From Lachnospiraceae bacterium (GTDB lineage: Bacteria; Bacillota; Clostridia; Lachnospirales; Lachnospiraceae), in contig JAFOEY010000037.1 in assembly GCA_017387565.1 (NCBI GenBank), positions 111,962 through 175,961 of the forward strand: a stretch of DNA of 64,000 nucleotides, in the 5' to 3' direction. Numbering within the stretch: the first letter of the stretch is position 1; each line of letters opens with the position of its first letter. The position numbers and the translations under genes were made by a program. This document shows positions 1 to 64,000 of the stretch, piece by piece. The notes under the pieces are model-generated. The model did not search any database. It saw nothing but the letters and a program-made list of their open reading frames with translations, and was not told the origin of the DNA.

Positions 1-277
1 TCGGTTTTTTACCAAGAGAATCCGTTCTTGTGCGGTGGGTCTGAATTTTGTCATACGAATCTGTTTTCGTCCGCTCTGTAGGCAAATCAAACTTCAGATC
101 TTCGTATGCATCTTCGGTATATCCAATAATGTCAAAATCAGCCTTGGAAGGCCTTTTCATTTTCTGCTCTGTTTGCATGGATTCCGTGAGTGAAAAATCC
201 AGATTTAGCTGTCTGTCAACAAAATCTTCCAGACCTTTTTGAATCTCTTCACTTTCAAAACGTTTTTCATCCGCCAT
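1..277 (-). CDS. hypothetical protein, C-terminus cut by window edge
   Basis: An open frame enters from the left edge and begins at an ATG whose upstream AGGATGT gives a 9-base spacing; a second ATG six bases further upstream sits too close to that ribosome binding site. The 92 visible residues start MADEKRFESEEIQKGLEDF and are strongly charged, with no signal peptide, membrane segment or motif I recognise. The product continues beyond the window, so neither length nor family can be judged. The stretch between this gene and the next one upstream holds a tandem repeat and a terminator. Confidence 0.6.
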   Translation of the reverse strand, partial: MADEKRFESEEIQKGLEDFVDRQLNLDFSLTESMQTEQKMKRPSKADFDIIGYTEDAYEDLKFDLPTERTKTDSYDKIQTHRTRTDSLGKKP

Positions 278-363
278 TTTCATACATCCTATCATTCTAT
301 TTTGGCAGAGCAATATCAGATGCTCTGTCTACCTGACAAGCACATTGCACTCGCCTCATCACC

Positions 364-537
364 ACACATCACATACAAAGTGTGCGATGTGATGGACATT
401 CGCCAAAGGAATTTTCATTCAACCATAAATCTTTTTGGCTCATTTTTTACACACATCGCATGCAAAGCATGCTCAGTGATGGACATTCGCCAAATAGATT
501 CTCATGCAAGCATGAATCTATTTGGCTCATTGTTTAC
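364..537. repeat. 87-bp tandem direct repeat, two diverged copies
   Basis: Two adjacent 87-bp units (364-450 and 451-537) align end to end. Both contain GATGGACATTCGCCAAA and TTTTTGGCTCAT or ATTTGGCTCAT at equivalent positions. In the second unit GCCAAATAGATT pairs with AATCTATTTGGC to form a long hairpin; in the first the same stem is degraded. Each unit also carries a smaller inverted repeat at its start (CACATC...GATGTG). It lies in the gap between two minus-strand genes. I do not recognise the element. Confidence 0.75.
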
Positions 538-568
538 ACAAAAAAGGCTGTCCACTAAGAGACAGCCT
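538..568 (-). terminator. intrinsic terminator of the Bax-inhibitor gene
   Basis: Read on the minus strand, GGCTGTC and GACAGCC form a perfect 7-bp stem around an 8-base loop and are followed by a run of T. It lies nine bases after the stop codon of the gene ending at 577. Confidence 0.85.
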
Positions 569-576
569 GTAAATCT

Positions 577-1518
577 TTATTTTCTTTTTCCAAATAAACT
601 TAATAGTTTCAAAAACAGATTGATAAAATCAAGATATAGTTCGAGGGCACAAAACATTGACATTGCCAAAGCATTGTTGCTATCCGAGGTAGCTGCAATC
701 CTTTTTGTCTTATTTGCATCGTAGGCTGTTAATCCGACAAAAATAAGCACTCCAACTATACTTACAATAAAGTCAAACATACTGCTTCTCAGGAATATTA
801 AATTGACACAGGTAGCAATGATAATACCAACCAGTCCCATCAGGCAGATATTGCCGACAGATGATAAATCTCTGTCTGTCACCATTCCATAGATAGCCAT
901 AAAAGCGAACATGCCGGAACACATTAAAAATACGGCTGCCAATGAACCACCGGTATATAAAACAAAGAATATAGAGAACAACATACCGGTCATATAGGAA
1001 TAAGCTGCAAACAAAATTCCTGCCAAAATCGGCTTATTTTTTGCAATTGCAAAATCTGCTCCCCAGACAATTGCAAGCTCTGCAAGAATAAAAGTAATAT
1101 AACCATTTCCTGTTATAATTCTAATTGCAACTGCAGGTGATGTTGTTAATGCGGCGCCTGCTGTAATAAATAGCGCAACCATCATAAACAGATAGGATTT
1201 TGCAATTACTTCATTGGAAATGATGGCACCCAGATTTTTGATACCTGACATCTGAACAGGATTTCCGCTTTCAAATCCCGCACTCATATCCATGCCATTT
1301 CCGTTTGATGTATAATCAAACTGACCATTTGTGCCATACTGTGGATTATATCCGTTCACGCCGTACTGTGGATTATATCCGTTCGCACCGTACTGCGGAT
1401 TGTATCCATTTGTACCACCCTGATTGTACTGGGTATTGTTGTATCCGTATGTACCACCCTGATTATACTGGGATGAAGTCTGATTGATACCGTGCTCTTC
1501 GGGTCTGTAAGTATTCAT
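577..1518 (-). CDS. Bax inhibitor-1 / YccA family membrane protein
   Basis: The C-terminal ~205 residues are a chain of about seven hydrophobic segments ending in a typical BI-1 (TMBIM/YccA) tail, LYLDFINLFLKLLSLFG. This family forms membrane channels or leaks; its bacterial role is poorly defined. The first ~95 residues are an unusual Gly/Asn/Tyr/Gln-rich cytoplasmic tail with three near-identical copies of NGYNPQYG. The start was placed at the ATG behind GGGGGA (8-base spacing), not the upstream ATG that lacks a ribosome binding site, giving 313 residues. It appears monocistronic, with its own terminator. Confidence 0.85.
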   Translation of the reverse strand: MNTYRPEEHGINQTSSQYNQGGTYGYNNTQYNQGGTNGYNPQYGANGYNPQYGVNGYNPQYGTNGQFDYTSNGNGMDMSAGFESGNPVQMSGIKNLGAIISNEVIAKSYLFMMVALFITAGAALTTSPAVAIRIITGNGYITFILAELAIVWGADFAIAKNKPILAGILFAAYSYMTGMLFSIFFVLYTGGSLAAVFLMCSGMFAFMAIYGMVTDRDLSSVGNICLMGLVGIIIATCVNLIFLRSSMFDFIVSIVGVLIFVGLTAYDANKTKRIAATSDSNNALAMSMFCALELYLDFINLFLKLLSLFGKRK

Positions 1519-1625
1519 AATTAATTCCCCCTTTTTTCTATCGATAAAGTAACACATATATTTTCATTTTGCAAGTCAATGGCATTTATTTAATAATTTC
1601 TTAATCTGTTTCCATCCTAAAAAGA

Positions 1626-4600
1626 CTAACTGTTCTTGTTCTCATCTTTTCTATTCTTGTGATGCTTTCCATTATCGTTTTTCCATAATTCTACAAGCTC
1701 ATCATTTCCTGTAATCTTAATCCTGCCGTTCTCATTTTGAAATTTGGCCTTGTCGATTCCTAAAATATGGTCTTGATATTCTCGCAGATTGGCAAACACT
1801 TCACTATGACGTAAAAGCAATGCTGATTGACATTTTTTATCACCAAGAACAATCACTTCATCCACCTCTCCATCCAGAATAAAGGATGCATAGGACATTT
1901 CTATCTCCACCGGATGTGTCACACATCCGATTCCACAAATCTGTTTTGCACTTAACTCAGCACGCAAACTGGTATTTTGTATTGTAATCCGGTTATGTAA
2001 CGCTTCAAAAGAACCAATACCGACATATTTTGTTCCATTCATTTTCCCATTAAAAGAAACATGTTTCATCAAGACATTTACATTGCCTGTTTCAGAACCA
2101 ATTCCGACACCTGCATACAATGCAGAACGTAAGGATACATCACAGAATAAAACGTTTATGTTTGTCTCACCTTTGATACAACCGATACCAACTCCTTTGT
2201 TTCCGGTCATACTAACGACGAATTTACCACGATTTATACAGATATTTCCACCCAATCCGGAACCGATGGCTACACTGTTTTTCGCATTTGTTTTGATTTC
2301 AATTGTACCATCCTGTTCAAAGATCAACTCGCCATGGCGTTTATCCATATCATTTCCGATACCAAAGCAACCGTCATAATTGCATTGGATAAGTAAAGAA
2401 CCTTCACCATCCAGGGTTATACGAGAGTTTTCCGGCACTCGAATACCTCCGGTCCGAAGCTCATTTTCGCCACGCAGAACCAAAGTCAGATCACAGTCCT
2501 CTCCAATATCGATACAAGGATGTCCACGCTTTGTTCCAAGGCTCACATTATTTAATACCAGTCTGCCATGATATCCGTCGGCAATCTGAATCATCATATT
2601 AGAATCCATTCCCGGAACTCCATTGATATCCAGATCCCGATAGGTTGTTTCCTCATTGGGAATCACGATATATTCACATTCTTCTGAATGAAGCTTTGCC
2701 AAAGAAATACGAAATTCTTTTCCGGCTGTATATACCTTCTTGGTTTTATCAAAAAGTAATTGCTTTGCAAACTGATGGATTTCCCGCTTAATTCGCACAT
2801 CAATATTTTGCAGCACTTCAGCACCGGGCCTTGCAGTGTAATATCCTTGAATCAAATCCACACCAAGATGAATTACCGTCTGCATTTCTTCGTAGGTTTC
2901 TATTCCTTCTGCCAGTACAATGATGCGGTTATCATGAGAAAACTCAATTATTTCTTTTACAAAATGCTGTTTTTGTGGGCTCCTATGAATTTCTGTCAAC
3001 AATCCACGATCAATTTTGACATAACGCGGCATATAACGAAGCAAATTCAATATATTGGAATATCCTGTACCATAATCATCAATTGCGGTTTCCATTCCAA
3101 TACGCGCATATTTTTCTTTAATCTCCAAAAGCTGTTCATCATCGATTTCCGCCTGTTCAGTTAGTTCAATGACCATCTGGCTGTTGTTATCCTGCAGCAA
3201 CTCCATTACTTCTTTGGTGTCTGAATCATTTAATATTATGCCGGGAATACTGTTAAGAAATATTTTTTTACCTTTAAACTGTTCCTGCTGCTCTGAAAGA
3301 CAGGTCAGCACATTACAAAAAGTATATTTTTCAACATCATACAATCGATCCATCTGTTCCGCATATTTCAAAATGGTAAGCGGTGGAACCGACTGCTTAG
3401 TTGTTGTACGCATCAAAGCTTCATATGCAAAAATTTCTCCTGTATTTGCATCTACAATTGGTTGGAAAAAGTAAGTAAACAGATTTTCATCCAATATTTT
3501 TCCTACCAGTTTTCTCTCTTCCCACTCTGTTTCGCTAATCTGTTTTATGACATCAGAATTTATCATATCTGAAAAAGAACCATGTAAACCATTTAACGTA
3601 TCTGCATTCATGTTTTGTAATGCAGTTTCTAACTCTGCCAATCTATTTTGTTCAAAATGAGACTCCTCCAGAGAAGTCTCGTTTTGATTAGCTATCGCTA
3701 ACCGTCTAAGGCTTTCCAGCCCACGAATAACATTAGAAATCCATGCACTGTACGCCTGATCATAGCCAACGGTTTCTTTTCCATATTCCCACACTACATA
3801 TCCCATACAACGTTCCTCAAAATGGAGCGGTGTAAAAAGAAACGCTTTGGGCTTCTCTCTTTCTTCCTGTAATTCCGGCAAAAGTTCTGTTTTATCAAAA
3901 AATCTTGTCAAATCAACTCTTCCCGGATTATCCATACTTTGATGACATTCGAGTGCATATAACATGCGATTACTATAATGGCTCCAATCTGCAGTTGGCA
4001 TACACAGACTTTCCATCGTTTTCCACTGCTCATTCAGACACAGATGAAAGCTTGAAAACTCCTGAATTTGATAGGTGTAAGAAAAAATAACATTCATCAA
4101 ATCTGTCAGTTTGTTCTGGCACATCAAATCATCCATCATACTATTCAAATTTAATAAAAAGTCCTGTTCGGAGATTGTCACATCCCAGCTCTCTCTGTTC
4201 ATGGAACAAAGCGCAACATCACATTGACATCCACAACTGCTTCCAATAAATAATTCCACTTTCGGGTTAAACTCCGAAATTTCCTCTCCCATAAGCAGTG
4301 CACGAATCGCCTCTCCTGCATGCTTTCCGCACTCCCGTGAGGGTATCGGGACAGAAGTTAATGGTTTCGGACTGGTCTTTCCCTCCTGTCGAGAATCATA
4401 TCCGACAATTACAATATCCTCCGGTATACGAATTCCTCTCTTTTCCAGAGCATTGGCAACTCCGATTGCCATACAGTCATTTGCACAGGCAATGGCCTGC
4501 GGCAAATCATTTGGTGTCTTCAACAGCTTCTCCACCATGCTTTCGCCACTGGTATACCAAAAGTCTCCTTCGAAAATCCAATCTTTTCGAACCTGTAAAT

Positions 4601-5099
4601 GATGTTCCTTCATACATTCCAAAAATCCATTCAGACGCTGAATAGAGTGAGGATGCCACGGCTTTCCGGTCAAATAGGCAATTTTTGTAATTCCATGGCT
4701 CTCAATTAAATGAGAAATCAAATGCTTTGTCGGATGAAAATGATCGGTGGAAATAGATGGAAAATATTTACTTTCTTTATCAACAAATAAAACAGGTCCA
4801 TGGGAAAAAGTTTGCAACTCATCTTCTAACCGCTCTATTAATCCGGTTGTCTGAATGGTATCAGCCAACACGACAAAACCGTCAAAGCTTTCATATGGAA
4901 TGAGAGAAAATATATTTGATTCACCAATCTCACGATTTGTTGATTCCTGATACTTTCTATACATGGCAAATATACAGACATCATAATCATCCTCAGATGC
5001 CTGTTTTAAGAATCCTTCAATGAATTCCTTCTGATACTTTTCATCAGGCTGTCCCAGCAGCAAACCAATTTTCTTTCTGCTCATATTATCGTTTCCCAT
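1626..5099 (-). CDS. LacI-type sensor / EAL c-di-GMP phosphodiesterase with C-terminal repeat domain
   Basis: This is a 1157-residue multidomain protein. Residues ~8-290 resemble the ligand-binding domain of LacI/GalR regulators but lack the DNA-binding headpiece. Residues ~300-470 are an unassigned GAF-like linker. Residues ~535-765 are an EAL domain with E560-A-L, ELTE at 645-648, D674-D675, K695, E731 and QGY at 751-753, so phosphodiesterase activity is plausible. Residues ~820-1110 contain repeated GIGS/GIGC motifs at regular spacing, suggesting a beta-helix or carbohydrate-binding fold. There is no signal peptide or membrane segment. Inference: a cytoplasmic sugar-responsive c-di-GMP hydrolase. 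It lies 66 bp downstream of the aldo/keto reductase and may be co-transcribed. The start is either M1 or M6. Confidence 0.8.
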   Translation of the reverse strand: MGNDNMSRKKIGLLLGQPDEKYQKEFIEGFLKQASEDDYDVCIFAMYRKYQESTNREIGESNIFSLIPYESFDGFVVLADTIQTTGLIERLEDELQTFSHGPVLFVDKESKYFPSISTDHFHPTKHLISHLIESHGITKIAYLTGKPWHPHSIQRLNGFLECMKEHHLQVRKDWIFEGDFWYTSGESMVEKLLKTPNDLPQAIACANDCMAIGVANALEKRGIRIPEDIVIVGYDSRQEGKTSPKPLTSVPIPSRECGKHAGEAIRALLMGEEISEFNPKVELFIGSSCGCQCDVALCSMNRESWDVTISEQDFLLNLNSMMDDLMCQNKLTDLMNVIFSYTYQIQEFSSFHLCLNEQWKTMESLCMPTADWSHYSNRMLYALECHQSMDNPGRVDLTRFFDKTELLPELQEEREKPKAFLFTPLHFEERCMGYVVWEYGKETVGYDQAYSAWISNVIRGLESLRRLAIANQNETSLEESHFEQNRLAELETALQNMNADTLNGLHGSFSDMINSDVIKQISETEWEERKLVGKILDENLFTYFFQPIVDANTGEIFAYEALMRTTTKQSVPPLTILKYAEQMDRLYDVEKYTFCNVLTCLSEQQEQFKGKKIFLNSIPGIILNDSDTKEVMELLQDNNSQMVIELTEQAEIDDEQLLEIKEKYARIGMETAIDDYGTGYSNILNLLRYMPRYVKIDRGLLTEIHRSPQKQHFVKEIIEFSHDNRIIVLAEGIETYEEMQTVIHLGVDLIQGYYTARPGAEVLQNIDVRIKREIHQFAKQLLFDKTKKVYTAGKEFRISLAKLHSEECEYIVIPNEETTYRDLDINGVPGMDSNMMIQIADGYHGRLVLNNVSLGTKRGHPCIDIGEDCDLTLVLRGENELRTGGIRVPENSRITLDGEGSLLIQCNYDGCFGIGNDMDKRHGELIFEQDGTIEIKTNAKNSVAIGSGLGGNICINRGKFVVSMTGNKGVGIGCIKGETNINVLFCDVSLRSALYAGVGIGSETGNVNVLMKHVSFNGKMNGTKYVGIGSFEALHNRITIQNTSLRAELSAKQICGIGCVTHPVEIEMSYASFILDGEVDEVIVLGDKKCQSALLLRHSEVFANLREYQDHILGIDKAKFQNENGRIKITGNDELVELWKNDNGKHHKNRKDENKNS

Positions 5100-5165
5100 T
5101 TTATCTTTTTTATCTTTACATTTGTCTTTTTCTATCTTGGTGTCTTCTTTATTTTTCTGACGATT

Positions 5166-6383
5166 TTATTTTAAGCCACTTTTATTTTCCGATTTTGCCT
5201 TCCTATTTTTCAGGAAAATATATCTCGTAATTTCAATCCCGATTTTAAAAGGAAACGGTCTCAATGCTTTGTCAGCCTCCACTAACTTTTCACGAATGGG
5301 AATATGCTGAGGACAATGCATTTCACACTTTCCACATTTGATGCACTGCGAAGCAAGGCACGAATCCTTACGCATTCCCATGTTGCGTGCAAACTCCATT
5401 CTGGTCGCCGATTTTCCTTCGATGCAGGACAAATTATAATAATGAAAAATTCCCGGGATATCCACGCCTTTCGGGCAGGGCATACAATAGCGACATCCCG
5501 TACATCCGACTTTTTCTTTTTTGCGGATTGCTGTTTTGATTTTTTCAATCGTTTCAAAATCCTCATCCGTAAACTGTCCGACTGTCATTTGTGAAGCAAT
5601 CCGGATATTTTCCGCTACCATTTCCGAAGAATTCATTCCGGAAAGTACACAGGTTACCTGCGGCTGATTCCATAACCATCGAAGTCCCCATTCAGCTGCT
5701 GAATATCCCCGTCCGCTTTTTTCCATCGCCATATGCGCATCCTTTGGAAGCATATTGACTAACTTTCCGCCTCTAAGCGGCTCCATAATGATAACCGGAA
5801 TCCCTTTTTCATAAGCAGCATCCAGTCCGCGCCGTCCTGCCTGACTGTGTTCATCCAGATAATTATACTGAATCTGGCAAAAATCCCAGTCATAAGCATT
5901 TAATATTTTTAAAAACATATCCGAATCGCCGTGATAGGAAAATCCGATATTACGAATGCTTCCGTCTGAAAGATGCTGACAAATCCAGTCTTCTATTCCG
6001 AGTTTTTTCAGATTTTCCCATTCCTCTATGTCCGTAAACATATGCATCAGATAATAATCAATATAATCGGTCTGCAATCTTCTTAATTCTTCCTGAAAGG
6101 TTTTCTCGATTGCATCCAGCGAACGAAGCATGTAATGCGGAAGTTTCGTTGCAATATAAACCTTGTCACGAACCTTATTTTTAGCAAAGATTTTTCCCAT
6201 CAATTCTTCACTGCCTGCATAAATATAGGCGGTATCAAAATAATTCACGCCTGCAGAAATAGCCTGCATCACTTCCTGTTCTGCTTTGTCAAAATCAATA
6301 GCATTTCCTTTTTTGGTAAAACGCATACAGCCAAAACCAAGTTGTGAAATCTCATTTCCTTTACGATCTTTTCTATATAACAT
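5166..6383 (-). CDS. aldo/keto reductase with C-terminal 4Fe-4S cluster domain
   Basis: The first ~300 residues are an aldo/keto reductase barrel with D50, Y55 and K80 in the expected catalytic tetrad positions and a His in DYYLMHMF. The C-terminal ~100 residues carry two ferredoxin-like cysteine clusters, CTGCRYCMPCP and CIKCGKCEMHCP. This combination is common in anaerobes and is usually annotated as a ferredoxin-linked oxidoreductase of unknown substrate. The start was moved to the ATG preceded by GGGAG with a 6-base spacing, giving 405 residues. Confidence 0.9.
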   Translation of the reverse strand: MLYRKDRKGNEISQLGFGCMRFTKKGNAIDFDKAEQEVMQAISAGVNYFDTAYIYAGSEELMGKIFAKNKVRDKVYIATKLPHYMLRSLDAIEKTFQEELRRLQTDYIDYYLMHMFTDIEEWENLKKLGIEDWICQHLSDGSIRNIGFSYHGDSDMFLKILNAYDWDFCQIQYNYLDEHSQAGRRGLDAAYEKGIPVIIMEPLRGGKLVNMLPKDAHMAMEKSGRGYSAAEWGLRWLWNQPQVTCVLSGMNSSEMVAENIRIASQMTVGQFTDEDFETIEKIKTAIRKKEKVGCTGCRYCMPCPKGVDIPGIFHYYNLSCIEGKSATRMEFARNMGMRKDSCLASQCIKCGKCEMHCPQHIPIREKLVEADKALRPFPFKIGIEITRYIFLKNRKAKSENKSGLK

Positions 6384-6492
6384 TGTAATCTCCCTTTGTT
6401 TGTTAACATATACCAACTTATTGACTTAATAAAGCTGAAACATTGCTGATTCAAATGATCAAATACATACTATCATAAACACGCATACTGAC

Positions 6493-7683
6493 TTAAACAA
6501 AAGTTGCAGTTTTTTGAAGGCATTTTTTATATGTCCAATCGATTAAAAATGCACCTAACGGGGCGGTTATCAAAATAGAAATAACAGAAACGGTCAATAC
6601 CATGTTCCCACAGGCTAACCCCATTGCCAAAGGAACACCGCCGATTGCAGCCTGCACCGTTGCCTTGGGTGTATAGGCAAGCATACAAAAGAGCCGTTCT
6701 TTTTGATTCAGATTTGTACCCAGTACACACAGATAAACACCTATCATCCGGAATACCAGAACAGCGAAAATCAGAACAATGGATTTTAAACCGGCTGATT
6801 TTGCACTTTCAATCTGTACAGAAGCTCCCACCAGTACAAAAAGAAAGATTTCAGCACCAACCCATATTTTGTCATAAGTTTGTGACAGTCTCTTTGCCAA
6901 ATCCTCTTTTTTCATCCGGATTGCCATTCCCAGACACATAACCGTAATCAGTGATGCAAATGGAACAATACCGGATAAACCATCTTCTGCGGCAACCAAT
7001 AAAAGACTGCATCCCATGACAATCAGAACTCGCACCATATCTCTTTGAGAAATTTTGTCAAACAAAACCGTCAGTCCGATACCTGCCAGTAAGCCTATAC
7101 TAATTCCGGTAACCAGGGAAACCGGAATATTCACAAACTGCATAACGGATACCGTACCGTGTTGAGCCATCCCGGTAAATGTCGTGAATAAAACGATGAC
7201 AAATACATCATCTACCGATGCTCCGGCCAAAATCATCTGTGGGATTCCCTTATCAGTACCATATCCTTCATCCATCAGCTTAATCATTCCCGGAACAACG
7301 ACCGCAGGCGAAACTGCTGCCACAACAGAGCCAAGAACGGCGGCTTCCAGAAGGGATATTCCCAATAGTTTCGGTGCCAGAAAAAGCATCCCGATTAGTT
7401 CTGCAGATGCCGGCAGAAAACACAAAAGAATGGCCGGCCTTCCTACTTTTTTTAAGTCAGTCAATGATAACTTTAATCCGGCCCGGATTAAAATAATGAC
7501 TAGCGCAATTTTACGTATTTGCGCGGAAATATTTAAAATGGTCGGATCTAACAAATCCAGCACATAAGGCCCAATCAGAATACCTGCAAGAATCATTCCA
7601 AATAACGCAGGCAGATGCATTTTTTTGCAGATCCAGCCAAAAAACAGTCCAAAGAATAAAATATATGTAATACTCTGTAGCAT
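6493..7683 (-). CDS. cation:proton antiporter (CPA family)
   Basis: This 396-residue, almost entirely hydrophobic protein begins directly with a membrane segment and has about 12 predicted spans. It resembles the monovalent cation:proton antiporter superfamily (Na+/H+ exchanger fold), including a conserved GASVDDVFVIVLF segment that matches the ion-binding region with paired acidic residues. It lacks the C-terminal nucleotide-binding (TrkA-N) domain of Kef-type systems. It is expected to exchange Na+ or K+ for H+ at the plasma membrane. It is transcribed away from a long upstream region that contains tandem repeats. Confidence 0.85.
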   Translation of the reverse strand: MLQSITYILFFGLFFGWICKKMHLPALFGMILAGILIGPYVLDLLDPTILNISAQIRKIALVIILIRAGLKLSLTDLKKVGRPAILLCFLPASAELIGMLFLAPKLLGISLLEAAVLGSVVAAVSPAVVVPGMIKLMDEGYGTDKGIPQMILAGASVDDVFVIVLFTTFTGMAQHGTVSVMQFVNIPVSLVTGISIGLLAGIGLTVLFDKISQRDMVRVLIVMGCSLLLVAAEDGLSGIVPFASLITVMCLGMAIRMKKEDLAKRLSQTYDKIWVGAEIFLFVLVGASVQIESAKSAGLKSIVLIFAVLVFRMIGVYLCVLGTNLNQKERLFCMLAYTPKATVQAAIGGVPLAMGLACGNMVLTVSVISILITAPLGAFLIDWTYKKCLQKTATFV

Positions 7684-7718
7684 TTCTTCCTCATTTTCAT
7701 CCTGTCAAATGTGTTCTC

Positions 7719-7794
7719 TTTTAGATTCTCTTTTAGATTTTCTTTTCGATTTCTGTTTTAGACTTCTATTTTAGATTTCTATTTTAGACTTCTA
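7719..7794. repeat. 12-13 bp imperfect tandem repeats upstream of antiporter gene
   Basis: Six units of TTTTAGAYTTCTA (early units 12 bp, later ones 13 bp) run head to tail, ending 36 bp upstream of the antiporter start and therefore probably in its 5' leader or promoter. The last three units differ at one position only. Such arrays can bind a regulator or change length; nothing in the sequence decides which. Confidence 0.75.
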
Positions 7795-7910
7795 TTTAAT
7801 TTCAAACAGATTTCCGATACACGGTAAAGATACTTTTCAGGATGCTATTTCAAAATGTGTATGAATAAAAATATTTTATCATATTTCAATATTCCATACA
7901 ATCTTTCCCA

Positions 7911-7950
7911 CAGATTCGTTTGGTAACATCCCGCAGATTCGTTTGGTAAC
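7911..7950. repeat. 17-bp direct repeat pair
   Basis: CAGATTCGTTTGGTAAC occurs twice, at 7911-7927 and 7934-7950, separated by six bases, in the non-coding region upstream of the antiporter. Confidence 0.7.
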
Positions 7951-7964
7951 TCTTTTACATATTT

Positions 7965-8040
7965 GCGTTCCCAATATATATCTTTGCCCACTGGCTTTTA
8001 CGTGGTTTTATGCTTATCTTAGTGGCATAAGCGTGCAGAA
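7965..8040 (+). repeat. dispersed intergenic repeat, copy A
   Basis: This copy begins GTTCCCAATATATATCTTTG and continues GCTTTTACGTGGTTTT and CTTATCTTAGTGGCAT. Two further copies lie at 20316-20376 and, inverted, at 20455-20520. It ends just before a terminator hairpin, as copy B does. No coding potential was seen. Confidence 0.75.
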
Positions 8041-8055
8041 GAAATGACAAAAAAA

Positions 8056-8100
8056 TAGCGGAAACCGTATTATCTCAAATTCAGTCTCCGCTACTTTTTT
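8056..8100 (-). terminator. terminator downstream of the 22-residue ORF
   Basis: TAGCGGA at 8056-8062 pairs with TCCGCTA at 8087-8093. A-rich sequence flanks the left side and T-rich the right, so it can act in both directions. It follows the small minus-strand ORF by about 25 bases and separates it from the antiporter. Confidence 0.7.
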
Positions 8101-8119
8101 AATTCTTTCCATATTCTTT

Positions 8120-8188
8120 TCATTTTGCTTCACGATGTGCAAACTCACCATAGTAAGCACTTAAAAATTCTGTAATTGCTTTAATCAT
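8120..8188 (-). CDS. possible 22-residue small protein
   Basis: An ATG preceded by AGAGGAGG at a 9-base spacing opens a 22-codon frame that ends in TGA. The peptide starts MIKAITEFLSAYYGEF and ends AHREAK; it is amphipathic and lacks a signal sequence. A terminator follows within 30 bases, so the unit has start signal, frame and end signal. Upstream on the same strand lie a minus-strand TATAAT and, beyond it, a LysR-type palindrome, so the divergent LysR protein could control it. No family was recognised; translation is not proven. Confidence 0.5.
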   Translation of the reverse strand: MIKAITEFLSAYYGEFAHREAK

Positions 8189-8339
8189 ATGAGTGCGCCT
8201 CCTCTCTTCTATGCTCGTATTGTCTCTTTTGTCTCAACAACTTGCTTTTACTTGCCGTTTTTTCTTTTTATTTTCTTTGTTTTCCTTTGTTGAGTTTATA
8301 GTACCATGACTTTATATTATAGTAAAATACATATATCAG

Positions 8340-8369
8340 TTGTACTACTATACCTTTTAGGTATATAAT
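8340..8369 (+). promoter_or_regulatory. LysR-gene promoter with overlapping ATAC-N7-GTAT operator
   Basis: TTGTAC (8340-8345), an 18-base spacer and TATAAT (8364-8369) form a plus-strand promoter. The palindrome ATACCTTTTAGGTAT (8350-8364) fills the spacer and fits the LysR-type T-N11-A / ATAC-N7-GTAT operator. Binding here would repress the LysR gene and could activate the divergent minus-strand transcript, whose TATAAT lies at 8316-8321 with a poor -35. A second plus-strand promoter-like pair, TTGAGT-N17-TATATT, lies at 8290-8318. Confidence 0.6.
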
Positions 8370-8437
8370 GTATAGAGTTGTTATCATCTGATGTAAATGA
8401 TGTCTAGTCTAAAGATATTTTTTTACAGGAGGCCACC

Positions 8438-9325
8438 ATGGAATTAAGACATATTCATTATTTTCTGGTACTTGCAGAAGAAAAAAGTTTTACAAAAGCT
8501 GCACAGAGGCTGTTGATTGCCCAGCCGCCTTTAAGCCGCCAGATCAAAGATTTGGAAGAAGAACTGGGCGTTGAACTGTTTCACAGAAGTTCAAAAGGTG
8601 TAACACTGACGGAGGCCGGTCAGAAATTCCGTCAATATGCACTACAGATTGAGCATTTATCCAAACAGTCCATTGAAGTGGTACGAGAAATGGACAAGGG
8701 ATTGCAGGGTACGCTTTATCTGGCATCCGTAGAAGGACGTGCTCCGCATCTGATTTCCGAATGGATTGCCGGCTTTCATCGTTTGTACCCACATGTCGAG
8801 TTTAATTTATGGAACGGCAATTCCGATGACGTATTACAAAGACTGCAAAACGGTTTGTGTGACCTTGCCGTCATTGTGGGCCCTTACAATCCCGAAAATC
8901 TGGAAGGACAATTAATTTTTGATGAGCCATGGGTAGCAATGATTCCTGTGCCACATCCGCTTGCAAAAGAACCGGGGGATTCCATCGCTTTAGAAAAACT
9001 TGCTCCTTATGAGCTGATTATTCCGTCACGTCATTCCCGGTTACAGGAAATAACCGACTGGTTTTCCATGAAAAATGTGAAACCCAAAATCATTTGCCGC
9101 ATGGCGCATGTACTCAATGCCTATGAACTTACCGAACAAAACGTTGGCATCGCTATCTATCCGGCCGCTGCCGCTATTTATGCCGACAGTCAGAAAGTTA
9201 TTACCAAAAAACTAATCGATCCGTCTGTAACCGCCAGCTATTATCTGACACAAAGGAAAGAAAAAAAACTCTCCCTTGTTGCGGAAGAGTTTTGGAAATA
9301 TGTTGTACAAAATATAGACGCGTGA
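8438..9325 (+). CDS. LysR family transcriptional regulator
   Basis: Residues 1-60 are a typical LysR winged helix-turn-helix (MELRHIHYFLVLAEEKSFTK, then a recognition helix in AAQRLLIAQPPLSRQIKDLE). Residues ~90-290 form the periplasmic-binding-protein-like effector domain. The length of 295 is standard. The start is fixed by AGGAGG five bases upstream. Divergent partner: a possible 22-residue ORF and, beyond a terminator, the cation:proton antiporter. The effector cannot be deduced; a CatM/BenM-like subgroup resemblance (PPLSRQI) is seen but is not specific. Confidence 0.92.
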   Translation: MELRHIHYFLVLAEEKSFTKAAQRLLIAQPPLSRQIKDLEEELGVELFHRSSKGVTLTEAGQKFRQYALQIEHLSKQSIEVVREMDKGLQGTLYLASVEGRAPHLISEWIAGFHRLYPHVEFNLWNGNSDDVLQRLQNGLCDLAVIVGPYNPENLEGQLIFDEPWVAMIPVPHPLAKEPGDSIALEKLAPYELIIPSRHSRLQEITDWFSMKNVKPKIICRMAHVLNAYELTEQNVGIAIYPAAAAIYADSQKVITKKLIDPSVTASYYLTQRKEKKLSLVAEEFWKYVVQNIDA

Positions 9326-9348
9326 TTCATGAATTGTTTTATACACGC

Positions 9349-9999
9349 TTATTTCATATATAAACCACTCAATTTCATATTTTCATCAAAACTAATCGTA
9401 TAAGTAATGATGATGTTTTCATAGGAAACCTGTGCCTGACAGGTAGCAAAGTGCTTTCCACTCTGGGCAACTTCTGTCATGTAAACATTTCCCAGGCTGA
9501 TGCGTTTTCCAAAGCCACCTTCGCAAATCTGGGTTTTTACTTCATCCATTTTTTCCTTTGTAAAGATAACGGCGAGACTATCTGTTGACATCTGTTTCAA
9601 ACCTTCGTAATCCTCTGCATCCAGATAATCAATCGTTTGCATCAAAGCATTCTGAACAGTTGTTTCATCAAAGATTTCACTTTCGGAAATCTCATTTGTT
9701 TTCGGAATCATCATGAAAAACAAAAAGCAAATCACAAGGATGACTAATACGACAATACCTAATATTTTCAGATTTTTTTCCTTTTTCCATTGCTTTTTGT
9801 CTTCTGTAGAAAGACTTTCATTAAATCCATCCGCAATTTCACGAATAGATTCCATCGAAGAAATAATATTCTCCAGCGATTCTTGATTGTCCATGCGTTC
9901 CTGTATTTCAGACAATAGCTGTCTGGAAATATCTTTCTTCTTGTTTTTTCCGCATGTTATTAGTTTTAATATTTGCTTTACATACTTTTCAGGTGTCAT
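9349..9999 (-). CDS. HAAS-domain membrane protein with DUF3887 domain
   Basis: The start ATG overlaps the stop codon of the upstream padR gene (ATGA) and is preceded by GGAGG, so translation is coupled; longer starts were rejected. Residues ~1-60 resemble the HAAS/DUF1700 helical domain that pairs with PadR regulators. One membrane segment follows (~76-95, LGIVVLVILVICFLFFMMI). The exported ~110 residues resemble DUF3887 (domain of growth or lipoprotein modules). The pairing suggests the membrane protein transmits an envelope signal to PadR. Total 216 residues. Confidence 0.8.
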   Translation of the reverse strand: MTPEKYVKQILKLITCGKNKKKDISRQLLSEIQERMDNQESLENIISSMESIREIADGFNESLSTEDKKQWKKEKNLKILGIVVLVILVICFLFFMMIPKTNEISESEIFDETTVQNALMQTIDYLDAEDYEGLKQMSTDSLAVIFTKEKMDEVKTQICEGGFGKRISLGNVYMTEVAQSGKHFATCQAQVSYENIIITYTISFDENMKLSGLYMK

Positions 10000-10337
10000 T
10001 TTTCTTCCTCCATAATCATTGTTATTCCTTTTGCAATTTTCTTCCAAACTGCATCAATCTCTGTCAATGCTTCTGTTCCTTTTTCGGTAATCCGGTAATA
10101 CTTTCTCGATACCTGTCTGCCTTCCGGCTCGCTCCATTCTCCAAGAATGAGTCCGTCATCTTCCAGCCGATACAGGATAGGATATAAAGTTCCGTCCCGT
10201 AATTGAAAGGTATCCTCACTTTTTTCTCGTAGCTCCTGGATAATCTGATAACCATATTTTTGTTCTTTGCAAAGAAGCTTCAGCACCAGCATATCCAAAA
10301 CGCCTTTTTTCATTTGCTTTTCATACTTATCATTCAT
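9996..10337 (-). CDS. PadR family transcriptional regulator
   Basis: This 113-residue protein contains the PadR winged helix: VLDMLVLKLL, then KYGYQIIQEL, the RDGTLYPILYRLE motif and GRQVSRKYYRIT wing. The start at MNDKYEKQ was chosen for the GGAG six bases upstream. PadR proteins repress their own promoters and release DNA on sensing envelope stress or phenolics. The promoter 118 bp upstream overlaps a perfect 25-bp palindrome, which is the likely operator. Confidence 0.92.
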   Translation of the reverse strand: MNDKYEKQMKKGVLDMLVLKLLCKEQKYGYQIIQELREKSEDTFQLRDGTLYPILYRLEDDGLILGEWSEPEGRQVSRKYYRITEKGTEALTEIDAVWKKIAKGITMIMEEEK

Positions 10338-10436
10338 ATTGGTCTCCATTCTGCCGCTTATACCCATGATACCTACGGATTGCAGCACACCTTACTCATC
10401 CCTGCTATCATAATATGAACCGCACTTGGTTATTAT

Positions 10437-10483
10437 ATATACTTTGTAATACAAAGTATATGGTTATATGAAAGAATTGTCAA
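10437..10483 (-). promoter_or_regulatory. padR promoter with overlapping 25-bp operator palindrome
   Basis: On the minus strand TTGACA (10478-10483), a 17-base spacer and TATACT (10455-10460) make a near-consensus promoter. The -10 lies inside a perfect 10-5-10 inverted repeat, ATATACTTTG-TATTA-CAAAGTATAT (10437-10461), the ATAC/GTAT type expected for PadR. This predicts autorepression. Confidence 0.85.
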
Positions 10484-10510
10484 GATAGAAATAAAAAAAT
10501 GTATCGTTTA

Positions 10511-10564
10511 AAAATAAAAAAGAATACATAGCCAATAATATCCTTACTACTTGCTATGTATTCT
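10511..10564 (-). terminator. terminator of the sortase gene
   Basis: AGAATACATAGC and its exact complement GCTATGTATTCT are separated by 20 bases, and on the minus strand are followed by TTTTTTA. It lies ~45 bases after the sortase stop codon. Confidence 0.85.
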
Positions 10565-10607
10565 TCTATTAATGAAATTCCGCTATTAAAATGCGATTCC
10601 GAATATG

Positions 10608-11564
10608 CTATTTCACACGCTTTCCGACAACTACAAATCTTCCGTCCTCGACCTGGTAAGAACAGCAGGACAACGTAATAAACTCGTCCCCAAGCTGTGC
10701 GCTAACACCGGTATCATACAAAGACATCTTCTTGATATTCTCGTACCAGTCATCAAATTCTTCCTGCGTATCAGCCTGAAAGAACTTGTAATATTTGAAT
10801 ACCATGTCACTTTCGTAATAGACCTGTGAATAAAAAACAGAGATCAGCTCATATTCCCGTTCTTCATACAGACTGTCAAAGTGGATGATGTTATGTTGCT
10901 TTCCGTATTCTTCATCCTCATATAACGTCAGCTTTCCAAACATTTCCCCGGACTTCATGGTATGTCCGTGTATAATCAGGTTGGTTGACGGAGCGGTCCC
11001 ATTTGCATAACCGCACGCTTTTGTGCCGGTTCCGGCTACCGAGTCCGTATCCAAAATCAGACAGCCGTTCTTATTGGGTTTCTTGTAAAAATCCAAATCC
11101 AGATAATAGCATTCGTCCTCCATGGTCTGCATGACAGGATAATCAATCAAGGTATCTTCAATACTAAGCCATCCTATCATATCCGAATTGGTTTCATATA
11201 AAGACTGATACTTTGGTAAGATTTCCGGTGCTTGGCTGCTTTGTGTTCCTGTCTCTGCAGTCTCAAATATATCTGCAAAAACAAGAGCTGCTCCTGCTTG
11301 CGGAAAACCTTGTGCATCAAACTGCATTTCATACTGTACGGATATCTCCGCTTCTTCCCGCATGTTTTGCAGTTCCTTGCTGGTCTTCTTTGCCTTTGCA
11401 TTCTGCCACAGAGAATAGATTCCGGTTCCTACCATTCCTATGACAGAAATAACAAACACCACAAGAAAGAAAAGCCGCAACGGAAACTGTCGTCTCCGTG
11501 CTTTCGTACGCCTTATCGGTTGTCCCAAAGCTGTATTTTTCCTATAACGATTATTTCTTTTCAT
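10608..11564 (-). CDS. class B sortase
   Basis: An N-terminal basic stretch and one membrane anchor (~27-50) precede a sortase catalytic domain. Catalytic residues visible are the His in LIIHGHTM, the Cys in TLSCCSY (C301, where the family usually has TLSTC) and R309 in DGRFVVVGKR. Sortases cleave a sorting signal on a secreted protein and attach it to the cell wall or build pili. No substrate with a sorting motif was seen nearby. Length 318 is normal for class B. It stands alone between a terminator and the PAP2 gene. Confidence 0.9.
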   Translation of the reverse strand: MKRNNRYRKNTALGQPIRRTKARRRQFPLRLFFLVVFVISVIGMVGTGIYSLWQNAKAKKTSKELQNMREEAEISVQYEMQFDAQGFPQAGAALVFADIFETAETGTQSSQAPEILPKYQSLYETNSDMIGWLSIEDTLIDYPVMQTMEDECYYLDLDFYKKPNKNGCLILDTDSVAGTGTKACGYANGTAPSTNLIIHGHTMKSGEMFGKLTLYEDEEYGKQHNIIHFDSLYEEREYELISVFYSQVYYESDMVFKYYKFFQADTQEEFDDWYENIKKMSLYDTGVSAQLGDEFITLSCCSYQVEDGRFVVVGKRVK

Positions 11565-11682
11565 TTTTTATCGATCCTTGATTTTTCAATTATTTTTATC
11601 TTGTTAAATGTCTTCCGCCTTTTTTCTAAAGAACTAATATATTAGCCCATTTCGTAATTATGAACAAAATCTGGCTAATATG

Positions 11683-12210
11683 TTATCCCAATTTCTTTTT
11701 ATAAATAAACTCCACCAGATAATATCCAACCACACCGGCAACAACGCCGACTATCACGCCTCCGAGAATATCCGTAGGAAAATGTACATACAGATACAAT
11801 CTTGAAAAAGCAATTAATACAGCAAGCACGAGAGCAATTTTCCAAAGAATTTTCTCTTTTGCCAGAAACAATGCCGTCACGGCAGTAAACGAAACTGCCG
11901 TATGCCCGGAAGGAAATGAAAATTCTTTGGGTTGATTAATCAATAACTGTATAGAAGAATTGATGGTATAAGGCCTGGTTCTTGCAACGGCATTTTTGAT
12001 AACTCCATTGCATAAAATCAGATCCACCAAAAGTGCTGCTGTCAAGATCCAGCCACACTTTCTGGTCTTTTTATTGATTAACAGAGCAATTGTCAAAAGA
12101 ATCCAAAATATTCCGCCGTTTCCCAACACAGTAATAGCCGGCCAGATAAAATCCCCAATCGGGGTCCGCAAAGTCTGTATGAAATCCAATACTGCAAATT
12201 CCCAACTCAT
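11683..12210 (-). CDS. PAP2-family membrane phosphatase
   Basis: This 175-residue protein has six hydrophobic segments and the three PAP2 signature motifs: KNAVARTRP (KX6RP), PSGH, and SRLYLYVHFPTD (SRX5HX3D). It is expected to dephosphorylate lipid phosphates such as undecaprenyl pyrophosphate or phosphatidylglycerol phosphate on the outer side of the membrane. A weak hairpin (11634-11685) overlaps the stop codon and may help terminate. Confidence 0.9.
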   Translation of the reverse strand: MSWEFAVLDFIQTLRTPIGDFIWPAITVLGNGGIFWILLTIALLINKKTRKCGWILTAALLVDLILCNGVIKNAVARTRPYTINSSIQLLINQPKEFSFPSGHTAVSFTAVTALFLAKEKILWKIALVLAVLIAFSRLYLYVHFPTDILGGVIVGVVAGVVGYYLVEFIYKKKLG

Positions 12211-12446
12211 ATTTTCTCATAGGAACTAACTGCTCAAAAGCTCGGTTGGTTCTTCCCTTTCTTAAATTATCTCATCCTTTTGTCAAGCAAAGCAAATACA
12301 TCCTGAGATTTAACAATATACCATATCATAAACCTTTTTAAACAAACTATCTATACAATATATCAAAAAACTAGTTGTTCTTACAATGCTTCAGGAACAC
12401 AATTTTAAAAAGGAAATAGAATAATAGAAAAGACCTGGAGCGATTT

Positions 12447-12875
12447 ATGAAAATCGGTAATCATACAGTTTCGAAAGATTACGGTCCTGCTCCTTATGTA
12501 ACAAATGTTGCCATGGCAGGCATAAAAAATACCAACTTCAGAACAACCATATGGACCGGAGAACATATGCAGATGACCCTGATGGCAATTCCACCTTGCG
12601 GAGAAGTCGGTCTTGAACTACATCCGGACACGGATCAATTTATCCGGATTGAACAGGGAAAAGCATTGGTCAAAATGGGAGAATGTAAAGATGATTTGAA
12701 TTTTTTGCAGAATGCCGGATGCGGGGACGCGATATTTATTCCTGCGGGATCATGGCACAACATTATCAACACAGAAAGAGCCCCCTTAAAACTTTCTGTC
12801 ATCTATGCACCGCCCCACCACCCAAAAGGCACCATCCATCTCACTAAGGCAGAGGCCGATAAAGTAACCTATTAA
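12447..12875 (+). CDS. cupin-domain protein
   Basis: This 142-residue single-domain cupin has a first motif around GEVGLELHPDTDQFIRIEQG and a second around GDAIFIPAGSWHNIIN, with His and Glu residues suited to bind a metal. Such small cupins act as isomerases, oxygenases or carbohydrate epimerases; this one cannot be assigned. CTGGAG lies upstream of the ATG. It is the only plus-strand gene between 9.3 and 18.6 kb and ends at a strong bidirectional terminator. Confidence 0.85.
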   Translation: MKIGNHTVSKDYGPAPYVTNVAMAGIKNTNFRTTIWTGEHMQMTLMAIPPCGEVGLELHPDTDQFIRIEQGKALVKMGECKDDLNFLQNAGCGDAIFIPAGSWHNIINTERAPLKLSVIYAPPHHPKGTIHLTKAEADKVTY

Positions 12876-12879
12876 TAAA

Positions 12880-12918
12880 AATTACCCCATCCTTTATAAA
12901 ATTGGATGGGGCTTTTAT
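12880..12918. terminator. bidirectional terminator between cupin and ptsI
   Basis: CCCCATCC (12885-12892) pairs perfectly with GGATGGGG (12904-12911), flanked by A-rich sequence on the left and CTTTTATTT on the right. It serves two convergent genes. Confidence 0.9.
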
Positions 12919-12927
12919 TTGAAAATC

Positions 12928-14541
12928 TTATTCTGTTTCACGGATAGCTTTTCTTACCGAAAGCACTGCACCGGGAGCAACCGACAATTCATCGATTCCC
13001 ATTTTTATAAAAGTCGCTGTCATTTGCGTGTCAGCGCCAAGCTCTCCGCAAATTCCAACCCAAATTCCGGCTTTATGCCCGTTTTCGATAACCATCTGTA
13101 TCAGGTGAAACAGCGCCGGATGATATGGATCGAAAAATTCATCCAGCTTGTCATTCCCCCTGTCAATAGCAAGGGTATACTGGGAAAGATCATTGGTCCC
13201 GATACTGAAGAAATCAACCATCTGTGCCAGTTTGTCAGAGATGATTGCGGCAGCAGGTGTCTCAATCATAATGCCTTCTTCTACTTTGCCAATCGGAAAT
13301 CCTTCAGCAATTAGTTCATCCCTCACTGACCGGGATATTTCTTTTATCTTTATTACTTCTTCTTCCGAAATAATCATGGGATACATGATGGAAAGATTTC
13401 CATAGGCACTGGCACGGTAGATTGCCCGTAGTTGTGTTTTGAAAATCTCCGGGCGTGACAGGCAGATACGGATGGCACGGCATCCCAATGCCGGATTATC
13501 CTCTTTATCCAGATGGAAATAATCAACCTGTTTATCCGCGCCGATATCCATCGTACGGATAATGACTTTTTTGCCGTCCATGGATTCCACAACTTTTTTA
13601 TATGCTTCAAACTGTTCATCCTCTGTCGGATAATCTGTTTTGTCCAGAAAGAGAAACTCCGAGCGGAAAAGTCCAATTCCATCGGCATCGTTTTGAAATA
13701 CCGAATCCAAATCTTCCGGTTTTCCGATATTGGCATAAAGCCTGATTTTCCTGCCGGATTTCGTTATATTTTCTTTTCCTTTTAATTCCATAAGCAAAGA
13801 CTTACTTTCATCATCCGCCTGTTTTTTGCTACGGTAAGTCTTTAGTACCTCTTCGTCAGGATCGACAATCAGCTTTCCTTCGTATCCGTCCACCACACAC
13901 AGATGTCCCGAATCACCGGCATCAAATTCCACGCCTACTAAAGCCGGAATTTCCATGGTTCTGGCTAAAATAGCCGTATGTGATCCGGCAGAACCGTACC
14001 GGATCACAAAAGACAATATGTTTTCTTTATCCATCTGTACGGTTTCGGAAGGTGATAAAACTTCTGCAAGCAAAATAACCGGCTCATCTCCAAATTCGTT
14101 CGATGCATCGGCTCCCTGTAAAATACGAATTACACGCTCGGAAATATCCTTTATATCTGCACTTTTGGCCTGAAAAGAATCATCTTCCATCCCCGCAAAC
14201 ATTCCGACCAAACGTTCTCCGGCTGTCCAGACGGCATATTCTGCATTGACCTTCTGATTGGAAATCATTTCAACAATTGAATTGTTAAAATTGATATCCT
14301 CTAATAGCATCGCATGGATATCAAAAATAGCCGCATGCTGTTTTCCGACTTTTAAAACGGCTGATTGATAAAGCTTTTGTAAATCGGATATTGCCTCTTT
14401 TTTTGCCGCTTCAAAGCGGGCAATCTCAGCCTCGGTATCCTGAATTGTAACTTTGTTTACCGTCGGATGCTTCGGTGCCATGTATTTCATGTTACCAATT
14501 GCAATCCCCTTACTTACACTTTTACCCAAAAATTCCTTCAT
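12928..14541 (-). CDS. ptsI: phosphoenolpyruvate-protein phosphotransferase (enzyme I)
   Basis: Enzyme I of the sugar PTS transfers phosphate from PEP to HPr. The protein has the N-terminal HPr-binding/phospho-His domain with the active His at ~188 in GSAGSHTAILAR, the PEP-binding barrel with GIGLFRSEFLF and FSIGTNDLSQYTLAIDR, and the essential Cys in GICGELGAD. The start was set at MKEFLGKSVS, preceded by GGAGATT; length 537 is slightly short of the usual ~570. ptsH is not adjacent, which is common in clostridia. It lies 42 bp downstream of the lipoprotein gene. Confidence 0.95.
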   Translation of the reverse strand: MKEFLGKSVSKGIAIGNMKYMAPKHPTVNKVTIQDTEAEIARFEAAKKEAISDLQKLYQSAVLKVGKQHAAIFDIHAMLLEDINFNNSIVEMISNQKVNAEYAVWTAGERLVGMFAGMEDDSFQAKSADIKDISERVIRILQGADASNEFGDEPVILLAEVLSPSETVQMDKENILSFVIRYGSAGSHTAILARTMEIPALVGVEFDAGDSGHLCVVDGYEGKLIVDPDEEVLKTYRSKKQADDESKSLLMELKGKENITKSGRKIRLYANIGKPEDLDSVFQNDADGIGLFRSEFLFLDKTDYPTEDEQFEAYKKVVESMDGKKVIIRTMDIGADKQVDYFHLDKEDNPALGCRAIRICLSRPEIFKTQLRAIYRASAYGNLSIMYPMIISEEEVIKIKEISRSVRDELIAEGFPIGKVEEGIMIETPAAAIISDKLAQMVDFFSIGTNDLSQYTLAIDRGNDKLDEFFDPYHPALFHLIQMVIENGHKAGIWVGICGELGADTQMTATFIKMGIDELSVAPGAVLSVRKAIRETE

Positions 14542-14583
14542 GGTAATCTCCTTCAAAATGGCAGATATCGCATATTTCCATTT

Positions 14584-15930
14584 TTAGTCAGGTTTTACGG
14601 TATTTGCAAAGATGGCAACATCCTTAGTCTGAGACAGCATACTTTCATCTCCGTATACGTCAACAGAACTGTTCCATGTTTCTTTTTCTGCAAGTTCATC
14701 CATGTAATCTGTCATCATTCCTGTAATATATCCGTCTTTGTCAACAAGAAGAACCGTTATCGAACCACCGTCGCAGACACTACCATCTGACGTATACAAT
14801 GCATAATCAACCGTCAGATAACCATCGTGGGCATTTCCTTTTGCCTGATAATCAGCTTCCCATGGAATATATTCCTGGTAAGGCTCACCAACTTCGCATT
14901 CTTCCCAGCGAATTCTTCCATCCGGTGTGCTGTCACAATCAATATATTCAATCACGGTATTGCCTGCACCGACACAACTTTCATAAACAAAGGTTTCACC
15001 TACAATGGCATCATCTTTCCCAAGTGCCTTTGCAGTTCCCGAAAAGCAGAAGTCCTGATCATACAGATTGGTAATTGCAATGATCAAAATATCTTCATCG
15101 TACATTTTTCCCGGAGCAACACTGATGACAACACCGGGATTTTCTTCAAACATGGAATAAACGCTTCCCCATTTTATTTTGTTATAATCTGTATTCAGAC
15201 CATTTAATGTAGAAGCAATTTCTGAATCCAGATTTGCGTTAGCAGTTGTTTGCGTTGTTGCAGTATCTTCTGTGTCAGAACCCGCAGTTTCCTCATTTTC
15301 TTCAACAGAATCAGGTGTTTCCTCTATTTCAACTCCCTCTCCATCAGCAGGACTTCCCTGATAAGCATGTACATCTGTGGTACTTCCTTCTAACGGTTCT
15401 CCGCGAAATGCAACCAATCTGAAATTATCGTAGTTTCCATCATGAACTTCCAATGCAAGACCACAGTTTAAACCACAGTCATCCATATAAGAAAAAAGAT
15501 CTTCTGATCCATCACCGTTTTTGCAATATAAAAATTCACGTCCGTTAACTGTCTTTACTTCCAAGCAACGGGAAGTCAGTTCTGCGTACTGATCCTTATC
15601 CAGACAAACGGCATACAAAGCATCGTTTCCTTCAGAATCCTTGATTTTGAATCCCGCAGGACCATCTTCAATCACCTCAAAGCTGTGGCCGTTTGAAGTA
15701 TCTACATGTACCGTCATTTCGCCATAATCACCATCCACGGTAAAGCGATATGACAGATTGGAAGTCTTGTAACTTCCGCTTAAATTGGCAGCAGCATCCG
15801 GAAATAAATCCTTGTAGTCTTCTGATTTGCCTGTTGAACCAATATTAAATCCGCAGGCAGTAAGTCCTAATGACATGATAATGGTCATTGCCATAACAAG
15901 CATGTACTTATAACATTTTTTCAGTTTCAT
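14584..15930 (-). CDS. predicted lipoprotein, function unknown
   Basis: A signal peptide with a clear lipobox, GLTACG, predicts a mature protein lipid-anchored at about residue 26. The remaining ~420 residues contain two regions separated by an acidic Glu/Thr-rich linker (~205-240); the second half resembles no family I can name with confidence. It follows a second exported protein gene by 54 bp, and the two may form an envelope operon with ptsI 42 bp downstream. Confidence 0.75.
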   Translation of the reverse strand: MKLKKCYKYMLVMAMTIIMSLGLTACGFNIGSTGKSEDYKDLFPDAAANLSGSYKTSNLSYRFTVDGDYGEMTVHVDTSNGHSFEVIEDGPAGFKIKDSEGNDALYAVCLDKDQYAELTSRCLEVKTVNGREFLYCKNGDGSEDLFSYMDDCGLNCGLALEVHDGNYDNFRLVAFRGEPLEGSTTDVHAYQGSPADGEGVEIEETPDSVEENEETAGSDTEDTATTQTTANANLDSEIASTLNGLNTDYNKIKWGSVYSMFEENPGVVISVAPGKMYDEDILIIAITNLYDQDFCFSGTAKALGKDDAIVGETFVYESCVGAGNTVIEYIDCDSTPDGRIRWEECEVGEPYQEYIPWEADYQAKGNAHDGYLTVDYALYTSDGSVCDGGSITVLLVDKDGYITGMMTDYMDELAEKETWNSSVDVYGDESMLSQTKDVAIFANTVKPD

Positions 15931-15984
15931 CTCTTTCCCTCACTTTTCTTTTTTCACGCAGGCTACTAGAATCGCCCATTTCCA

Positions 15985-16662
15985 TCATGACTGTCCCGAT
16001 TGTACATGAATAGAAAACAATTTCCTGTAATCATCCATATCCGGGGCAGAATCCTGATCAAATTCTACGATTTTTACACAATAATAATGAGATTCATCAA
16101 TTGTGATAACGCCTGCAAGCGTTCCCTGCATAATACCATCGCTATTTTCAACATATTTTACAAAATAATCAACGGTATAATCTCCCATTTTTTCGGTCTG
16201 AATATCATTTGCGTCATCACGTTCTAAATAAGCAAGCCGCATTTCCCTGAACCACTCGGCTCCATCAATTGTGATATCTTTATAGACAACCGAATTGTCC
16301 GGATTTTCCGTATCAATGATTCCCACATCATCATTATGGACTTCATATAAATATACATCGACCATTTTTTTGAAATTTCGGTCCATGTATTCCTTCATAC
16401 AGCCTCCGGTTAGTTCTTCATCTTCATATTCGAAAAATAATCCGTCCGGAAGCTCATAGGTAATCTGCAATCCATCTTTTTCAATTCCATCATCTTGTAT
16501 CGGCTCTTCGTTTCCTCTATCCACCGGTACCATTTCCTCTGTTCTGTTGGTGTCTTCATCCGGTTCCTTTCCATTTGTCTGAATCATAAAGACAAATGTA
16601 CCGGTCACCCCAACAGTCACCATCAGAGCCAAAGCAATAAGCAGTCCCCTTTTTGGTTTCAT
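15985..16662 (-). CDS. membrane-anchored exported protein, function unknown
   Basis: A short basic N-terminus and one hydrophobic segment (~6-27) lead into an acidic extracytoplasmic domain of ~190 residues. No lipobox Cys is present, so it is probably anchored by the uncleaved helix. No family was recognised. A ribosome binding site, GGAGTG, lies upstream of the ATG. It is likely co-transcribed with the lipoprotein gene downstream. Confidence 0.7.
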   Translation of the reverse strand: MKPKRGLLIALALMVTVGVTGTFVFMIQTNGKEPDEDTNRTEEMVPVDRGNEEPIQDDGIEKDGLQITYELPDGLFFEYEDEELTGGCMKEYMDRNFKKMVDVYLYEVHNDDVGIIDTENPDNSVVYKDITIDGAEWFREMRLAYLERDDANDIQTEKMGDYTVDYFVKYVENSDGIMQGTLAGVITIDESHYYCVKIVEFDQDSAPDMDDYRKLFSIHVQSGQS

Positions 16663-16761
16663 TTTTCACACTCCTTACATTTGATTAATTATTTTAAAAC
16701 AATGTAAGCATATAAAAATGAGCATAAACTTTCTATCAAATCGTCTTTACAAATTCGCAAT

Positions 16762-17490
16762 TTACACTTGCAAAGGCTTATTTTCGGGCTTTTTACGTTG
16801 CAATTTAAATAAAGAAATAAAAATCATAACATCCAGAAACATAAGACTGATGAAAAGAATAAATGGTATCATCATGGTTTTTGAATAATACTCAAACTTC
16901 AGTTTTTTCGGTTCGCCCGGTTTGGTATAGGTAAAAATATAATCTCCCTCCGACAGATTTCTGGTATCCAGCCATACTCTGTCCTTGGTGAAGTTGCCTT
17001 CCGAATCCAGTTTTGTCACTTCGACATAGGAATACTGATCCAGTATCCGGTCTACAGTAGCCAAATTAGAATTCATATCCCCATCTTTTTCTGATAAATG
17101 CGTCATGACGTGACCAAAAAGTAACAATACAGGGATCAAAACCAATGTACAGACAATACCCGCAGCTAACAACAGTCTTTTTATACTTTCTACTTTTTTG
17201 ATATCCGTCCATTCTGTGTTTGGACTTACATCTGATTCAGTCTCAGAAATCGGAGCCTTTATATGTGCCTGCTCCTGCATTTTGTTGATTTCATTTCCAT
17301 ATGCGATATAATTCAGGCTCACATCATAAATCTGTGCAAGCACAAACAGTTTGTCCGTATCAGGCAGAGACTTATCCAGTTCCCAATTTGATACCGACTG
17401 TCTGCTGACATTCAACTGCTCCGCAAGTTTTTCCTGTGTAATTCCCTGCTTCTTACGAAGCTCAAATAATCTGTTTCCGATTGAATCCAA
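16762..17490 (-). CDS. XRE-family helix-turn-helix regulator with membrane segments
   Basis: The N-terminal ~60 residues are a Cro/C1-type helix-turn-helix (LRKKQGITQEKLAEQLNVSR, then QSVSNWELDKSLPD). Two membrane segments follow, near residues 125-145 and 195-220, with an extracytoplasmic part between them, suggesting a membrane-tethered regulator. The start proposed is TTG at 17490, because AGAGGA lies six bases upstream; the ATG at 17532 has no such site. A palindrome just upstream may be its operator. Confidence 0.75.
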   Translation of the reverse strand: MDSIGNRLFELRKKQGITQEKLAEQLNVSRQSVSNWELDKSLPDTDKLFVLAQIYDVSLNYIAYGNEINKMQEQAHIKAPISETESDVSPNTEWTDIKKVESIKRLLLAAGIVCTLVLIPVLLLFGHVMTHLSEKDGDMNSNLATVDRILDQYSYVEVTKLDSEGNFTKDRVWLDTRNLSEGDYIFTYTKPGEPKKLKFEYYSKTMMIPFILFISLMFLDVMIFISLFKLQRKKPENKPLQV

Positions 17491-17512
17491 TACATTTCCT
17501 CTTTTCTGAATG

Positions 17513-17522
17513 ATGACGTCAT
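17513..17522. promoter_or_regulatory. ATGACGTCAT palindrome upstream of XRE gene
   Basis: A perfect 10-bp palindrome lies 23 bases upstream of the proposed TTG start. XRE regulators often bind short palindromes in their own leader, so autoregulation is possible but unproven. Confidence 0.35.
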
Positions 17523-17565
17523 AACATATCATAACGAAATATAGCTAATATAGCAACTTTCTGTC

Positions 17566-18450
17566 TTACTTTTCCAATTCTTTAATAAAAGAAAGCGGAG
17601 TCATATGGTATTTTTTCTTAAACGCCCTGTGAAAATAGGACAAATTGCGAAATCCGACAGACAAAGAAACATCCAGAATAGAGGTATTCCCCTGCTCAAA
17701 GAGTTCCACCGATTTCTCCAGTCGCAGGTTATTGATATATTCCACGCAGGTCATATTCATATGTTTTTTAAAGAAGCGCATAAAATGATAGTCACTGAAA
17801 TAACAAAGCTTTGCCAAGTCCGAAACGGATATTGATTCTGCATAATGAATTTCAATATAATCCAATACATGTTTCAGCTTGTCAGAAGGGGTTCCGGAAT
17901 CCGGAGAAGTAATTTTTCTACTATCTTGAAGCAGAAGAAAAACAGCCTGCAAAAATATGGACTTTAAGGCAAGCTCATAACCAAAAACTGCTTCATCATA
18001 CAGTGTACTGATCTGACAAATCATTTTCTTCAAAGAAACATAAGCCGGATGTCTTTTGGTCACTAAAAACGGCATGGAAAATTCCTGATGCATCATCGGA
18101 GCCAGATAGCGCGTGGAACAAATATCGGTAGAATTACCGCCCAGAAAATTCAAATGAAATACATATGTTTCGGAAACAATTTCTTCATTCCCTCTAACAG
18201 AAATCGAATGCAGAAACAGCGGCGGAATGAACAAAATATCCCCTTGTTTTACCTCATAATCAACCAAATCTATCTGATAAAGACACTTCCCTTTTTTAAT
18301 CAGAGTTAATTCTGCCTCTTCATGCCAGTGAGTCGTGACCACCGGATAATCAGGTGTCAGTTTTGTAATATATCTTTGTACCGGAAAAAAAGCCTCGCCG
18401 TGCTTTGCATCCTCTTTTTGTTCCAATGCCAGCGAATGTAATTTTTTCAT
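17566..18450 (-). CDS. AraC family regulator
   Basis: Residues ~25-130 form a cupin-like ligand-binding domain (THWHEEAELTLIKKGKCLY). Residues ~190-290 are the double helix-turn-helix with the AraC signature (SVGFRNLSYFHRAFKKKYHM). Length 294 is typical of sugar-responsive regulators. It is divergent from the GH13 alpha-glucosidase 184 bp away, so it probably controls that gene in response to an oligosaccharide. AAGGGGG lies upstream of the ATG. Confidence 0.92.
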   Translation of the reverse strand: MKKLHSLALEQKEDAKHGEAFFPVQRYITKLTPDYPVVTTHWHEEAELTLIKKGKCLYQIDLVDYEVKQGDILFIPPLFLHSISVRGNEEIVSETYVFHLNFLGGNSTDICSTRYLAPMMHQEFSMPFLVTKRHPAYVSLKKMICQISTLYDEAVFGYELALKSIFLQAVFLLLQDSRKITSPDSGTPSDKLKHVLDYIEIHYAESISVSDLAKLCYFSDYHFMRFFKKHMNMTCVEYINNLRLEKSVELFEQGNTSILDVSLSVGFRNLSYFHRAFKKKYHMTPLSFIKELEK

Positions 18451-18634
18451 TGTATCCCCCTTTTCTTTTCAAAGAGCAGTATTGTGTTATATATTGAAAA
18501 AATAATGCAAGAAAATCCAATTTTTCTCTTTTATAATAGCAGTATAATACATGAATTACCAGTATCAAAAATGTAGTTCCAAACACCTTTTGACCCATAT
18601 TTCAAATAAGACTTTCAAAACAGGAGGATTCAAT

Positions 18635-20308
18635 ATGAAAAGAAAATGGTGGCATGACAAAGTCGCATATCAGATTTATCCGAAAAGCTTTCTTGATTCC
18701 AATGGAGATGGAATTGGAGATTTACGCGGAATCATTTCAAAACTGGATTATTTAAAATCCCTGGGGATAGATATCGTTTGGCTTTCCCCCATCTACAAAT
18801 CTCCTTTTGTAGACCAAGGCTATGATATTTCCGATTACTATGCCATAGCAGAAGAATTCGGTACCATGGAGGAATTTGAGGAATTATTGGCAGAATCCAA
18901 AAAACGTGACATGCATATCATTATGGATCTGGTTATCAACCATTGTTCTGATCAACATGAGTGGTTTCAAAAAGCGTTGGCCGATCCCTATGGAGAATAT
19001 GCAGACTTCTTTTATTTTAGAAAAGGAAAAAACGGAAATCCACCAAGCAATTACCGTTCTTATTTTGGCGGAAGCTGCTGGGAACCGGTACCCGGAACCG
19101 ACCTTTATTATCTGCATATGTTTGCCAAAGAACAACCGGATTTGAATTGGGAAAATCCAAAGCTTTTAGAACAACTCTATCAAATGATCAACTGGTGGCT
19201 TGGCAAAGGCCTTGCAGGATTTCGTATTGATGCCATTATCAATATTAAAAAAGATTTGGCATTTCCCGATTACGAGCCGGATGGACCGGATGGATTGGCA
19301 GCCTGCTGGAAAATGGTAGAAAGCGTGGACGGTGTCGGGGATTTACTGGAAACCTTAAAGAAAAACACCTTCCAAAAATACGATGCGTTCACTGTTGCCG
19401 AAGTTTTTAATATGAAAGAGGATGAACTTCCCTCCTTTATCGGAAAAGACGGACACTTCTCTACCATGTTTGATTTTAGCGCACATGCATTAAGTATCGG
19501 TGGAAACGGTTGGTATGATGCTCCTGATATCGATTTTAAAAAATGGAGAGAAAGCATTGTCAATTCTCAGCTCAAAGTCCAGAAATGCGGATTTGAAGCG
19601 AATATCATTGAAAATCATGATGAACCCCGCGGGGTATCACGCTATCTGCCAAACTACGCCCAAAATCCGGCTGGCACAAAAATGCTTGGTACCGTAAGTG
19701 TCCTGTTAAGAGGTATTCCATTTATTTATCAGGGACAGGAAATCGGCATGCAGAATACAAAATGGAACAGCGTGGAAGAATTTAACGATATCAACACCAA
19801 GGATCAATATCAACTCGCACTGGATGCCGGTCTGAGTGAAGAAGAAGCTCTTTATGCTTGTACAAAAATGAGCCGTGATAATGCCAGAACCCCCATGCAG
19901 TGGAGCGATTTGGAAAATGCAGGTTTCACTACCAAAACTCCATGGCTTAAGGTCAATGACAACTATCCCAAAATCAATGTAAAAAACCAGGAAAATGATC
20001 CCGATTCTGTCCTGAACTATTACAGAAAACTGATTGGCGTACGAAAATCAGCTGAATATAAAGAAGTATTTACTTATGGAGAATTTGTTCCGGCTTATTT
20101 AGACACAGAAAGCATTATGGCTTACTATCGCGAAACCGACGAACAGAGGATATTAGTTGCTGCTAACTTTGGAGAGAATACAGCAGAACTCAACCTGGAT
20201 TATGATATCAGACATGTCATTTTATCCAATATGAATCAGAGCACAAAACCTCAGCGAAGCCTAAAACTGAAAAGTTGTGAAGTCATCGTTTTAGAATGCG
20301 AAAAGTAG
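18635..20308 (+). CDS. GH13 alpha-glucosidase (oligo-1,6-glucosidase type)
   Basis: This cytoplasmic 557-residue glycoside hydrolase of the GH13_31 type lacks a signal peptide. Conserved regions are DLVINHCSDQH, GFRIDAI with nucleophile D199, FTVAEVF with acid/base E256, and ENHDEPR with D329. It is expected to release glucose from isomalto-oligosaccharides or similar short glucosides. The start at MKRKWWHDKV is fixed by AGGAGG; the longer frame has no ribosome binding site. The upstream gap carries TATAAT at 18531-18536. The divergent AraC gene is the likely regulator. Confidence 0.93.
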   Translation: MKRKWWHDKVAYQIYPKSFLDSNGDGIGDLRGIISKLDYLKSLGIDIVWLSPIYKSPFVDQGYDISDYYAIAEEFGTMEEFEELLAESKKRDMHIIMDLVINHCSDQHEWFQKALADPYGEYADFFYFRKGKNGNPPSNYRSYFGGSCWEPVPGTDLYYLHMFAKEQPDLNWENPKLLEQLYQMINWWLGKGLAGFRIDAIINIKKDLAFPDYEPDGPDGLAACWKMVESVDGVGDLLETLKKNTFQKYDAFTVAEVFNMKEDELPSFIGKDGHFSTMFDFSAHALSIGGNGWYDAPDIDFKKWRESIVNSQLKVQKCGFEANIIENHDEPRGVSRYLPNYAQNPAGTKMLGTVSVLLRGIPFIYQGQEIGMQNTKWNSVEEFNDINTKDQYQLALDAGLSEEEALYACTKMSRDNARTPMQWSDLENAGFTTKTPWLKVNDNYPKINVKNQENDPDSVLNYYRKLIGVRKSAEYKEVFTYGEFVPAYLDTESIMAYYRETDEQRILVAANFGENTAELNLDYDIRHVILSNMNQSTKPQRSLKLKSCEVIVLECEK

Positions 20309-20315
20309 TTGCTTG

Positions 20316-20376
20316 CTGCTATATATATCTTTGCCCGCCGGCTTTTACGAGGTTTTGTGACTTTCTTAGCGGCATG
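20316..20376 (+). repeat. dispersed intergenic repeat, copy B
   Basis: TATATATCTTTGCCCGCCGG, GCTTTTACGAGGTTTTGTGA and CTTTCTTAGCGGCAT match copy A at 7965-8040 with few changes. Together with copy C it forms a large inverted repeat around the terminator at 20388-20443. Confidence 0.75.
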
Positions 20377-20387
20377 GCAAGCAAAAA

Positions 20388-20443
20388 TAATGCCCGGTTT
20401 CAACTGTTTGAAGACGAAGTCTGAGTTTTGAAACCGGGCATTT
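20388..20443. terminator. bidirectional terminator between alpha-glucosidase and MATE genes
   Basis: AATGCCCGGTTTCAA pairs with TTGAAACCGGGCATT around a 22-base loop, with A- and T-rich flanks. It separates two convergent genes. Confidence 0.85.
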
Positions 20444-20454
20444 CATAAATTTTT

Positions 20455-20520
20455 GTGAGCATGCCGCTTAGAAAGTCTAAAAAACGAAGTGCGAGGCGGC
20501 AAAGATATATATTGGGAACA
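20455..20520 (-). repeat. dispersed intergenic repeat, copy C (inverted)
   Basis: The complement starts GTTCCCAATATATATCTTTG and ends CTTTCTAAGCGGCAT, matching both ends of copies A and B, with a diverged middle part. Confidence 0.7.
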
Positions 20521-20554
20521 CAAATCCGAAAAGGGAATTTCAAAATGTCTATAT

Positions 20555-21913
20555 CTATACTGCTTTTCTACCCTTATCCAAAATTTTCCGTATATTGCAT
20601 AAAAATACAATTCCGCACACGGTTGCCGCAAGTGCATCTGCACAACACTCCGCATAATAAATACTCATAACATTTCCTGTTATCATCGGGAAAACAATGG
20701 CAAACGGAACCAGTAAGAATACCTTTCGAAGCAATGCCATGAATAAAGAAATTTTAGCCTGTCCAAGTCCCATAAAGGTGGTCTGGCATCCCATCTGCAC
20801 TCCAAAGACCAACATGCCGGCAACAAAAATCGGCATTACCCTCTTAACCACTGCAATCAATTCTATATCATCAGTAAAAATGCGTGCATATACTCCCGGA
20901 AACAGCATCGCGGATAACGTAATTGCAAAAGAGGCAACTGTCGTTATGGTTATAATTCTCTTGTATGTGGTCTTAACACGGTCGATATTTCCTGCTCCAT
21001 AGTTGTAACTTAAAATCGGCTGCACGCCCTGCGTAAATCCGGAAATTGGTATATTAATCAGCTGCATGATGCTTTGTAAAATTGTCAGCGATCCCACATA
21101 AACATCTCCACCATATTTTTGTAAGCCACTGCTAAGTACTACAGAGACAAGACTTTCTGTACTCTGCATAATGAAAGGGGAAACTCCAAGTGCAGCCACA
21201 CTTCCGATGATATTCCACTGTGGCCTCAAATACTTTATCTGAATGCGCAGAGAAGTCTTTTTTGCAAGCAAAAATCGTATCGTCCAAAGCGCACTGGCAA
21301 ACTGTGAAATAATCGTAGCAAGAGCAGCGCCCCTGACTCCCATTTTGAATACAAATATAAAAACCGGATCTAAAGCAATATTCAGACCTGCTCCAATCAA
21401 TACAGAAAACATGGCAATCTTGGATTGTCCCTGAGCCGTGATAAACGGATTCAGACCTATCACAATCTGTACAAAAAGTGTTCCCAACAAATAAACCCTC
21501 AGATACGCACCTGCATAAGGATAGGTGACATCACTGGCACCAATCAGATACAAAAAGGGCTTTTCAATCAGAAAGAATACAACCATCAAAACAATCGTAA
21601 AAAAACAAAGCATCGTAACCGCATTGGAAAGTATCGTTTCTGCCCTTTTTTTATCTCCCTTACCCATGGCAATTGCCGCAAGCGGTGCTCCACCTGCACC
21701 GACAAAGGCACTGAATGCGGAAATCAGCATGATGATAGGAAGCGTAAGTCCTACTCCCGTCAACGCCTGCGGACCTACCAGATGTCCGATATACATTCTG
21801 TCCACAATATTATAGAGTAAATTGATCATCTGAGCGATCAAAGTAGGAATTCCCATTGATAAAATCAGCTTTCCTATCTTTTCTGTTCCAAGTCTTTCTT
21901 CCGAATGGGTCAT
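20555..21913 (-). CDS. MATE family efflux transporter
   Basis: This 452-residue protein has twelve hydrophobic segments in two pseudo-symmetric halves and the MATE N-terminus (GTEKIGKLILSMGIPTLIAQ, then YNIVDRMYIGHLVGPQALTG). It exports drugs or metabolites in exchange for Na+ or H+. The substrate is unknown. The promoter proposed upstream and the terminator between it and the ABC operon indicate a single-gene unit. Confidence 0.92.
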   Translation of the reverse strand: MTHSEERLGTEKIGKLILSMGIPTLIAQMINLLYNIVDRMYIGHLVGPQALTGVGLTLPIIMLISAFSAFVGAGGAPLAAIAMGKGDKKRAETILSNAVTMLCFFTIVLMVVFFLIEKPFLYLIGASDVTYPYAGAYLRVYLLGTLFVQIVIGLNPFITAQGQSKIAMFSVLIGAGLNIALDPVFIFVFKMGVRGAALATIISQFASALWTIRFLLAKKTSLRIQIKYLRPQWNIIGSVAALGVSPFIMQSTESLVSVVLSSGLQKYGGDVYVGSLTILQSIMQLINIPISGFTQGVQPILSYNYGAGNIDRVKTTYKRIITITTVASFAITLSAMLFPGVYARIFTDDIELIAVVKRVMPIFVAGMLVFGVQMGCQTTFMGLGQAKISLFMALLRKVFLLVPFAIVFPMITGNVMSIYYAECCADALAATVCGIVFLCNIRKILDKGRKAV

Positions 21914-21985
21914 TTTAAAGCCTTCCTTCTAATTACATTTACAAATCAAGTATTTCCGGCACAGACACGCCAAACACCGAATACT

Positions 21986-22014
21986 AGTCTAACTCTTTCT
22001 TACACCTTTATCAA
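21986..22014 (-). promoter_or_regulatory. probable MATE gene promoter
   Basis: On the minus strand TTGATA (22009-22014), a 17-base spacer and TAGACT (21986-21991) are appropriately placed ~75 bp upstream of the MATE start and just after the terminator of the preceding operon. Confidence 0.4.
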
Positions 22015-22020
22015 CTGCAA

Positions 22021-22050
22021 AAAATGCCCGGACATTTCTGTCTGGGCATT
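22021..22050 (-). terminator. terminator of the ABC transporter operon
   Basis: AATGCCCGGACA and TGTCTGGGCATT form a 12-bp stem with one G-T pair and a four-base loop; on the minus strand a T run follows. It lies 25 bases past the permease stop. Confidence 0.88.
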
Positions 22051-22075
22051 TTCTTAATGATATTTCCTCTTCTTG

Positions 22076-24841
22076 TTAGTTGCCGCTAACATTGGTCAAA
22101 TTCAGATGTTTTATTTTTCGCAAAGCAATCAAGTTTACAATCAACGCAAACAAGGCTCCGACTGCGCAGGCATACAGACAGGCTGGAATATTCGGAGTAC
22201 GCACATAGCGGTTTGCCCCGGTCTCAATAATCCGGACAACCACATAAGACAGCACAATACCAAAACCACTTCCTAATAACAGTCCCATTAAAGTAAGGAT
22301 AATGTTATCTTTGTATACATATGCTTTTGTTTCTTTCATCGTATACCCATTGATACGCATAACAGCGAGTTCTCTGGCTTTCCTGTTGATATGCATAACA
22401 ATTTGGTTTAAAAGTACCAGCAATGCCATAACAGCAGATAGAACAAGGCATATCATAATGACCATATTTACGGCATCTGCGCTCCGTTCAAACTCACTAT
22501 TATCCTTGAGAGATAAATATCCATCCATATCGCGAACCTTTTCATACAGTCCGGTAATGTCGCCTTTTAATAAAAATACACTCTCATCGGTTTCTTCTTT
22601 CATGGCGGTTTCATAGTAACTGTCGGTTGTCACAAACAAATGATAGGGAAGGTAATGCTCCATCACTCCCACAACCTGAAATTCTTTGGGATTTCCTTCC
22701 GAATCCATAAATTCTACCTTGCTGCCCTCCGATATATCAAATTTTTCCGCACATTTACGTGAAACCAGTATTCCATCCGTTGGAACAAATGCAGTGCTCT
22801 TTGTCTGAATGTCCTGAACATACATGAAATCAGCCAGTTTTTCAAAATCCGAAACAGCAACAATATGAGCAGTTTCCCAACTTCCTCCGTTTACACGGAA
22901 ATTCTTTAACTTATCCTGAATGACCGTATAATCAATATCTTCCTCGTTCAGAACCTGTTCAAATTCTTCCCTCGAACCGACACTTGTGTCAATTACCAGA
23001 CGATTTTCATACAGGAAATAGCGGTCAAACTGAAGAACCGATGAATTTTCAATTGCCAGCTTCAGGGAAAAACAGATAACCAAAAGTGAAATACATCCCA
23101 CAACACCCATGATGGTGGTCATCATACGCCCTTTGTCACTCAGCACATTTTTAATCATGGTCTTGGAATATAAATTCAGTTTTTTATAGCTTTTCCATTT
23201 TTCAAAGAAGTAACTCTTTCCATTAACCGGAACTTCGCCTCTTAATAGTGTCGTCGCAGGCAGGCGAACCAGCTTTGCACACGCCACATAGGTAGCTGTC
23301 AGGAATACTGCCAGACAAATTACCGCCGTCAGCAAAGCCTCTTCCCATGCAAAGGTAAGCGCAATGCTTCCCAACAAAAAGTTTGGCTTGAATATATGAA
23401 TTACCAATATCTCCACAATAACCACACTGGCAAGCCATCCAATCATAATACCGAGGATTGCACACAACGTGTTGTAAAGCATATAATGATTCAGAATTTC
23501 TCCGGAAGAAAAACCCAATGCCTTTTGCGCTCCGATCAAGGTTCTTTGTTCATCAATCATACGTGAAATTGCCGCATGGCAGACCACAATCGCTACTAAC
23601 AGGAAAATAATGGACATGGAATAACTCAGGCCAAAAATTCCGTCTACGATCGTTTTTACACCACGGACATCTCCCACGTCATTTCTGATTGAAATAATCC
23701 AGTCCTTTAACTGAATATCTTCTGCTTCTTTTTTGGCATCTGCAAGTTCGGCTTTTGCATCATCCAGTTCTTTTTTTGAATCTTCCAACTCTGCCTCTGC
23801 TTCGCGAAGCTTATCAACACCCTCCTGATATTCCGTAATCGAAGTTTTGAGCGGTAGTGCCGCAGCTCCAAATACATCCAATTGCTCCAATGCTATATCT
23901 AAATCCTGACTAAGCCCCATCGCACCAAGTTGTGTTTCAATCTGTTTTCGTGCCTCATCCAAATCTTTCTTATTCTCTTCTATTTGGCTTTCTCCATCAG
24001 ACAATTCCTGTTCACTATCTGCAATTTCACTCTGTGCATTCTCAATCTCAGACTGTGCGTCATCTGTCAGAGAATCAAACCGAAGTTGCGCCCGCTCCTG
24101 TCCGAGAGCTTCCAGCTTTTCTTTAAAAGCAGCTTCCTGTTCCTTATATTCATCCGAAAAATAATAATACGCATCCAATGCATTATTTTTGACGTAAGCA
24201 GTGGTATAACATTCACTATAATAAGACGAATCAAAGGCATCCTTATGTAACATGATATAATAGGAAGCCGAACCAAGTCCCTGCGTACTTTTTCCACGGG
24301 CATCCTTTATCGATGCACAGCAGAAAAACGGTTCATTGACGATGGCCGTAACACGAAATGTATCCGAAACAAAAATTCCGTCATGTTCTAATGTAATCTC
24401 GTCTCCAATCTGTATTCCTTTTTCCTCTGCAAACTTCTCTTCCACCGCGGCCTCATTGGGAGCAGAAGGTAACGTCCCCTCTAAAATAACCGGATCGTTC
24501 ATATCGCTTAATAAAGAACGGGCTTGTATCGTTATTTTTTCTTGCTCACTATCCATGATTGCCATGGCAGAATAGCCACCCTCGACAGCATCTACGTCTT
24601 CCCATCCTGCAATTGCCTCAATATCTTCTTTCGTGATACCATTTGCACAGGTGATTTCCAGTGACTCTAAACGATTGGTCACAAAATAACGATCTACTTC
24701 TTTTAAAATGGCTTTTGCTGAGGATTGCAGTCCCAAAAAAATCGCAATACTGGTTGCCGCAATAAACGCAACTGCAAAAAACGGAACACCATTTTTCTTA
24801 ATTGTCCGAAGCAGATATTTTGTCTTTGCTTTTTTTACCAT
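22076..24841 (-). CDS. ABC transporter permease, FtsX/MacB-type, with long coiled coil
   Basis: This 921-residue protein has an N-terminal membrane segment (~17-35), a large extracytoplasmic region with a coiled coil at ~255-375 (repeated Glu/Lys/Ala/Asp heptads), three membrane segments around 395-545, a second extracytoplasmic domain and three C-terminal segments. The FtsX-like domain occurs twice. Such permeases work mechanically rather than as classic transporters, moving lipoproteins, peptides or activating envelope enzymes. It overlaps the ATPase gene by 7 bp with GGAG in the overlap, so translation is coupled. Confidence 0.88.
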   Translation of the reverse strand: MVKKAKTKYLLRTIKKNGVPFFAVAFIAATSIAIFLGLQSSAKAILKEVDRYFVTNRLESLEITCANGITKEDIEAIAGWEDVDAVEGGYSAMAIMDSEQEKITIQARSLLSDMNDPVILEGTLPSAPNEAAVEEKFAEEKGIQIGDEITLEHDGIFVSDTFRVTAIVNEPFFCCASIKDARGKSTQGLGSASYYIMLHKDAFDSSYYSECYTTAYVKNNALDAYYYFSDEYKEQEAAFKEKLEALGQERAQLRFDSLTDDAQSEIENAQSEIADSEQELSDGESQIEENKKDLDEARKQIETQLGAMGLSQDLDIALEQLDVFGAAALPLKTSITEYQEGVDKLREAEAELEDSKKELDDAKAELADAKKEAEDIQLKDWIISIRNDVGDVRGVKTIVDGIFGLSYSMSIIFLLVAIVVCHAAISRMIDEQRTLIGAQKALGFSSGEILNHYMLYNTLCAILGIMIGWLASVVIVEILVIHIFKPNFLLGSIALTFAWEEALLTAVICLAVFLTATYVACAKLVRLPATTLLRGEVPVNGKSYFFEKWKSYKKLNLYSKTMIKNVLSDKGRMMTTIMGVVGCISLLVICFSLKLAIENSSVLQFDRYFLYENRLVIDTSVGSREEFEQVLNEEDIDYTVIQDKLKNFRVNGGSWETAHIVAVSDFEKLADFMYVQDIQTKSTAFVPTDGILVSRKCAEKFDISEGSKVEFMDSEGNPKEFQVVGVMEHYLPYHLFVTTDSYYETAMKEETDESVFLLKGDITGLYEKVRDMDGYLSLKDNSEFERSADAVNMVIMICLVLSAVMALLVLLNQIVMHINRKARELAVMRINGYTMKETKAYVYKDNIILTLMGLLLGSGFGIVLSYVVVRIIETGANRYVRTPNIPACLYACAVGALFALIVNLIALRKIKHLNLTNVSGN

Positions 24842-26064
24842 ACTAACTCCTTTGCACTCGCGGGATGTCTGTTCACAATCACTTCTGCAACAACGCCGCC
24901 CTTCATACGGATGACACGATTTGCCATTTTAGCAATTTCTTCATTGTGGGTAACCATCAAAAGTGTAGTGCCGGATTTTATTACCTCTTCTAAAACTGTC
25001 AGCACCTCAATACTCGTTTCATAATCAAGAGCTGCCGTCGGCTCATCTGCTAAAATAATGCGAGGTTTTTTCACCAATGCTCTCGCAATCGATACACGCT
25101 GCTGCTGACCTCCGGACATTTGTGCCGGATAGTTATCCTTTCTCTGTGCCAATCCGACCCGCTCCAAAGCCTCAGCCGCGTCCATGGAATCTTCACATAA
25201 TTCTCCGATAAAATCCAGATTTTCCTCTGCCGTTAAAGTAGGCATCAGGTTATATGCCTGGAAAATAAAACCAACCGAATGCCTGCGATACTCTGTCAGG
25301 GTCTTCTCATCTGCTTTAGAATAATCTTTTCCGTCAAAAAGGAAGGTTCCTGTCGTAAGCTGGTCCATACCGCCTATGATGTTTAACATCGTTGATTTTC
25401 CACAACCTGATTCCCCAAGTATTACAAGAAACTCTCCTTCCCGGATATCAAGATTGACCCCCTTCAATACCTGAAGTTGATTTTCTCCCGTGCCGAAGGT
25501 CTTGGTTACGTCACGCAACGAGATAATCGACTTTTTATTCTCAGTAAATCCCAGATTTAATCCTCTGCCGTCCACCGCGATAGCAGTTAACATGGCGAGA
25601 TTTTCACACAGATTAACATCATCATCATTATAGAGAGTACCGTCTTTTTTATTAATAATCTGAATACAGCCAATGACCTCATATTTATTTATTAAGGGGA
25701 CACAGATCATACTTCTTGTCTCAAAACCCGTAATATTATCAAAATAGGCTGCCCACCGCTTGTCATTCTTGCAATCCTTTACAATGGTTGACTTTCCTTC
25801 TTTTACTACCGTACCTGCAATTCCTTCTCCAAGATCCAGACTAAGACCTGTCAGATCAGATCCTCCAATCCAAAATGAAGGATATATCTTTTTATCTCCC
25901 TCTACATTGTAAAACCAAATCGTTCCTGCTTCGGCACCAACAGCTTTAACTACCAATCCCAAACTGTCACGAAGCGCCTCTTCCAATGATTCCGCTTTCT
26001 GCAGCATGGCTGTTATCTCCCAGACAACCTGCGTATATTCAATTTTCATTTTCTGCTCACTCAT
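24835..26064 (-). CDS. GAF domain-ABC ATPase fusion (MacB/LolD type)
   Basis: Residues ~15-165 form a GAF domain (EAGTIWFYN, RSMICVPLINKYEVIGCIQI). Residues ~176-409 are an ABC ATPase with Walker A GESGCGKST (217-225), signature MSGGQQQRV, Walker B RIILADEPTAALD and the switch His in VTHNEE. The ATPase is of the LolD/MacB class that partners FtsX-type permeases. An N-terminal GAF sensor on the ATPase is uncommon and suggests that a small molecule or redox signal gates the export system. It is first in a two-gene operon. Confidence 0.92.
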   Translation of the reverse strand: MSEQKMKIEYTQVVWEITAMLQKAESLEEALRDSLGLVVKAVGAEAGTIWFYNVEGDKKIYPSFWIGGSDLTGLSLDLGEGIAGTVVKEGKSTIVKDCKNDKRWAAYFDNITGFETRSMICVPLINKYEVIGCIQIINKKDGTLYNDDDVNLCENLAMLTAIAVDGRGLNLGFTENKKSIISLRDVTKTFGTGENQLQVLKGVNLDIREGEFLVILGESGCGKSTMLNIIGGMDQLTTGTFLFDGKDYSKADEKTLTEYRRHSVGFIFQAYNLMPTLTAEENLDFIGELCEDSMDAAEALERVGLAQRKDNYPAQMSGGQQQRVSIARALVKKPRIILADEPTAALDYETSIEVLTVLEEVIKSGTTLLMVTHNEEIAKMANRVIRMKGGVVAEVIVNRHPASAKELVW

Positions 26065-26225
26065 TCTAACACCTGCCTATCTTAGCCTTACCCTTTCCGG
26101 TTTATTTCCATTGACCTTTACACATCATTTTATTCCTTTTTTACTTATGTGTTTCCAAGGAATTTATTTATAAAAATTGTACCATAGATTTCCTTAATTT
26201 TACAATTACCATTCGATCCGACTGC

Positions 26226-26271
26226 AAAAAACACGAATTCAAAAATCAATCTTTCTTGAATCCGTGTTTTT
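26226..26271. terminator. bidirectional terminator
   Basis: AAAAACACG-ATTCAA pairs with TTGAAT-CGTGTTTTT with one bulge, flanked by A and T runs. It lies between the ABC operon promoter region and the VanZ remnant. Confidence 0.7.
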
Positions 26272-26359
26272 ATTATAAATCTTATTATATGAGATTTTGA
26301 CCCGCAAAACATGAGATAGTAGCCCGATTAGGACGAAAAAGCCGCATGAAATCATCTTA

Positions 26360-26674
26360 TCAGCCATAAAACAATCGCCAATTGTAACATAATACAATTC
26401 CCAACATACCCAATGCAATATAAATGACAGCCTCCATATCACAAATCTGTATTGCTTTTGTCCCGATTTTTTGAAAAACGCGCTTATATAAAAGCCAAAT
26501 CAGATACCCGACCAATGTTCCCAGCGTATTCATAATAAGATCATCCACATCTGTGGCACGATAACAAAACAGCTGACAAATTTCTATGGCCAGCGACATT
26601 CCAAATCCTACTATCAGCACCTTTCTACAATTTCTGAATCTTTCCCATATCAACGGAAGCAGAAAGAAATCCTT
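26360..26674 (-). pseudogene. VanZ-like protein remnant, N-terminus missing
   Basis: The frame reads DFFLLPLIWERFRN, then SLAIEICQLF, DVDDLIMNTLGTLVGYLIW and a last hydrophobic segment, matching the second half of VanZ-family membrane proteins. An in-frame TGA lies immediately before this stretch, no ATG or ribosome binding site precedes it, and the upstream DNA does not encode the expected first membrane segments. VanZ proteins are linked to glycopeptide (teicoplanin) tolerance or other envelope roles, but this copy looks truncated and inactive. Confidence 0.65.
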
Positions 26675-26847
26675 TCATTATTTCTGTAATTGCAATAACC
26701 TTATACTCTGCAGGTGAACTACCTGATTTTATTATACTTGTATTTCACAATATAAAAATAGATATTCACATATTTTAAGTGGATTTTAATATAATCTTAA
26801 AGGCTATTTTTTAGGTGGAATATAATGAAAAGATTTCGGTTTTCGGG

Positions 26848-27483
26848 TCAGCTGCCGGTCAGATACCTGTTTATATGATAATCCAGCGCTTCAACAACCG
26901 TATCATACGGCGGATGCTCCCAATTACCTTCTATATAGTAAGCCATCTGAGCATCACAAATATAATGACTCCTTTCCTGAATCATCTTAGCAGAATAAGT
27001 ATATTTTTCATCATCTTTTGCAAACCAACAGTTCCCGTTTTCAACATCAAATAAAATTTTGTACACACTGTCCATAGTTTCATCAGCAAGCTGAATATCT
27101 ATGGGATCTTCTAACTCAATTTGCACATAATGACTTTTCTCCTCTGACGTGATTTCTTTTTCCGAACAATTCACCAAAGATATATCATATGCCTCATGGT
27201 TGTCGCTGATATATTCATAAGTGCGATATACACATTCATAAAAATCAAGCTTTTTACAGTAGATTGTATTGATATCTTTTTTTCTGCAAAGGCATGAAAA
27301 TCTTGTTCGTTCGTCATCTTCATAATATAGAAAATCGATTCTTTTACAGTTGAGCAAATTGGTATCGCTAAAGCATTCTTTCACCTTGGATTGCTTAATT
27401 TTGGCATCACTTTTTGCTCCACAGCCTGACAGAATTCCCAATAAACATATGCATATAAAAATGATGGCATGGTTTTTTTTCAT
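26848..27483 (-). CDS. predicted lipoprotein, function unknown
   Basis: A signal peptide with lipobox LSGCG predicts anchoring at residue ~20 and a ~190-residue extracytoplasmic domain that I cannot assign. The start at MKKNHAIIF was selected because GAGGTGAGAG precedes it and because it opens the signal peptide. It is the third gene after the ECF sigma and anti-sigma genes, separated from the latter by ~115 bp, so it may belong to that regulon. Confidence 0.75.
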   Translation of the reverse strand: MKKNHAIIFICICLLGILSGCGAKSDAKIKQSKVKECFSDTNLLNCKRIDFLYYEDDERTRFSCLCRKKDINTIYCKKLDFYECVYRTYEYISDNHEAYDISLVNCSEKEITSEEKSHYVQIELEDPIDIQLADETMDSVYKILFDVENGNCWFAKDDEKYTYSAKMIQERSHYICDAQMAYYIEGNWEHPPYDTVVEALDYHINRYLTGS

Positions 27484-27597
27484 ATTGTCTCTCACCTCTG
27501 AATTTATTATAAGGGGTATCCTCTTGTCTTTCCAGCAGAATATAATTTGTCTTTTATGCATTAATCTATCTTCTTGCAAACAATAAGGATCATAGTT

Positions 27598-29370
27598 TCA
27601 TTCATTTTTCATATAGCATTTTGCAAGTGATTCCAACAAATTATCATCAGAGTAAATTTTATCAAAATCGTTAATTGAAAGCGTCGTAATTTGTTCGCCG
27701 TTCCACAGTGCTTTTTCACTTGTTTCATATGTTTGACGATCCACTTTTTCTCCAACTATTTCACTCACAGAACCGGTATTTTCATCACGAATAATATCAG
27801 TAACATTCACGTAATACTCATATCGAAAATCAGCATCAGAGTACTCTTCTTCCACATAATTATAAACAGCGTGCAACATTTCTATATTTGCATCGGAAGA
27901 AGTGCATGTCAAAGTATCTAAATCCCATAAATCCATTCTGGACATCTTATCGCTTACATTATCAATGATATTCGTTTCATTATCGTATGTAGAAAAGCTA
28001 TAAATATAATAATAATCACAATAAACCATGGCTTTCCTTTCTACATAACTGAAGGGTTTATAATATCCATAAAAATCATCTAGTGTTTCTTCACCCGGAG
28101 TTAGCAGAATCGCTTCCCCATCTTTATATGTGTACAAATAGTTTCTTTGGTTACATTGATCATCATAATCCAAATCCGTACACCCATGACTGAATAACAT
28201 TTCCGGAATTTGATCATCATTCAGATAGATAAAACAAACATTGGCATAGTATCGGTCCGGATTTTCATAATTAATTTCATTCATTTTATAATACTGTTTC
28301 AGAATATTTTCATAAGCCTTTAACCATGGTTGTGACAAAATATCTTCGTCAACCTGTATGTCCGAGTCCAAAGTTACAATTTTTTCTCTTTCCGCATATT
28401 CTATATCCGGCCAATTGTCCCGAATTCCGCTATTTATCTCATCTTCTATTCTTTGTCTGCAGTAATTGACTCTGATTTGAAAATCAATTAATTCCAAAAG
28501 CTGTTCATCGCTCAATGCACTATCAGGGAAATAATAAGTACAATTACTGATGCAGAAGACAATTCCTTCCCCTTTGTACTCACTCGCATTTTGTATCATC
28601 GGCATGGTTTGCTCCGGAAATTTGCCACTGTTTTTATATAACAACTTAAGAGCTTTCTGTCTTCCTAACTCATCAATGGATAATTCCCTACTGAAAAAAC
28701 TCGTTTCAGTATTTGCAGAATAATAATTTATGTAGATTTCATCAACGTCCTTCATTGTCATCTGATTTAAATAATTGACATAATAAAGTGGATTAATGGC
28801 TTTCACATATGCTTCATAATCAACATATCGTTCCAATAAATTAAATACAACTATCTGAAGTATTTCTTCATCAGACATCTCACGCTCAGGAATATATAAA
28901 ATACCATCTTCTGTTGAAAATGATATTCCTTCCCCCTGATACTCATCTTTTGAAAGAATAACGCTAACCTCTCCGACCGGTTCTACCATGTCTTTGCAAT
29001 ACAAATCATATAATTCATCAAACCGATGCTCTTCATCCCCGATCATTGCTCTGGACATACACTTTTGATCATACTTAAAAATATTTTCATATAAATCAAT
29101 TATTTCTTCATTATTCATGTTTCTGATTTTTTCCATATGGCTTATATATGCCTTCACAGATAAAATTGTACTTCCAGATAGTACAAAGAGCACAACAAAT
29201 ACAACTGCAACCTTTACTAAAGTGTTAAACTCTTTCCATTCCAAAAACCTTTTCTTACTATTATTTTCTTTTTCAACTTTTATCTGATCAATAGCATTCT
29301 GATAATCTGCCAAAACAGTATCTGATATCTGAACGTTGTCACATATTTTTTTGAACTCATCTATTTTCAT
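27598..29370 (-). CDS. probable anti-sigma factor with duplicated extracytoplasmic domain
   Basis: The ~60 N-terminal cytoplasmic residues are followed by one membrane segment (~51-72) and ~520 outside residues. The position, 14 bp after an ECF sigma gene, and the topology indicate an anti-sigma factor. The outside part contains an internal duplication: YQGEGISF...YIPEREMSDEEILQ and YKGEGIVF...YFPDSALSDEQLLE. The start was placed at the ATG seven bases after AGAGG; the upstream TTG was rejected. The C-terminal ~240 residues resemble no family known to me. Confidence 0.7.
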   Translation of the reverse strand: MKIDEFKKICDNVQISDTVLADYQNAIDQIKVEKENNSKKRFLEWKEFNTLVKVAVVFVVLFVLSGSTILSVKAYISHMEKIRNMNNEEIIDLYENIFKYDQKCMSRAMIGDEEHRFDELYDLYCKDMVEPVGEVSVILSKDEYQGEGISFSTEDGILYIPEREMSDEEILQIVVFNLLERYVDYEAYVKAINPLYYVNYLNQMTMKDVDEIYINYYSANTETSFFSRELSIDELGRQKALKLLYKNSGKFPEQTMPMIQNASEYKGEGIVFCISNCTYYFPDSALSDEQLLELIDFQIRVNYCRQRIEDEINSGIRDNWPDIEYAEREKIVTLDSDIQVDEDILSQPWLKAYENILKQYYKMNEINYENPDRYYANVCFIYLNDDQIPEMLFSHGCTDLDYDDQCNQRNYLYTYKDGEAILLTPGEETLDDFYGYYKPFSYVERKAMVYCDYYYIYSFSTYDNETNIIDNVSDKMSRMDLWDLDTLTCTSSDANIEMLHAVYNYVEEEYSDADFRYEYYVNVTDIIRDENTGSVSEIVGEKVDRQTYETSEKALWNGEQITTLSINDFDKIYSDDNLLESLAKCYMKNE

Positions 29371-29384
29371 AACCAAACCTCTTC

Positions 29385-29885
29385 CTAATTCATTTCATTT
29401 ATACTGAGAATTTGTTCCAGTTGTTTTCTTCCTCTTGTCATTCTGCTACGCACACTCATGTCTGATATATGTAACATTTCTGCAATCTCTTTTGTAGAAA
29501 AACCATCCACATAATATAACTCCATAACAATACGATTTTTTTCATTTAATCTGCGCAATACCTCTTTCCATTCATTGGAAAAATAAATATCCTCATGTGC
29601 TATCTCCGGAATCTCCTCAATGAAAACTAATTTCTTCCTATCCCTTAAAATATCCTTACATTGATTAATCAATATTCTGATCAACCATGTTTGAAAATAC
29701 TCATCATTTTTCAATTGCCCAATTTTCTGCCAACACCTAAGAACAGTTTCCTGTATTGCATCTGCAGCATCTTCTTCATTCTGCAACATTGAAATCGCTA
29801 TTCGATACATTTTTTGTAATTGAGTTTTCATCAATTGATCAAATGCATCAGGATCCTTATTTTTAGCCTCTTCAATAAGATTCAT
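29385..29885 (-). CDS. ECF-type RNA polymerase sigma factor
   Basis: This 166-residue protein has sigma-70 region 2 (DAADAIQETVLRCWQKIGQL, then FQTWLIRILINQCKD) and region 4 (IVMELYYVDGFSTKEIAEML, with a helix-turn-helix in ISDMSVRSRMTRGRKQLE). It lacks regions 1 and 3, as ECF factors do. The start is set by GGAGGTTGTA before the ATG. It heads the operon with its presumed anti-sigma factor and a lipoprotein, and probably directs envelope-stress genes including its own operon. Confidence 0.92.
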   Translation of the reverse strand: MNLIEEAKNKDPDAFDQLMKTQLQKMYRIAISMLQNEEDAADAIQETVLRCWQKIGQLKNDEYFQTWLIRILINQCKDILRDRKKLVFIEEIPEIAHEDIYFSNEWKEVLRRLNEKNRIVMELYYVDGFSTKEIAEMLHISDMSVRSRMTRGRKQLEQILSINEMN

Positions 29886-30000
29886 TACAACCTCCCTATT
29901 TCCGAATTGACATTTCATTATTAAATACAACTCAAATTAATTCTATCATTTATTTCTGTATATTAGACGATTGAAAAATGTATTATGTGACGATTGTTAA

Positions 30001-30032
30001 CAAAAAAAGCTCTCCGATTTCTCGGAAAGCTC
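30001..30032 (-). terminator. terminator of the Rieske oxidoreductase gene
   Basis: On the minus strand GAGCTTTCCG, a short loop and CGGAGAGCTTTTTTT form a stem and T run, ten bases after the stop codon. Confidence 0.85.
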
Positions 30033-30040
30033 ATAAATAC

Positions 30041-31438
30041 TTATTTCAAATTCATCTGTGCCGGATTGTCCTTTAATCTTCCGTCTTCATAATATCCGGT
30101 ACCATGGCAGGAACACTCCCATGTAGACTCCTCCGGATTCCAATCCAGCATACAGCCCATGTGGCGACATCTTCTCTCTTTTGGTGCAAACAAGCCTTTT
30201 ACAAGCCCTGCCACACTCTCCCATACATCTATCAGAAAATTTTTGATACCTGCCAGGAAAAGAATTCTCTGAGGTGAAAAAATATTTTTCTCTACCTCAG
30301 TGGTTTGGCAAATATGATTGCTGATGATTTGTGCAGCAATCATGGACGATGTCATACCCCACTTTTTAAAACCCGTTGCCACATACCAATTCTTCCGAAA
30401 TACAGAATACTTTCCGATAAAAGGAATGTCATCATGAGGCATACAGTCCTGGGCAGACCATTCACATGCAATATCAGCGTCAGGATAATATAACTTTGCC
30501 TGTTCACGCAGAAATGAATACCCAAACAATTCATTTTTCTTTTGCTTACATTTACATTTTCCGGTTCTGTGACCGCCACCGCCAAGCAACAAAAAATCTC
30601 CGGCACTTCTTAAGGACAATCCGCCTTTATCAATGCCGTAATACATTCCGCTTAACTGCTCCTGGTCTGCAAGAGCAAGTACATAGCTTCTTTCCTGATG
30701 CTGTCGCAGAAAATAAAAGCCGGGAACATTTGTAATCGGATAATGCGTTGCAAAAATAATATGATCAGCCTCAATCTGCCCCTTGTCTGTATACACCATA
30801 TTCTTTTTTACCGATAAAACTTTGGTATGCTCATATACCACCAGTTCTTTCGCCAGATGTGCTATAAACTCCAACGGATGAAATTGTGCCTGATTTGGAA
30901 AACAAACCTCAGCTTTTATTGCAAAAGGAAGCTCCTTAATCTGTCTCACTTTTTCATCAGCAGAAGCCATACTCATTCGGTTGCCATCAATCCAAACGGC
31001 ATCTATCCCCAGAGAACGGGCAGCTTCCATTTCTTTCCGCAATTTCTCAATACCATCTTCGGAAACGGTATATAAAAAGGCCGGTTTCTTTTCAAACTGA
31101 CAGGAAATATTCTCTGCCTTGATTATTTTTTCAAACAAATGAATCGCATGCTCATTCGCTTCGGCATACAAGCGTGCCTGCTTTCTTCCAACCAGACGAA
31201 TCATTCTATCATAAAACAAACCGTGCTGACTTGTGATTTTGGCTGTAGTATTGCCTGTCTGTCCACCGGCAATCCGATCCGCTTCCACCACAATCACTTC
31301 CTGCCCTTTTCTTTGCAAAAACCAGGCAGTAAGAATACCCGCCATACCGGCACCGATAACAACATTTTGAACTTTTAAATTGCCGGGCAGTGCAGGTCTT
31401 TTTGGCAATTCAACTTCTGATTTCCAAATAGATTTCAT
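30041..31438 (-). CDS. FAD-dependent oxidoreductase with C-terminal Rieske 2Fe-2S domain
   Basis: The N-terminus has the FAD-binding GAGMAG motif (~29-34) of the DAO (glycine/D-amino acid oxidase) superfamily with the acidic VVEAD end of the second strand. The C-terminal ~60 residues bind a Rieske cluster through CRHMGC and CSCHG. This architecture is widespread in Firmicutes with an unsettled role, possibly amine oxidation linked to electron transfer. The start at MKSIWKSEVE has GGAGAG upstream; length 465. It seems monocistronic. Confidence 0.9.
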   Translation of the reverse strand: MKSIWKSEVELPKRPALPGNLKVQNVVIGAGMAGILTAWFLQRKGQEVIVVEADRIAGGQTGNTTAKITSQHGLFYDRMIRLVGRKQARLYAEANEHAIHLFEKIIKAENISCQFEKKPAFLYTVSEDGIEKLRKEMEAARSLGIDAVWIDGNRMSMASADEKVRQIKELPFAIKAEVCFPNQAQFHPLEFIAHLAKELVVYEHTKVLSVKKNMVYTDKGQIEADHIIFATHYPITNVPGFYFLRQHQERSYVLALADQEQLSGMYYGIDKGGLSLRSAGDFLLLGGGGHRTGKCKCKQKKNELFGYSFLREQAKLYYPDADIACEWSAQDCMPHDDIPFIGKYSVFRKNWYVATGFKKWGMTSSMIAAQIISNHICQTTEVEKNIFSPQRILFLAGIKNFLIDVWESVAGLVKGLFAPKERRCRHMGCMLDWNPEESTWECSCHGTGYYEDGRLKDNPAQMNLK

Positions 31439-31502
31439 AGAAATACTCTCCTTTATACGTAGTATTTCCAAATTGGGAGATTATATGTTTAGGAGTGGAT
31501 TA

Positions 31503-32798
31503 TCAGACCGGCAGATAATCTTTTGCCTCCACACTCCTGCTCTCAACAATTCTCTTTTTTATATTTTCTGCCTTAACAAACCCTTCCTGTATAAGCTGTT
31601 CACATGCTTTTTCCAACGCAACAAAAAATGTATCCGCTAACCGGTCAAAATGCTTCATGGCGACATTTTCACCTAATCCTATATTCCTTGCCTCCTGCCG
31701 AAATGATTCTCTTGTAATCTTTCCAATATCGTATTCCTGTCCAATGCTAAACGCCATATTTCTTGTACTGCTTTTGTATATGACTGTGCTAACAATATCA
31801 TATGCTGGTGCAAGCCGTATGGATTGTAAATCCTCTCCGTATAGAAGGGATACATTCTTAATATGATTATCTGTATTCCCTATCAGATAATTAAACACAC
31901 AAATATCCCAAAGCTTTAATTGGTCTGCTATTGGCTCAGAGGAGTACTGCCTTAAAATATCAAACATTTTCTTCAGATATCCTGCATTTTCATGCTCGTA
32001 TTTATTGATAGCAGCAATTCCCATTGCCTGAGAAAAATCTTCCTGATGCAACCGATAAGGCACAGCAAATCCATTTATCTTCTTTGCATTTTCTTTCTGA
32101 ACACGGTCATATCTTCTAGTTGCAAACAAAACATCCTCATCACGCCCAGTTCCTACATTGATTACAAAGCTATCCGGTATTTCAATCCCCATATTTTTAG
32201 CGGTCATTAGGCATAACTGCTCATTTGTTACGATTCCATCCAACCTTACATGACTTTGTTTAACAATATGTGTACTCGGTGCAGAACCAATTGGCAAATA
32301 CCAGTCCTTTAGGGCCTCATCATAATATAAACCCACTTTGCCGGATGCCCCCGTCAAAGATAGATGTGATTTGGTAACCAATTCTGCCGCTTCTGCCGCC
32401 CCCTCTTTTGCTAATTGTTTTACCTCATCTACCGTTAACTTCTTATAGGCTTCCTCTGTCGCCTCTTTTTCCTCATCCACAATCCGAATTGCACCCAGGC
32501 ATTCTTTTCCCAAACCAGATAACAATGCCAGATAATCATTTTCGTCGGCATGCATCCAACCTGCCACACATCTTCTTGTAAATCCCTCCGGCAACAAACC
32601 TTCAAAAAAATTTCTGGTATCTTTAGGAGAAAATGCTTCACCCGAAAATGGCAAATGAATGGAAATAGGCTTATTCCCAGATTCCATATAATATTCCTTG
32701 GCATAAGAAAAACAGGAATCCTCCACACTTTCTCCACAAATATCCCCTACATAGGTTTGTGTGCCTTTTATTTCAATCCATACATGCAGTTGTTTCAT
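31503..32798 (-). CDS. hipA: HipA-family serine/threonine kinase toxin
   Basis: This 431-residue protein has the HipA N-terminal domain (FFEGLLPEGFTRR) and the kinase core: Gly-rich loop SLTGASGKVG containing the usual autophosphorylated Ser, ATP-binding Lys in HIVKQSH, catalytic Asp in LIGNTDNHIKN and metal-binding Asp in APAYDIV. HipA kinases phosphorylate aminoacyl-tRNA synthetases or similar targets and stop translation, giving persistence. The gene follows hipB by four bases; AGAGGGGAT lies before its ATG. Confidence 0.93.
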   Translation of the reverse strand: MKQLHVWIEIKGTQTYVGDICGESVEDSCFSYAKEYYMESGNKPISIHLPFSGEAFSPKDTRNFFEGLLPEGFTRRCVAGWMHADENDYLALLSGLGKECLGAIRIVDEEKEATEEAYKKLTVDEVKQLAKEGAAEAAELVTKSHLSLTGASGKVGLYYDEALKDWYLPIGSAPSTHIVKQSHVRLDGIVTNEQLCLMTAKNMGIEIPDSFVINVGTGRDEDVLFATRRYDRVQKENAKKINGFAVPYRLHQEDFSQAMGIAAINKYEHENAGYLKKMFDILRQYSSEPIADQLKLWDICVFNYLIGNTDNHIKNVSLLYGEDLQSIRLAPAYDIVSTVIYKSSTRNMAFSIGQEYDIGKITRESFRQEARNIGLGENVAMKHFDRLADTFFVALEKACEQLIQEGFVKAENIKKRIVESRSVEAKDYLPV

Positions 32799-32802
32799 CA
32801 GA

Positions 32803-33015
32803 TTATCCCCTCTTTTCTACCAATAAATCCATCCCAAGTAAATTGATGAGGTCAATTGCTTTTCCAATTTCTGCCGTCGCCTTGCCCCTCTCCAAATCAG
32901 AAATGAAACTCACACTGAATCCCGTAAATTCTGCCAGATATGCCTGTGTATAATTTAATTCTTTTCTTCTAATCCGAATTGCCTCTCCTAATGACTTTGA
33001 ATCTGTAATCTTCAT
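32803..33015 (-). CDS. hipB: HipB-family antitoxin / repressor
   Basis: This 70-residue XRE-type helix-turn-helix protein (IRRKELNYTQAYLAEFTGFS, then VSFISDLERGKATAE) matches HipB. It neutralises HipA and represses the operon through palindromes. AAAGGA precedes the ATG chosen here; the longer frame runs through an operator and was rejected. Three copies of CCGTACGG lie directly upstream. Confidence 0.92.
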   Translation of the reverse strand: MKITDSKSLGEAIRIRRKELNYTQAYLAEFTGFSVSFISDLERGKATAEIGKAIDLINLLGMDLLVEKRG

Positions 33016-33035
33016 AAAAACATTCCTTTTATTTG

Positions 33036-33128
33036 CCGTACGGCTCAATTTGTTTTTTTGCACAAAAAAAGTCCGTACGGCTTAATTTGATAATCTCGAT
33101 TATACATTACGCCGTACGGCTAAGTCAA
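33036..33128 (-). promoter_or_regulatory. hipBA promoter with three CCGTACGG operators
   Basis: TTGACT (33123-33128), an 18-base spacer and TATAAT (33099-33104) form the minus-strand promoter. The palindrome GCCGTACGGC occurs at 33112-33119 (core) inside the spacer, and the core CCGTACGG again at 33073-33080 and 33036-33043. The copies are spaced 37 and 39 bp apart, and each is flanked by a T/C/A-TAA-type tail. This is the expected arrangement for cooperative HipB binding. Confidence 0.85.
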
Positions 33129-33500
33129 TTTATTTTTATAATTCGTTCGACCTTCGTTGATTAGTATCTGGGGGGGCGAACGAAAATAAGGGGATATGAG
33201 GTGTGATACACATTCCTATTCCTCGTACTCAATTCGAAAGAAATCAAGGTAAGCTTTATACTTATCCTGTGCCGCCAGACAGGTATCTGTCAAATATCCC
33301 TTTTCCTGATTCCATTGGCTACATAATAAGTTCGACCACTTCCCTCTTCTTTCTTAACAAGGACATCAACAAAGCGGACTATCGCACCATCTTGAGACAT
33401 TATTTTCATTGTAAATTCGCCAGTTTTTTTCTTCATAAAATTCTGCCGTATCATAAGGATGCGGAGAGGGCAGTACAGGTAAAACAGATTAAGGGACGGT
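33129..33500 (-). other. non-coding or decayed stretch between hipBA and rloB
   Basis: No intact gene is seen. The minus strand holds short overlapping pieces in different frames, such as YDTAEFYEEKNWRIYNENN, FVDVLVKKEEGSGRTYYVAN and YLTDTCLAAQDKYKAYLDFF, each ending in a stop after tens of codons. They may be the frameshifted remains of one small gene; I cannot name the family. The plus-strand frame across the same region has no ribosome binding site. Confidence 0.35.
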
Positions 33501-33541
33501 AAAAAAAGTGCAAGTGAAATCTAGCAATTCACTTGCACTTA
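33501..33541 (-). terminator. terminator of the rloAB operon
   Basis: AAGTGCAAGTGAA and TTCACTTGCACTT form a perfect 13-bp stem, followed on the minus strand by TTTTTTT. It lies ~30 bases after the RloB stop codon. Confidence 0.88.
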
Positions 33542-33572
33542 CTTTATATCTTATCCTTTACAATGTAATCTT

Positions 33573-34253
33573 TTATTCTAAATATGCTTTCAAAGATTCC
33601 ACTAATTTATGCACCATTGTTCCTGGATCATATTGCGATGGTCTGTGTCCGCCTTTTTCAAATTCAGCCATTCTACGTTTTGCATGCTTTATGGCAACAT
33701 TTACCCCATCATATATATCTACCATGTTATATATATCTTCATAATTCTTTTGGTATGTCCCATCACCTAAATTATTTTTCTTGAAAATCTCATCTAGTTT
33801 ATCATTCCATTGATGTCTATGCAATGCAGAATCACTGTAATAAAAATGCAGATATAACCAATATTCAAAAGATTGATTACTCCAAGCCACATTATATCCT
33901 CTATTTATAGCCTCTTGTATTGCTTGATCAAAGTCATCAAAATCATCTTTATCAAAAACAATCCATACATTTTGATAGATAATTTTTGCATCCTTTATAA
34001 TCTGATCTGCTACCTCAACAAGTCTAGTCGTGGAACAACCTTCACCATGTACATCAATAAGCGGTTGCTCAATAATATCCACTACGCCACCTACCTTTTC
34101 TTGTATAAGTTTTTGCATACCTTTAAAATATAATGGCTCGGTACGTTCACCTTCTGTAACAATTAGATAAGAATTTGCTTTGGTAGTTTTGTATTCATGC
34201 TTCCTTTGAGTTCTAGCTTCTCGTCTCTTTTTAAATAAATCATCCGAACCCAT
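33573..34253 (-). CDS. RloB/AbiLii-like TOPRIM-type defence protein
   Basis: This 226-residue protein matches the RloB family. A TOPRIM-like active site is suggested by E34 in VTEGERTEP and D101/D103 in VFDKDD. RloA-RloB pairs are known from restriction loci, and the lactococcal AbiL abortive-infection system is the same pair. Its ATG directly follows the stop codon of the ATPase gene (TAAATG), so the two are translationally coupled. Likely role: nuclease or effector activated by RloA during phage infection (inference). Confidence 0.85.
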   Translation of the reverse strand: MGSDDLFKKRREARTQRKHEYKTTKANSYLIVTEGERTEPLYFKGMQKLIQEKVGGVVDIIEQPLIDVHGEGCSTTRLVEVADQIIKDAKIIYQNVWIVFDKDDFDDFDQAIQEAINRGYNVAWSNQSFEYWLYLHFYYSDSALHRHQWNDKLDEIFKKNNLGDGTYQKNYEDIYNMVDIYDGVNVAIKHAKRRMAEFEKGGHRPSQYDPGTMVHKLVESLKAYLE

Positions 34254-35447
34254 TTACTTACCTTCTTTCATGCTGAATTCTTTTAACCACGGAATTCCGC
34301 CATATACCCCAGCCAAATAATCTCTTTCAAATGAAGCATCTGACCTCACTTTAAAATCTGATAAAGCAGACAATTCTGAGTATCCAAATTCATCTTTTTG
34401 TACAAACCAAATCTGATCTCTTCTAAAAAATTTTTTATCCAAGAGAGTAGTATCATGTGTTGTGTAAATCAGCTGAGCCTGTGAATCATTTTCATAAAAC
34501 AAATCAATAATAAATTTCAACAAAAGAGGATGTAGTTTGATATTCAATTCATCTACAAAAATTGATTTATCATAAAGAATAGCTGTACGCGCATAAATGA
34601 ATAGCATAATACTTTTAATAGTTCCTTCTGATTCAAAAAACAAGTCCAGAGGATGCAATTCGCCATCTTTTCCCATGTGATAGGTTACAAACTTAATTTC
34701 TTTGTCACTATCGTCATATTCAATATCTCTAATGCCTGTATCGATAGCAGACAAAAAATCTACCAATGCACTTTTTTCTTGATCAATTAATTTAGGTAAG
34801 AGTGCCTCTAAAAGTCTTGTATCCTCGCAAAAATTTGTTGGAACAACTAATGTATCCATCACACCAGCATAAACAACCTTAAAAATACTAGATTTCATTT
34901 TTAACTTATTGAAAAAAGTTAAAACCAAAGTCTCAACCGGAATTTGTTCCTTATATACATCACATTCTTTTCTTACACTTGAACCGAATTCAACTTTTTC
35001 TGTCGTACGTTCAAAAATTGTTGAAGTTCTCTTGGTCTGTAGATTTTTTCTATATAACCACTCCGTAACAATGCAATTTGCATTATACTCGAATCCATAC
35101 TTATATTCATAATCTCCTAAAATCTGTACAATCTGGAATTCCGAATTTTCCTCTTCACTATCGAACGAAAATGGCTGATAAAATGTTTTAATAGCTGTTG
35201 CTTCACCATCTTCAACATTATTTAATGACTCCGCAATAATTCTTTGAAAATAAGTCATCGCCATATAAATATTTGATTTCCCACTTGCATTTGCACCATA
35301 AATTGCAGCGACCCTAAGATACTTTTCTTTTGTTCCATAGTCTATTAAATTGCATTGATGCTCCTTATACGCATTAATTGCTGTCAAATCTAAAATTGTC
35401 TCTTCCTTAAATGACAAAACATTTTTTAACATAAATTGCACTAACAT
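34254..35447 (-). CDS. RloA/AbiLi-like AAA ATPase
   Basis: This 397-residue ABC/SMC-type AAA ATPase has Walker A in YGANASGKSN (50-59) and an acidic Walker B in SIFVDELN near residue 300, followed by the HPLL and TTHDT switch motifs. It is the sensor/motor half of RloAB (AbiL-like) phage defence. AGGAGG lies nine bases before the ATG, and a good promoter lies 27-55 bases upstream. An IS21 element is inserted ~60 bp upstream of the promoter, leaving it intact. Confidence 0.87.
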   Translation of the reverse strand: MLVQFMLKNVLSFKEETILDLTAINAYKEHQCNLIDYGTKEKYLRVAAIYGANASGKSNIYMAMTYFQRIIAESLNNVEDGEATAIKTFYQPFSFDSEEENSEFQIVQILGDYEYKYGFEYNANCIVTEWLYRKNLQTKRTSTIFERTTEKVEFGSSVRKECDVYKEQIPVETLVLTFFNKLKMKSSIFKVVYAGVMDTLVVPTNFCEDTRLLEALLPKLIDQEKSALVDFLSAIDTGIRDIEYDDSDKEIKFVTYHMGKDGELHPLDLFFESEGTIKSIMLFIYARTAILYDKSIFVDELNIKLHPLLLKFIIDLFYENDSQAQLIYTTHDTTLLDKKFFRRDQIWFVQKDEFGYSELSALSDFKVRSDASFERDYLAGVYGGIPWLKEFSMKEGK

Positions 35448-35473
35448 ATCACAGCACCTCCTAGATAATATAT

Positions 35474-35502
35474 AATATATCTTTTTTTGAATTCTACGTC
35501 AA
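35474..35502 (-). promoter_or_regulatory. rloAB promoter
   Basis: TTGACG (35497-35502), a 17-base spacer and TATATT (35474-35479) on the minus strand precede the RloA ribosome binding site. Confidence 0.65.
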
Positions 35503-35555
35503 TATTTTTGTGCTTTTTTCACAATTTTATTCATATAGAATTAGTTTTTTACATT

Positions 35556-35562
35556 TTATCCA
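35556..35562. repeat. IS21 target site duplication, left copy
   Basis: TTATCCA directly abuts the left end of the insertion sequence and recurs at 38199-38205, directly after its right end. Confidence 0.9.
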
Positions 35563-35644
35563 TGAATATTACGTTGCGGCGGAGCCGCCTGTCCGGCGTG
35601 GCGAGAGCCACCTTTCCGGACAAACAGAGCCACCTTGTTATTAA

Positions 35645-36421
35645 CTACTGTATCATGTTTTGATCTATACCATAGACCTCCCTCATGGATATGTCCTTTG
35701 ATGGATCAATGCTTTCGATATTGATTTTGTATGCGTCATATATGATTCGATCCATGATGGCATCTGCCAGTGGGTTATCATCACCACCCAGGCGGTCGTA
35801 CCATCCTTCTTCTCTGAACTGGGAACAAAAGATAGTGGAAGACTTTTTCCTGCGCTTATGTATCAGTTCAAAGAGATTCTTGGATTCTGATTCATTAAGT
35901 TTTAGCAACAGCCATTCATCAATGATGAGCAGCAAGGGTTTGGTATATTTTGAAAGCACTTTTGTAAATGTACCATCATTTCTGGCAGCTTCCAAATCAA
36001 GAAGCAGGTCAGGAAGACGAACATATTTTACTGTGTAATACTGCTTGCAGGCTTCCATGCCGAAAGCACAGGCCATGTATGTCTTGCCGCTTCCGGTTGC
36101 ACCGGTAATAAAGATGTTCCGGTACTCTGCAATGTATTCGCAGGTGGCAAGGCGGTTAATAAGTGCTTTATTGAGCTTTCGCCCTGAACGATAGTCAATG
36201 CCGGCAATACAGGCATCAGGTTGTTCAAGTTCGGCGTTGCGTATAATACGTTTTAAACGATTGTTTTTGCGGCTGGTATATTCGACGTCAACCAGCATAC
36301 CAAAACGATCTTCGAAGGAAATATCCTTCATAGAGTTGTCATCCATTTGTATACGGAATGCATCTGCCATAGCTGTGAGACGCATTTCAATAAGTTTGTC
36401 TGCTGTACTTTGATTAATCAT
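35645..36421 (-). CDS. istB: IS21 family transposition helper ATPase IstB
   Basis: This 258-residue AAA+ ATPase has Walker A GATGSGKT near residue 105 and Walker B LLLIIDEW. IstB assists the IstA transposase in target selection. The ATG has AGGAGGTAAG upstream and overlaps the end of istA by 8 bp. The longer upstream start was rejected. Ends with the usual C-terminal SMREVYG motif. Confidence 0.95.
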   Translation of the reverse strand: MINQSTADKLIEMRLTAMADAFRIQMDDNSMKDISFEDRFGMLVDVEYTSRKNNRLKRIIRNAELEQPDACIAGIDYRSGRKLNKALINRLATCEYIAEYRNIFITGATGSGKTYMACAFGMEACKQYYTVKYVRLPDLLLDLEAARNDGTFTKVLSKYTKPLLLIIDEWLLLKLNESESKNLFELIHKRRKKSSTIFCSQFREEGWYDRLGGDDNPLADAIMDRIIYDAYKINIESIDPSKDISMREVYGIDQNMIQ

Positions 36422-37970
36422 TGTGCTTACCTCCTGATTTATGGGCATAGTATCTGGCACCTCTTGTGATGCCGTATGAATTAGTTTTATTCTCTTCCTG
36501 AGTCACCGGGATGTCACTATCCTTTAAAGTGACCAGAAGATTTTTGATACTTTTATAGCTGGGTGAACTGGAATAGCTTAATGCTTTCTGGCATGCGAGT
36601 TCTAGTTTTTGTGGAGAATGTTTTTCCGCAAGCTTTAACAGTCCCATACAGCTTCGATAGGATTGTTGTTCCACCCTGCCTGAGGTAAGTAGTGCATTGA
36701 CAACTTCATATGTGTTTGGTCCAATCTGATTCGCCCATTTCCGAAAGCGATCACCATTCCACTCCAGATATTTCTGATGGTCTTGTGGCATATGTCCGGA
36801 CTGAGTGGAGTATTGTCCAGGACGTCCATAAAGACGTTTGTGAGAGGCGATTCGATTGTGATTAATAAATATTTCAATCGTTGTTTCTGTTATTCGCACA
36901 TCGACCTTATTTTTGATATACTGATAAGGCACAGAGTAGTACATCTTGTCTACTGCGATGTGATAATTAAACTGAACGGTAGCGGTTTTCCAATCGCTGA
37001 GTTCAAACCGGGTAGCAGGCAGCGTTGCCAGTAATGGCATTTCTTCCCCAAGAAACAGACTACGCCTGCTACCTTCTTTTTTCTGGAAGGTGTTAGCATT
37101 GAACTGTTCAAGTTTTTCCCTAATGGCGGAATTTAATTCAGCCAGAGAAAAGAACTGTTCATTCCGAAGAGCTGCAGTAATCCATGTAGATACATTTCTT
37201 ACTGTGCCTTCTGCGCCAGGCTTGTCCTTGGGTTTTCGCACCCGTGCCGGAATAATGGCGGTTCCGTAATGTTCAGCTAATTCATGGTATGTGGTGTTTA
37301 ATGACGGAGTGTACCAGTCTCCTGTGTGATAAACGGCCGTAAGGCAGTTATCGGGAACGAGTATCTTGGCAACTCCACCGAAGTATTCATACATGTGCAC
37401 ATGGGCTGTAATCCATGCCTTCTGTTTTTCATTGATGAATGCTTCTACGTAGGCATACATGCTATAAGTCATGACGCCCACAAAAAGCCATGCTTCTGTA
37501 ATCTCGTCGGTATCGGGGTCGATGATATGAGCCGGATCTCCGGCCCAGTCTACTTCAACCTGTTCGCCGGGTTTTCGTGGTATGTGCATGGTTGCTCTTC
37601 GTTTTTGCTCATCCTGTTGGATGTAGTAGCAAAACTGTGAATACATGAGTGGCTCTTCGCCTGCCATACGGCAATCCTCACAGTATTCGCTCCATAAGAG
37701 CTTTTTACTTACACCATTTCGCAATAATTCTTTGCGAATATAAGCATAGTCAGGCATACGCTTATTGGTAGCTGACTTTTCCTTGGGAAAGAGAATGTTT
37801 TCCAAGGCATCATCTGTCATGGTTTCATCAAGAGGCCAGGAGATATTTATCTCATCAGCTTTTTTGAGAACCTTTGACACAGTGTTTCGGGACACACTGC
37901 AACTTAATGCAATATTCCGTTCGCTGAAGTTCAGACTATGAAGTCTGATGATTTCGCGATACTTGGTCAT
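36414..37970 (-). CDS. istA: IS21 family transposase IstA
   Basis: This 518-residue DDE transposase starts with a helix-turn-helix (SERNIALSCSVSRNTVSKVL) and has a retroviral-type integrase core with the acidic triad visible in VEVDWAGD, LVPDNCL and KPGAEGTVR. AAGGAGG lies before the ATG. It forms an operon with istB and is uninterrupted. Confidence 0.95.
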   Translation of the reverse strand: MTKYREIIRLHSLNFSERNIALSCSVSRNTVSKVLKKADEINISWPLDETMTDDALENILFPKEKSATNKRMPDYAYIRKELLRNGVSKKLLWSEYCEDCRMAGEEPLMYSQFCYYIQQDEQKRRATMHIPRKPGEQVEVDWAGDPAHIIDPDTDEITEAWLFVGVMTYSMYAYVEAFINEKQKAWITAHVHMYEYFGGVAKILVPDNCLTAVYHTGDWYTPSLNTTYHELAEHYGTAIIPARVRKPKDKPGAEGTVRNVSTWITAALRNEQFFSLAELNSAIREKLEQFNANTFQKKEGSRRSLFLGEEMPLLATLPATRFELSDWKTATVQFNYHIAVDKMYYSVPYQYIKNKVDVRITETTIEIFINHNRIASHKRLYGRPGQYSTQSGHMPQDHQKYLEWNGDRFRKWANQIGPNTYEVVNALLTSGRVEQQSYRSCMGLLKLAEKHSPQKLELACQKALSYSSSPSYKSIKNLLVTLKDSDIPVTQEENKTNSYGITRGARYYAHKSGGKHND

Positions 37971-38198
37971 GATTTTGACCCTCCTTATAATGTATTTACA
38001 CCAATCGGTGTATGACTACAGTATAAGGAATCTATGTAATGGTTTCCACAGGTCCGGAATCGTGATTTCCTTGTACCGGAATCGTGGTTTCCTGATTACC
38101 GGAATGATAGTTTCCAGTGCTGGAAGTGTGGCTCTGTGTTGCCGGAAGGGTGGCTCTCAAAATCCGGACAGGTGGCTCAGGAAGAGCCGGAATACTCA

Positions 38199-38205
38199 TT
38201 ATCCA
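38199..38205. repeat. IS21 target site duplication, right copy
   Basis: TTATCCA immediately follows the terminal CA of the element and matches 35556-35562. Confidence 0.9.
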
Positions 38206-38349
38206 ATCCGCCGCTTTACCACTTAATTGATGTGAAACAATTCAATAAACAATAAATAAAACCAAAATTATTTGAAATCCTTTTTTACGGCACCGTTTTG
38301 GCACCACTGGCTCTATTTCCCGCTATTCTATCCACCTATTAAGAGACGC
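38206..38349. other. intergenic DNA left of the old tuf terminator
   Basis: No coding frame was seen. GGCACC occurs twice (GGCACCGTTTTGGCACCAC), the sort of short repeat found near integrase-binding arms of integrated elements, so this may be a trace of an earlier insertion downstream of tuf. Confidence 0.35.
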
Positions 38350-38381
38350 AAAAAGGGCTTCCCGATTTCTCGGAAAGCCCT
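38350..38381 (-). terminator. orphan terminator, probably the original tuf terminator
   Basis: Read on the minus strand, GGGCTTTCCG, a loop and CGGGAAGCCC are followed by a T run. It lies ~35 bases downstream of the duplicated tuf stop codon at 38415, at the position expected of a tuf terminator, whereas the functional tuf now ends before a different hairpin inside the island. Confidence 0.75.
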
Positions 38382-38413
38382 ATAAACTCTAGTTTTTTGT
38401 AGATACCATAAAG

Positions 38414-38469
38414 ATTACTCGATGATAGTAGCAACACGGCCTGAACCTACAGTACGTCCACCTTCACGG
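38414..38469 (-). repeat. left island boundary: duplicated 3' end of tuf (att-like)
   Basis: These 56 bp match 49970-50025 at 55 positions. On the minus strand they encode [17 protein letters not shown] and a stop, the C-terminus of EF-Tu, preceded by unrelated sequence. The only difference, ACT for ACA, is synonymous. This is the pattern left when an element integrates into the 3' end of a gene and regenerates it. Confidence 0.92.
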
Positions 38470-38571
38470 TCTGATTTGGTCGTATTTAGAAGCTTATTTG
38501 TTACGGTTTTTGCCGTTTTGTGACTCATTTTATGGGTATTTTACCTATTATTTATGGTTATTCAAGGGAAT

Positions 38572-38616
38572 GTGTATCAAAAATGTATCACATCATGATA
38601 CTCTTCCGTGATACAC
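38572..38616. repeat. GTGTATCA repeats at left island end
   Basis: GTGTATCA at 38572-38579 and TGATACAC at 38609-38616 are inverted copies with TGTATCAC and TGATAC between them. The 38470-38722 gap around them holds no gene. Such clustered repeats next to an att site commonly bind integrase or excisionase; that role is inferred. Confidence 0.5.
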
Positions 38617-38722
38617 ATTACAAAAAACTGTTCACCACTTTTTCCGGATATTTCGTTTTTTGTTCACTTGGGTATTAATATAGCATGTAATACAACTTAA
38701 TGTAAATATAAAGTCATGATAT

Positions 38723-40321
38723 TCAATTTTTATTATTTTTCAAAGTCTCTTCTAATTCACTTAACAGAGGAATCATTCCTGCTGGTACCAAATCAGAGAG
38801 TTCTTTATATGCCTCCTTACATTCTTCCAAATTACACTCATTAAAATTCATTTCACATATAACACCCTCCTCTAAAAGTTTTTTCTCTATCTCCTCATTA
38901 ACATCTACAATTTCGGGATTATTCATGTTACTGATAATATCCAAAAAATCACCTATATTATTTTTTATGTCTCCAATTTTTTTTAAATCATTTCCAAGTT
39001 TTCCAATTGCATCATATTGTATCCCATTCAATTCATCTTTTAACTCGTTATACTTATTTGTCCAATACTTGATATATTTTGCCCTATGTATGGGCTCATA
39101 TATGTCTTTATTTATTACAACTGGAAATATCTTTTTTTCATATAGTTTAGAGCGCATAACCTCCATGACTTCGTACATACAATTCATAGACTTTAAATAA
39201 TCATCCGATATCAATATAATTATAAAGTCCATTTCCGCTATGGAGTCCATATATTCTTTTATACTATCCCATATTCCAACATCTATTTTATCTCTATGTA
39301 TTTCAATCCCCTGTTTTGCTTTAAAGTACTCATATATATCATTTGCTTGACTATCATTTTTCCAACTGTATGATAAAAAAATGTTAACATTACTGTTTTC
39401 GCCCATACCTTTTACCTCGTTATCATTTATTGTGCAACTATCCAAATCTATATCATCCATTTTTTTATCTATCATTTCAGAAAGAAATGCATACTCCTTT
39501 TTCAAACATAAATATTCTTTTTGTTTCTTTGAATTACGTATAAATGCAGCAAAAAATTGTCTATCCCATTGTTTTATACGTTTTAAATCTTTTTGAATTT
39601 GTCTGTCTTTTATTACATCTCTAACATCTAAATACATCTTTTTATTAGTCAAGACAGCTTGAATGGCTCGTTTTTGTGTTATATCCAGCAATTCTGCCTT
39701 ATCAAATAACTTTATAAATAAATTTACATAATTTTCAACATTTTGAAATTCTTTAAGATCTGACTCTATTGTCAGAATTCTATCATATAAATCATTAATA
39801 CAAATTATAATTTTTTTAACCAATTTATATATATCTATATTTGATTTTAATGGCACTATTTTGGTTTTTCTATTTCTGACATTATAAAAAAACAGACAAG
39901 GAATTTGTTCTTCAGGAATATTATAATTTTGTGCAAATTCTGAAATAGTTTGGCTATGTTTCAATTTCCAATCTATATTTTCGTAATTTGGATAATTATA
40001 ATTAAATCCACCCTTATTATCATCTATTCGAGCCTTGTCCAGTATCGTTATAAAAGGACATCCATTACCTACATAAGATTTTCCACCTTTTTTTCTAAAA
40101 AAAGATGACCACTCTTTGCAACTTGGCGATGAAAATATAAATAATATTTTTTTCCCAGTTAAATCATTTAACGATTCCCAATCGTGTTCAATTTTTTTAT
40201 AAACATTTTCACAATCTGCATAACGAGCAATTAGTGACATTATCCATATATAATCACTCTTTTGTGCTCGATCAATAATTTCCCTATAGCATTCGCTCAA
40301 ACCAATATATGTTATTTCCAT
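38723..40321 (-). CDS. TIR-domain defence protein with unassigned N-terminal sensor
   Basis: This 532-residue protein ends its conserved core with a TIR domain (~311-445: NVNIFLSYSW, VGIWDSIKEY, DFIIILISDDYLKSMNCMYE). E374 in CMYEVME sits where catalytic Glu of NAD-degrading TIRs is found. The first ~175 residues contain alternating strands and helices, with IPCLFFYN reminiscent of a thioredoxin-like fold but no CXXC pair. No membrane segment is present. It is the last gene of the island operon, 72 bp after the ATP-binding gene. Likely role: NAD+ depletion or signalling when phage infection is sensed. Base composition is notably AT-rich. Confidence 0.85.
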   Translation of the reverse strand: MEITYIGLSECYREIIDRAQKSDYIWIMSLIARYADCENVYKKIEHDWESLNDLTGKKILFIFSSPSCKEWSSFFRKKGGKSYVGNGCPFITILDKARIDDNKGGFNYNYPNYENIDWKLKHSQTISEFAQNYNIPEEQIPCLFFYNVRNRKTKIVPLKSNIDIYKLVKKIIICINDLYDRILTIESDLKEFQNVENYVNLFIKLFDKAELLDITQKRAIQAVLTNKKMYLDVRDVIKDRQIQKDLKRIKQWDRQFFAAFIRNSKKQKEYLCLKKEYAFLSEMIDKKMDDIDLDSCTINDNEVKGMGENSNVNIFLSYSWKNDSQANDIYEYFKAKQGIEIHRDKIDVGIWDSIKEYMDSIAEMDFIIILISDDYLKSMNCMYEVMEVMRSKLYEKKIFPVVINKDIYEPIHRAKYIKYWTNKYNELKDELNGIQYDAIGKLGNDLKKIGDIKNNIGDFLDIISNMNNPEIVDVNEEIEKKLLEEGVICEMNFNECNLEECKEAYKELSDLVPAGMIPLLSELEETLKNNKN

Positions 40322-40393
40322 CCTTATTCCTCAGCATGATTATTGTTTTTCTTAAACTCAAAATATCAAAAAGATTTTGTTTACTAGAAAAAT

Positions 40394-41914
40394 TTACTTT
40401 TTCTTATAGCGTCTATCCCGATTACTTCCCATCGTTTCAATATAATCCGATAGACCCTTCAAAATATCTTTGGTTCGGCTTTCCTTTAATCCCAACAATT
40501 CACAGAAATCCCAAATACCATACTCTTTTCCCTCTTCCATAAATTCAAGAATTCTATCATATTGCATTTGAGTTTTCTTTGTCACTTTCTTATCGCCGCT
40601 TTTTGTCGCCGCTTTTTTATCGCCGCTCTTTATCGCCGCTTTTTTATCGCCGCTTTTTTTGAAAGAAAGAGACAAAATCGTTCTGTCCGGATCAAATCTT
40701 TCTTCAATCACTGGTTCTTCCCAACCTTCATCTGCCCAAACATTAAAAATATTCGGCACACCACTTCCGGCACGTTCACCGATATTGATAAGATTAAACA
40801 TTTTCATAAGAGCTTTGTTTCTAGGATCGGATTCGCCACCAAGACGCATCTGCTTTTTACCCGTTCTGACATAACCCGGATTTGCCAAAATCAGCTTGTC
40901 CGGTTCCTTTCGGATAACAACACCACGCAAACCGTGATAATCTGCATTAATCAGGCAGTTTGCCAAAGCCTCACGAAGTGCCTTGTGCACCGGAGTGTCG
41001 TCAATGCGTTCACCACCGACCATTTTGAAAGGTACCTTAATGTCTTTAATAATCTTGTTATAAACTCTAAAATAAAAGTCACACACGTTTCCGGACCATT
41101 CACCAGAACTGGACTGCAATCTGTCGCTCCAGCGTGTTGTAGGATCTAACTCTTCCCTGTAGTCCAAAAAATACTCAGGGAAGTGGCGTACAATGTTATA
41201 TTCATCACCAAACATCAGCATACCTGCTGCCGTAGGATGCAGCTTTCCGTCTTCCTCTGAAATAGCAGCCGCACCAATGCTTCTTAAATACTCATGGTCG
41301 CTCAGTCGTTCAAAAGGATGTCCTTCTTTTAAAGAACGATGGCTGTTACGATATCCGTGAATGGTATCATAATTCAAATCTTCCATCGGAACCTTATCAA
41401 GCACTTCCATATCCATAGTGCGCTCGGTCTGGTCACGGAGCATAGTCTTTACCTGCAATCTGGTACAATGATAATCGCCCTCATAATTACGGCGGAAAGT
41501 GCCATTAAAAATGTCATTGTTGATGTACACTGGTTTCTGCTCGCGCTTCGCCATGGGCACATAAATAACCATGATAACATCTTTGTTGTCACCGACTTCA
41601 TAGGTCTGCACGTCATCTTCTGACAGGAGATTGATATTTACCTTTTTAGGATTATTAATTGTATCCCAAAACTCCTTGCATAACTTGGAAGCATTTTGAA
41701 GGCCGGTAGTTCTCCAACTACCATCTTTGTTTTCTTTGACACCAAGAATAATGACACCACCATAGCAATTTGCAAAAGCAGAATAGGTATCCCACAAAGA
41801 AACTGGCAAGCCACCTTCTGCTTTTTTCACTTCTCTTCTGTTGTCTTCTCTGTATTCATCAAATTGTGAAAGGTCAAAAGTTTTTTCCAAATTGCTCATC
41901 TCACTTTCTGTCAC
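40394..41914 (-). CDS. AlbA_2/Schlafen-type ATP-binding protein
   Basis: The N-terminus contains an AlbA_2 (Schlafen-like) domain (NRREVKKAEGGLPVSLWDTY, then ANCYGGVIILGVKENKDG). A HATPase_c_4-like region follows (HKALREALANCLINADYHGL, and NPGYVR). Near residue 435 lie three copies of KSGDKKAA/T. A winged-helix-like region ends the protein (GIWDFCELLGLKESRTKDIL). Such proteins are usually annotated as transcriptional regulators or ATP-dependent helicase-like proteins and are frequent in defence islands. A GTG start fits AAAGGA in the 9-bp gap after the preceding gene. Length 506. Confidence 0.85.
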   Translation of the reverse strand: MTESEMSNLEKTFDLSQFDEYREDNRREVKKAEGGLPVSLWDTYSAFANCYGGVIILGVKENKDGSWRTTGLQNASKLCKEFWDTINNPKKVNINLLSEDDVQTYEVGDNKDVIMVIYVPMAKREQKPVYINNDIFNGTFRRNYEGDYHCTRLQVKTMLRDQTERTMDMEVLDKVPMEDLNYDTIHGYRNSHRSLKEGHPFERLSDHEYLRSIGAAAISEEDGKLHPTAAGMLMFGDEYNIVRHFPEYFLDYREELDPTTRWSDRLQSSSGEWSGNVCDFYFRVYNKIIKDIKVPFKMVGGERIDDTPVHKALREALANCLINADYHGLRGVVIRKEPDKLILANPGYVRTGKKQMRLGGESDPRNKALMKMFNLINIGERAGSGVPNIFNVWADEGWEEPVIEERFDPDRTILSLSFKKSGDKKAAIKSGDKKAATKSGDKKVTKKTQMQYDRILEFMEEGKEYGIWDFCELLGLKESRTKDILKGLSDYIETMGSNRDRRYKKK

Positions 41915-41923
41915 ATAATTCCT

Positions 41924-42157
41924 TTAAAGATTTCTTTGCTGTGTCATATGTTTTCCAATCACAAAACAGCATTGTTCAAATGCGAACTGTTGATATTCTG
42001 GTTCAACTTTATCTATACTCTTTAAAAAATCATCCAACTTATTTGCACACTCAATACTTTTCCATATCTGGTCATTATGATGTTGCTGTATTTGTTGTTT
42101 TAACTGCTCTTGAATACTATTTTGATTAAATATTCCGTAAATATAATTATCATACAT
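41924..42157 (-). CDS. hypothetical 77-residue protein
   Basis: This small Gln- and acid-rich protein (LKQQIQQHHNDQIWKSIECA) has two predicted amphipathic helices and a C-terminal FEQCCFVIGKHM. The ATG has AGGAG ten bases upstream. It sits between the HEPN-like gene (25 bp) and the AlbA gene (9 bp), so it belongs to the operon. I do not recognise the family; a partner, antitoxin or adaptor role is possible. Confidence 0.65.
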   Translation of the reverse strand: MYDNYIYGIFNQNSIQEQLKQQIQQHHNDQIWKSIECANKLDDFLKSIDKVEPEYQQFAFEQCCFVIGKHMTQQRNL

Positions 42158-42182
42158 AAAATTTTATCTCCTAAATAAATAC

Positions 42183-42782
42183 TTATACAAAATCAGGCAT
42201 ATCACTTTTCATAAGTTTATTCAGCAATTCCTTATATTTATCTCCCTCATTACCAAATACGATTTCATTATTAATTGATAGCATTAATGCCTGTCCACCG
42301 CAAACGCCATCTCTATCATAATCTTCTGGTATATCATCTGCTGATGTTGGTATTTCAATTTCATTTATCCACCATTTATCAAGCTTATTATATATTCTTA
42401 GCATATCTGAAAATAACTGTGCATCTTCTTCACCAAAACCTATATTTAAATTTTTAAGCAGTTCATGAGTAATATCATTTCTCCTTTTGCGAATTTTTTG
42501 ATATATATCATAATCCTCTTGTGTAAGAGCCTCAGCATCCATAAACCATTTTAACGATGCATTCTCAAGATTCTTATCCAAGTTTCTTACTTTCTTTTTA
42601 TACGTATCGGACTCTTCACATACAATTCTGTCACCATCCATATAAAAATGTTCTGAGTAGAAACTCCTGACTTGTTCAATTGCAAACTCTTTCAGGCATT
42701 CATAATTCATAACAAAAACAGCCCCAAAATTTATATTAGTTTTCAAAATATTTTCATCTAAAACGTTCTTCCAGTTATCCAC
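42183..42782 (-). CDS. HEPN-like protein, candidate RNase
   Basis: This all-helical protein has RNDITH at 101-106, matching the RX4-6H motif of HEPN ribonucleases (R101, H106, with Asn after Arg as in many members). HEPN proteins often act as toxins or abortive-infection RNases. The start proposed is GTG, because AGGGGG lies six bases before it; the earlier ATG has no ribosome binding site. Length 199. It follows the RT-nitrilase gene by 48 bp. Family assignment beyond the motif is tentative. Confidence 0.6.
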   Translation of the reverse strand: MDNWKNVLDENILKTNINFGAVFVMNYECLKEFAIEQVRSFYSEHFYMDGDRIVCEESDTYKKKVRNLDKNLENASLKWFMDAEALTQEDYDIYQKIRKRRNDITHELLKNLNIGFGEEDAQLFSDMLRIYNKLDKWWINEIEIPTSADDIPEDYDRDGVCGGQALMLSINNEIVFGNEGDKYKELLNKLMKSDMPDFV

Positions 42783-42830
42783 TAATATCCCCCTCATATA
42801 CCTGAATATAATATAATGCACCTATATGTT

Positions 42831-45800
42831 TTATTTATTACCACCAAATCTTGCTGATGTCTTTGCAATCTTAATTTTCTGCTCCTTAAAGAGCTTTTGT
42901 TCCTCTTCATATTTTTGGTTTCTATTATAATTCAGATACTCTTGGATCTTATTATCGAAGTCTACCTTTTCATCTTTCTGATACTTTTTTACTTTCCCCA
43001 GTTCAATAGTACCTATAATTATATCATCCTTGTCACCACCTTTAATTTGCAGTACATTCCTATCATTTCTGCCAAACGGACCTGTTATTCTTGAATCTCC
43101 ATATATAGAGGTATTTGCCTGAACAATAAATACATGCAAATCTCTCGCAGTAGTTTCAATTATATTAGAGAAATAAGAAGTATCCCTATTATGTTCCGGA
43201 GTAAAGATGATATCCACTTTATCTTTATACAAGGCTCTTGCAATTATATCTGTAAATTCATAACACAAAAACAGCCCATAATCTATCCCTCTATTATTTA
43301 TCATTTGATAGACCGGTTTTTCTTGATCTACACATATATATTTTTCTAAAGCTAATATTTGACGTTCCATAGGAGCATAATCATTTTTTTCACGCGCAAA
43401 CAACACAGAACTTGTATATCTCCCTGTGTTCACTGGTGCAAATATTGCAACATTATTATAAGCCTGATGACCACTAGTCACATATTGCAGTCCCGAAACA
43501 ACAGTTATACCACTTTTTCTTACAAAAGCCAAAACATCTGAAATCCACTGTAAGGGCATATAGAACTCTGGAAATACTAAAAAATCTACTTTGTCATTTT
43601 TTCCATTCGCATATGCTCTATCCATAAAATCAATCAGTCGTAATCTGTCTATCTCAACATCGTCTCCACACGCAAGACCCAAACAACATCTTTTAGTATC
43701 TAATTTGATATTGGCAATAGCAATCTTAATTTTCTCTTTAACAGCACATTTATTTCCTAATTCAATTTTTTGCAAAATATATTCGTTATGCATTTCATTT
43801 TTAATTGAAATCGCTAAATGCGATGCTGTACCTCTATTAATCTGATTTACTTCACAGAAATAATTTTCAATAAATTCCAGTTTCTTCTTTACGACTGTAT
43901 TATCTTCATCTCCATAATAATTACCACCATTGCAAAATTTTCTTAAAAAGACATATTGATAGATTTCATCCAAATTTATAAATCTTGGCGATAATTTAGA
44001 CTTTTTACTATCACGTATCAAAAGATTCATACTATGAATTTGCTCTGGTAATATATTGGTTAAATCACAATTTTCATCTATATCATCTGAATAATTAACC
44101 AATGGGTATGATACCAAATGATGATTAAAAAGATTGGCTTTACGCATCTTTTTTGCAAGTGCCAAAACCGTCTTTTTTTCCTTTCTACAATACTGAATGT
44201 TCAATGCCAAGACTGATGAAATGCATATATCAAAGTGCAAAGCAAGATCTTTCTTTAGTTTTGATGAAATTCTTCTTTTTTTATTCCTTTTTACATCTTC
44301 AATATCACTAACCTTTATCTGCTTAATTGCATCTATAATATTTCCTTGAAACTGCTTCCACGCATACCGATTTGTATCCGAAGTCAACATGAAATAATAC
44401 ATTGCATTTATCCAATTACTCGAATATTCTAATGCTTTGACCCCTTGAAAGAAACGTAGTATGCTGTCGCTCTCATTTTGTCTACGAATCTTTTCCTCTC
44501 TTGTTACATATTTTTTTCTAACTCTATTATTCATTACAATTTGAGACATATGCCAACCCAATTGAAAACGATCAATTTCCAATTGTCCAATATCTCTTAT
44601 TTTTGTTTCCACGCCAATCCCATTTTTGGCATACGCAGCTTCTTCAAAATCAACCAAACTTAATTCTGTATCCGGTATTACATTCATCTGACTTGGGTAT
44701 GTTATAGTCTTCAAAAGTTGATTTATTAACGTCTTCGACCCTGTTTTATTAAAATACATAATCTTGACTTTTTCTTTTTGAATATATAGGTTAGGATACT
44801 TATTTATTGTATATTTTCCTGATTCTACATTGACCAAAATATTATTCTTTTCTACCAAATATCTATCAAATGCGTTATCTTCCGATATATTTTTTTCATC
44901 ACCAGTAACGTCAACAACAAGAATAATATCATCAACATATCGCCCATAATGCAATACATTTGGATTTTGACTTATATCATTATCAAGTTCATACATATAA
45001 ACATTTGCCAATAACATTGAACTAAACAATCCTATTGGTAAAATATACTCTTTATTTTCAATGCATTGTTCTAAAATACGGTACTCATTAACAACCCCTG
45101 TATATCTTTCAAATATTCTTTGTATTATTAAATTTAAAAACTTTAGTGCTTTGTATCTTTCATCATCGCCCATCTTTTCATCTAATAAGTCAAATTTCCA
45201 AACTACAGAATAATAAAAAGACTTTACATCAAGAGAAAAAAGCATTTGACTTCTGATAAAACGGTTTAACGTTGCAACAGTTTCAATTGCATCATTCTTC
45301 CAATTACAATACTGTGGGAAATATATTTTAAACAGCTTATTTTTAGTAAAATTAATTGAGTCTAAAAAATCATCTTGTTTATTGTATAAGACATAGTCAT
45401 CAATAGCATTTCCATAACTTTTTGCAGAAACCAATTTCTTCTCAAAAACAAGTTTCCCTATCAATACCGTCCACAAAGTTTCCAATAAATGAAGTTCTAT
45501 TGGCATATCAATAAAGAAATTTACTTTATTAACTTCTTTTTCTTCATTGGATTCAGCAGATATAAACAATTCATTTTTGACAGAATTACTTGTAAATGAC
45601 TTAGGCATAACATAAAAATCAATCTTACCTAACCAGTCATCAATTTGCTGGGTGTTTACTTCTGCATCCGGATCAGCTAATAGTTGTGCCAGATTTTCTA
45701 AAACCTTCAACATATGTTTTTCATCTGCTTCCAGCTCTGCAATTTTCTTTTTCATAAAAACAAAATTTTTATTATAATGATAATAACTTTTAAGTTTTTT

Positions 45801-45848
45801 ATAAGAGCCAAGTAACATCTCCTTATTTTTTTTTAAATTCGTAAACAC
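42831..45848 (-). CDS. defence reverse transcriptase-nitrilase fusion (DRT class 1, UG1/UG5-like)
   Basis: Residues ~110-380 are a reverse transcriptase domain: the first catalytic Asp in SLDVKSFYYS and YVDD at 304-307 in GRYVDDIILVV. Residues ~706-960 are a nitrilase (C-N hydrolase) domain with its Glu-Lys-Cys triad visible at E761 (FPEFY), K821 (AREKND) and C862 (FLCYEFT). RT-nitrilase fusions define the DRT1 group of anti-phage reverse transcriptases. The start proposed is a GTG 19 bp after the endonuclease stop; the longer frame would overlap that gene by 98 bp. Length 1005, within the family range. Confidence 0.9.
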   Translation of the reverse strand: MFTNLKKNKEMLLGSYKKLKSYYHYNKNFVFMKKKIAELEADEKHMLKVLENLAQLLADPDAEVNTQQIDDWLGKIDFYVMPKSFTSNSVKNELFISAESNEEKEVNKVNFFIDMPIELHLLETLWTVLIGKLVFEKKLVSAKSYGNAIDDYVLYNKQDDFLDSINFTKNKLFKIYFPQYCNWKNDAIETVATLNRFIRSQMLFSLDVKSFYYSVVWKFDLLDEKMGDDERYKALKFLNLIIQRIFERYTGVVNEYRILEQCIENKEYILPIGLFSSMLLANVYMYELDNDISQNPNVLHYGRYVDDIILVVDVTGDEKNISEDNAFDRYLVEKNNILVNVESGKYTINKYPNLYIQKEKVKIMYFNKTGSKTLINQLLKTITYPSQMNVIPDTELSLVDFEEAAYAKNGIGVETKIRDIGQLEIDRFQLGWHMSQIVMNNRVRKKYVTREEKIRRQNESDSILRFFQGVKALEYSSNWINAMYYFMLTSDTNRYAWKQFQGNIIDAIKQIKVSDIEDVKRNKKRRISSKLKKDLALHFDICISSVLALNIQYCRKEKKTVLALAKKMRKANLFNHHLVSYPLVNYSDDIDENCDLTNILPEQIHSMNLLIRDSKKSKLSPRFINLDEIYQYVFLRKFCNGGNYYGDEDNTVVKKKLEFIENYFCEVNQINRGTASHLAISIKNEMHNEYILQKIELGNKCAVKEKIKIAIANIKLDTKRCCLGLACGDDVEIDRLRLIDFMDRAYANGKNDKVDFLVFPEFYMPLQWISDVLAFVRKSGITVVSGLQYVTSGHQAYNNVAIFAPVNTGRYTSSVLFAREKNDYAPMERQILALEKYICVDQEKPVYQMINNRGIDYGLFLCYEFTDIIARALYKDKVDIIFTPEHNRDTSYFSNIIETTARDLHVFIVQANTSIYGDSRITGPFGRNDRNVLQIKGGDKDDIIIGTIELGKVKKYQKDEKVDFDNKIQEYLNYNRNQKYEEEQKLFKEQKIKIAKTSARFGGNK

Positions 45849-45867
45849 AACTATCTCACTTTCTTTT

Positions 45868-47397
45868 TTACCAATGATGTATATCCGACAACATAATCTG
45901 CCTATCCAATCCAAATATCTTACGCAACTCTGCATGAGAATATGGATTCTCCATATGGTCTTCAATAAGCATAATTAGGTTTGAAACTGTTATACCAGAA
46001 CCATGAACACCCGAAGCGTTTACTTCATCCATAATCTGTCTATCTATATGTGGCACAAATCCGCCACTTATATATGTAAAATATCCTATCGGATGTTTGC
46101 ATGTACTATAATTACTGATATTCTCTAAGTAATTATGTACCATTCTATTGTGATGGTCTCCACTAATACTGTATTTGCTGTAAGCTTTATTATCTATAAT
46201 TGCCTGATAGCCCTCTGCATCTGAAATCAGCAGAACATCCGGTGCAGATTTTGCCCCAGTCTGTCCTAAATGGATTGCCTCATATCCAAATATATCCTGA
46301 AACAAACTGGTTGTTGCTTTTTCAAAATCGACAGCCTCATCCCTACCTTGAAATGCCATATCTCGATAATGGCTCAAATATCCACCTACTGCACCATGTG
46401 GATATGTTTCAATAAGAACGCTCTCTGTAAATCTCGGGTCTGTACCTGATATATTACAAATATAATCTACGACCGCTGAATCTATTTTGCTTACAGGTCT
46501 CAATGACGAATAATTAAAAAACGCTCGTAATATTCTATTTCTATCTATTACTTTGCTTGAAATAGCGGCGGTATTTAAAAGATTCCTTGTATCCTTCTGA
46601 TGCCATGGGTCTACACCGTATTTTCTTTGATAAACATCATTTTCTACAGGATACTGTATAAATGCTGGTATATCTGCTACTAAGCCTTCAACCTCTCCTC
46701 GTTTTTCATCCGGTATTCCGATTATTCCTTTTTCACGATATACAAGTTGTGTATAATCGAGCCAATTCATCATCGTATTAGCCACATCCATCAAATTACC
46801 TTCTGACGCATTATGCTTTTCTAAATAGTCGCTTTCAAATATTTCATCCCCATACGAACGGTACTGTAATATTCTTTCAACAACTTCGTTATAGCACTTA
46901 TCAGATTCATTTTCGGCTTGAATTGCAACAATCAGAGCAATTTCTCTTTGTGACAATATTAATAATCTTTCATCCAAAAGTAATTTCAACAAGAAATAAA
47001 ATGGTCGAATTTTAAAACGGGGAGCCACTTTCACAGAGGCTGAATATGCGGAAGGATACTGAAACCTCAACACCTGTTTCTTCAAAACTGGAACAGGTGA
47101 TTTTCCTTCCATAATTGCCTCACCTGCAAGAGTTAAAAACACAGTGTCTTTCTTTTCAAACCATAATCCCAAACTGTATAACATAGCCGCATGGGTTCTT
47201 CCACCAGAACCAGAAGCATCCCGACGTTCTCCAACACGTTTTGTTCCCGTTTGTTCCAGTTCCACTTCAAACTCAATGTGAGAATCTCTATTCCTCGTCC
47301 ACTTTTTTCCAAGAGCTGTACTGCAAAAAGCTGCCAACTCCTCTGGGATAGGATTAAGTTTTCTTTTCGGACGTGTAACCCACCAATAATCTTGCAT
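45868..47397 (-). CDS. FokI/AlwI-like restriction endonuclease
   Basis: This 509-residue protein has a PD-(D/E)XK nuclease core near the C-terminus: PD at 386-387 and D402-N-K404 in AIIDNKAYSKY, followed by a helix and IGYFTYISGGF, much like the cleavage domain of FokI. The N-terminal ~350 residues should bind DNA (WWVTRPKRK, winged-helix-like segments). It follows the methyltransferase by 10 bp with AGAGGTG before the ATG. It is the restriction half of a type II or IIS system. The recognition site cannot be deduced. Confidence 0.85.
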   Translation of the reverse strand: MQDYWWVTRPKRKLNPIPEELAAFCSTALGKKWTRNRDSHIEFEVELEQTGTKRVGERRDASGSGGRTHAAMLYSLGLWFEKKDTVFLTLAGEAIMEGKSPVPVLKKQVLRFQYPSAYSASVKVAPRFKIRPFYFLLKLLLDERLLILSQREIALIVAIQAENESDKCYNEVVERILQYRSYGDEIFESDYLEKHNASEGNLMDVANTMMNWLDYTQLVYREKGIIGIPDEKRGEVEGLVADIPAFIQYPVENDVYQRKYGVDPWHQKDTRNLLNTAAISSKVIDRNRILRAFFNYSSLRPVSKIDSAVVDYICNISGTDPRFTESVLIETYPHGAVGGYLSHYRDMAFQGRDEAVDFEKATTSLFQDIFGYEAIHLGQTGAKSAPDVLLISDAEGYQAIIDNKAYSKYSISGDHHNRMVHNYLENISNYSTCKHPIGYFTYISGGFVPHIDRQIMDEVNASGVHGSGITVSNLIMLIEDHMENPYSHAELRKIFGLDRQIMLSDIHHW

Positions 47398-47407
47398 TCA
47401 ATCACCT

Positions 47408-48484
47408 CTAATCATCATTCCCTGTATATGCTTCAATACCCTCATATGGAATTCCCGCAAATGTTTTCAGAATTGCTTCAAAAATTACTCTAGCTCCTTT
47501 TTGAGGAACAGCCATACCTATTTGTTTTCTTACAGATTCCTTGCTTCCTTCAAAAACATAATCATCAGGAAAAGTTTGTAATCTTGCTCTTTCCCTGTTT
47601 GTTAAAGCTCTTGGTTCCGCATAGTGATAAATATGTGTTCCACCACCACCAGAGCCAGTTACTGTATATGCAGGTTTTGTTGGATCCAATCGTTTATATA
47701 TCTGACTAATTTTGGCTCCCTTAACCTTCAACTGCAATTCTTCAGGAATATCAGCAGTAAATGCATTCTGTCCCGGCTTAATATATTTTAACCTTTCTAC
47801 AACCTGTTGTGATTGCTTTGTTAATTCGTTATTTGTTGCATTTTTAGGTATCTTTGGTACTTCCAATGCCGTTTTACAAGTTACATCTACATTTTTATAT
47901 GGTTCAGGACTAGGTATTTTAAATTCATATGATAAATCTGCCCTGATTCCCACAATAATCATTCTATGTCGTGCCTGTGGTACACCATATTGCTCAAATT
48001 TATATAAGTTAGGATATATTCTATATCCTGCTTCAATCATATCCTCTTTAATTTTTTCAAACGCCTTGCCTTCATTTGCACTTTTTAATCCACCTACATT
48101 TTCCGCCAAAAACCATAATGGTTTATATCGCTTTAATACCTTTATCCCATATGAATACAATGGTCCAAACGTTCCATTAAACCCTTTTTGCTCGCCTACA
48201 ACCGAAAAATCATTACATGGAAATCCAAAAGCTAACGCATCAATATCTCCCAGTGGTTCTATATCCAATTTACGTACATCTCCACAAATCACCGAATCAG
48301 GCTCAGAAGGACAAATATTTCTAGTATATGTTTTACAGGTATCTAAATCATAATCGTTTGCCCACTTATGAATAATTCGATACTCTGAATCATCTATTTT
48401 AGAATTAATAGCAGCATATGCAAGCCCACCAGGTCCACAGAATAATTCTCCCAATCTAAATTCCTTAACTTCTTTCGACTTCAT
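47408..48484 (-). CDS. DNA (cytosine-5-)-methyltransferase
   Basis: Conserved C5-MTase motifs appear in order: LFCGPGGLAYAA (I), GFPCNDFSVVG with catalytic C90 (IV; PCN in place of the usual PCQ), ENVGGL (VI), QARHRMIIVG (VIII), and RLQTFPDDY with NKQIG-like GMAVP (IX-X). The target-recognition region between VIII and IX is short. TAATG overlap with the upstream regulator couples translation. It protects host DNA from the downstream endonuclease. Length 358. Confidence 0.93.
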   Translation of the reverse strand: MKSKEVKEFRLGELFCGPGGLAYAAINSKIDDSEYRIIHKWANDYDLDTCKTYTRNICPSEPDSVICGDVRKLDIEPLGDIDALAFGFPCNDFSVVGEQKGFNGTFGPLYSYGIKVLKRYKPLWFLAENVGGLKSANEGKAFEKIKEDMIEAGYRIYPNLYKFEQYGVPQARHRMIIVGIRADLSYEFKIPSPEPYKNVDVTCKTALEVPKIPKNATNNELTKQSQQVVERLKYIKPGQNAFTADIPEELQLKVKGAKISQIYKRLDPTKPAYTVTGSGGGGTHIYHYAEPRALTNRERARLQTFPDDYVFEGSKESVRKQIGMAVPQKGARVIFEAILKTFAGIPYEGIEAYTGNDD

Positions 48485-48693
48485 TATATTTCTTCTCCAT
48501 TCGTTAAAATAAAATTCCTTTTAAACTCTACCCCAACCGCATCTGCAATTTCGTTTAAATCATCAATGGTAAAGCTTTCTCTCTTCATCTTTGCATTAAA
48601 ACTTTGTGGAGATTTACCCAATCTACGTGCCAGTTCAGCCTCACTCATATTACATCTAACACACAAGATTTTAATTTGTTCAGATATCGTCAT
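48484..48693 (-). CDS. XRE-family controller protein of the restriction-modification operon
   Basis: This 69-residue helix-turn-helix protein (MSEAELARRLGKSPQSFNAK) is too small for more than DNA binding. It heads the island operon, overlapping the methyltransferase start (TAATG), like the C proteins that time restriction gene expression. AGGAGG precedes the ATG. Confidence 0.85.
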   Translation of the reverse strand: MTISEQIKILCVRCNMSEAELARRLGKSPQSFNAKMKRESFTIDDLNEIADAVGVEFKRNFILTNGEEI

Positions 48694-48716
48694 ATAGCTA
48701 TCCTCCTAACACTAAT

Positions 48717-48745
48717 ATCATAAATGTATTCATTGACAAAATCAA
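48717..48745 (-). promoter_or_regulatory. probable promoter of the island operon
   Basis: TTGATT (48740-48745), a 17-base spacer and TATGAT (48717-48722) lie 24 bases upstream of the controller start codon. An alternative -35, TTGTCA, sits closer with a 16-base spacer. Confidence 0.45.
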
Positions 48746-48823
48746 TACAAACATTAAGCATATACCTTTCTCATTTCTTTCTTCTATGATTTACTCGTAA
48801 ACTTCGACACATCATTTACAGAC

Positions 48824-48868
48824 AACAAAACCTCACTGCTGGAAATGTACCAGCGGTGAGGTTTTGTT
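48824..48868. terminator. bidirectional terminator after the tuf-proximal unknown gene
   Basis: AACAAAACCTCACTGCTGG pairs with CCAGCGGTGAGGTTTTGTT with a single mismatch over 19 bp. It separates the unknown gene at 48871 from the controller-led operon, so that operon has its own promoter. Confidence 0.9.
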
Positions 48869-48870
48869 GT

Positions 48871-49776
48871 TTAATCTTCAATATCTGATTCTATTTTTTC
48901 TTCAGCAAACTTGTATTTCTTATTCGTTAACGCTTCTGGATTATTTCTTTCTTTTCCCTTTGGATAAGGTCTAACATATGTAACTCTACCATCCTTCAAT
49001 CTGCGTGGATGACCTCGCACTCCCCATACTGGAACAGTATACTGTCTACCAGAATGAGCCACACTATACTTAATCTCGTTTCCTTCCTCATCTACTGGAA
49101 TCACTCGTTTAACCAGCACTACTCGTTTCTCAGTATGAATTTCAGTCTCTAACTGAGGTGTTATAGGACCTCTCTGTTCTATAATCCGAATTTCTTCCGG
49201 TCGGTTATTAAGTTCATACTGAACACCTACCCAAAAATTTGCTAACCAGTATGTCAATTTTGCAAGATCATCAAACGAATAGTAATCCATTGTTTCCTCG
49301 CTGATAGCTATAGGAAGAACATATGCTTCTTCATCTTGGCTTATTTCAAATACCGCCGTCTCCATTTCTTCTCCTGTATCCTTGTCAACAAAGCAGATAG
49401 TTATTCCACAGTAGACGGATTTTCCGATATATTTATACTTTACAAACAAACCATATACATCGGCAGTAGGTCTTAAATGTTTAATACTATCAAGCAACAG
49501 ACCAATCTGCGTATCAGCACTAATATTCCCAAAAACACTTAATTCAAAATCCAACAGAGAAACTGGCTGTGAAAAGAAGCCATATTTTCTGCCAACCAAC
49601 GAAATTTTATCAGCATAATCATCAGATAATTCAAAATAATCAGAAGGAAGATTAAAATCAACATTTTTCTCTCCAATGCTGATATTCGATAAATTTAATT
49701 TCTCTTGCACACATTGTCTCCAATGCCATTCTATTTCTCTTGCAGATGAAGGTAGTTTATTTTTACGAAAATTCAA
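48871..49776 (-). CDS. unknown protein next to the right island boundary
   Basis: This ~301-residue soluble protein has no known catalytic motif. Its C-terminus, VRGHPRRLKDGRVTYVRPYP and GKERNNPEALTNKKYKF, is a basic, Arg/His-rich tail of the kind found in several mobile-element proteins. The start proposed is TTG at 49776, because GGAGG lies seven bases before it; an ATG at 49821 is the alternative. It lies just beyond the tuf terminator and ends at its own terminator. No integrase signature (Tyr or Ser recombinase) was seen. Confidence 0.7.
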   Translation of the reverse strand: MNFRKNKLPSSAREIEWHWRQCVQEKLNLSNISIGEKNVDFNLPSDYFELSDDYADKISLVGRKYGFFSQPVSLLDFELSVFGNISADTQIGLLLDSIKHLRPTADVYGLFVKYKYIGKSVYCGITICFVDKDTGEEMETAVFEISQDEEAYVLPIAISEETMDYYSFDDLAKLTYWLANFWVGVQYELNNRPEEIRIIEQRGPITPQLETEIHTEKRVVLVKRVIPVDEEGNEIKYSVAHSGRQYTVPVWGVRGHPRRLKDGRVTYVRPYPKGKERNNPEALTNKKYKFAEEKIESDIED

Positions 49777-49900
49777 TATTTGCCCTCCTATCAAAGTTGC
49801 TGTGTTCTGCATGTTGCTCATCCTTTTCAACAAGCCGCCACAGTTTATAAAGTGTAATACATCTGAAGTTAACAATGCGTCGGCTTTGCCGGACGCACAT

Positions 49901-49937
49901 AAAAAGGCTCAACCCCTTGTAAACAAAGGGCTGAGCC
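49901..49937 (-). terminator. current tuf terminator, island-derived
   Basis: GGCTCA-GCCCTTTG and the complement with AAGGGG-TGAGCC form a stem, followed on the minus strand by TTTTT. It lies 34 bases past the tuf stop but inside the island repeats, so the island supplies tuf with its present terminator. Confidence 0.85.
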
Positions 49938-49969
49938 AATGAAGTCAATTAATACTCAAACAGTATTTA

Positions 49970-50025
49970 ATTACTCGATGATTGTAGCAACACGGCCTGA
50001 ACCTACAGTACGTCCACCTTCACGG
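49970..50025 (-). repeat. right island boundary: 3' end of the functional tuf gene (att-like)
   Basis: These 56 bp are the last 17 sense codons and stop of tuf, matching the orphan copy at 38414-38469. Confidence 0.92.
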
Positions 50026-51158
50026 ATAGCGAAAGTAAGACCCTGCTCCATAGCGATAGGATGGATCAGTTCGATAGTCATTTCTACGTTATCACCAGGC
50101 ATGCACATTTCTGTACCAGCAGGTAATTCACAAACACCAGTAATATCAGTTGTTCTGAAGTAGAACTGAGGTCTGTAGTTGTTGAAGAAAGGAGTATGAC
50201 GTCCACCTTCATCTTTTGTTAAAACGTAAACCTGAGCTGTGAATTTTTTGTGGCATGTAACTGAACCGGGTTTAGCTAATACCTGTCCACGCTCGATATC
50301 TGTTCTCTGGATACCACGAAGTAATGCACCGATGTTATCACCAGCCTGAGCTTCGTCTAATAATTTACGGAACATTTCGATACCAGTAACAACTGTCTTC
50401 TGTGTTTCTTCTTTAACACCAACGATTTCAACTTCGTCAGACATATGAAGAACACCACGTTCTACTCTACCGGTAGCAACTGTACCACGACCTGTGATAG
50501 AGAATACGTCTTCGATAGGCATTAAGAAAGGCTTGTCTGTATCACGCTGAGGATCAGGAATATAAGAATCTACTGTTTCCATTAATTCCATGATCTTGTC
50601 GCCCCATTCTCCGTTAGGATCTTCAAGAGCTTTTAATGCAGAACCCTGGATGATAGGGCAATCTGTGAATTCATATTCCTCTAACTGCTCTGTGATTTCC
50701 ATTTCTACTAACTCTAATAATTCAGGGTCGTCTACCATATCACATTTGTTCATGAATACAACAATGTAAGGTACACCTACCTGACGAGATAATAAGATGT
50801 GCTCTTTTGTCTGAGCCATAACACCGTCAGTAGCAGCTACAACTAAGATAGCGCCGTCCATCTGAGCAGCACCTGTGATCATGTTCTTTACGTAGTCAGC
50901 ATGGCCAGGGCAGTCAACGTGAGCGTAATGTCTCTTTTCTGTCTGGTATTCAACGTGAGCTGTTGAAATTGTGATACCACGTTCTCTTTCTTCGGGAGCT
51001 TTATCGATATTCTCGAAGTCTACTTTTTCGTTACCAGCAACTCTTTCAGCTAATACTCTTGTGATAGCAGCTGTTAAAGTTGTTTTACCATGGTCAACGT
51101 GGCCGATGGTACCAATGTTACAATGGGGTTTTGTTCTGTCAAATTTAGCTTTAGCCAT
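49971..51158 (-). CDS. tuf: translation elongation factor Tu
   Basis: This 395-residue GTPase delivers aminoacyl-tRNA to the ribosome. GTP-binding motifs [14 protein letters not shown] and NKCD are present, with the switch I RGITI. It ends in the conserved [12 protein letters not shown] precedes the ATG. It follows fusA in the str operon but also has its own promoter in the 130-bp gap. Only its 3' end is altered by the island. Confidence 0.98.
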
Positions 51159-51223
51159 TTTGATAATCTCCTTTTAAAAAATAAAATTTCGTTTTATAGT
51201 TCAAATTTTCTCGGCTATCTCTG

Positions 51224-51252
51224 ATTATATAAAAGATAGCCAAGAATTTCAA
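51224..51252 (-). promoter_or_regulatory. tuf-specific promoter
   Basis: TTGAAA (51247-51252), a 17-base spacer and TATAAT (51224-51229) on the minus strand lie ~65 bases before the tuf start. A GGCTATCT/AGATAGCC hairpin spans the same sequence and could act on readthrough from fusA. Confidence 0.7.
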
Positions 51253-51288
51253 GCAAAATTTAGTTCAAACCTTTATACTATGAGGTTA

Positions 51289-53406
51289 TTATTTCGCTTT
51301 TGCAGCTAGTACTTTTTCCTGAACGTTCTTCGGACATGCTTCGTATTTTTCAAAGAACATAGAGTAGTTACCACGACCCTGTGTTGAAGAACGAAGCTCT
51401 GTTGAATAACCGAACATTTCAGCAAGCGGAACGAATGCACGAACGATCTTACCGCCGCCTAAGTCATCCATACTCTGGATCTGTCCACGTTTTGCATTTA
51501 AGCTACCGATTACATCACCCATATATTCTTCGGGCATGGTAACTTCAACCTTCATGATAGGCTCAAGCAATACAGGATTTGCTTTCTTCATAGCTTCTTT
51601 GAAAGCCATAGAACCTGCAATGTGGAATGCCATTTCTGATGAGTCGACTTCATGGTAAGAACCATCGTAAACGTTTGCGCTTACACCAAGTACAGGGAAT
51701 CCACCAAGGATACCTGCCTGAGCTGCTTCTTCGATACCTTCACCTACTGCAGGGATGTATTCCTTCGGAATAGCACCACCAACTACGGAAGATTCAAATT
51801 TGAATGTCTCTTCACCGTTAGGATCCATAGGCTCGAATTTAACTTTACAGTGACCGTACTGACCACGACCACCGGACTGTTTTGCATATTTGTATTCCTG
51901 ATCAACAGGTTTTGTAAATGTCTCTTTGTAAGCAACCTGAGGAGCACCTACGTTTGCTTCTACCTTAAATTCACGAAGCAGACGGTCAACGATGATCTCT
52001 AAGTGTAACTCACCCATTCCGGCGATGATTGTCTGACCTGTTTCCTGATCTGTATGAGCACGGAATGTAGGATCTTCTTCAGCAAGTTTTGCTAATGCTT
52101 CACCCATCTTACCCTGTCCGTCTTTTGTCTTAGGCTCAATAGCAAGCTCAATAACGGGTTCCGGGAATTCCATTGACTCTAAGATTACGGGATGCTGTTC
52201 ATCACAGATTGTATCACCGGTTGTTGTGAACTTAAATCCAACTGCTGCTGCGATATCACCTGAGTAAACTTTGTCCAACTCAGCTCTCTTGTTAGCATGC
52301 ATCTGAAGGATACGTCCAACACGTTCTTTTTTATCTTTTGTAGCATTTAATACATATGAACCGGAGTTCAATGTACCGGAATAAACACGGATAAATGCCA
52401 ATTTACCTACGAAGGGGTCAGCCATGATCTTAAATGCTAAAGCTGAGAAAGGTTCTTCATCAGATGAATGTCTTTCAACTTCATTGCCATCTAAGTCAAC
52501 ACCCTTAATTGCAGGGATATCTGTAGGAGCAGGCATAAACTCTAATACAGCATCAAGAAGTTTCTGAACACCTTTGTTTTTGAATGCAGATCCGCAGCAT
52601 ACCGGAACAGCTGTACATTCACATGTAGCTTTTCTTAATACTGCTTTTAATTCATCAACAGAGGGCTCTTCACCTTCTAAGTAAGCCATCATTAAGTCAT
52701 CGTCTAACTCACAGATTTTTTCTACTAATTCTGTATGATATAATTCAGCATCATCTTTCATGTCGTCCGGGATATCAACGATAGAAATATCATCACCCTT
52801 ATCGTCATTGTAGATATATGCTTTCATTTCAAACAAGTCAACGATACCTTTGAATTCATCTTCTTTACCGATAGGTAACTGAAGGCAAATTGCATTTTTA
52901 CCAAGTCTTGTTTTAATCTGTTCAACTGCACCATAGAAGTTTGCACCTAAGATGTCCATTTTGTTAATGAACGCCATACGAGGTACATTGTAGGTGTCAG
53001 CCTGACGCCATACGTTTTCTGACTGCGGCTCAACACCACCTTTAGCACAGAAAACGCCAACAGCTCCGTCCAATACACGAAGAGAACGCTCTACTTCTAC
53101 AGTAAAGTCAACGTGACCGGGGGTATCGATGATGTTGATACGATGCTCTAAAGCACCCGGTTTCGGCTTACAATTCTCTTCCAATGTCCAATGACATGTT
53201 GTAGCTGCTGATGTGATTGTAATACCTCTTTCCTGTTCCTGCTCCATCCAGTCCATGGTAGCATTACCTTCATGAGTATTACCAATCTTATAGTTAACAC
53301 CAGTATAATACAGAATACGCTCTGTCAATGTTGTTTTACCAGCATCGATGTGAGCCATAATACCAATATTTCTGGTTCTCTCAAGCGGATATTCTCTTCC
53401 AGCCAA
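51289..53406 (-). CDS. fusA: translation elongation factor G
   Basis: This 705-residue ribosomal translocase has G motifs [14 protein letters not shown] and NKMD in domain I and the C-terminal [13 protein letters not shown]. The start codon is TTG, with AGGAGG eight bases upstream, which is unusual for so highly expressed a gene. It lies 15 bp downstream of rpsG. Confidence 0.98.
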
Positions 53407-53421
53407 GGTTTTGTCCTCCTA

Positions 53422-53916
<495 letters not shown>

Positions 53917-54115
53917 TTACCCGCGGCTAATTCCATCGGGCTTTCGTGCTCTTCACAAAAACATAATGTTTTCATTACTCACGACATTAAATCATAGGTA
54001 CTCACATGTCTTTACTAATGTGTTCGCGCTGTTTTTCTATATATCGCTTACTAAGCGTAAAGAATCCCAACACTAATTAGTTCAATTGTGGTACGCAAGG
54101 CAGTCAATCGATTGA

Positions 54116-54535
54116 TTATTTGCCCGCTTTCGGTCTCTTAGCGCCGTATTTTGAACGAGCCTGTTTTCTGTTGGCAACGCCGGCTGTATCCAAAGTACCA
54201 CGAATGATATGATAACGGGTACCGGGTAAGTCCTTAACACGTCCACCACGGATCAAAACAACGCTATGCTCCTGTAAGTTGTGACCTTCACCCGGAATGT
54301 AAGAAGTAACTTCGATACCGTTTGAAAGACGAACTCTGGCGATTTTTCTAAGAGCTGAGTTAGGTTTTTTAGGTGTAGCAGTCTTAACAGCTGTACAAAC
54401 ACCTCTCTTCTGGGGAGAAGCTGTATCTGTAGCTTTCTTCTGTAAAGAGTTATAACCCTTTAACAAAGCGGGAGCTGTAGATTTTTTTACAGATGTCTGA
54501 CGACCCTTTCTAACTAACTGGTTAAATGTTGGCAT
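54116..54535 (-). CDS. rpsL: 30S ribosomal protein S12
   Basis: This 139-residue decoding-centre protein opens the str operon. The [11 protein letters not shown] segment contains the Lys positions where streptomycin-resistance changes arise; they look wild type. A near-consensus promoter lies upstream. The frequent L7Ae-like gene between rpoC and rpsL in Firmicutes is absent. Confidence 0.98.
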
Positions 54536-54608
54536 TCTTTTTCACCTCATTTCATTTTTTATTTTGTTGCGCACAAAAAGAAATATGCATTTGCACGCAC
54601 ACTAGATT

Positions 54609-54637
54609 AGTATAATAATTGAAATTTTAAATGTCAA
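54609..54637 (-). promoter_or_regulatory. str operon promoter
   Basis: TTGACA (54632-54637), a 17-base spacer and TATACT (54609-54614) lie ~75 bases upstream of rpsL, just after the rpoC terminator. Confidence 0.85.
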
Positions 54638-54698
54638 TAGGGATTAATGGAATTTTTTAGAAAAATCGAACAAAAATTGAACGAAATTCAATACAAAC

Positions 54699-54757
54699 AA
54701 ATAATTCCACCCGCAACATCTATATAGTAAATCTATATCAAGTCACGGATGGAATTA
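54699..54757 (-). terminator. rpoBC terminator
   Basis: TAATTCCACCCG and CGGATGGAATTA pair with one mismatch across a 35-base loop that itself contains ATCTATAT and ATATAGAT; T-rich sequence follows. It lies ten bases after the rpoC stop. Confidence 0.7.
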
Positions 54758-54767
54758 TAAATTAATC

Positions 54768-57700
54768 TTACTCTTCCTCTGCAGGAGCATCGGATACAGC
54801 ATCCATTTCCTCTACATCTGCCTCATCTTCTATTTCAGAAAAAGAAATTTCTTCATTTTCATCGATATTTTCGTCCAAATCTTCATCAAATGAAATGGTG
54901 TCGGTCAACATTGAATCGGAATCAAGTTTTACATTTCTGTATCTCTTCATACCGGTACCGGCAGGAATTAATTTACCGATAATAACGTTTTCTTTTAATC
55001 CAACTAACGGATCAATCTTTCCTTTAATTGCTGCCTCGGTTAATACCTTGGTTGTTTCCTGGAATGATGCAGCAGATAAGAAGGAATCAGTAGCCAAAGC
55101 TGCTTTTGTAATACCAAGAATAATCTGGGTACCTGTTGCAGGCTCTTTTCCTTCGGCTGCCATCTTTTCGTTTGTTTCATCATACTCCAAAACATTAACC
55201 AGTGTTCCTGGCAGATATTCAGTATCTCCTGCTGTATCGATGCGGATTTTCTTTAACATCTGACGTACAATTACTTCAACGTGTTTATCAGCAATATCTA
55301 CACCCTGAAGACGATATACTCTCTGTACCTCGCGTAAGATGTAATCCTGAACGGCTCTGACACCTTTAATTCTCAATAAATCGTGAGGGTTCACACTACC
55401 TTCGGTCAATTCGTCACCGGCTTCAACCATGGTACCTTCAACCAGTTTATCCTGATTTTTAATACGTGAGCCGTAAGGAATTAAATAGGTCTTGCTTTCA
55501 CCGGTTTCATCGTTTGTTACGATAATTTCACGTTTCTTCTTGGAATCCTTCATCTGGGCAAAACCGCCAAACTCAGCAATAATAGCAAGTCCTTTCGGTT
55601 TACGTGCCTCGAACAACTCTTCTACACGGGGAAGACCCTGTGTGATATCGTTACCGGCAACACCACCGGTATGGAAGGTTCTCATGGTAAGCTGTGTACC
55701 GGGTTCACCGATAGACTGTGCAGCAATAATACCAACTGCTTCACCGACCTGAACTGCTTCACCGGTCGCCATATTGGCACCATAACATTTTGCACAGATA
55801 CCGTTCTGGCAACGACAGCTCATAATGGTACGGATTTTTACCGCTTCAACAGGTTCTCCGTCAGCATTTACGCCGATAGATAAAATCTGGCTTGCACGCT
55901 TCGGTGTAATCATATGATTTCTCTTAACAATCATATTGCCGTTTTTGTCTTTGATATCTTCGCAGGAATATCTTCCTGTAATTCTGTCTTTCAGACTTTC
56001 AATGGTCTCTTTACCGTCCATGAAAGCTTTTACAACCATTCCCGGAATTTCTTCTCTTCCTTCGGAGCAATCCACTTCACGGATAATCAATTCCTGTGAA
56101 ACGTCAACCATACGTCTGGTCAGATAACCGGAGTCGGCTGTACGAAGCGCGGTATCGGAAAGACCTTTACGAGCACCATGCGCTGACATGAAGTACTCCA
56201 ATACGTCAAGACCTTCACGGAAGTTTGACTTAATCGGCAACTCAATCGTTCTACCGGTTGTATCAGCCATCAAACCACGCATACCTGCTAACTGTTTAAT
56301 CTGCTGATTTGAACCACGGGCACCGGAGTCAGCCATCATAAAGATATTGTTGTATTTATCAAGACCTTTGATCAACACATCTGTCAATTCTTTATCGGTA
56401 TCGTTCCATGTCTCAACAACAGCTCTGTAACGCTCTTCTTCCGTAATAAGACCACGGTTGAAGTTTTTGGTAATCAAGTCAACGGTCTGCTGTGCTTTCT
56501 CTAACATTTCCGGTTTGCTTGCCGGCACTGTCATATCGGAAATAGATACCGTCATGGCAGCTCTGGTTGAATACTTATAACCGATTGCTTTGATATCATC
56601 CAATACTTCTGCTGTCTTGGTAGCACCATGTGTATTAATAACTTTTTCAAGGATCTGTTTTAAGCCTTTTTTACCAACGTGGAAATCAACTTCCAGAAGC
56701 AGTTCATTTCCTTCTACACTACGATCGACAAATCCCAAATCCTGAGGAATGATTTCATTAAAGATAAATCTTCCCAGTGTAGATTCAACGATGCTGGTAA
56801 TTTCATTTCCTTCCGCATCTGTCTTGGACATTCTGACTTTGATGCGTGAGTGTAATGTAACGGCTTTGTTTTCATATGCAAGTATAGCTTCGTTAACACT
56901 CTTGAAGAATTTACCTTCGCCCTCTGCGCCTTCTCTTTCCTGGGTCAGGTAGTAAATACCTAAAACCATATCCTGTGAAGGAACCGCAACCGGACCACCG
57001 TCTGACGGTTTTAACAGGTTGTTGGGTGAAAGCAACAGGAAACGACACTCTGCCTGAGCTTCCACGGTCAAAGGGAGGTGAACAGCCATCTGATCACCGT
57101 CGAAATCCGCATTGAACGCGGTACATACCAACGGATGCAGTTTGATTGCTTTACCTTCTACCAGAATAGGCTCAAAAGCCTGAATACCAAGTCTGTGCAG
57201 TGTAGGAGCACGGTTTAACATAACCGGATGCTCTTTAATAACTTCTTCGAGCACATCCCATACCTGTGTATCTAGTTTTTCAACTAATTTCTTGGCATTT
57301 TTAATATTCTGGGAAATTCCTTTTGCTACCAGTTCTTTCATAACGAAAGGCTTAAATAATTCAATTGCCATTTCCTTCGGAAGACCACACTGGTAAATCT
57401 TTAATTCGGGACCAACTACGATAACCGAACGACCGGAATAGTCTACACGTTTTCCCAACAGGTTCTGACGGAAACGTCCTGATTTACCTTTCAACATATC
57501 AGAAAGGGATTTTAATGCTCTGTTTCCGGGACCTGTAACCGGACGTCCACGACGACCGTTATCAATCAGGGCATCCACTGCTTCCTGAAGCATACGTTTT
57601 TCATTACGTACAATAATATCAGGAGCACCCAGCTCTAATAATTTTTTCAAACGGTTATTTCTGTTGATAATACGACGATATAAATCGTTTAAGTCAGAGG

Positions 57701-58493
57701 TAGCAAAACGACCACCGTCTAACTGTACCATAGGACGTAAATCCGGAGGAATAACCGGAATGACATCCATAATCATCCATTCGGGTTTGTTGTCTGATTC
57801 GCGGAATGCTTCGATAACATCCAGTCTCTTGATGATTTTGGCTCTCTTCTGACCGGTTGCTGTCTCTAACTCTTCTTTTAACTGAGCTGACTCTTTTTCA
57901 AGGTCAATCGCCTGCAGCAATTCTTTGATTGCCTCGGCACCCATTCCGACACGGAAAGAAGCTTCAGAATTCTCTCTGGCATCCTGATATTCTTTTTCTG
58001 TTAATACCTGTTTGTATTCCAAATTAGAATCGCCGGGATCCAATACGATGTAGTTAGCAAAGTATAACACTTTCTCCAGCATCTTGGGAGATAAATCAAG
58101 GATCAGACCCATACGGCTGGGGATTCCTTTGAAATACCAGATATGAGAAACGGGAGCTGCCAATTCAATACGGCCCATACGTTCTCTTCGAACACTGGCT
58201 TTTGTAATCTCAACGCCGCAGACATTACAGGTAATGCCTTTATAACGAATCTTTTTGTATTTACCACAATGGCATTCCCAGTCTTTACTGGGTCCAAAGA
58301 TTCTTTCACAGAACAAACCATCTGTCTCAGGTTTTAATGTTCTGTAGTTGATTGTTTCAGGTTTTGTAACCTCACCAGCCTTTTCATCGCTGCCTCTTCT
58401 TGACCATTCCCGGATTTTTTCCGGAGAAGCCAAACCAATTTTAATCGCGTCAAAACTCATAGGCTGATATACTTCATTGTTTAATTCTGGCAT
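54768..58493 (-). CDS. rpoC: RNA polymerase beta' subunit
   Basis: This 1241-residue subunit contains the N-terminal zinc cysteines (CHCGKYK, CNVCGVE), the catalytic NADFDGDQM, the switch and trigger-loop regions, and the second [11 protein letters not shown] zinc site. The start at MPELNNEV is preceded by AAGGAG; an upstream TTG was rejected. The acidic C-terminal tail is common in this lineage. Confidence 0.97.
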
Positions 58494-58528
58494 GAATAAT
58501 TCTCCTTCCAATCACGTTTCCGTAATCA

Positions 58529-61500
58529 TTACTCATTATCATCAACGTCTGCATCGTCATCAAATGCTTCTTCTTCAACATTAACAATCTCTTCGGATTC
58601 ATCATCAAATTCCTGTTTCTGATATCCTAAAGCACCTAATTCACGATTATCATACTCATATTTCTTTGAATCGCCTTCTAACTCGCGGCGGATTTCAGCA
58701 CTGCCATAGTCCAAAGTTTCTTTCAGCTCAACTTCTTCACGGTCTTCATTCAATACTTTGACATCCAGACCAAGTGACTGTAACTCTTTGAGCATAACCT
58801 TGAATGATTCCGGAATACCGGGTTCAGGGATATTATCACCTTTAATAATCGCTTCGTAAGTCTTAACACGTCCGATTACATCATCGGATTTAACCGTTAA
58901 GATTTCCTGTAATGTGTATGCAGCACCGTATGCTTCCAATGCCCATACCTCCATCTCACCGAAACGCTGACCACCAAACTGTGCTTTACCACCAAGAGGT
59001 TGCTGTGTAACCAATGAGTAAGGACCTGTAGAACGTGCATGAATTTTATCGTCTACCAGGTGATGGAGTTTTAAGTAATGCATGTGTCCGATTGTTACGG
59101 GGGAATCGAAATATTCACCGGTACGACCGTCACGAAGTCTTACTTTACCATCTCTTGAAATCGGAACACCTTTCCATAATTCTCTGTGATCTCTGTTATC
59201 TGATAAATACTGTAATACTTCCGGTAATAATTCGTCTTTGTGTTTTGCTTCGAATTCTTCCCAGCTTAAATTTACATAGTCATTGGCAAGATCCAAAGTG
59301 TCCATAATGTCACTTTCTTTTGCACCGTCGAATACCGGTGTTGCAACATTAAAGCCCAATGCTTTTGCAGCCAGAGAAAGATGAATTTCCAATACCTGTC
59401 CGATATTCATACGGGAAGGTACGCCCAAAGGATTTAATACAATATCCAACGGACGACCATTGGGCAGATAAGGCATGTCTTCTACCGGCAATACCCTTGA
59501 AACGACACCCTTATTACCGTGACGACCGGCCATCTTATCACCAACAGAAATCTTTCTCTTCTGTGCGATATAGATACGAACAGCCTGATTTACACCGGGT
59601 GATAATTCATCACCGTTTTCTCTTGAAAATACCTTTGCATCTACAACGATACCATATTCACCATGAGGCACTTTCAAAGAAGTATCTCTGACATCTTTTG
59701 CTTTTTCACCAAAAATTGCTCTAAGAAGTCTTTCCTCTGCAGTCAGTTCCGTTTCTCCCTTAGGAGTAACTTTACCAACTAAAATATCGTTGGCACGAAC
59801 CTCTGCACCGATACGGATAATACCTCTTTCATCAAGGTCTTTTAACGCATCTTCACCGACACCGGGAACATCTCGGGTAAGTTCTTCCGCACCGAGCTTG
59901 GTATCACGTGCTTCTGTTTCGTATTCCTCAATATGAACGGATGTATAAACATCATCCTGAACTAATCTTTCACTTAATAATACCGCATCTTCGTAATTGT
60001 AACCTTCCCAGGTCATGAAACCGATCAACGGGTTTTTACCAAGTGCTAACTCGCCCTGACTTGTTGAAGGACCGTCTGCGATAACCTGACCTGCTGCTAC
60101 GTGATTACCCTTGAATACAATCGGGATCTGATTGTAGCAGTTTGACTGGTTACTTCTTGCAAACTTTGTAAGATGATATGTTTCCTGTTCTCCATCATCA
60201 TAAGTCATGCGAATTTCTTTAGAAGAAACATAATCAATCGTGCCGGCTTTTTTTGCAACCACGCAAACACCGGAGTCAACCGCTGCTTTTGTCTCAATAC
60301 CGGTTCCTACAACAGGTGCTTCCGTGAACAAAAGCGGAACAGCCTGACGCTGCATGTTGGATCCCATCAGGGCACGGTTTGCATCGTCATTCTGTAAAAA
60401 CGGAATCAGCGCTGTTGCAACAGAGAAAATCATCTTTGGAGATACATCCATGTAATCCATCATGGTCTTGGGATATTCCTGCGTCTCTTCTCTGTATCGA
60501 CCTGAAATCATATTTCTCTTGAAATGTCCCTGCTCGTCTAACGGTTCAGAAGCCTGCGCTACATGATAGTTATCTTCTTCATCGGCTGTCATGTAAACAA
60601 CTTCATCCGTAACTACCGGATTGGCCGGATCGGATTTATCAATCTTGCGGTAAGGTGCTTCCACGAAACCATATTCATTAATTCTTGCATAAGAAGCAAG
60701 GGAGTTAATCAAACCGATGTTGGGACCTTCAGGTGTCTCAATCGGGCACATTCTGCCGTAATGAGAATAATGAACGTCTCGAACCTCAAATCCGGCACGG
60801 TCTCTTGACAAACCACCGGGTCCTAATGCTGACAAACGTCTCTTGTGTGTCAACTCACCAAGCGGATTGTTCTGATCCATAAACTGAGACAGCTGTGAAG
60901 AACCAAAGAATTCCTTTACCGCAGCCTGTACCGGTTTAATATTAATCAATGCCTGAGGGGAAACGTCGCCCGCATCGTGTGTTGTCATTCTTTCACGAAC
61001 AACTCTTTCTAATCTGGTAAGACCTACACGATACTGATTCTGCAACAATTCACCTACTGCACGGATACGTCTGTTGCCCAAATGGTCGATATCATCGTCA
61101 TTTCCGATACCATATTCAAGATGAATATTGTAGTTAATGGAGGCAATGATATCTTCTTTTGTAATATGCTTGGGAATCAGATCTGCCACATTTCTCTTGA
61201 TAGCATCTGCTAACTCTTCAGGCTTGTCACTGCATTCTTCCATAATCTGCTGAAGAACAGGGAAATAAACAAGCTCTGTGATACCAAGTTCCTTAGGATT
61301 GCAATCCACAAAACTTGTAATATCAACCATCATGTTGGATAAAACTTTTACCTTTTTCTCTTCTGTTTGTATATAAACAAAAGGAACAGCCGCATTCTGA
61401 ATCTGGTCTGCCAACTCTGCAGAAACAACAGTACCTGCTGCGGCAATCAGTTCGCCGGTATAAGGATCTACAACATCCTCAGCAAGAGCATGATTCTTAA

Positions 61501-62392
61501 TACGGTTTTTGAGCATCAACTTTTTGTTGAATTTATAACGTCCAACTTTTGCAAGGTCATATCTTCTGGGGTCAAAAAACATGGCTGAGATTAAGCTTTC
61601 CGCACTGTCAACGGACAAAGGCTCACCGGGACGAATTTTTTTGTATAACTCTAATAAGCCTTCTTCGTAGCTACCTTCCGGATTTTTCTCCGTAATGGAA
61701 GGATCTTTTGCGAAGCTGGCTTCAATCTTGGGCTCATCACCGAATAATTCGCGGATTTCCGTATTGGTACCGATACCTAAAGCACGGATAAATACAGTAA
61801 TCGGAACTTTTCTGGTTCTATCAACACGAACACTGAAAACATCATTGGAATCGGTTTCGTACTCTAACCATGCACCACGATTCGGAATGACGGTACAAGA
61901 ATATAACTCTTTACCGATTTTATCATGTGCAATACCATAATAAATGCCGGGAGAACGTACCAACTGGCTTACGATTACACGTTCTGCACCGTTAATTACA
62001 AATGTACCTGTGTCTGTCATCAAAGGAAGATCACCCATGAAAATTTCATGTTCACTGATTTCCTTTTTCTCTTTGTTGTAGAAACGTACTTTTACTTTTA
62101 ATGGTGCTGCGTAAGTTGCATCTCTCTCCTTGCATTTTTCAATAGAATACTTTACGTCGTCCTTGCATAACTCGTAATCCGTGAATTCCAGGCTCAGATG
62201 ACCAGAATAATCTGTGATTGGAGAGATATCCTCAAATACTTCCTTCAGTCCTTCTTTTAAGAACCAATCATAGGAGTTCTTCTGAACCTCGATGAGATTC
62301 GGCATCTCTAATACTTCATTCTGTCTCTGATAAGTCATTCGTACGTCTTTACCGGATGCGATTGGACGTATTCTGTTCTTTTCCATTGACAT
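58529..62392 (-). CDS. rpoB: RNA polymerase beta subunit
   Basis: This 1287-residue subunit has the rifampicin-pocket region intact ([15 protein letters not shown] and [13 protein letters not shown]), and the conserved [15 protein letters not shown] near the C-terminus. It is transcribed with rpoC after an 18-35 bp gap. The start is either ATG at 62392 or the one six bases downstream; GGGGTG is slightly better spaced for the latter. The acidic tail is typical. Confidence 0.97.
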
Positions 62393-62570
62393 TTCACCCC
62401 GTTCTTTCTATTTGTCAAATCATCTTTCTTGCAAAATTGCATAGAAAGACCTATTACACCACAATAGTGCATTATCCATAATACTACAAACCATTTAGGG
62501 AGTCAATCAGAATTTTGGTAAAATAAAGAAAATTTTAAAATTATTAAGAAACACAAGATTTGAAAAATGT

Positions 62571-62618
62571 GAAAGAGCTGTCCCCTGCTTCGCATTTGAA
62601 ACACCGAACAGCTCTTTG
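62571..62618 (-). terminator. terminator or attenuator after rplL
   Basis: AAAGAGCTGT pairs with ACAGCTCTTT across a 27-base loop. It lies in the 250-bp gap between rplL and rpoB, where many bacteria attenuate rpoBC transcription. Confidence 0.7.
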
Positions 62619-62644
62619 ATTTACATCATGAAACGAGTTGCCAA

Positions 62645-63037
62645 TTACTTAAGAGTAACTTTAGCGCCTTCTGCTTCTAATTTAGCTTTGATATCTTCAG
62701 CTTCTTCTTTAGATGCACCCTCTTTTAATACTTTAGGAGCGCCATCAACTACGTCTTTAGCTTCTTTTAAGCCAAGTCCTGTAGCTTCACGAACAACTTT
62801 GATAACTTTAACTTTGTTAGGGCCAACTTCTGTTAACTCTACATCAAATTCTGTTTTTTCTTCAGCTGCGCCTGCTGCGTCTCCGCCAGCTGCTGCAACT
62901 ACAACGCCTGCTGCTGCAGATACGCCGAATTCTTCTTCACAAGCTTTTACTAAATCATTTAATTCTAATACTGATAATTCTTTAATAGCATCAATAAATT
63001 CTGCTGTTGTTAATTTTGCCATTTTTGTTTCCTCCAT
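62645..63037 (-). CDS. rplL: 50S ribosomal protein L7/L12
   Basis: This 130-residue stalk protein has the N-terminal dimer helix, an Ala/Gly-rich hinge and the conserved C-terminal [15 protein letters not shown]. It recruits translation GTPases. It follows rplJ by 25 bp. Confidence 0.97.
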
Positions 63038-63062
63038 TTAAAAATTTTGATAATTGTTTCGA

Positions 63063-63629
63063 TTATTCAGCAGGAGTTTCTGCTGTTTCTTCTGCTGCGG
63101 GTGCTTCTTCAGCCGGAGCTTCTTCTGCTGCAGGTGCTGCTACTGCGCCACCCTGTTCTGCGATCTGATTAAGAACGCGAGCCAGATTAGCGATAGGTGA
63201 CTGTAAGCTTCCAAGTAATTTGGAGAGCAATACTTCTCTGCTGGGAATAGATGCGATTGCAGAAATTCCGTTTGCATCATAAGCTGTACCTTCTACGACA
63301 CCGCCTTTGATTTCAAGAGCCTGAATTTCTTTTGCATACTTTCCAAGAATTCTTGCGGGAGCTGTTGCATCATCCTTTGAAACTGCGATAGCGCTGGGTC
63401 CTTCAAGATAAGGAGCAAGTGCTTCGAAATCAGTTCCTTTGAATGCGAAATTCATGTAAGTGTTTTTGTATACTTTGTAAGTAACACCAGCTTCACGCAT
63501 TTCTTTACGAAGCTTTGTATCCTGTTCAACTGTTAATCCACGATAGTCAACTAAAACTGCTGACTGTGCATCTTTGATGAGTTCAGAAATCTCAGCTACG
63601 ATAGGCTGTTTTAATTCGATCTTTGCCAT
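63063..63629 (-). CDS. rplJ: 50S ribosomal protein L10
   Basis: This 188-residue stalk base protein (MAKIELKQPIVAEISELIKD) binds 23S rRNA and the L7/L12 dimers and has an Ala/Glu-rich C-terminal extension. It is the first gene after the L10 leader and likely regulates it. AGGAGG precedes the ATG. Confidence 0.97.
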   Translation of the reverse strand: MAKIELKQPIVAEISELIKDAQSAVLVDYRGLTVEQDTKLRKEMREAGVTYKVYKNTYMNFAFKGTDFEALAPYLEGPSAIAVSKDDATAPARILGKYAKEIQALEIKGGVVEGTAYDANGISAIASIPSREVLLSKLLGSLQSPIANLARVLNQIAEQGGAVAAPAAEEAPAEEAPAAEETAETPAE

Positions 63630-63654
63630 TTTTCTTTTACCTCCTTATAGATTT

Positions 63655-63797
63655 TGTTGCCGATAGGAGTATTAAAAAAGCCTCCCGGAAGACCGGAAGG
63701 CAAAAAGTCTTTGATACTTTCTCTTTCCTCGGTAGGCGCTACGCTTATGTCTCAAGGACACCTACTGTCTTCGGCAATGTCTTTTTCAGACTTTGAT
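63655..63797 (-). ncRNA. ribosomal protein L10 leader
   Basis: The transcript between the rplJ promoter and start codon contains paired elements expected of an L10 leader: GTAGGTGTCC with CGCCTACCG, and a strong stem GCCTTCCGG-TCTT-CCGGGAGGC followed by a T run that can act as an attenuator. Binding of L10 or L10-L12 would shut down expression. Boundaries are approximate. Confidence 0.8.
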
Positions 63798-63826
63798 AGA
63801 TTATCACAAGTTTCTCTGTTCGTCAA
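63798..63826 (-). promoter_or_regulatory. rplJL promoter
   Basis: TTGACG (63821-63826), a 17-base spacer and TAATCT (63798-63803) on the minus strand precede the leader. From here to the window end (63827-64000) no coding frame was seen; CTGCC/GGCAG makes a small hairpin near 63980. Confidence 0.75.
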
Positions 63827-64000
63827 GCAGAATTTCGAAATTTATACATTCTTTTATAAACACTGAAGTGAAAAGTTTATTTCCACTTTGAAGGGGATAA
63901 AGTAGATTTTAGTCTTTCACCTACTTCCACTTGAACAAATGTAGTATTTTGTCTTACACTTCATATACCTGACAGCTGCCAGAAAGGCAGGCATATATAT

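Follow-up and report, generated by a model that had tools for sequence, protein, structure and literature searches.

A CIME-like island of stacked defence-type modules, probably integrated at the 3′ end of tuf in a Lachnospiraceae bacterium

Eight closely spaced genes on one strand, which between them encode a restriction–modification (R-M) pair, a reverse transcriptase (RT), a HEPN-like protein and a TIR protein, raise the question of whether they form one system or several, and of how they came to lie together. The genes occupy positions 38723–48693 of the window, by which we mean the whole stretch of 64,000 nucleotides of Lachnospiraceae DNA analysed here (contig JAFOEY010000037.1). An earlier note had offered two readings of the row: several systems sharing one transcript or, for its middle and end, one undescribed multi-gene system. 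We favour, with a probability of about 80%, a decayed, CIME-like mobilizable element that sits at tuf and carries stacked independent defence modules, probably co-transcribed.

The tight, single-strand packing described in the earlier note stands. Eight minus-strand open reading frames (ORFs) run end to end through 38723–48693, in the order HTH, C5-methyltransferase, FokI-type enzyme, RT-nitrilase, HEPN-like protein, 77-aa protein, AlbA_2/HATPase protein and TIR protein; the tuf tails and the repeat pair described below are given on the same strand. With start codons picked from ribosome-site context and comparison with relatives, the recomputed gaps at the likeliest starts are −1, 10, 19, 48, 25, 9 and 72 bp. 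An overlap between the RT and restriction genes, obtained when the RT ORF is read from its first TTG, was rejected: the likelier RT start is the GTG at 45848, and the two genes therefore do not overlap. Families were assigned by scanning nine ORFs (the eight genes and one further ORF of the same island) against Pfam, PADLOC and NCBIfam, and known RNA families gave no match in 33000–54000 at gathering thresholds.

The upstream part of the row has the arrangement of a type II R-M system. A C5-cytosine DNA methyltransferase (47408–48484; PF00145, E 1.3e-73) adjoins, across the 10-bp gap, an AlwI-like type II restriction endonuclease with a FokI-type cleavage domain (45868–47397; PF09254 [FokI_cleav_dom], E 2e-14), of which a peptide-pattern scan of viral contigs, suited to detecting close relatives only, found no relatives. 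Ahead of this pair stands a small, Cro/C1-like HTH protein (48484–48693) with a modest match to PF13443 (HTH_26; E 1.8e-5), a possible R-M controller given the position of its gene.

The fourth gene (42831–45848) encodes an RT-nitrilase of the UG5-nitrilase, class 3 DRT type, matching RVT_1 and the PADLOC model RT_UG5-nitrilase at E 8.5e-188, as against 1.4e-23 for Drt1a. Read from GTG 45848, the protein has 1005 aa, equal in length to its relative at locus L011. Its catalytic YxDD motif is YVDD (residues 304–307) and is present in all 44 of 44 relatives; its C-terminal nitrilase carries Glu-Lys-Cys. The 50 entries listed by VIA-align all match the nitrilase portion and are uninformative on the RT portion. 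To our knowledge, UG5 RT-nitrilases have undergone little biological testing so far.

Downstream of the RT gene lies a gene for a HEPN-like protein and putative RNase effector (42183–42782), which probably starts at GTG 42782. The protein has the R-x4-H motif RNDITH and a weak match to PF18730 (E 3.7e-4, under the cut-off of that family). Its relative (56% identity) occurs in one other genome among 299 family genomes (own included), where the gene directly precedes pglX of a BREX operon and is followed by pglX, an AlbA_2-like gene (assigned by eye), pglZ and brxL. Two distant HEPN relatives are found on plasmids. The adjacent 77-aa protein (41924–42157) has no convincing family in the Pfam, PADLOC and NCBIfam scans and no relatives in the plasmid search; its relatives occur in 2 of 249 other family genomes, and in one of them, G147, the gene lies upstream of an AlbA gene. 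Peptide-pattern scans of viral contigs, again limited to close relatives, found none for the HEPN-like or the 77-aa protein.

The last two genes have wider kin. An AlbA_2/HATPase_c_4 protein, Schlafen-like and RecG-related (40394–41914; PF04326 [SLFN_AlbA_2], E 3e-8; PF13749, E 9.8e-10), has relatives in 37 of 249 other family genomes at E ≤ 1e-60. The TIR-domain protein (38723–40321) matches PF13676 (TIR_2; E 2.9e-14) at residues 314–422, its N-terminal half being without a family; homologues in 9 of 249 other family genomes (E ≤ 1e-10) align mainly to the TIR part, and two plasmid matches are likewise to the TIR domain. A single-sequence structure model of this protein was unusable (pLDDT 34.8).

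Do these neighbours belong to one system? The possibility raised in the earlier note, that the middle and end genes are an undescribed multi-gene system, in which the RT would sense phage and the HEPN and TIR proteins would execute the response, draws on the close one-strand spacing of the genes, on the 77-aa/AlbA pair seen again once, in G147, and on locus L087, where an RT-nitrilase gene is followed by a 3′ fragment of AlbA. The co-occurrence of the RT, HEPN, 77-aa, AlbA and TIR families that the note had proposed to check did not materialize. We assembled 82 RT-nitrilase loci (the best 80 of 470 confirmed relatives and 2 further), 63 of which extend 2 kb or more upstream of the RT, some loci being short. 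None of the 82 has a HEPN, 77-aa, TIR, restriction endonuclease or HTH homologue (tblastn, E ≤ 1e-2), and at the same threshold an AlbA match is found at four and a methyltransferase match at two. Within three genes of the RT, the neighbours are type I R-M genes (HsdS, HsdR, HsdM) at 16 of 82 loci, RhuM at six and a separate downstream nitrilase gene at 13, each neighbour cluster being labelled from a single scanned representative. From the AlbA side, 29 of 41 places were checked, three of them starting fewer than 80 bases from the locus edge, and a 77-aa gene lies upstream of AlbA at one of these 29 other loci. The HEPN relative, for its part, belongs to a BREX operon. A single new multi-gene system was therefore rejected on the RT and AlbA counts, and we regard it as very unlikely; its one supporting recurrence is that of the 77-aa and AlbA genes. 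Since homologues of the RT, HEPN, 77-aa, AlbA and TIR genes are found apart, the modules appear to travel apart—an independence checked mainly in one family, among the matches listed and often on short contigs. Of the two readings in the earlier note, several systems on one transcript fits better.

As for the transcript, a hairpin scan from 48693 to 38723 listed, on the minus strand, just two weak stems of 7 and 5 pairs, each within the AlbA gene. Strong minus-strand hairpins lie on either side of the row, at 49937–49906 (14 pairs, after tuf) and at 38381–38354 (12 pairs), and a long symmetrical hairpin, listed on the plus strand, occupies 48823–48869, upstream of the HTH gene. A sigma-70 promoter scan was uninformative (60 found against 56.1 expected). 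A single transcript from upstream of the HTH gene to the hairpin at 38381–38354 is a plausible and the simplest guess from these features. The HTH protein could then do more than control its own R-M pair: it might regulate the whole stack, with R-M serving as an addiction or expression platform that stabilizes its passengers. That its gene comes first in the row, with no strong internal terminator listed, and that type I R-M genes recur near RT-nitrilases at the 16 loci noted above speak for such a role; the modest HTH family match and the want of an HTH homologue at any of the 82 RT loci speak against it. We hold it to be a tentative possibility, and it is compatible with the favoured reading of a decayed element with stacked modules. 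More doubtful is the further proposal of a functionally coupled stack, a portable, layered immune cassette at tuf, in which an HTH-run transcript would combine, in set order, exclusion by R-M with several modules of the suicide type (RT-nitrilase, HEPN, TIR).

How the modules came together is suggested by the sequence on either side of them. A repeat search revealed that the 3′ end of tuf, which encodes translation factor EF-Tu, is duplicated as a 56-bp direct repeat (98%; 53 of 54 bases identical), with one copy, attL-like, joined to tuf (49970–50025) and the other, a displaced, attR-like copy, at 38414–38469, so placed that the hairpin at 38381–38354 lies just past it. The copies are 11,556 bp apart and enclose the eight genes together with a 334-aa orphan ORF (48871–49875). 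The latter matches no Pfam, PADLOC or NCBIfam family below E 0.04, has one weak PHROG match of unknown function (E 3.2e-4) and is without homologues in 60 further genomes of relatives, in plasmids and in phages. The duplicated tails had not figured in the earlier, sequence-only interpretation. Just outside the block, at 35645–37970, lies an IS21-type element.

Comparison with G302, a relative of the same genus whose tuf is 99% identical to that of the window, indicates which tail is which. Window positions 38410–38469 equal the G302 tuf tail over 60 of 60 bases, and the tuf-joined tail is one silent base off; the displaced tail is thus probably the native copy and the joined tail probably the one brought by the element. 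The match to G302 does not continue past the displaced tail, and a clean empty site is therefore not seen. None of the nine island ORFs matched an integrase or relaxase family in the Pfam, PADLOC and NCBIfam scans, and the origin of the block as an island therefore rests on analogy with its relatives.

Those relatives are informative. Extra tuf-tail copies occur in four of nine genus genomes (own included), tuf having been matched in seven of the nine. Across 22 loci with a tuf 3′ end (window included), chosen non-randomly as the tuf loci of the genus plus loci with an integrase or AlbA gene near tuf, a second tail lies 2.9–15.9 kb behind tuf at 11; it is missing at the other 11, at least five of which stop at a contig edge. 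In the relative G301, the interval between tuf and the second tail holds an XRE gene (by eye), a tyrosine integrase, a DUF6017 protein and a Mob_Pre relaxase, along with a methyltransferase, Vsr and a type IIG-like enzyme. Other islands carry different genes: G303 has two tandem displaced tails with Wadjet genes between them (JetC and JetD scanned), G086 has JetC close to the tuf tail at a contig end, and the island of G159 has an NgoBV-type enzyme, a methyltransferase and PDC-S46. The scanned defence gene of G220 and G221 sits past the second tail. By-eye inspection of four islands (G232, G027:C70, G118, G005) found no obvious defence gene, and an enrichment of defence genes at tuf is therefore not established.

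A survey of integrases ties these islands to tuf. With the G301 integrase as query (250 family genomes, E ≤ 1e-40, up to 8 candidates scored per genome), matches were obtained in 84 of the 250 genomes, giving at least 119 integrases. All 16 with at least 50% identity are linked, 13 to tuf and three (G136, G027:C74 and G143) to a copy of the tuf tail that shares their contig; 12 of the 13 are found downstream of a listed tuf, on its contig and strand, and that of G229 was placed by sequence. Below 50% identity, three of 103 are within 15 kb of a tuf (G152:C11, G190 and G150, the last on the opposite strand) among the tuf matches listed, some survey genomes having none in that list. A tree was built from 31 integrases, and a branch with 100/100 support separates its 14 tuf-linked members (13 of the 16 close matches and the G301 query) from the other 17, which are the next best matches and do not include the three weak near-tuf integrases.

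The island ends share a further feature. In the window, a direct-repeat pair with an 11-bp period (TGATACA-N4-TGATACA; 38573–38590) lies 122 bp from the displaced tuf tail. Defined as exact repeats of at least 7 bp with at least 2 G/C at an 11-bp period, such pairs are present in 16 of 19 island ends (window included), 15 of them 120–124 bp from the tail (14 of the 18 other ends), as against 3 of 484 interior windows; at periods of 8, 9, 10, 12, 13, 14 and 15, the island ends give 0, 0, 4, 3, 0, 0 and 0 of 19. The ends of G229, G143 and G086:C8 have no pair, and the pairs of G220 are only 69 and 44 bp from the tail. These counts are not independent, since the pattern was spotted by eye before counting and several islands are near-copies. 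The letters of the repeats vary from one element to another, which would be expected had arm specificity diverged alongside the integrase; the pairs are possible integrase arm-type sites and may resemble the arm repeats of Tn916. On the tuf side of the window island, no pair is present within 200 bp, so the two ends of this island may derive from different elements.

Against this background, the duplicated tail could also be read as a relic of gene conversion or duplication, with the block an ordinary island assembled through homologous recombination and IS elements. The IS21-type element next to the block would suit such a history, as would the missing integrase, for which the whole genome likewise gave no match to the tuf-type query (E ≤ 1e-40; 8 of 9 candidates scored). 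The same duplication, however, bounds integrase-bearing islands in the same genus and in other genera, a clade of integrases is linked to tuf, and the repeat pair of the window lies at the distance common to other islands. We consider a relic of this kind highly improbable.

The favoured history of a decayed mobilizable element would run as follows. An island of 11.5 kb entered the 3′ end of tuf by site-specific recombination, its ancestor probably being an integrative mobilizable element that encoded both a Mob-type relaxase and a tyrosine integrase specific for tuf, as relatives still do. Integration would join the element-borne tail to tuf and displace the native tail to the far end; as the joined tail is itself a tuf tail, EF-Tu would be unchanged. 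The window copy would now be CIME-like, excised and moved, if at all, only by an integrase acting in trans. The stack it carries would consist of separately inherited modules, namely the type II R-M genes with HTH, the UG5 RT-nitrilase, the HEPN effector, the 77-aa/AlbA_2 pair and TIR, probably co-transcribed from a promoter upstream of the HTH gene. The R-M enzymes would cleave unmodified DNA, and HEPN (through RNA cleavage) and TIR (through NAD+ depletion) would act as further abortive modules. What this history draws on comes from sequence comparison: the duplicated tuf tail, the clade of integrases, the pair of direct repeats and the occurrence of the modules apart elsewhere.

Mobile elements of one clade in this family, several with defence genes aboard, would thus dock at the 3′ end of a universal gene, and docking at tuf suggests a natural route to the stacking of modules. 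Together, the att site, the integrase clade and the repeat pair permit a systematic search for cargo behind tuf, and UG5 RT-nitrilases now have named relatives and invariant catalytic residues. The site is apparently unreported for such elements. We found no report of tuf or EF-Tu as an integration site in literature whose coverage mostly excludes subscription journals, a weak negative; the word tuf is absent from the main text of PMC5704250 and from PMC6907783 in its accessible form.

Several of the modules have recognizable counterparts. The R-M genes resemble AlwI-type type II R-M in setting a FokI-type cleavage enzyme beside a methyltransferase and a small HTH, but the window enzyme shares only 23–30% identity with plasmid-borne enzymes annotated as AlwI-family. 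With the class 3 DRTs, DRT1 and DRT5S/L, as presented in the accessible part of PMC13275509 (the mechanism of DRT1; template-free synthesis by DRT5S and DRT5L), the RT-nitrilase shares a YxDD RT joined to a C-terminal Glu-Lys-Cys nitrilase and, judged across the 82 RT-nitrilase loci, the lack of a HEPN, 77-aa or TIR partner. DRT1 (UG1) is nonetheless a related family distinct from UG5, to which the window RT fits, and its solved chain has 1229 aa as against 1005 aa. BREX operons with accessory genes offer another likeness, in that the operon at L096 holds both the HEPN relative and the by-eye AlbA_2-like gene; they differ in pglX, pglZ and brxL, all of which are absent from the nine window ORFs scanned.

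For the island as a whole, the closest counterparts are the CIMEs and IMEs of PMC5704250, the available text of which defines CIMEs, describes tandem accretion and names rpsI, rpmE and rpmG as integration targets. An IME encodes its own integrase and relaxase, and the window island does not. It has instead the marks of a CIME: attL- and attR-like direct repeats are kept, integrase and transfer genes are absent, and complete kin are found at the same site (G301, with Phage_integrase and a Mob_Pre relaxase, and the integrase clade). In common with the elements in that text, it has att-like repeats at the 3′ end of a translation gene, has lost integrase and transfer genes and carries R-M cargo, and tandem accretion is seen here in its relatives; it differs from them, as far as that text describes them, in its target, tuf, and in its cargo of five kinds of defence-type module.

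The island of the relative G303 (locus L120) carries pairs of short direct repeats with an 11-bp period, inferred integrase arm-type sites, which differ in type between its ends: TGGCTCTA at the tuf side and TGATAACA at the far end. The tuf-side pair matches that of another relative, G136, and a truncated integrase in the G303 island is the same as the start of the G136 integrase. Given these unlike ends and the G136-like features, the G303 island is probably chimaeric and accreted. In two other relatives, the first gene behind tuf is an AlbA gene (94% identity in L201 of G177; 88% in L202 of G220), and in G220 the 2.9-kb segment holding this gene has a tuf tail (a copy of the tuf 3' end) as its boundary.

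In the window, a 334-aa orphan ORF (48871-49875), for which no homologue was found among 60 relatives or in plasmids or phages, lies between the operon and tuf. Immediately outside the island is an AbiL-type pair (AbiLi ATPase and RloB/AbiLii; 33573-35447), and an IS21-type element (35645-37970) is situated between this pair and the island.

Among 82 loci with relatives of the window RT-nitrilase (the best 80 of 470, plus two more), 13 have a separate downstream gene that groups with a nitrilase protein in neighbour clustering (e.g. L078:6124-7233), the cluster being labelled nitrilase from a scan of one representative. This separation suggests that RT and nitrilase may work as a two-protein arrangement. 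At L004 (G294), an RT-nitrilase directly follows a gene that, by eye, resembles brxL from a BREX operon.
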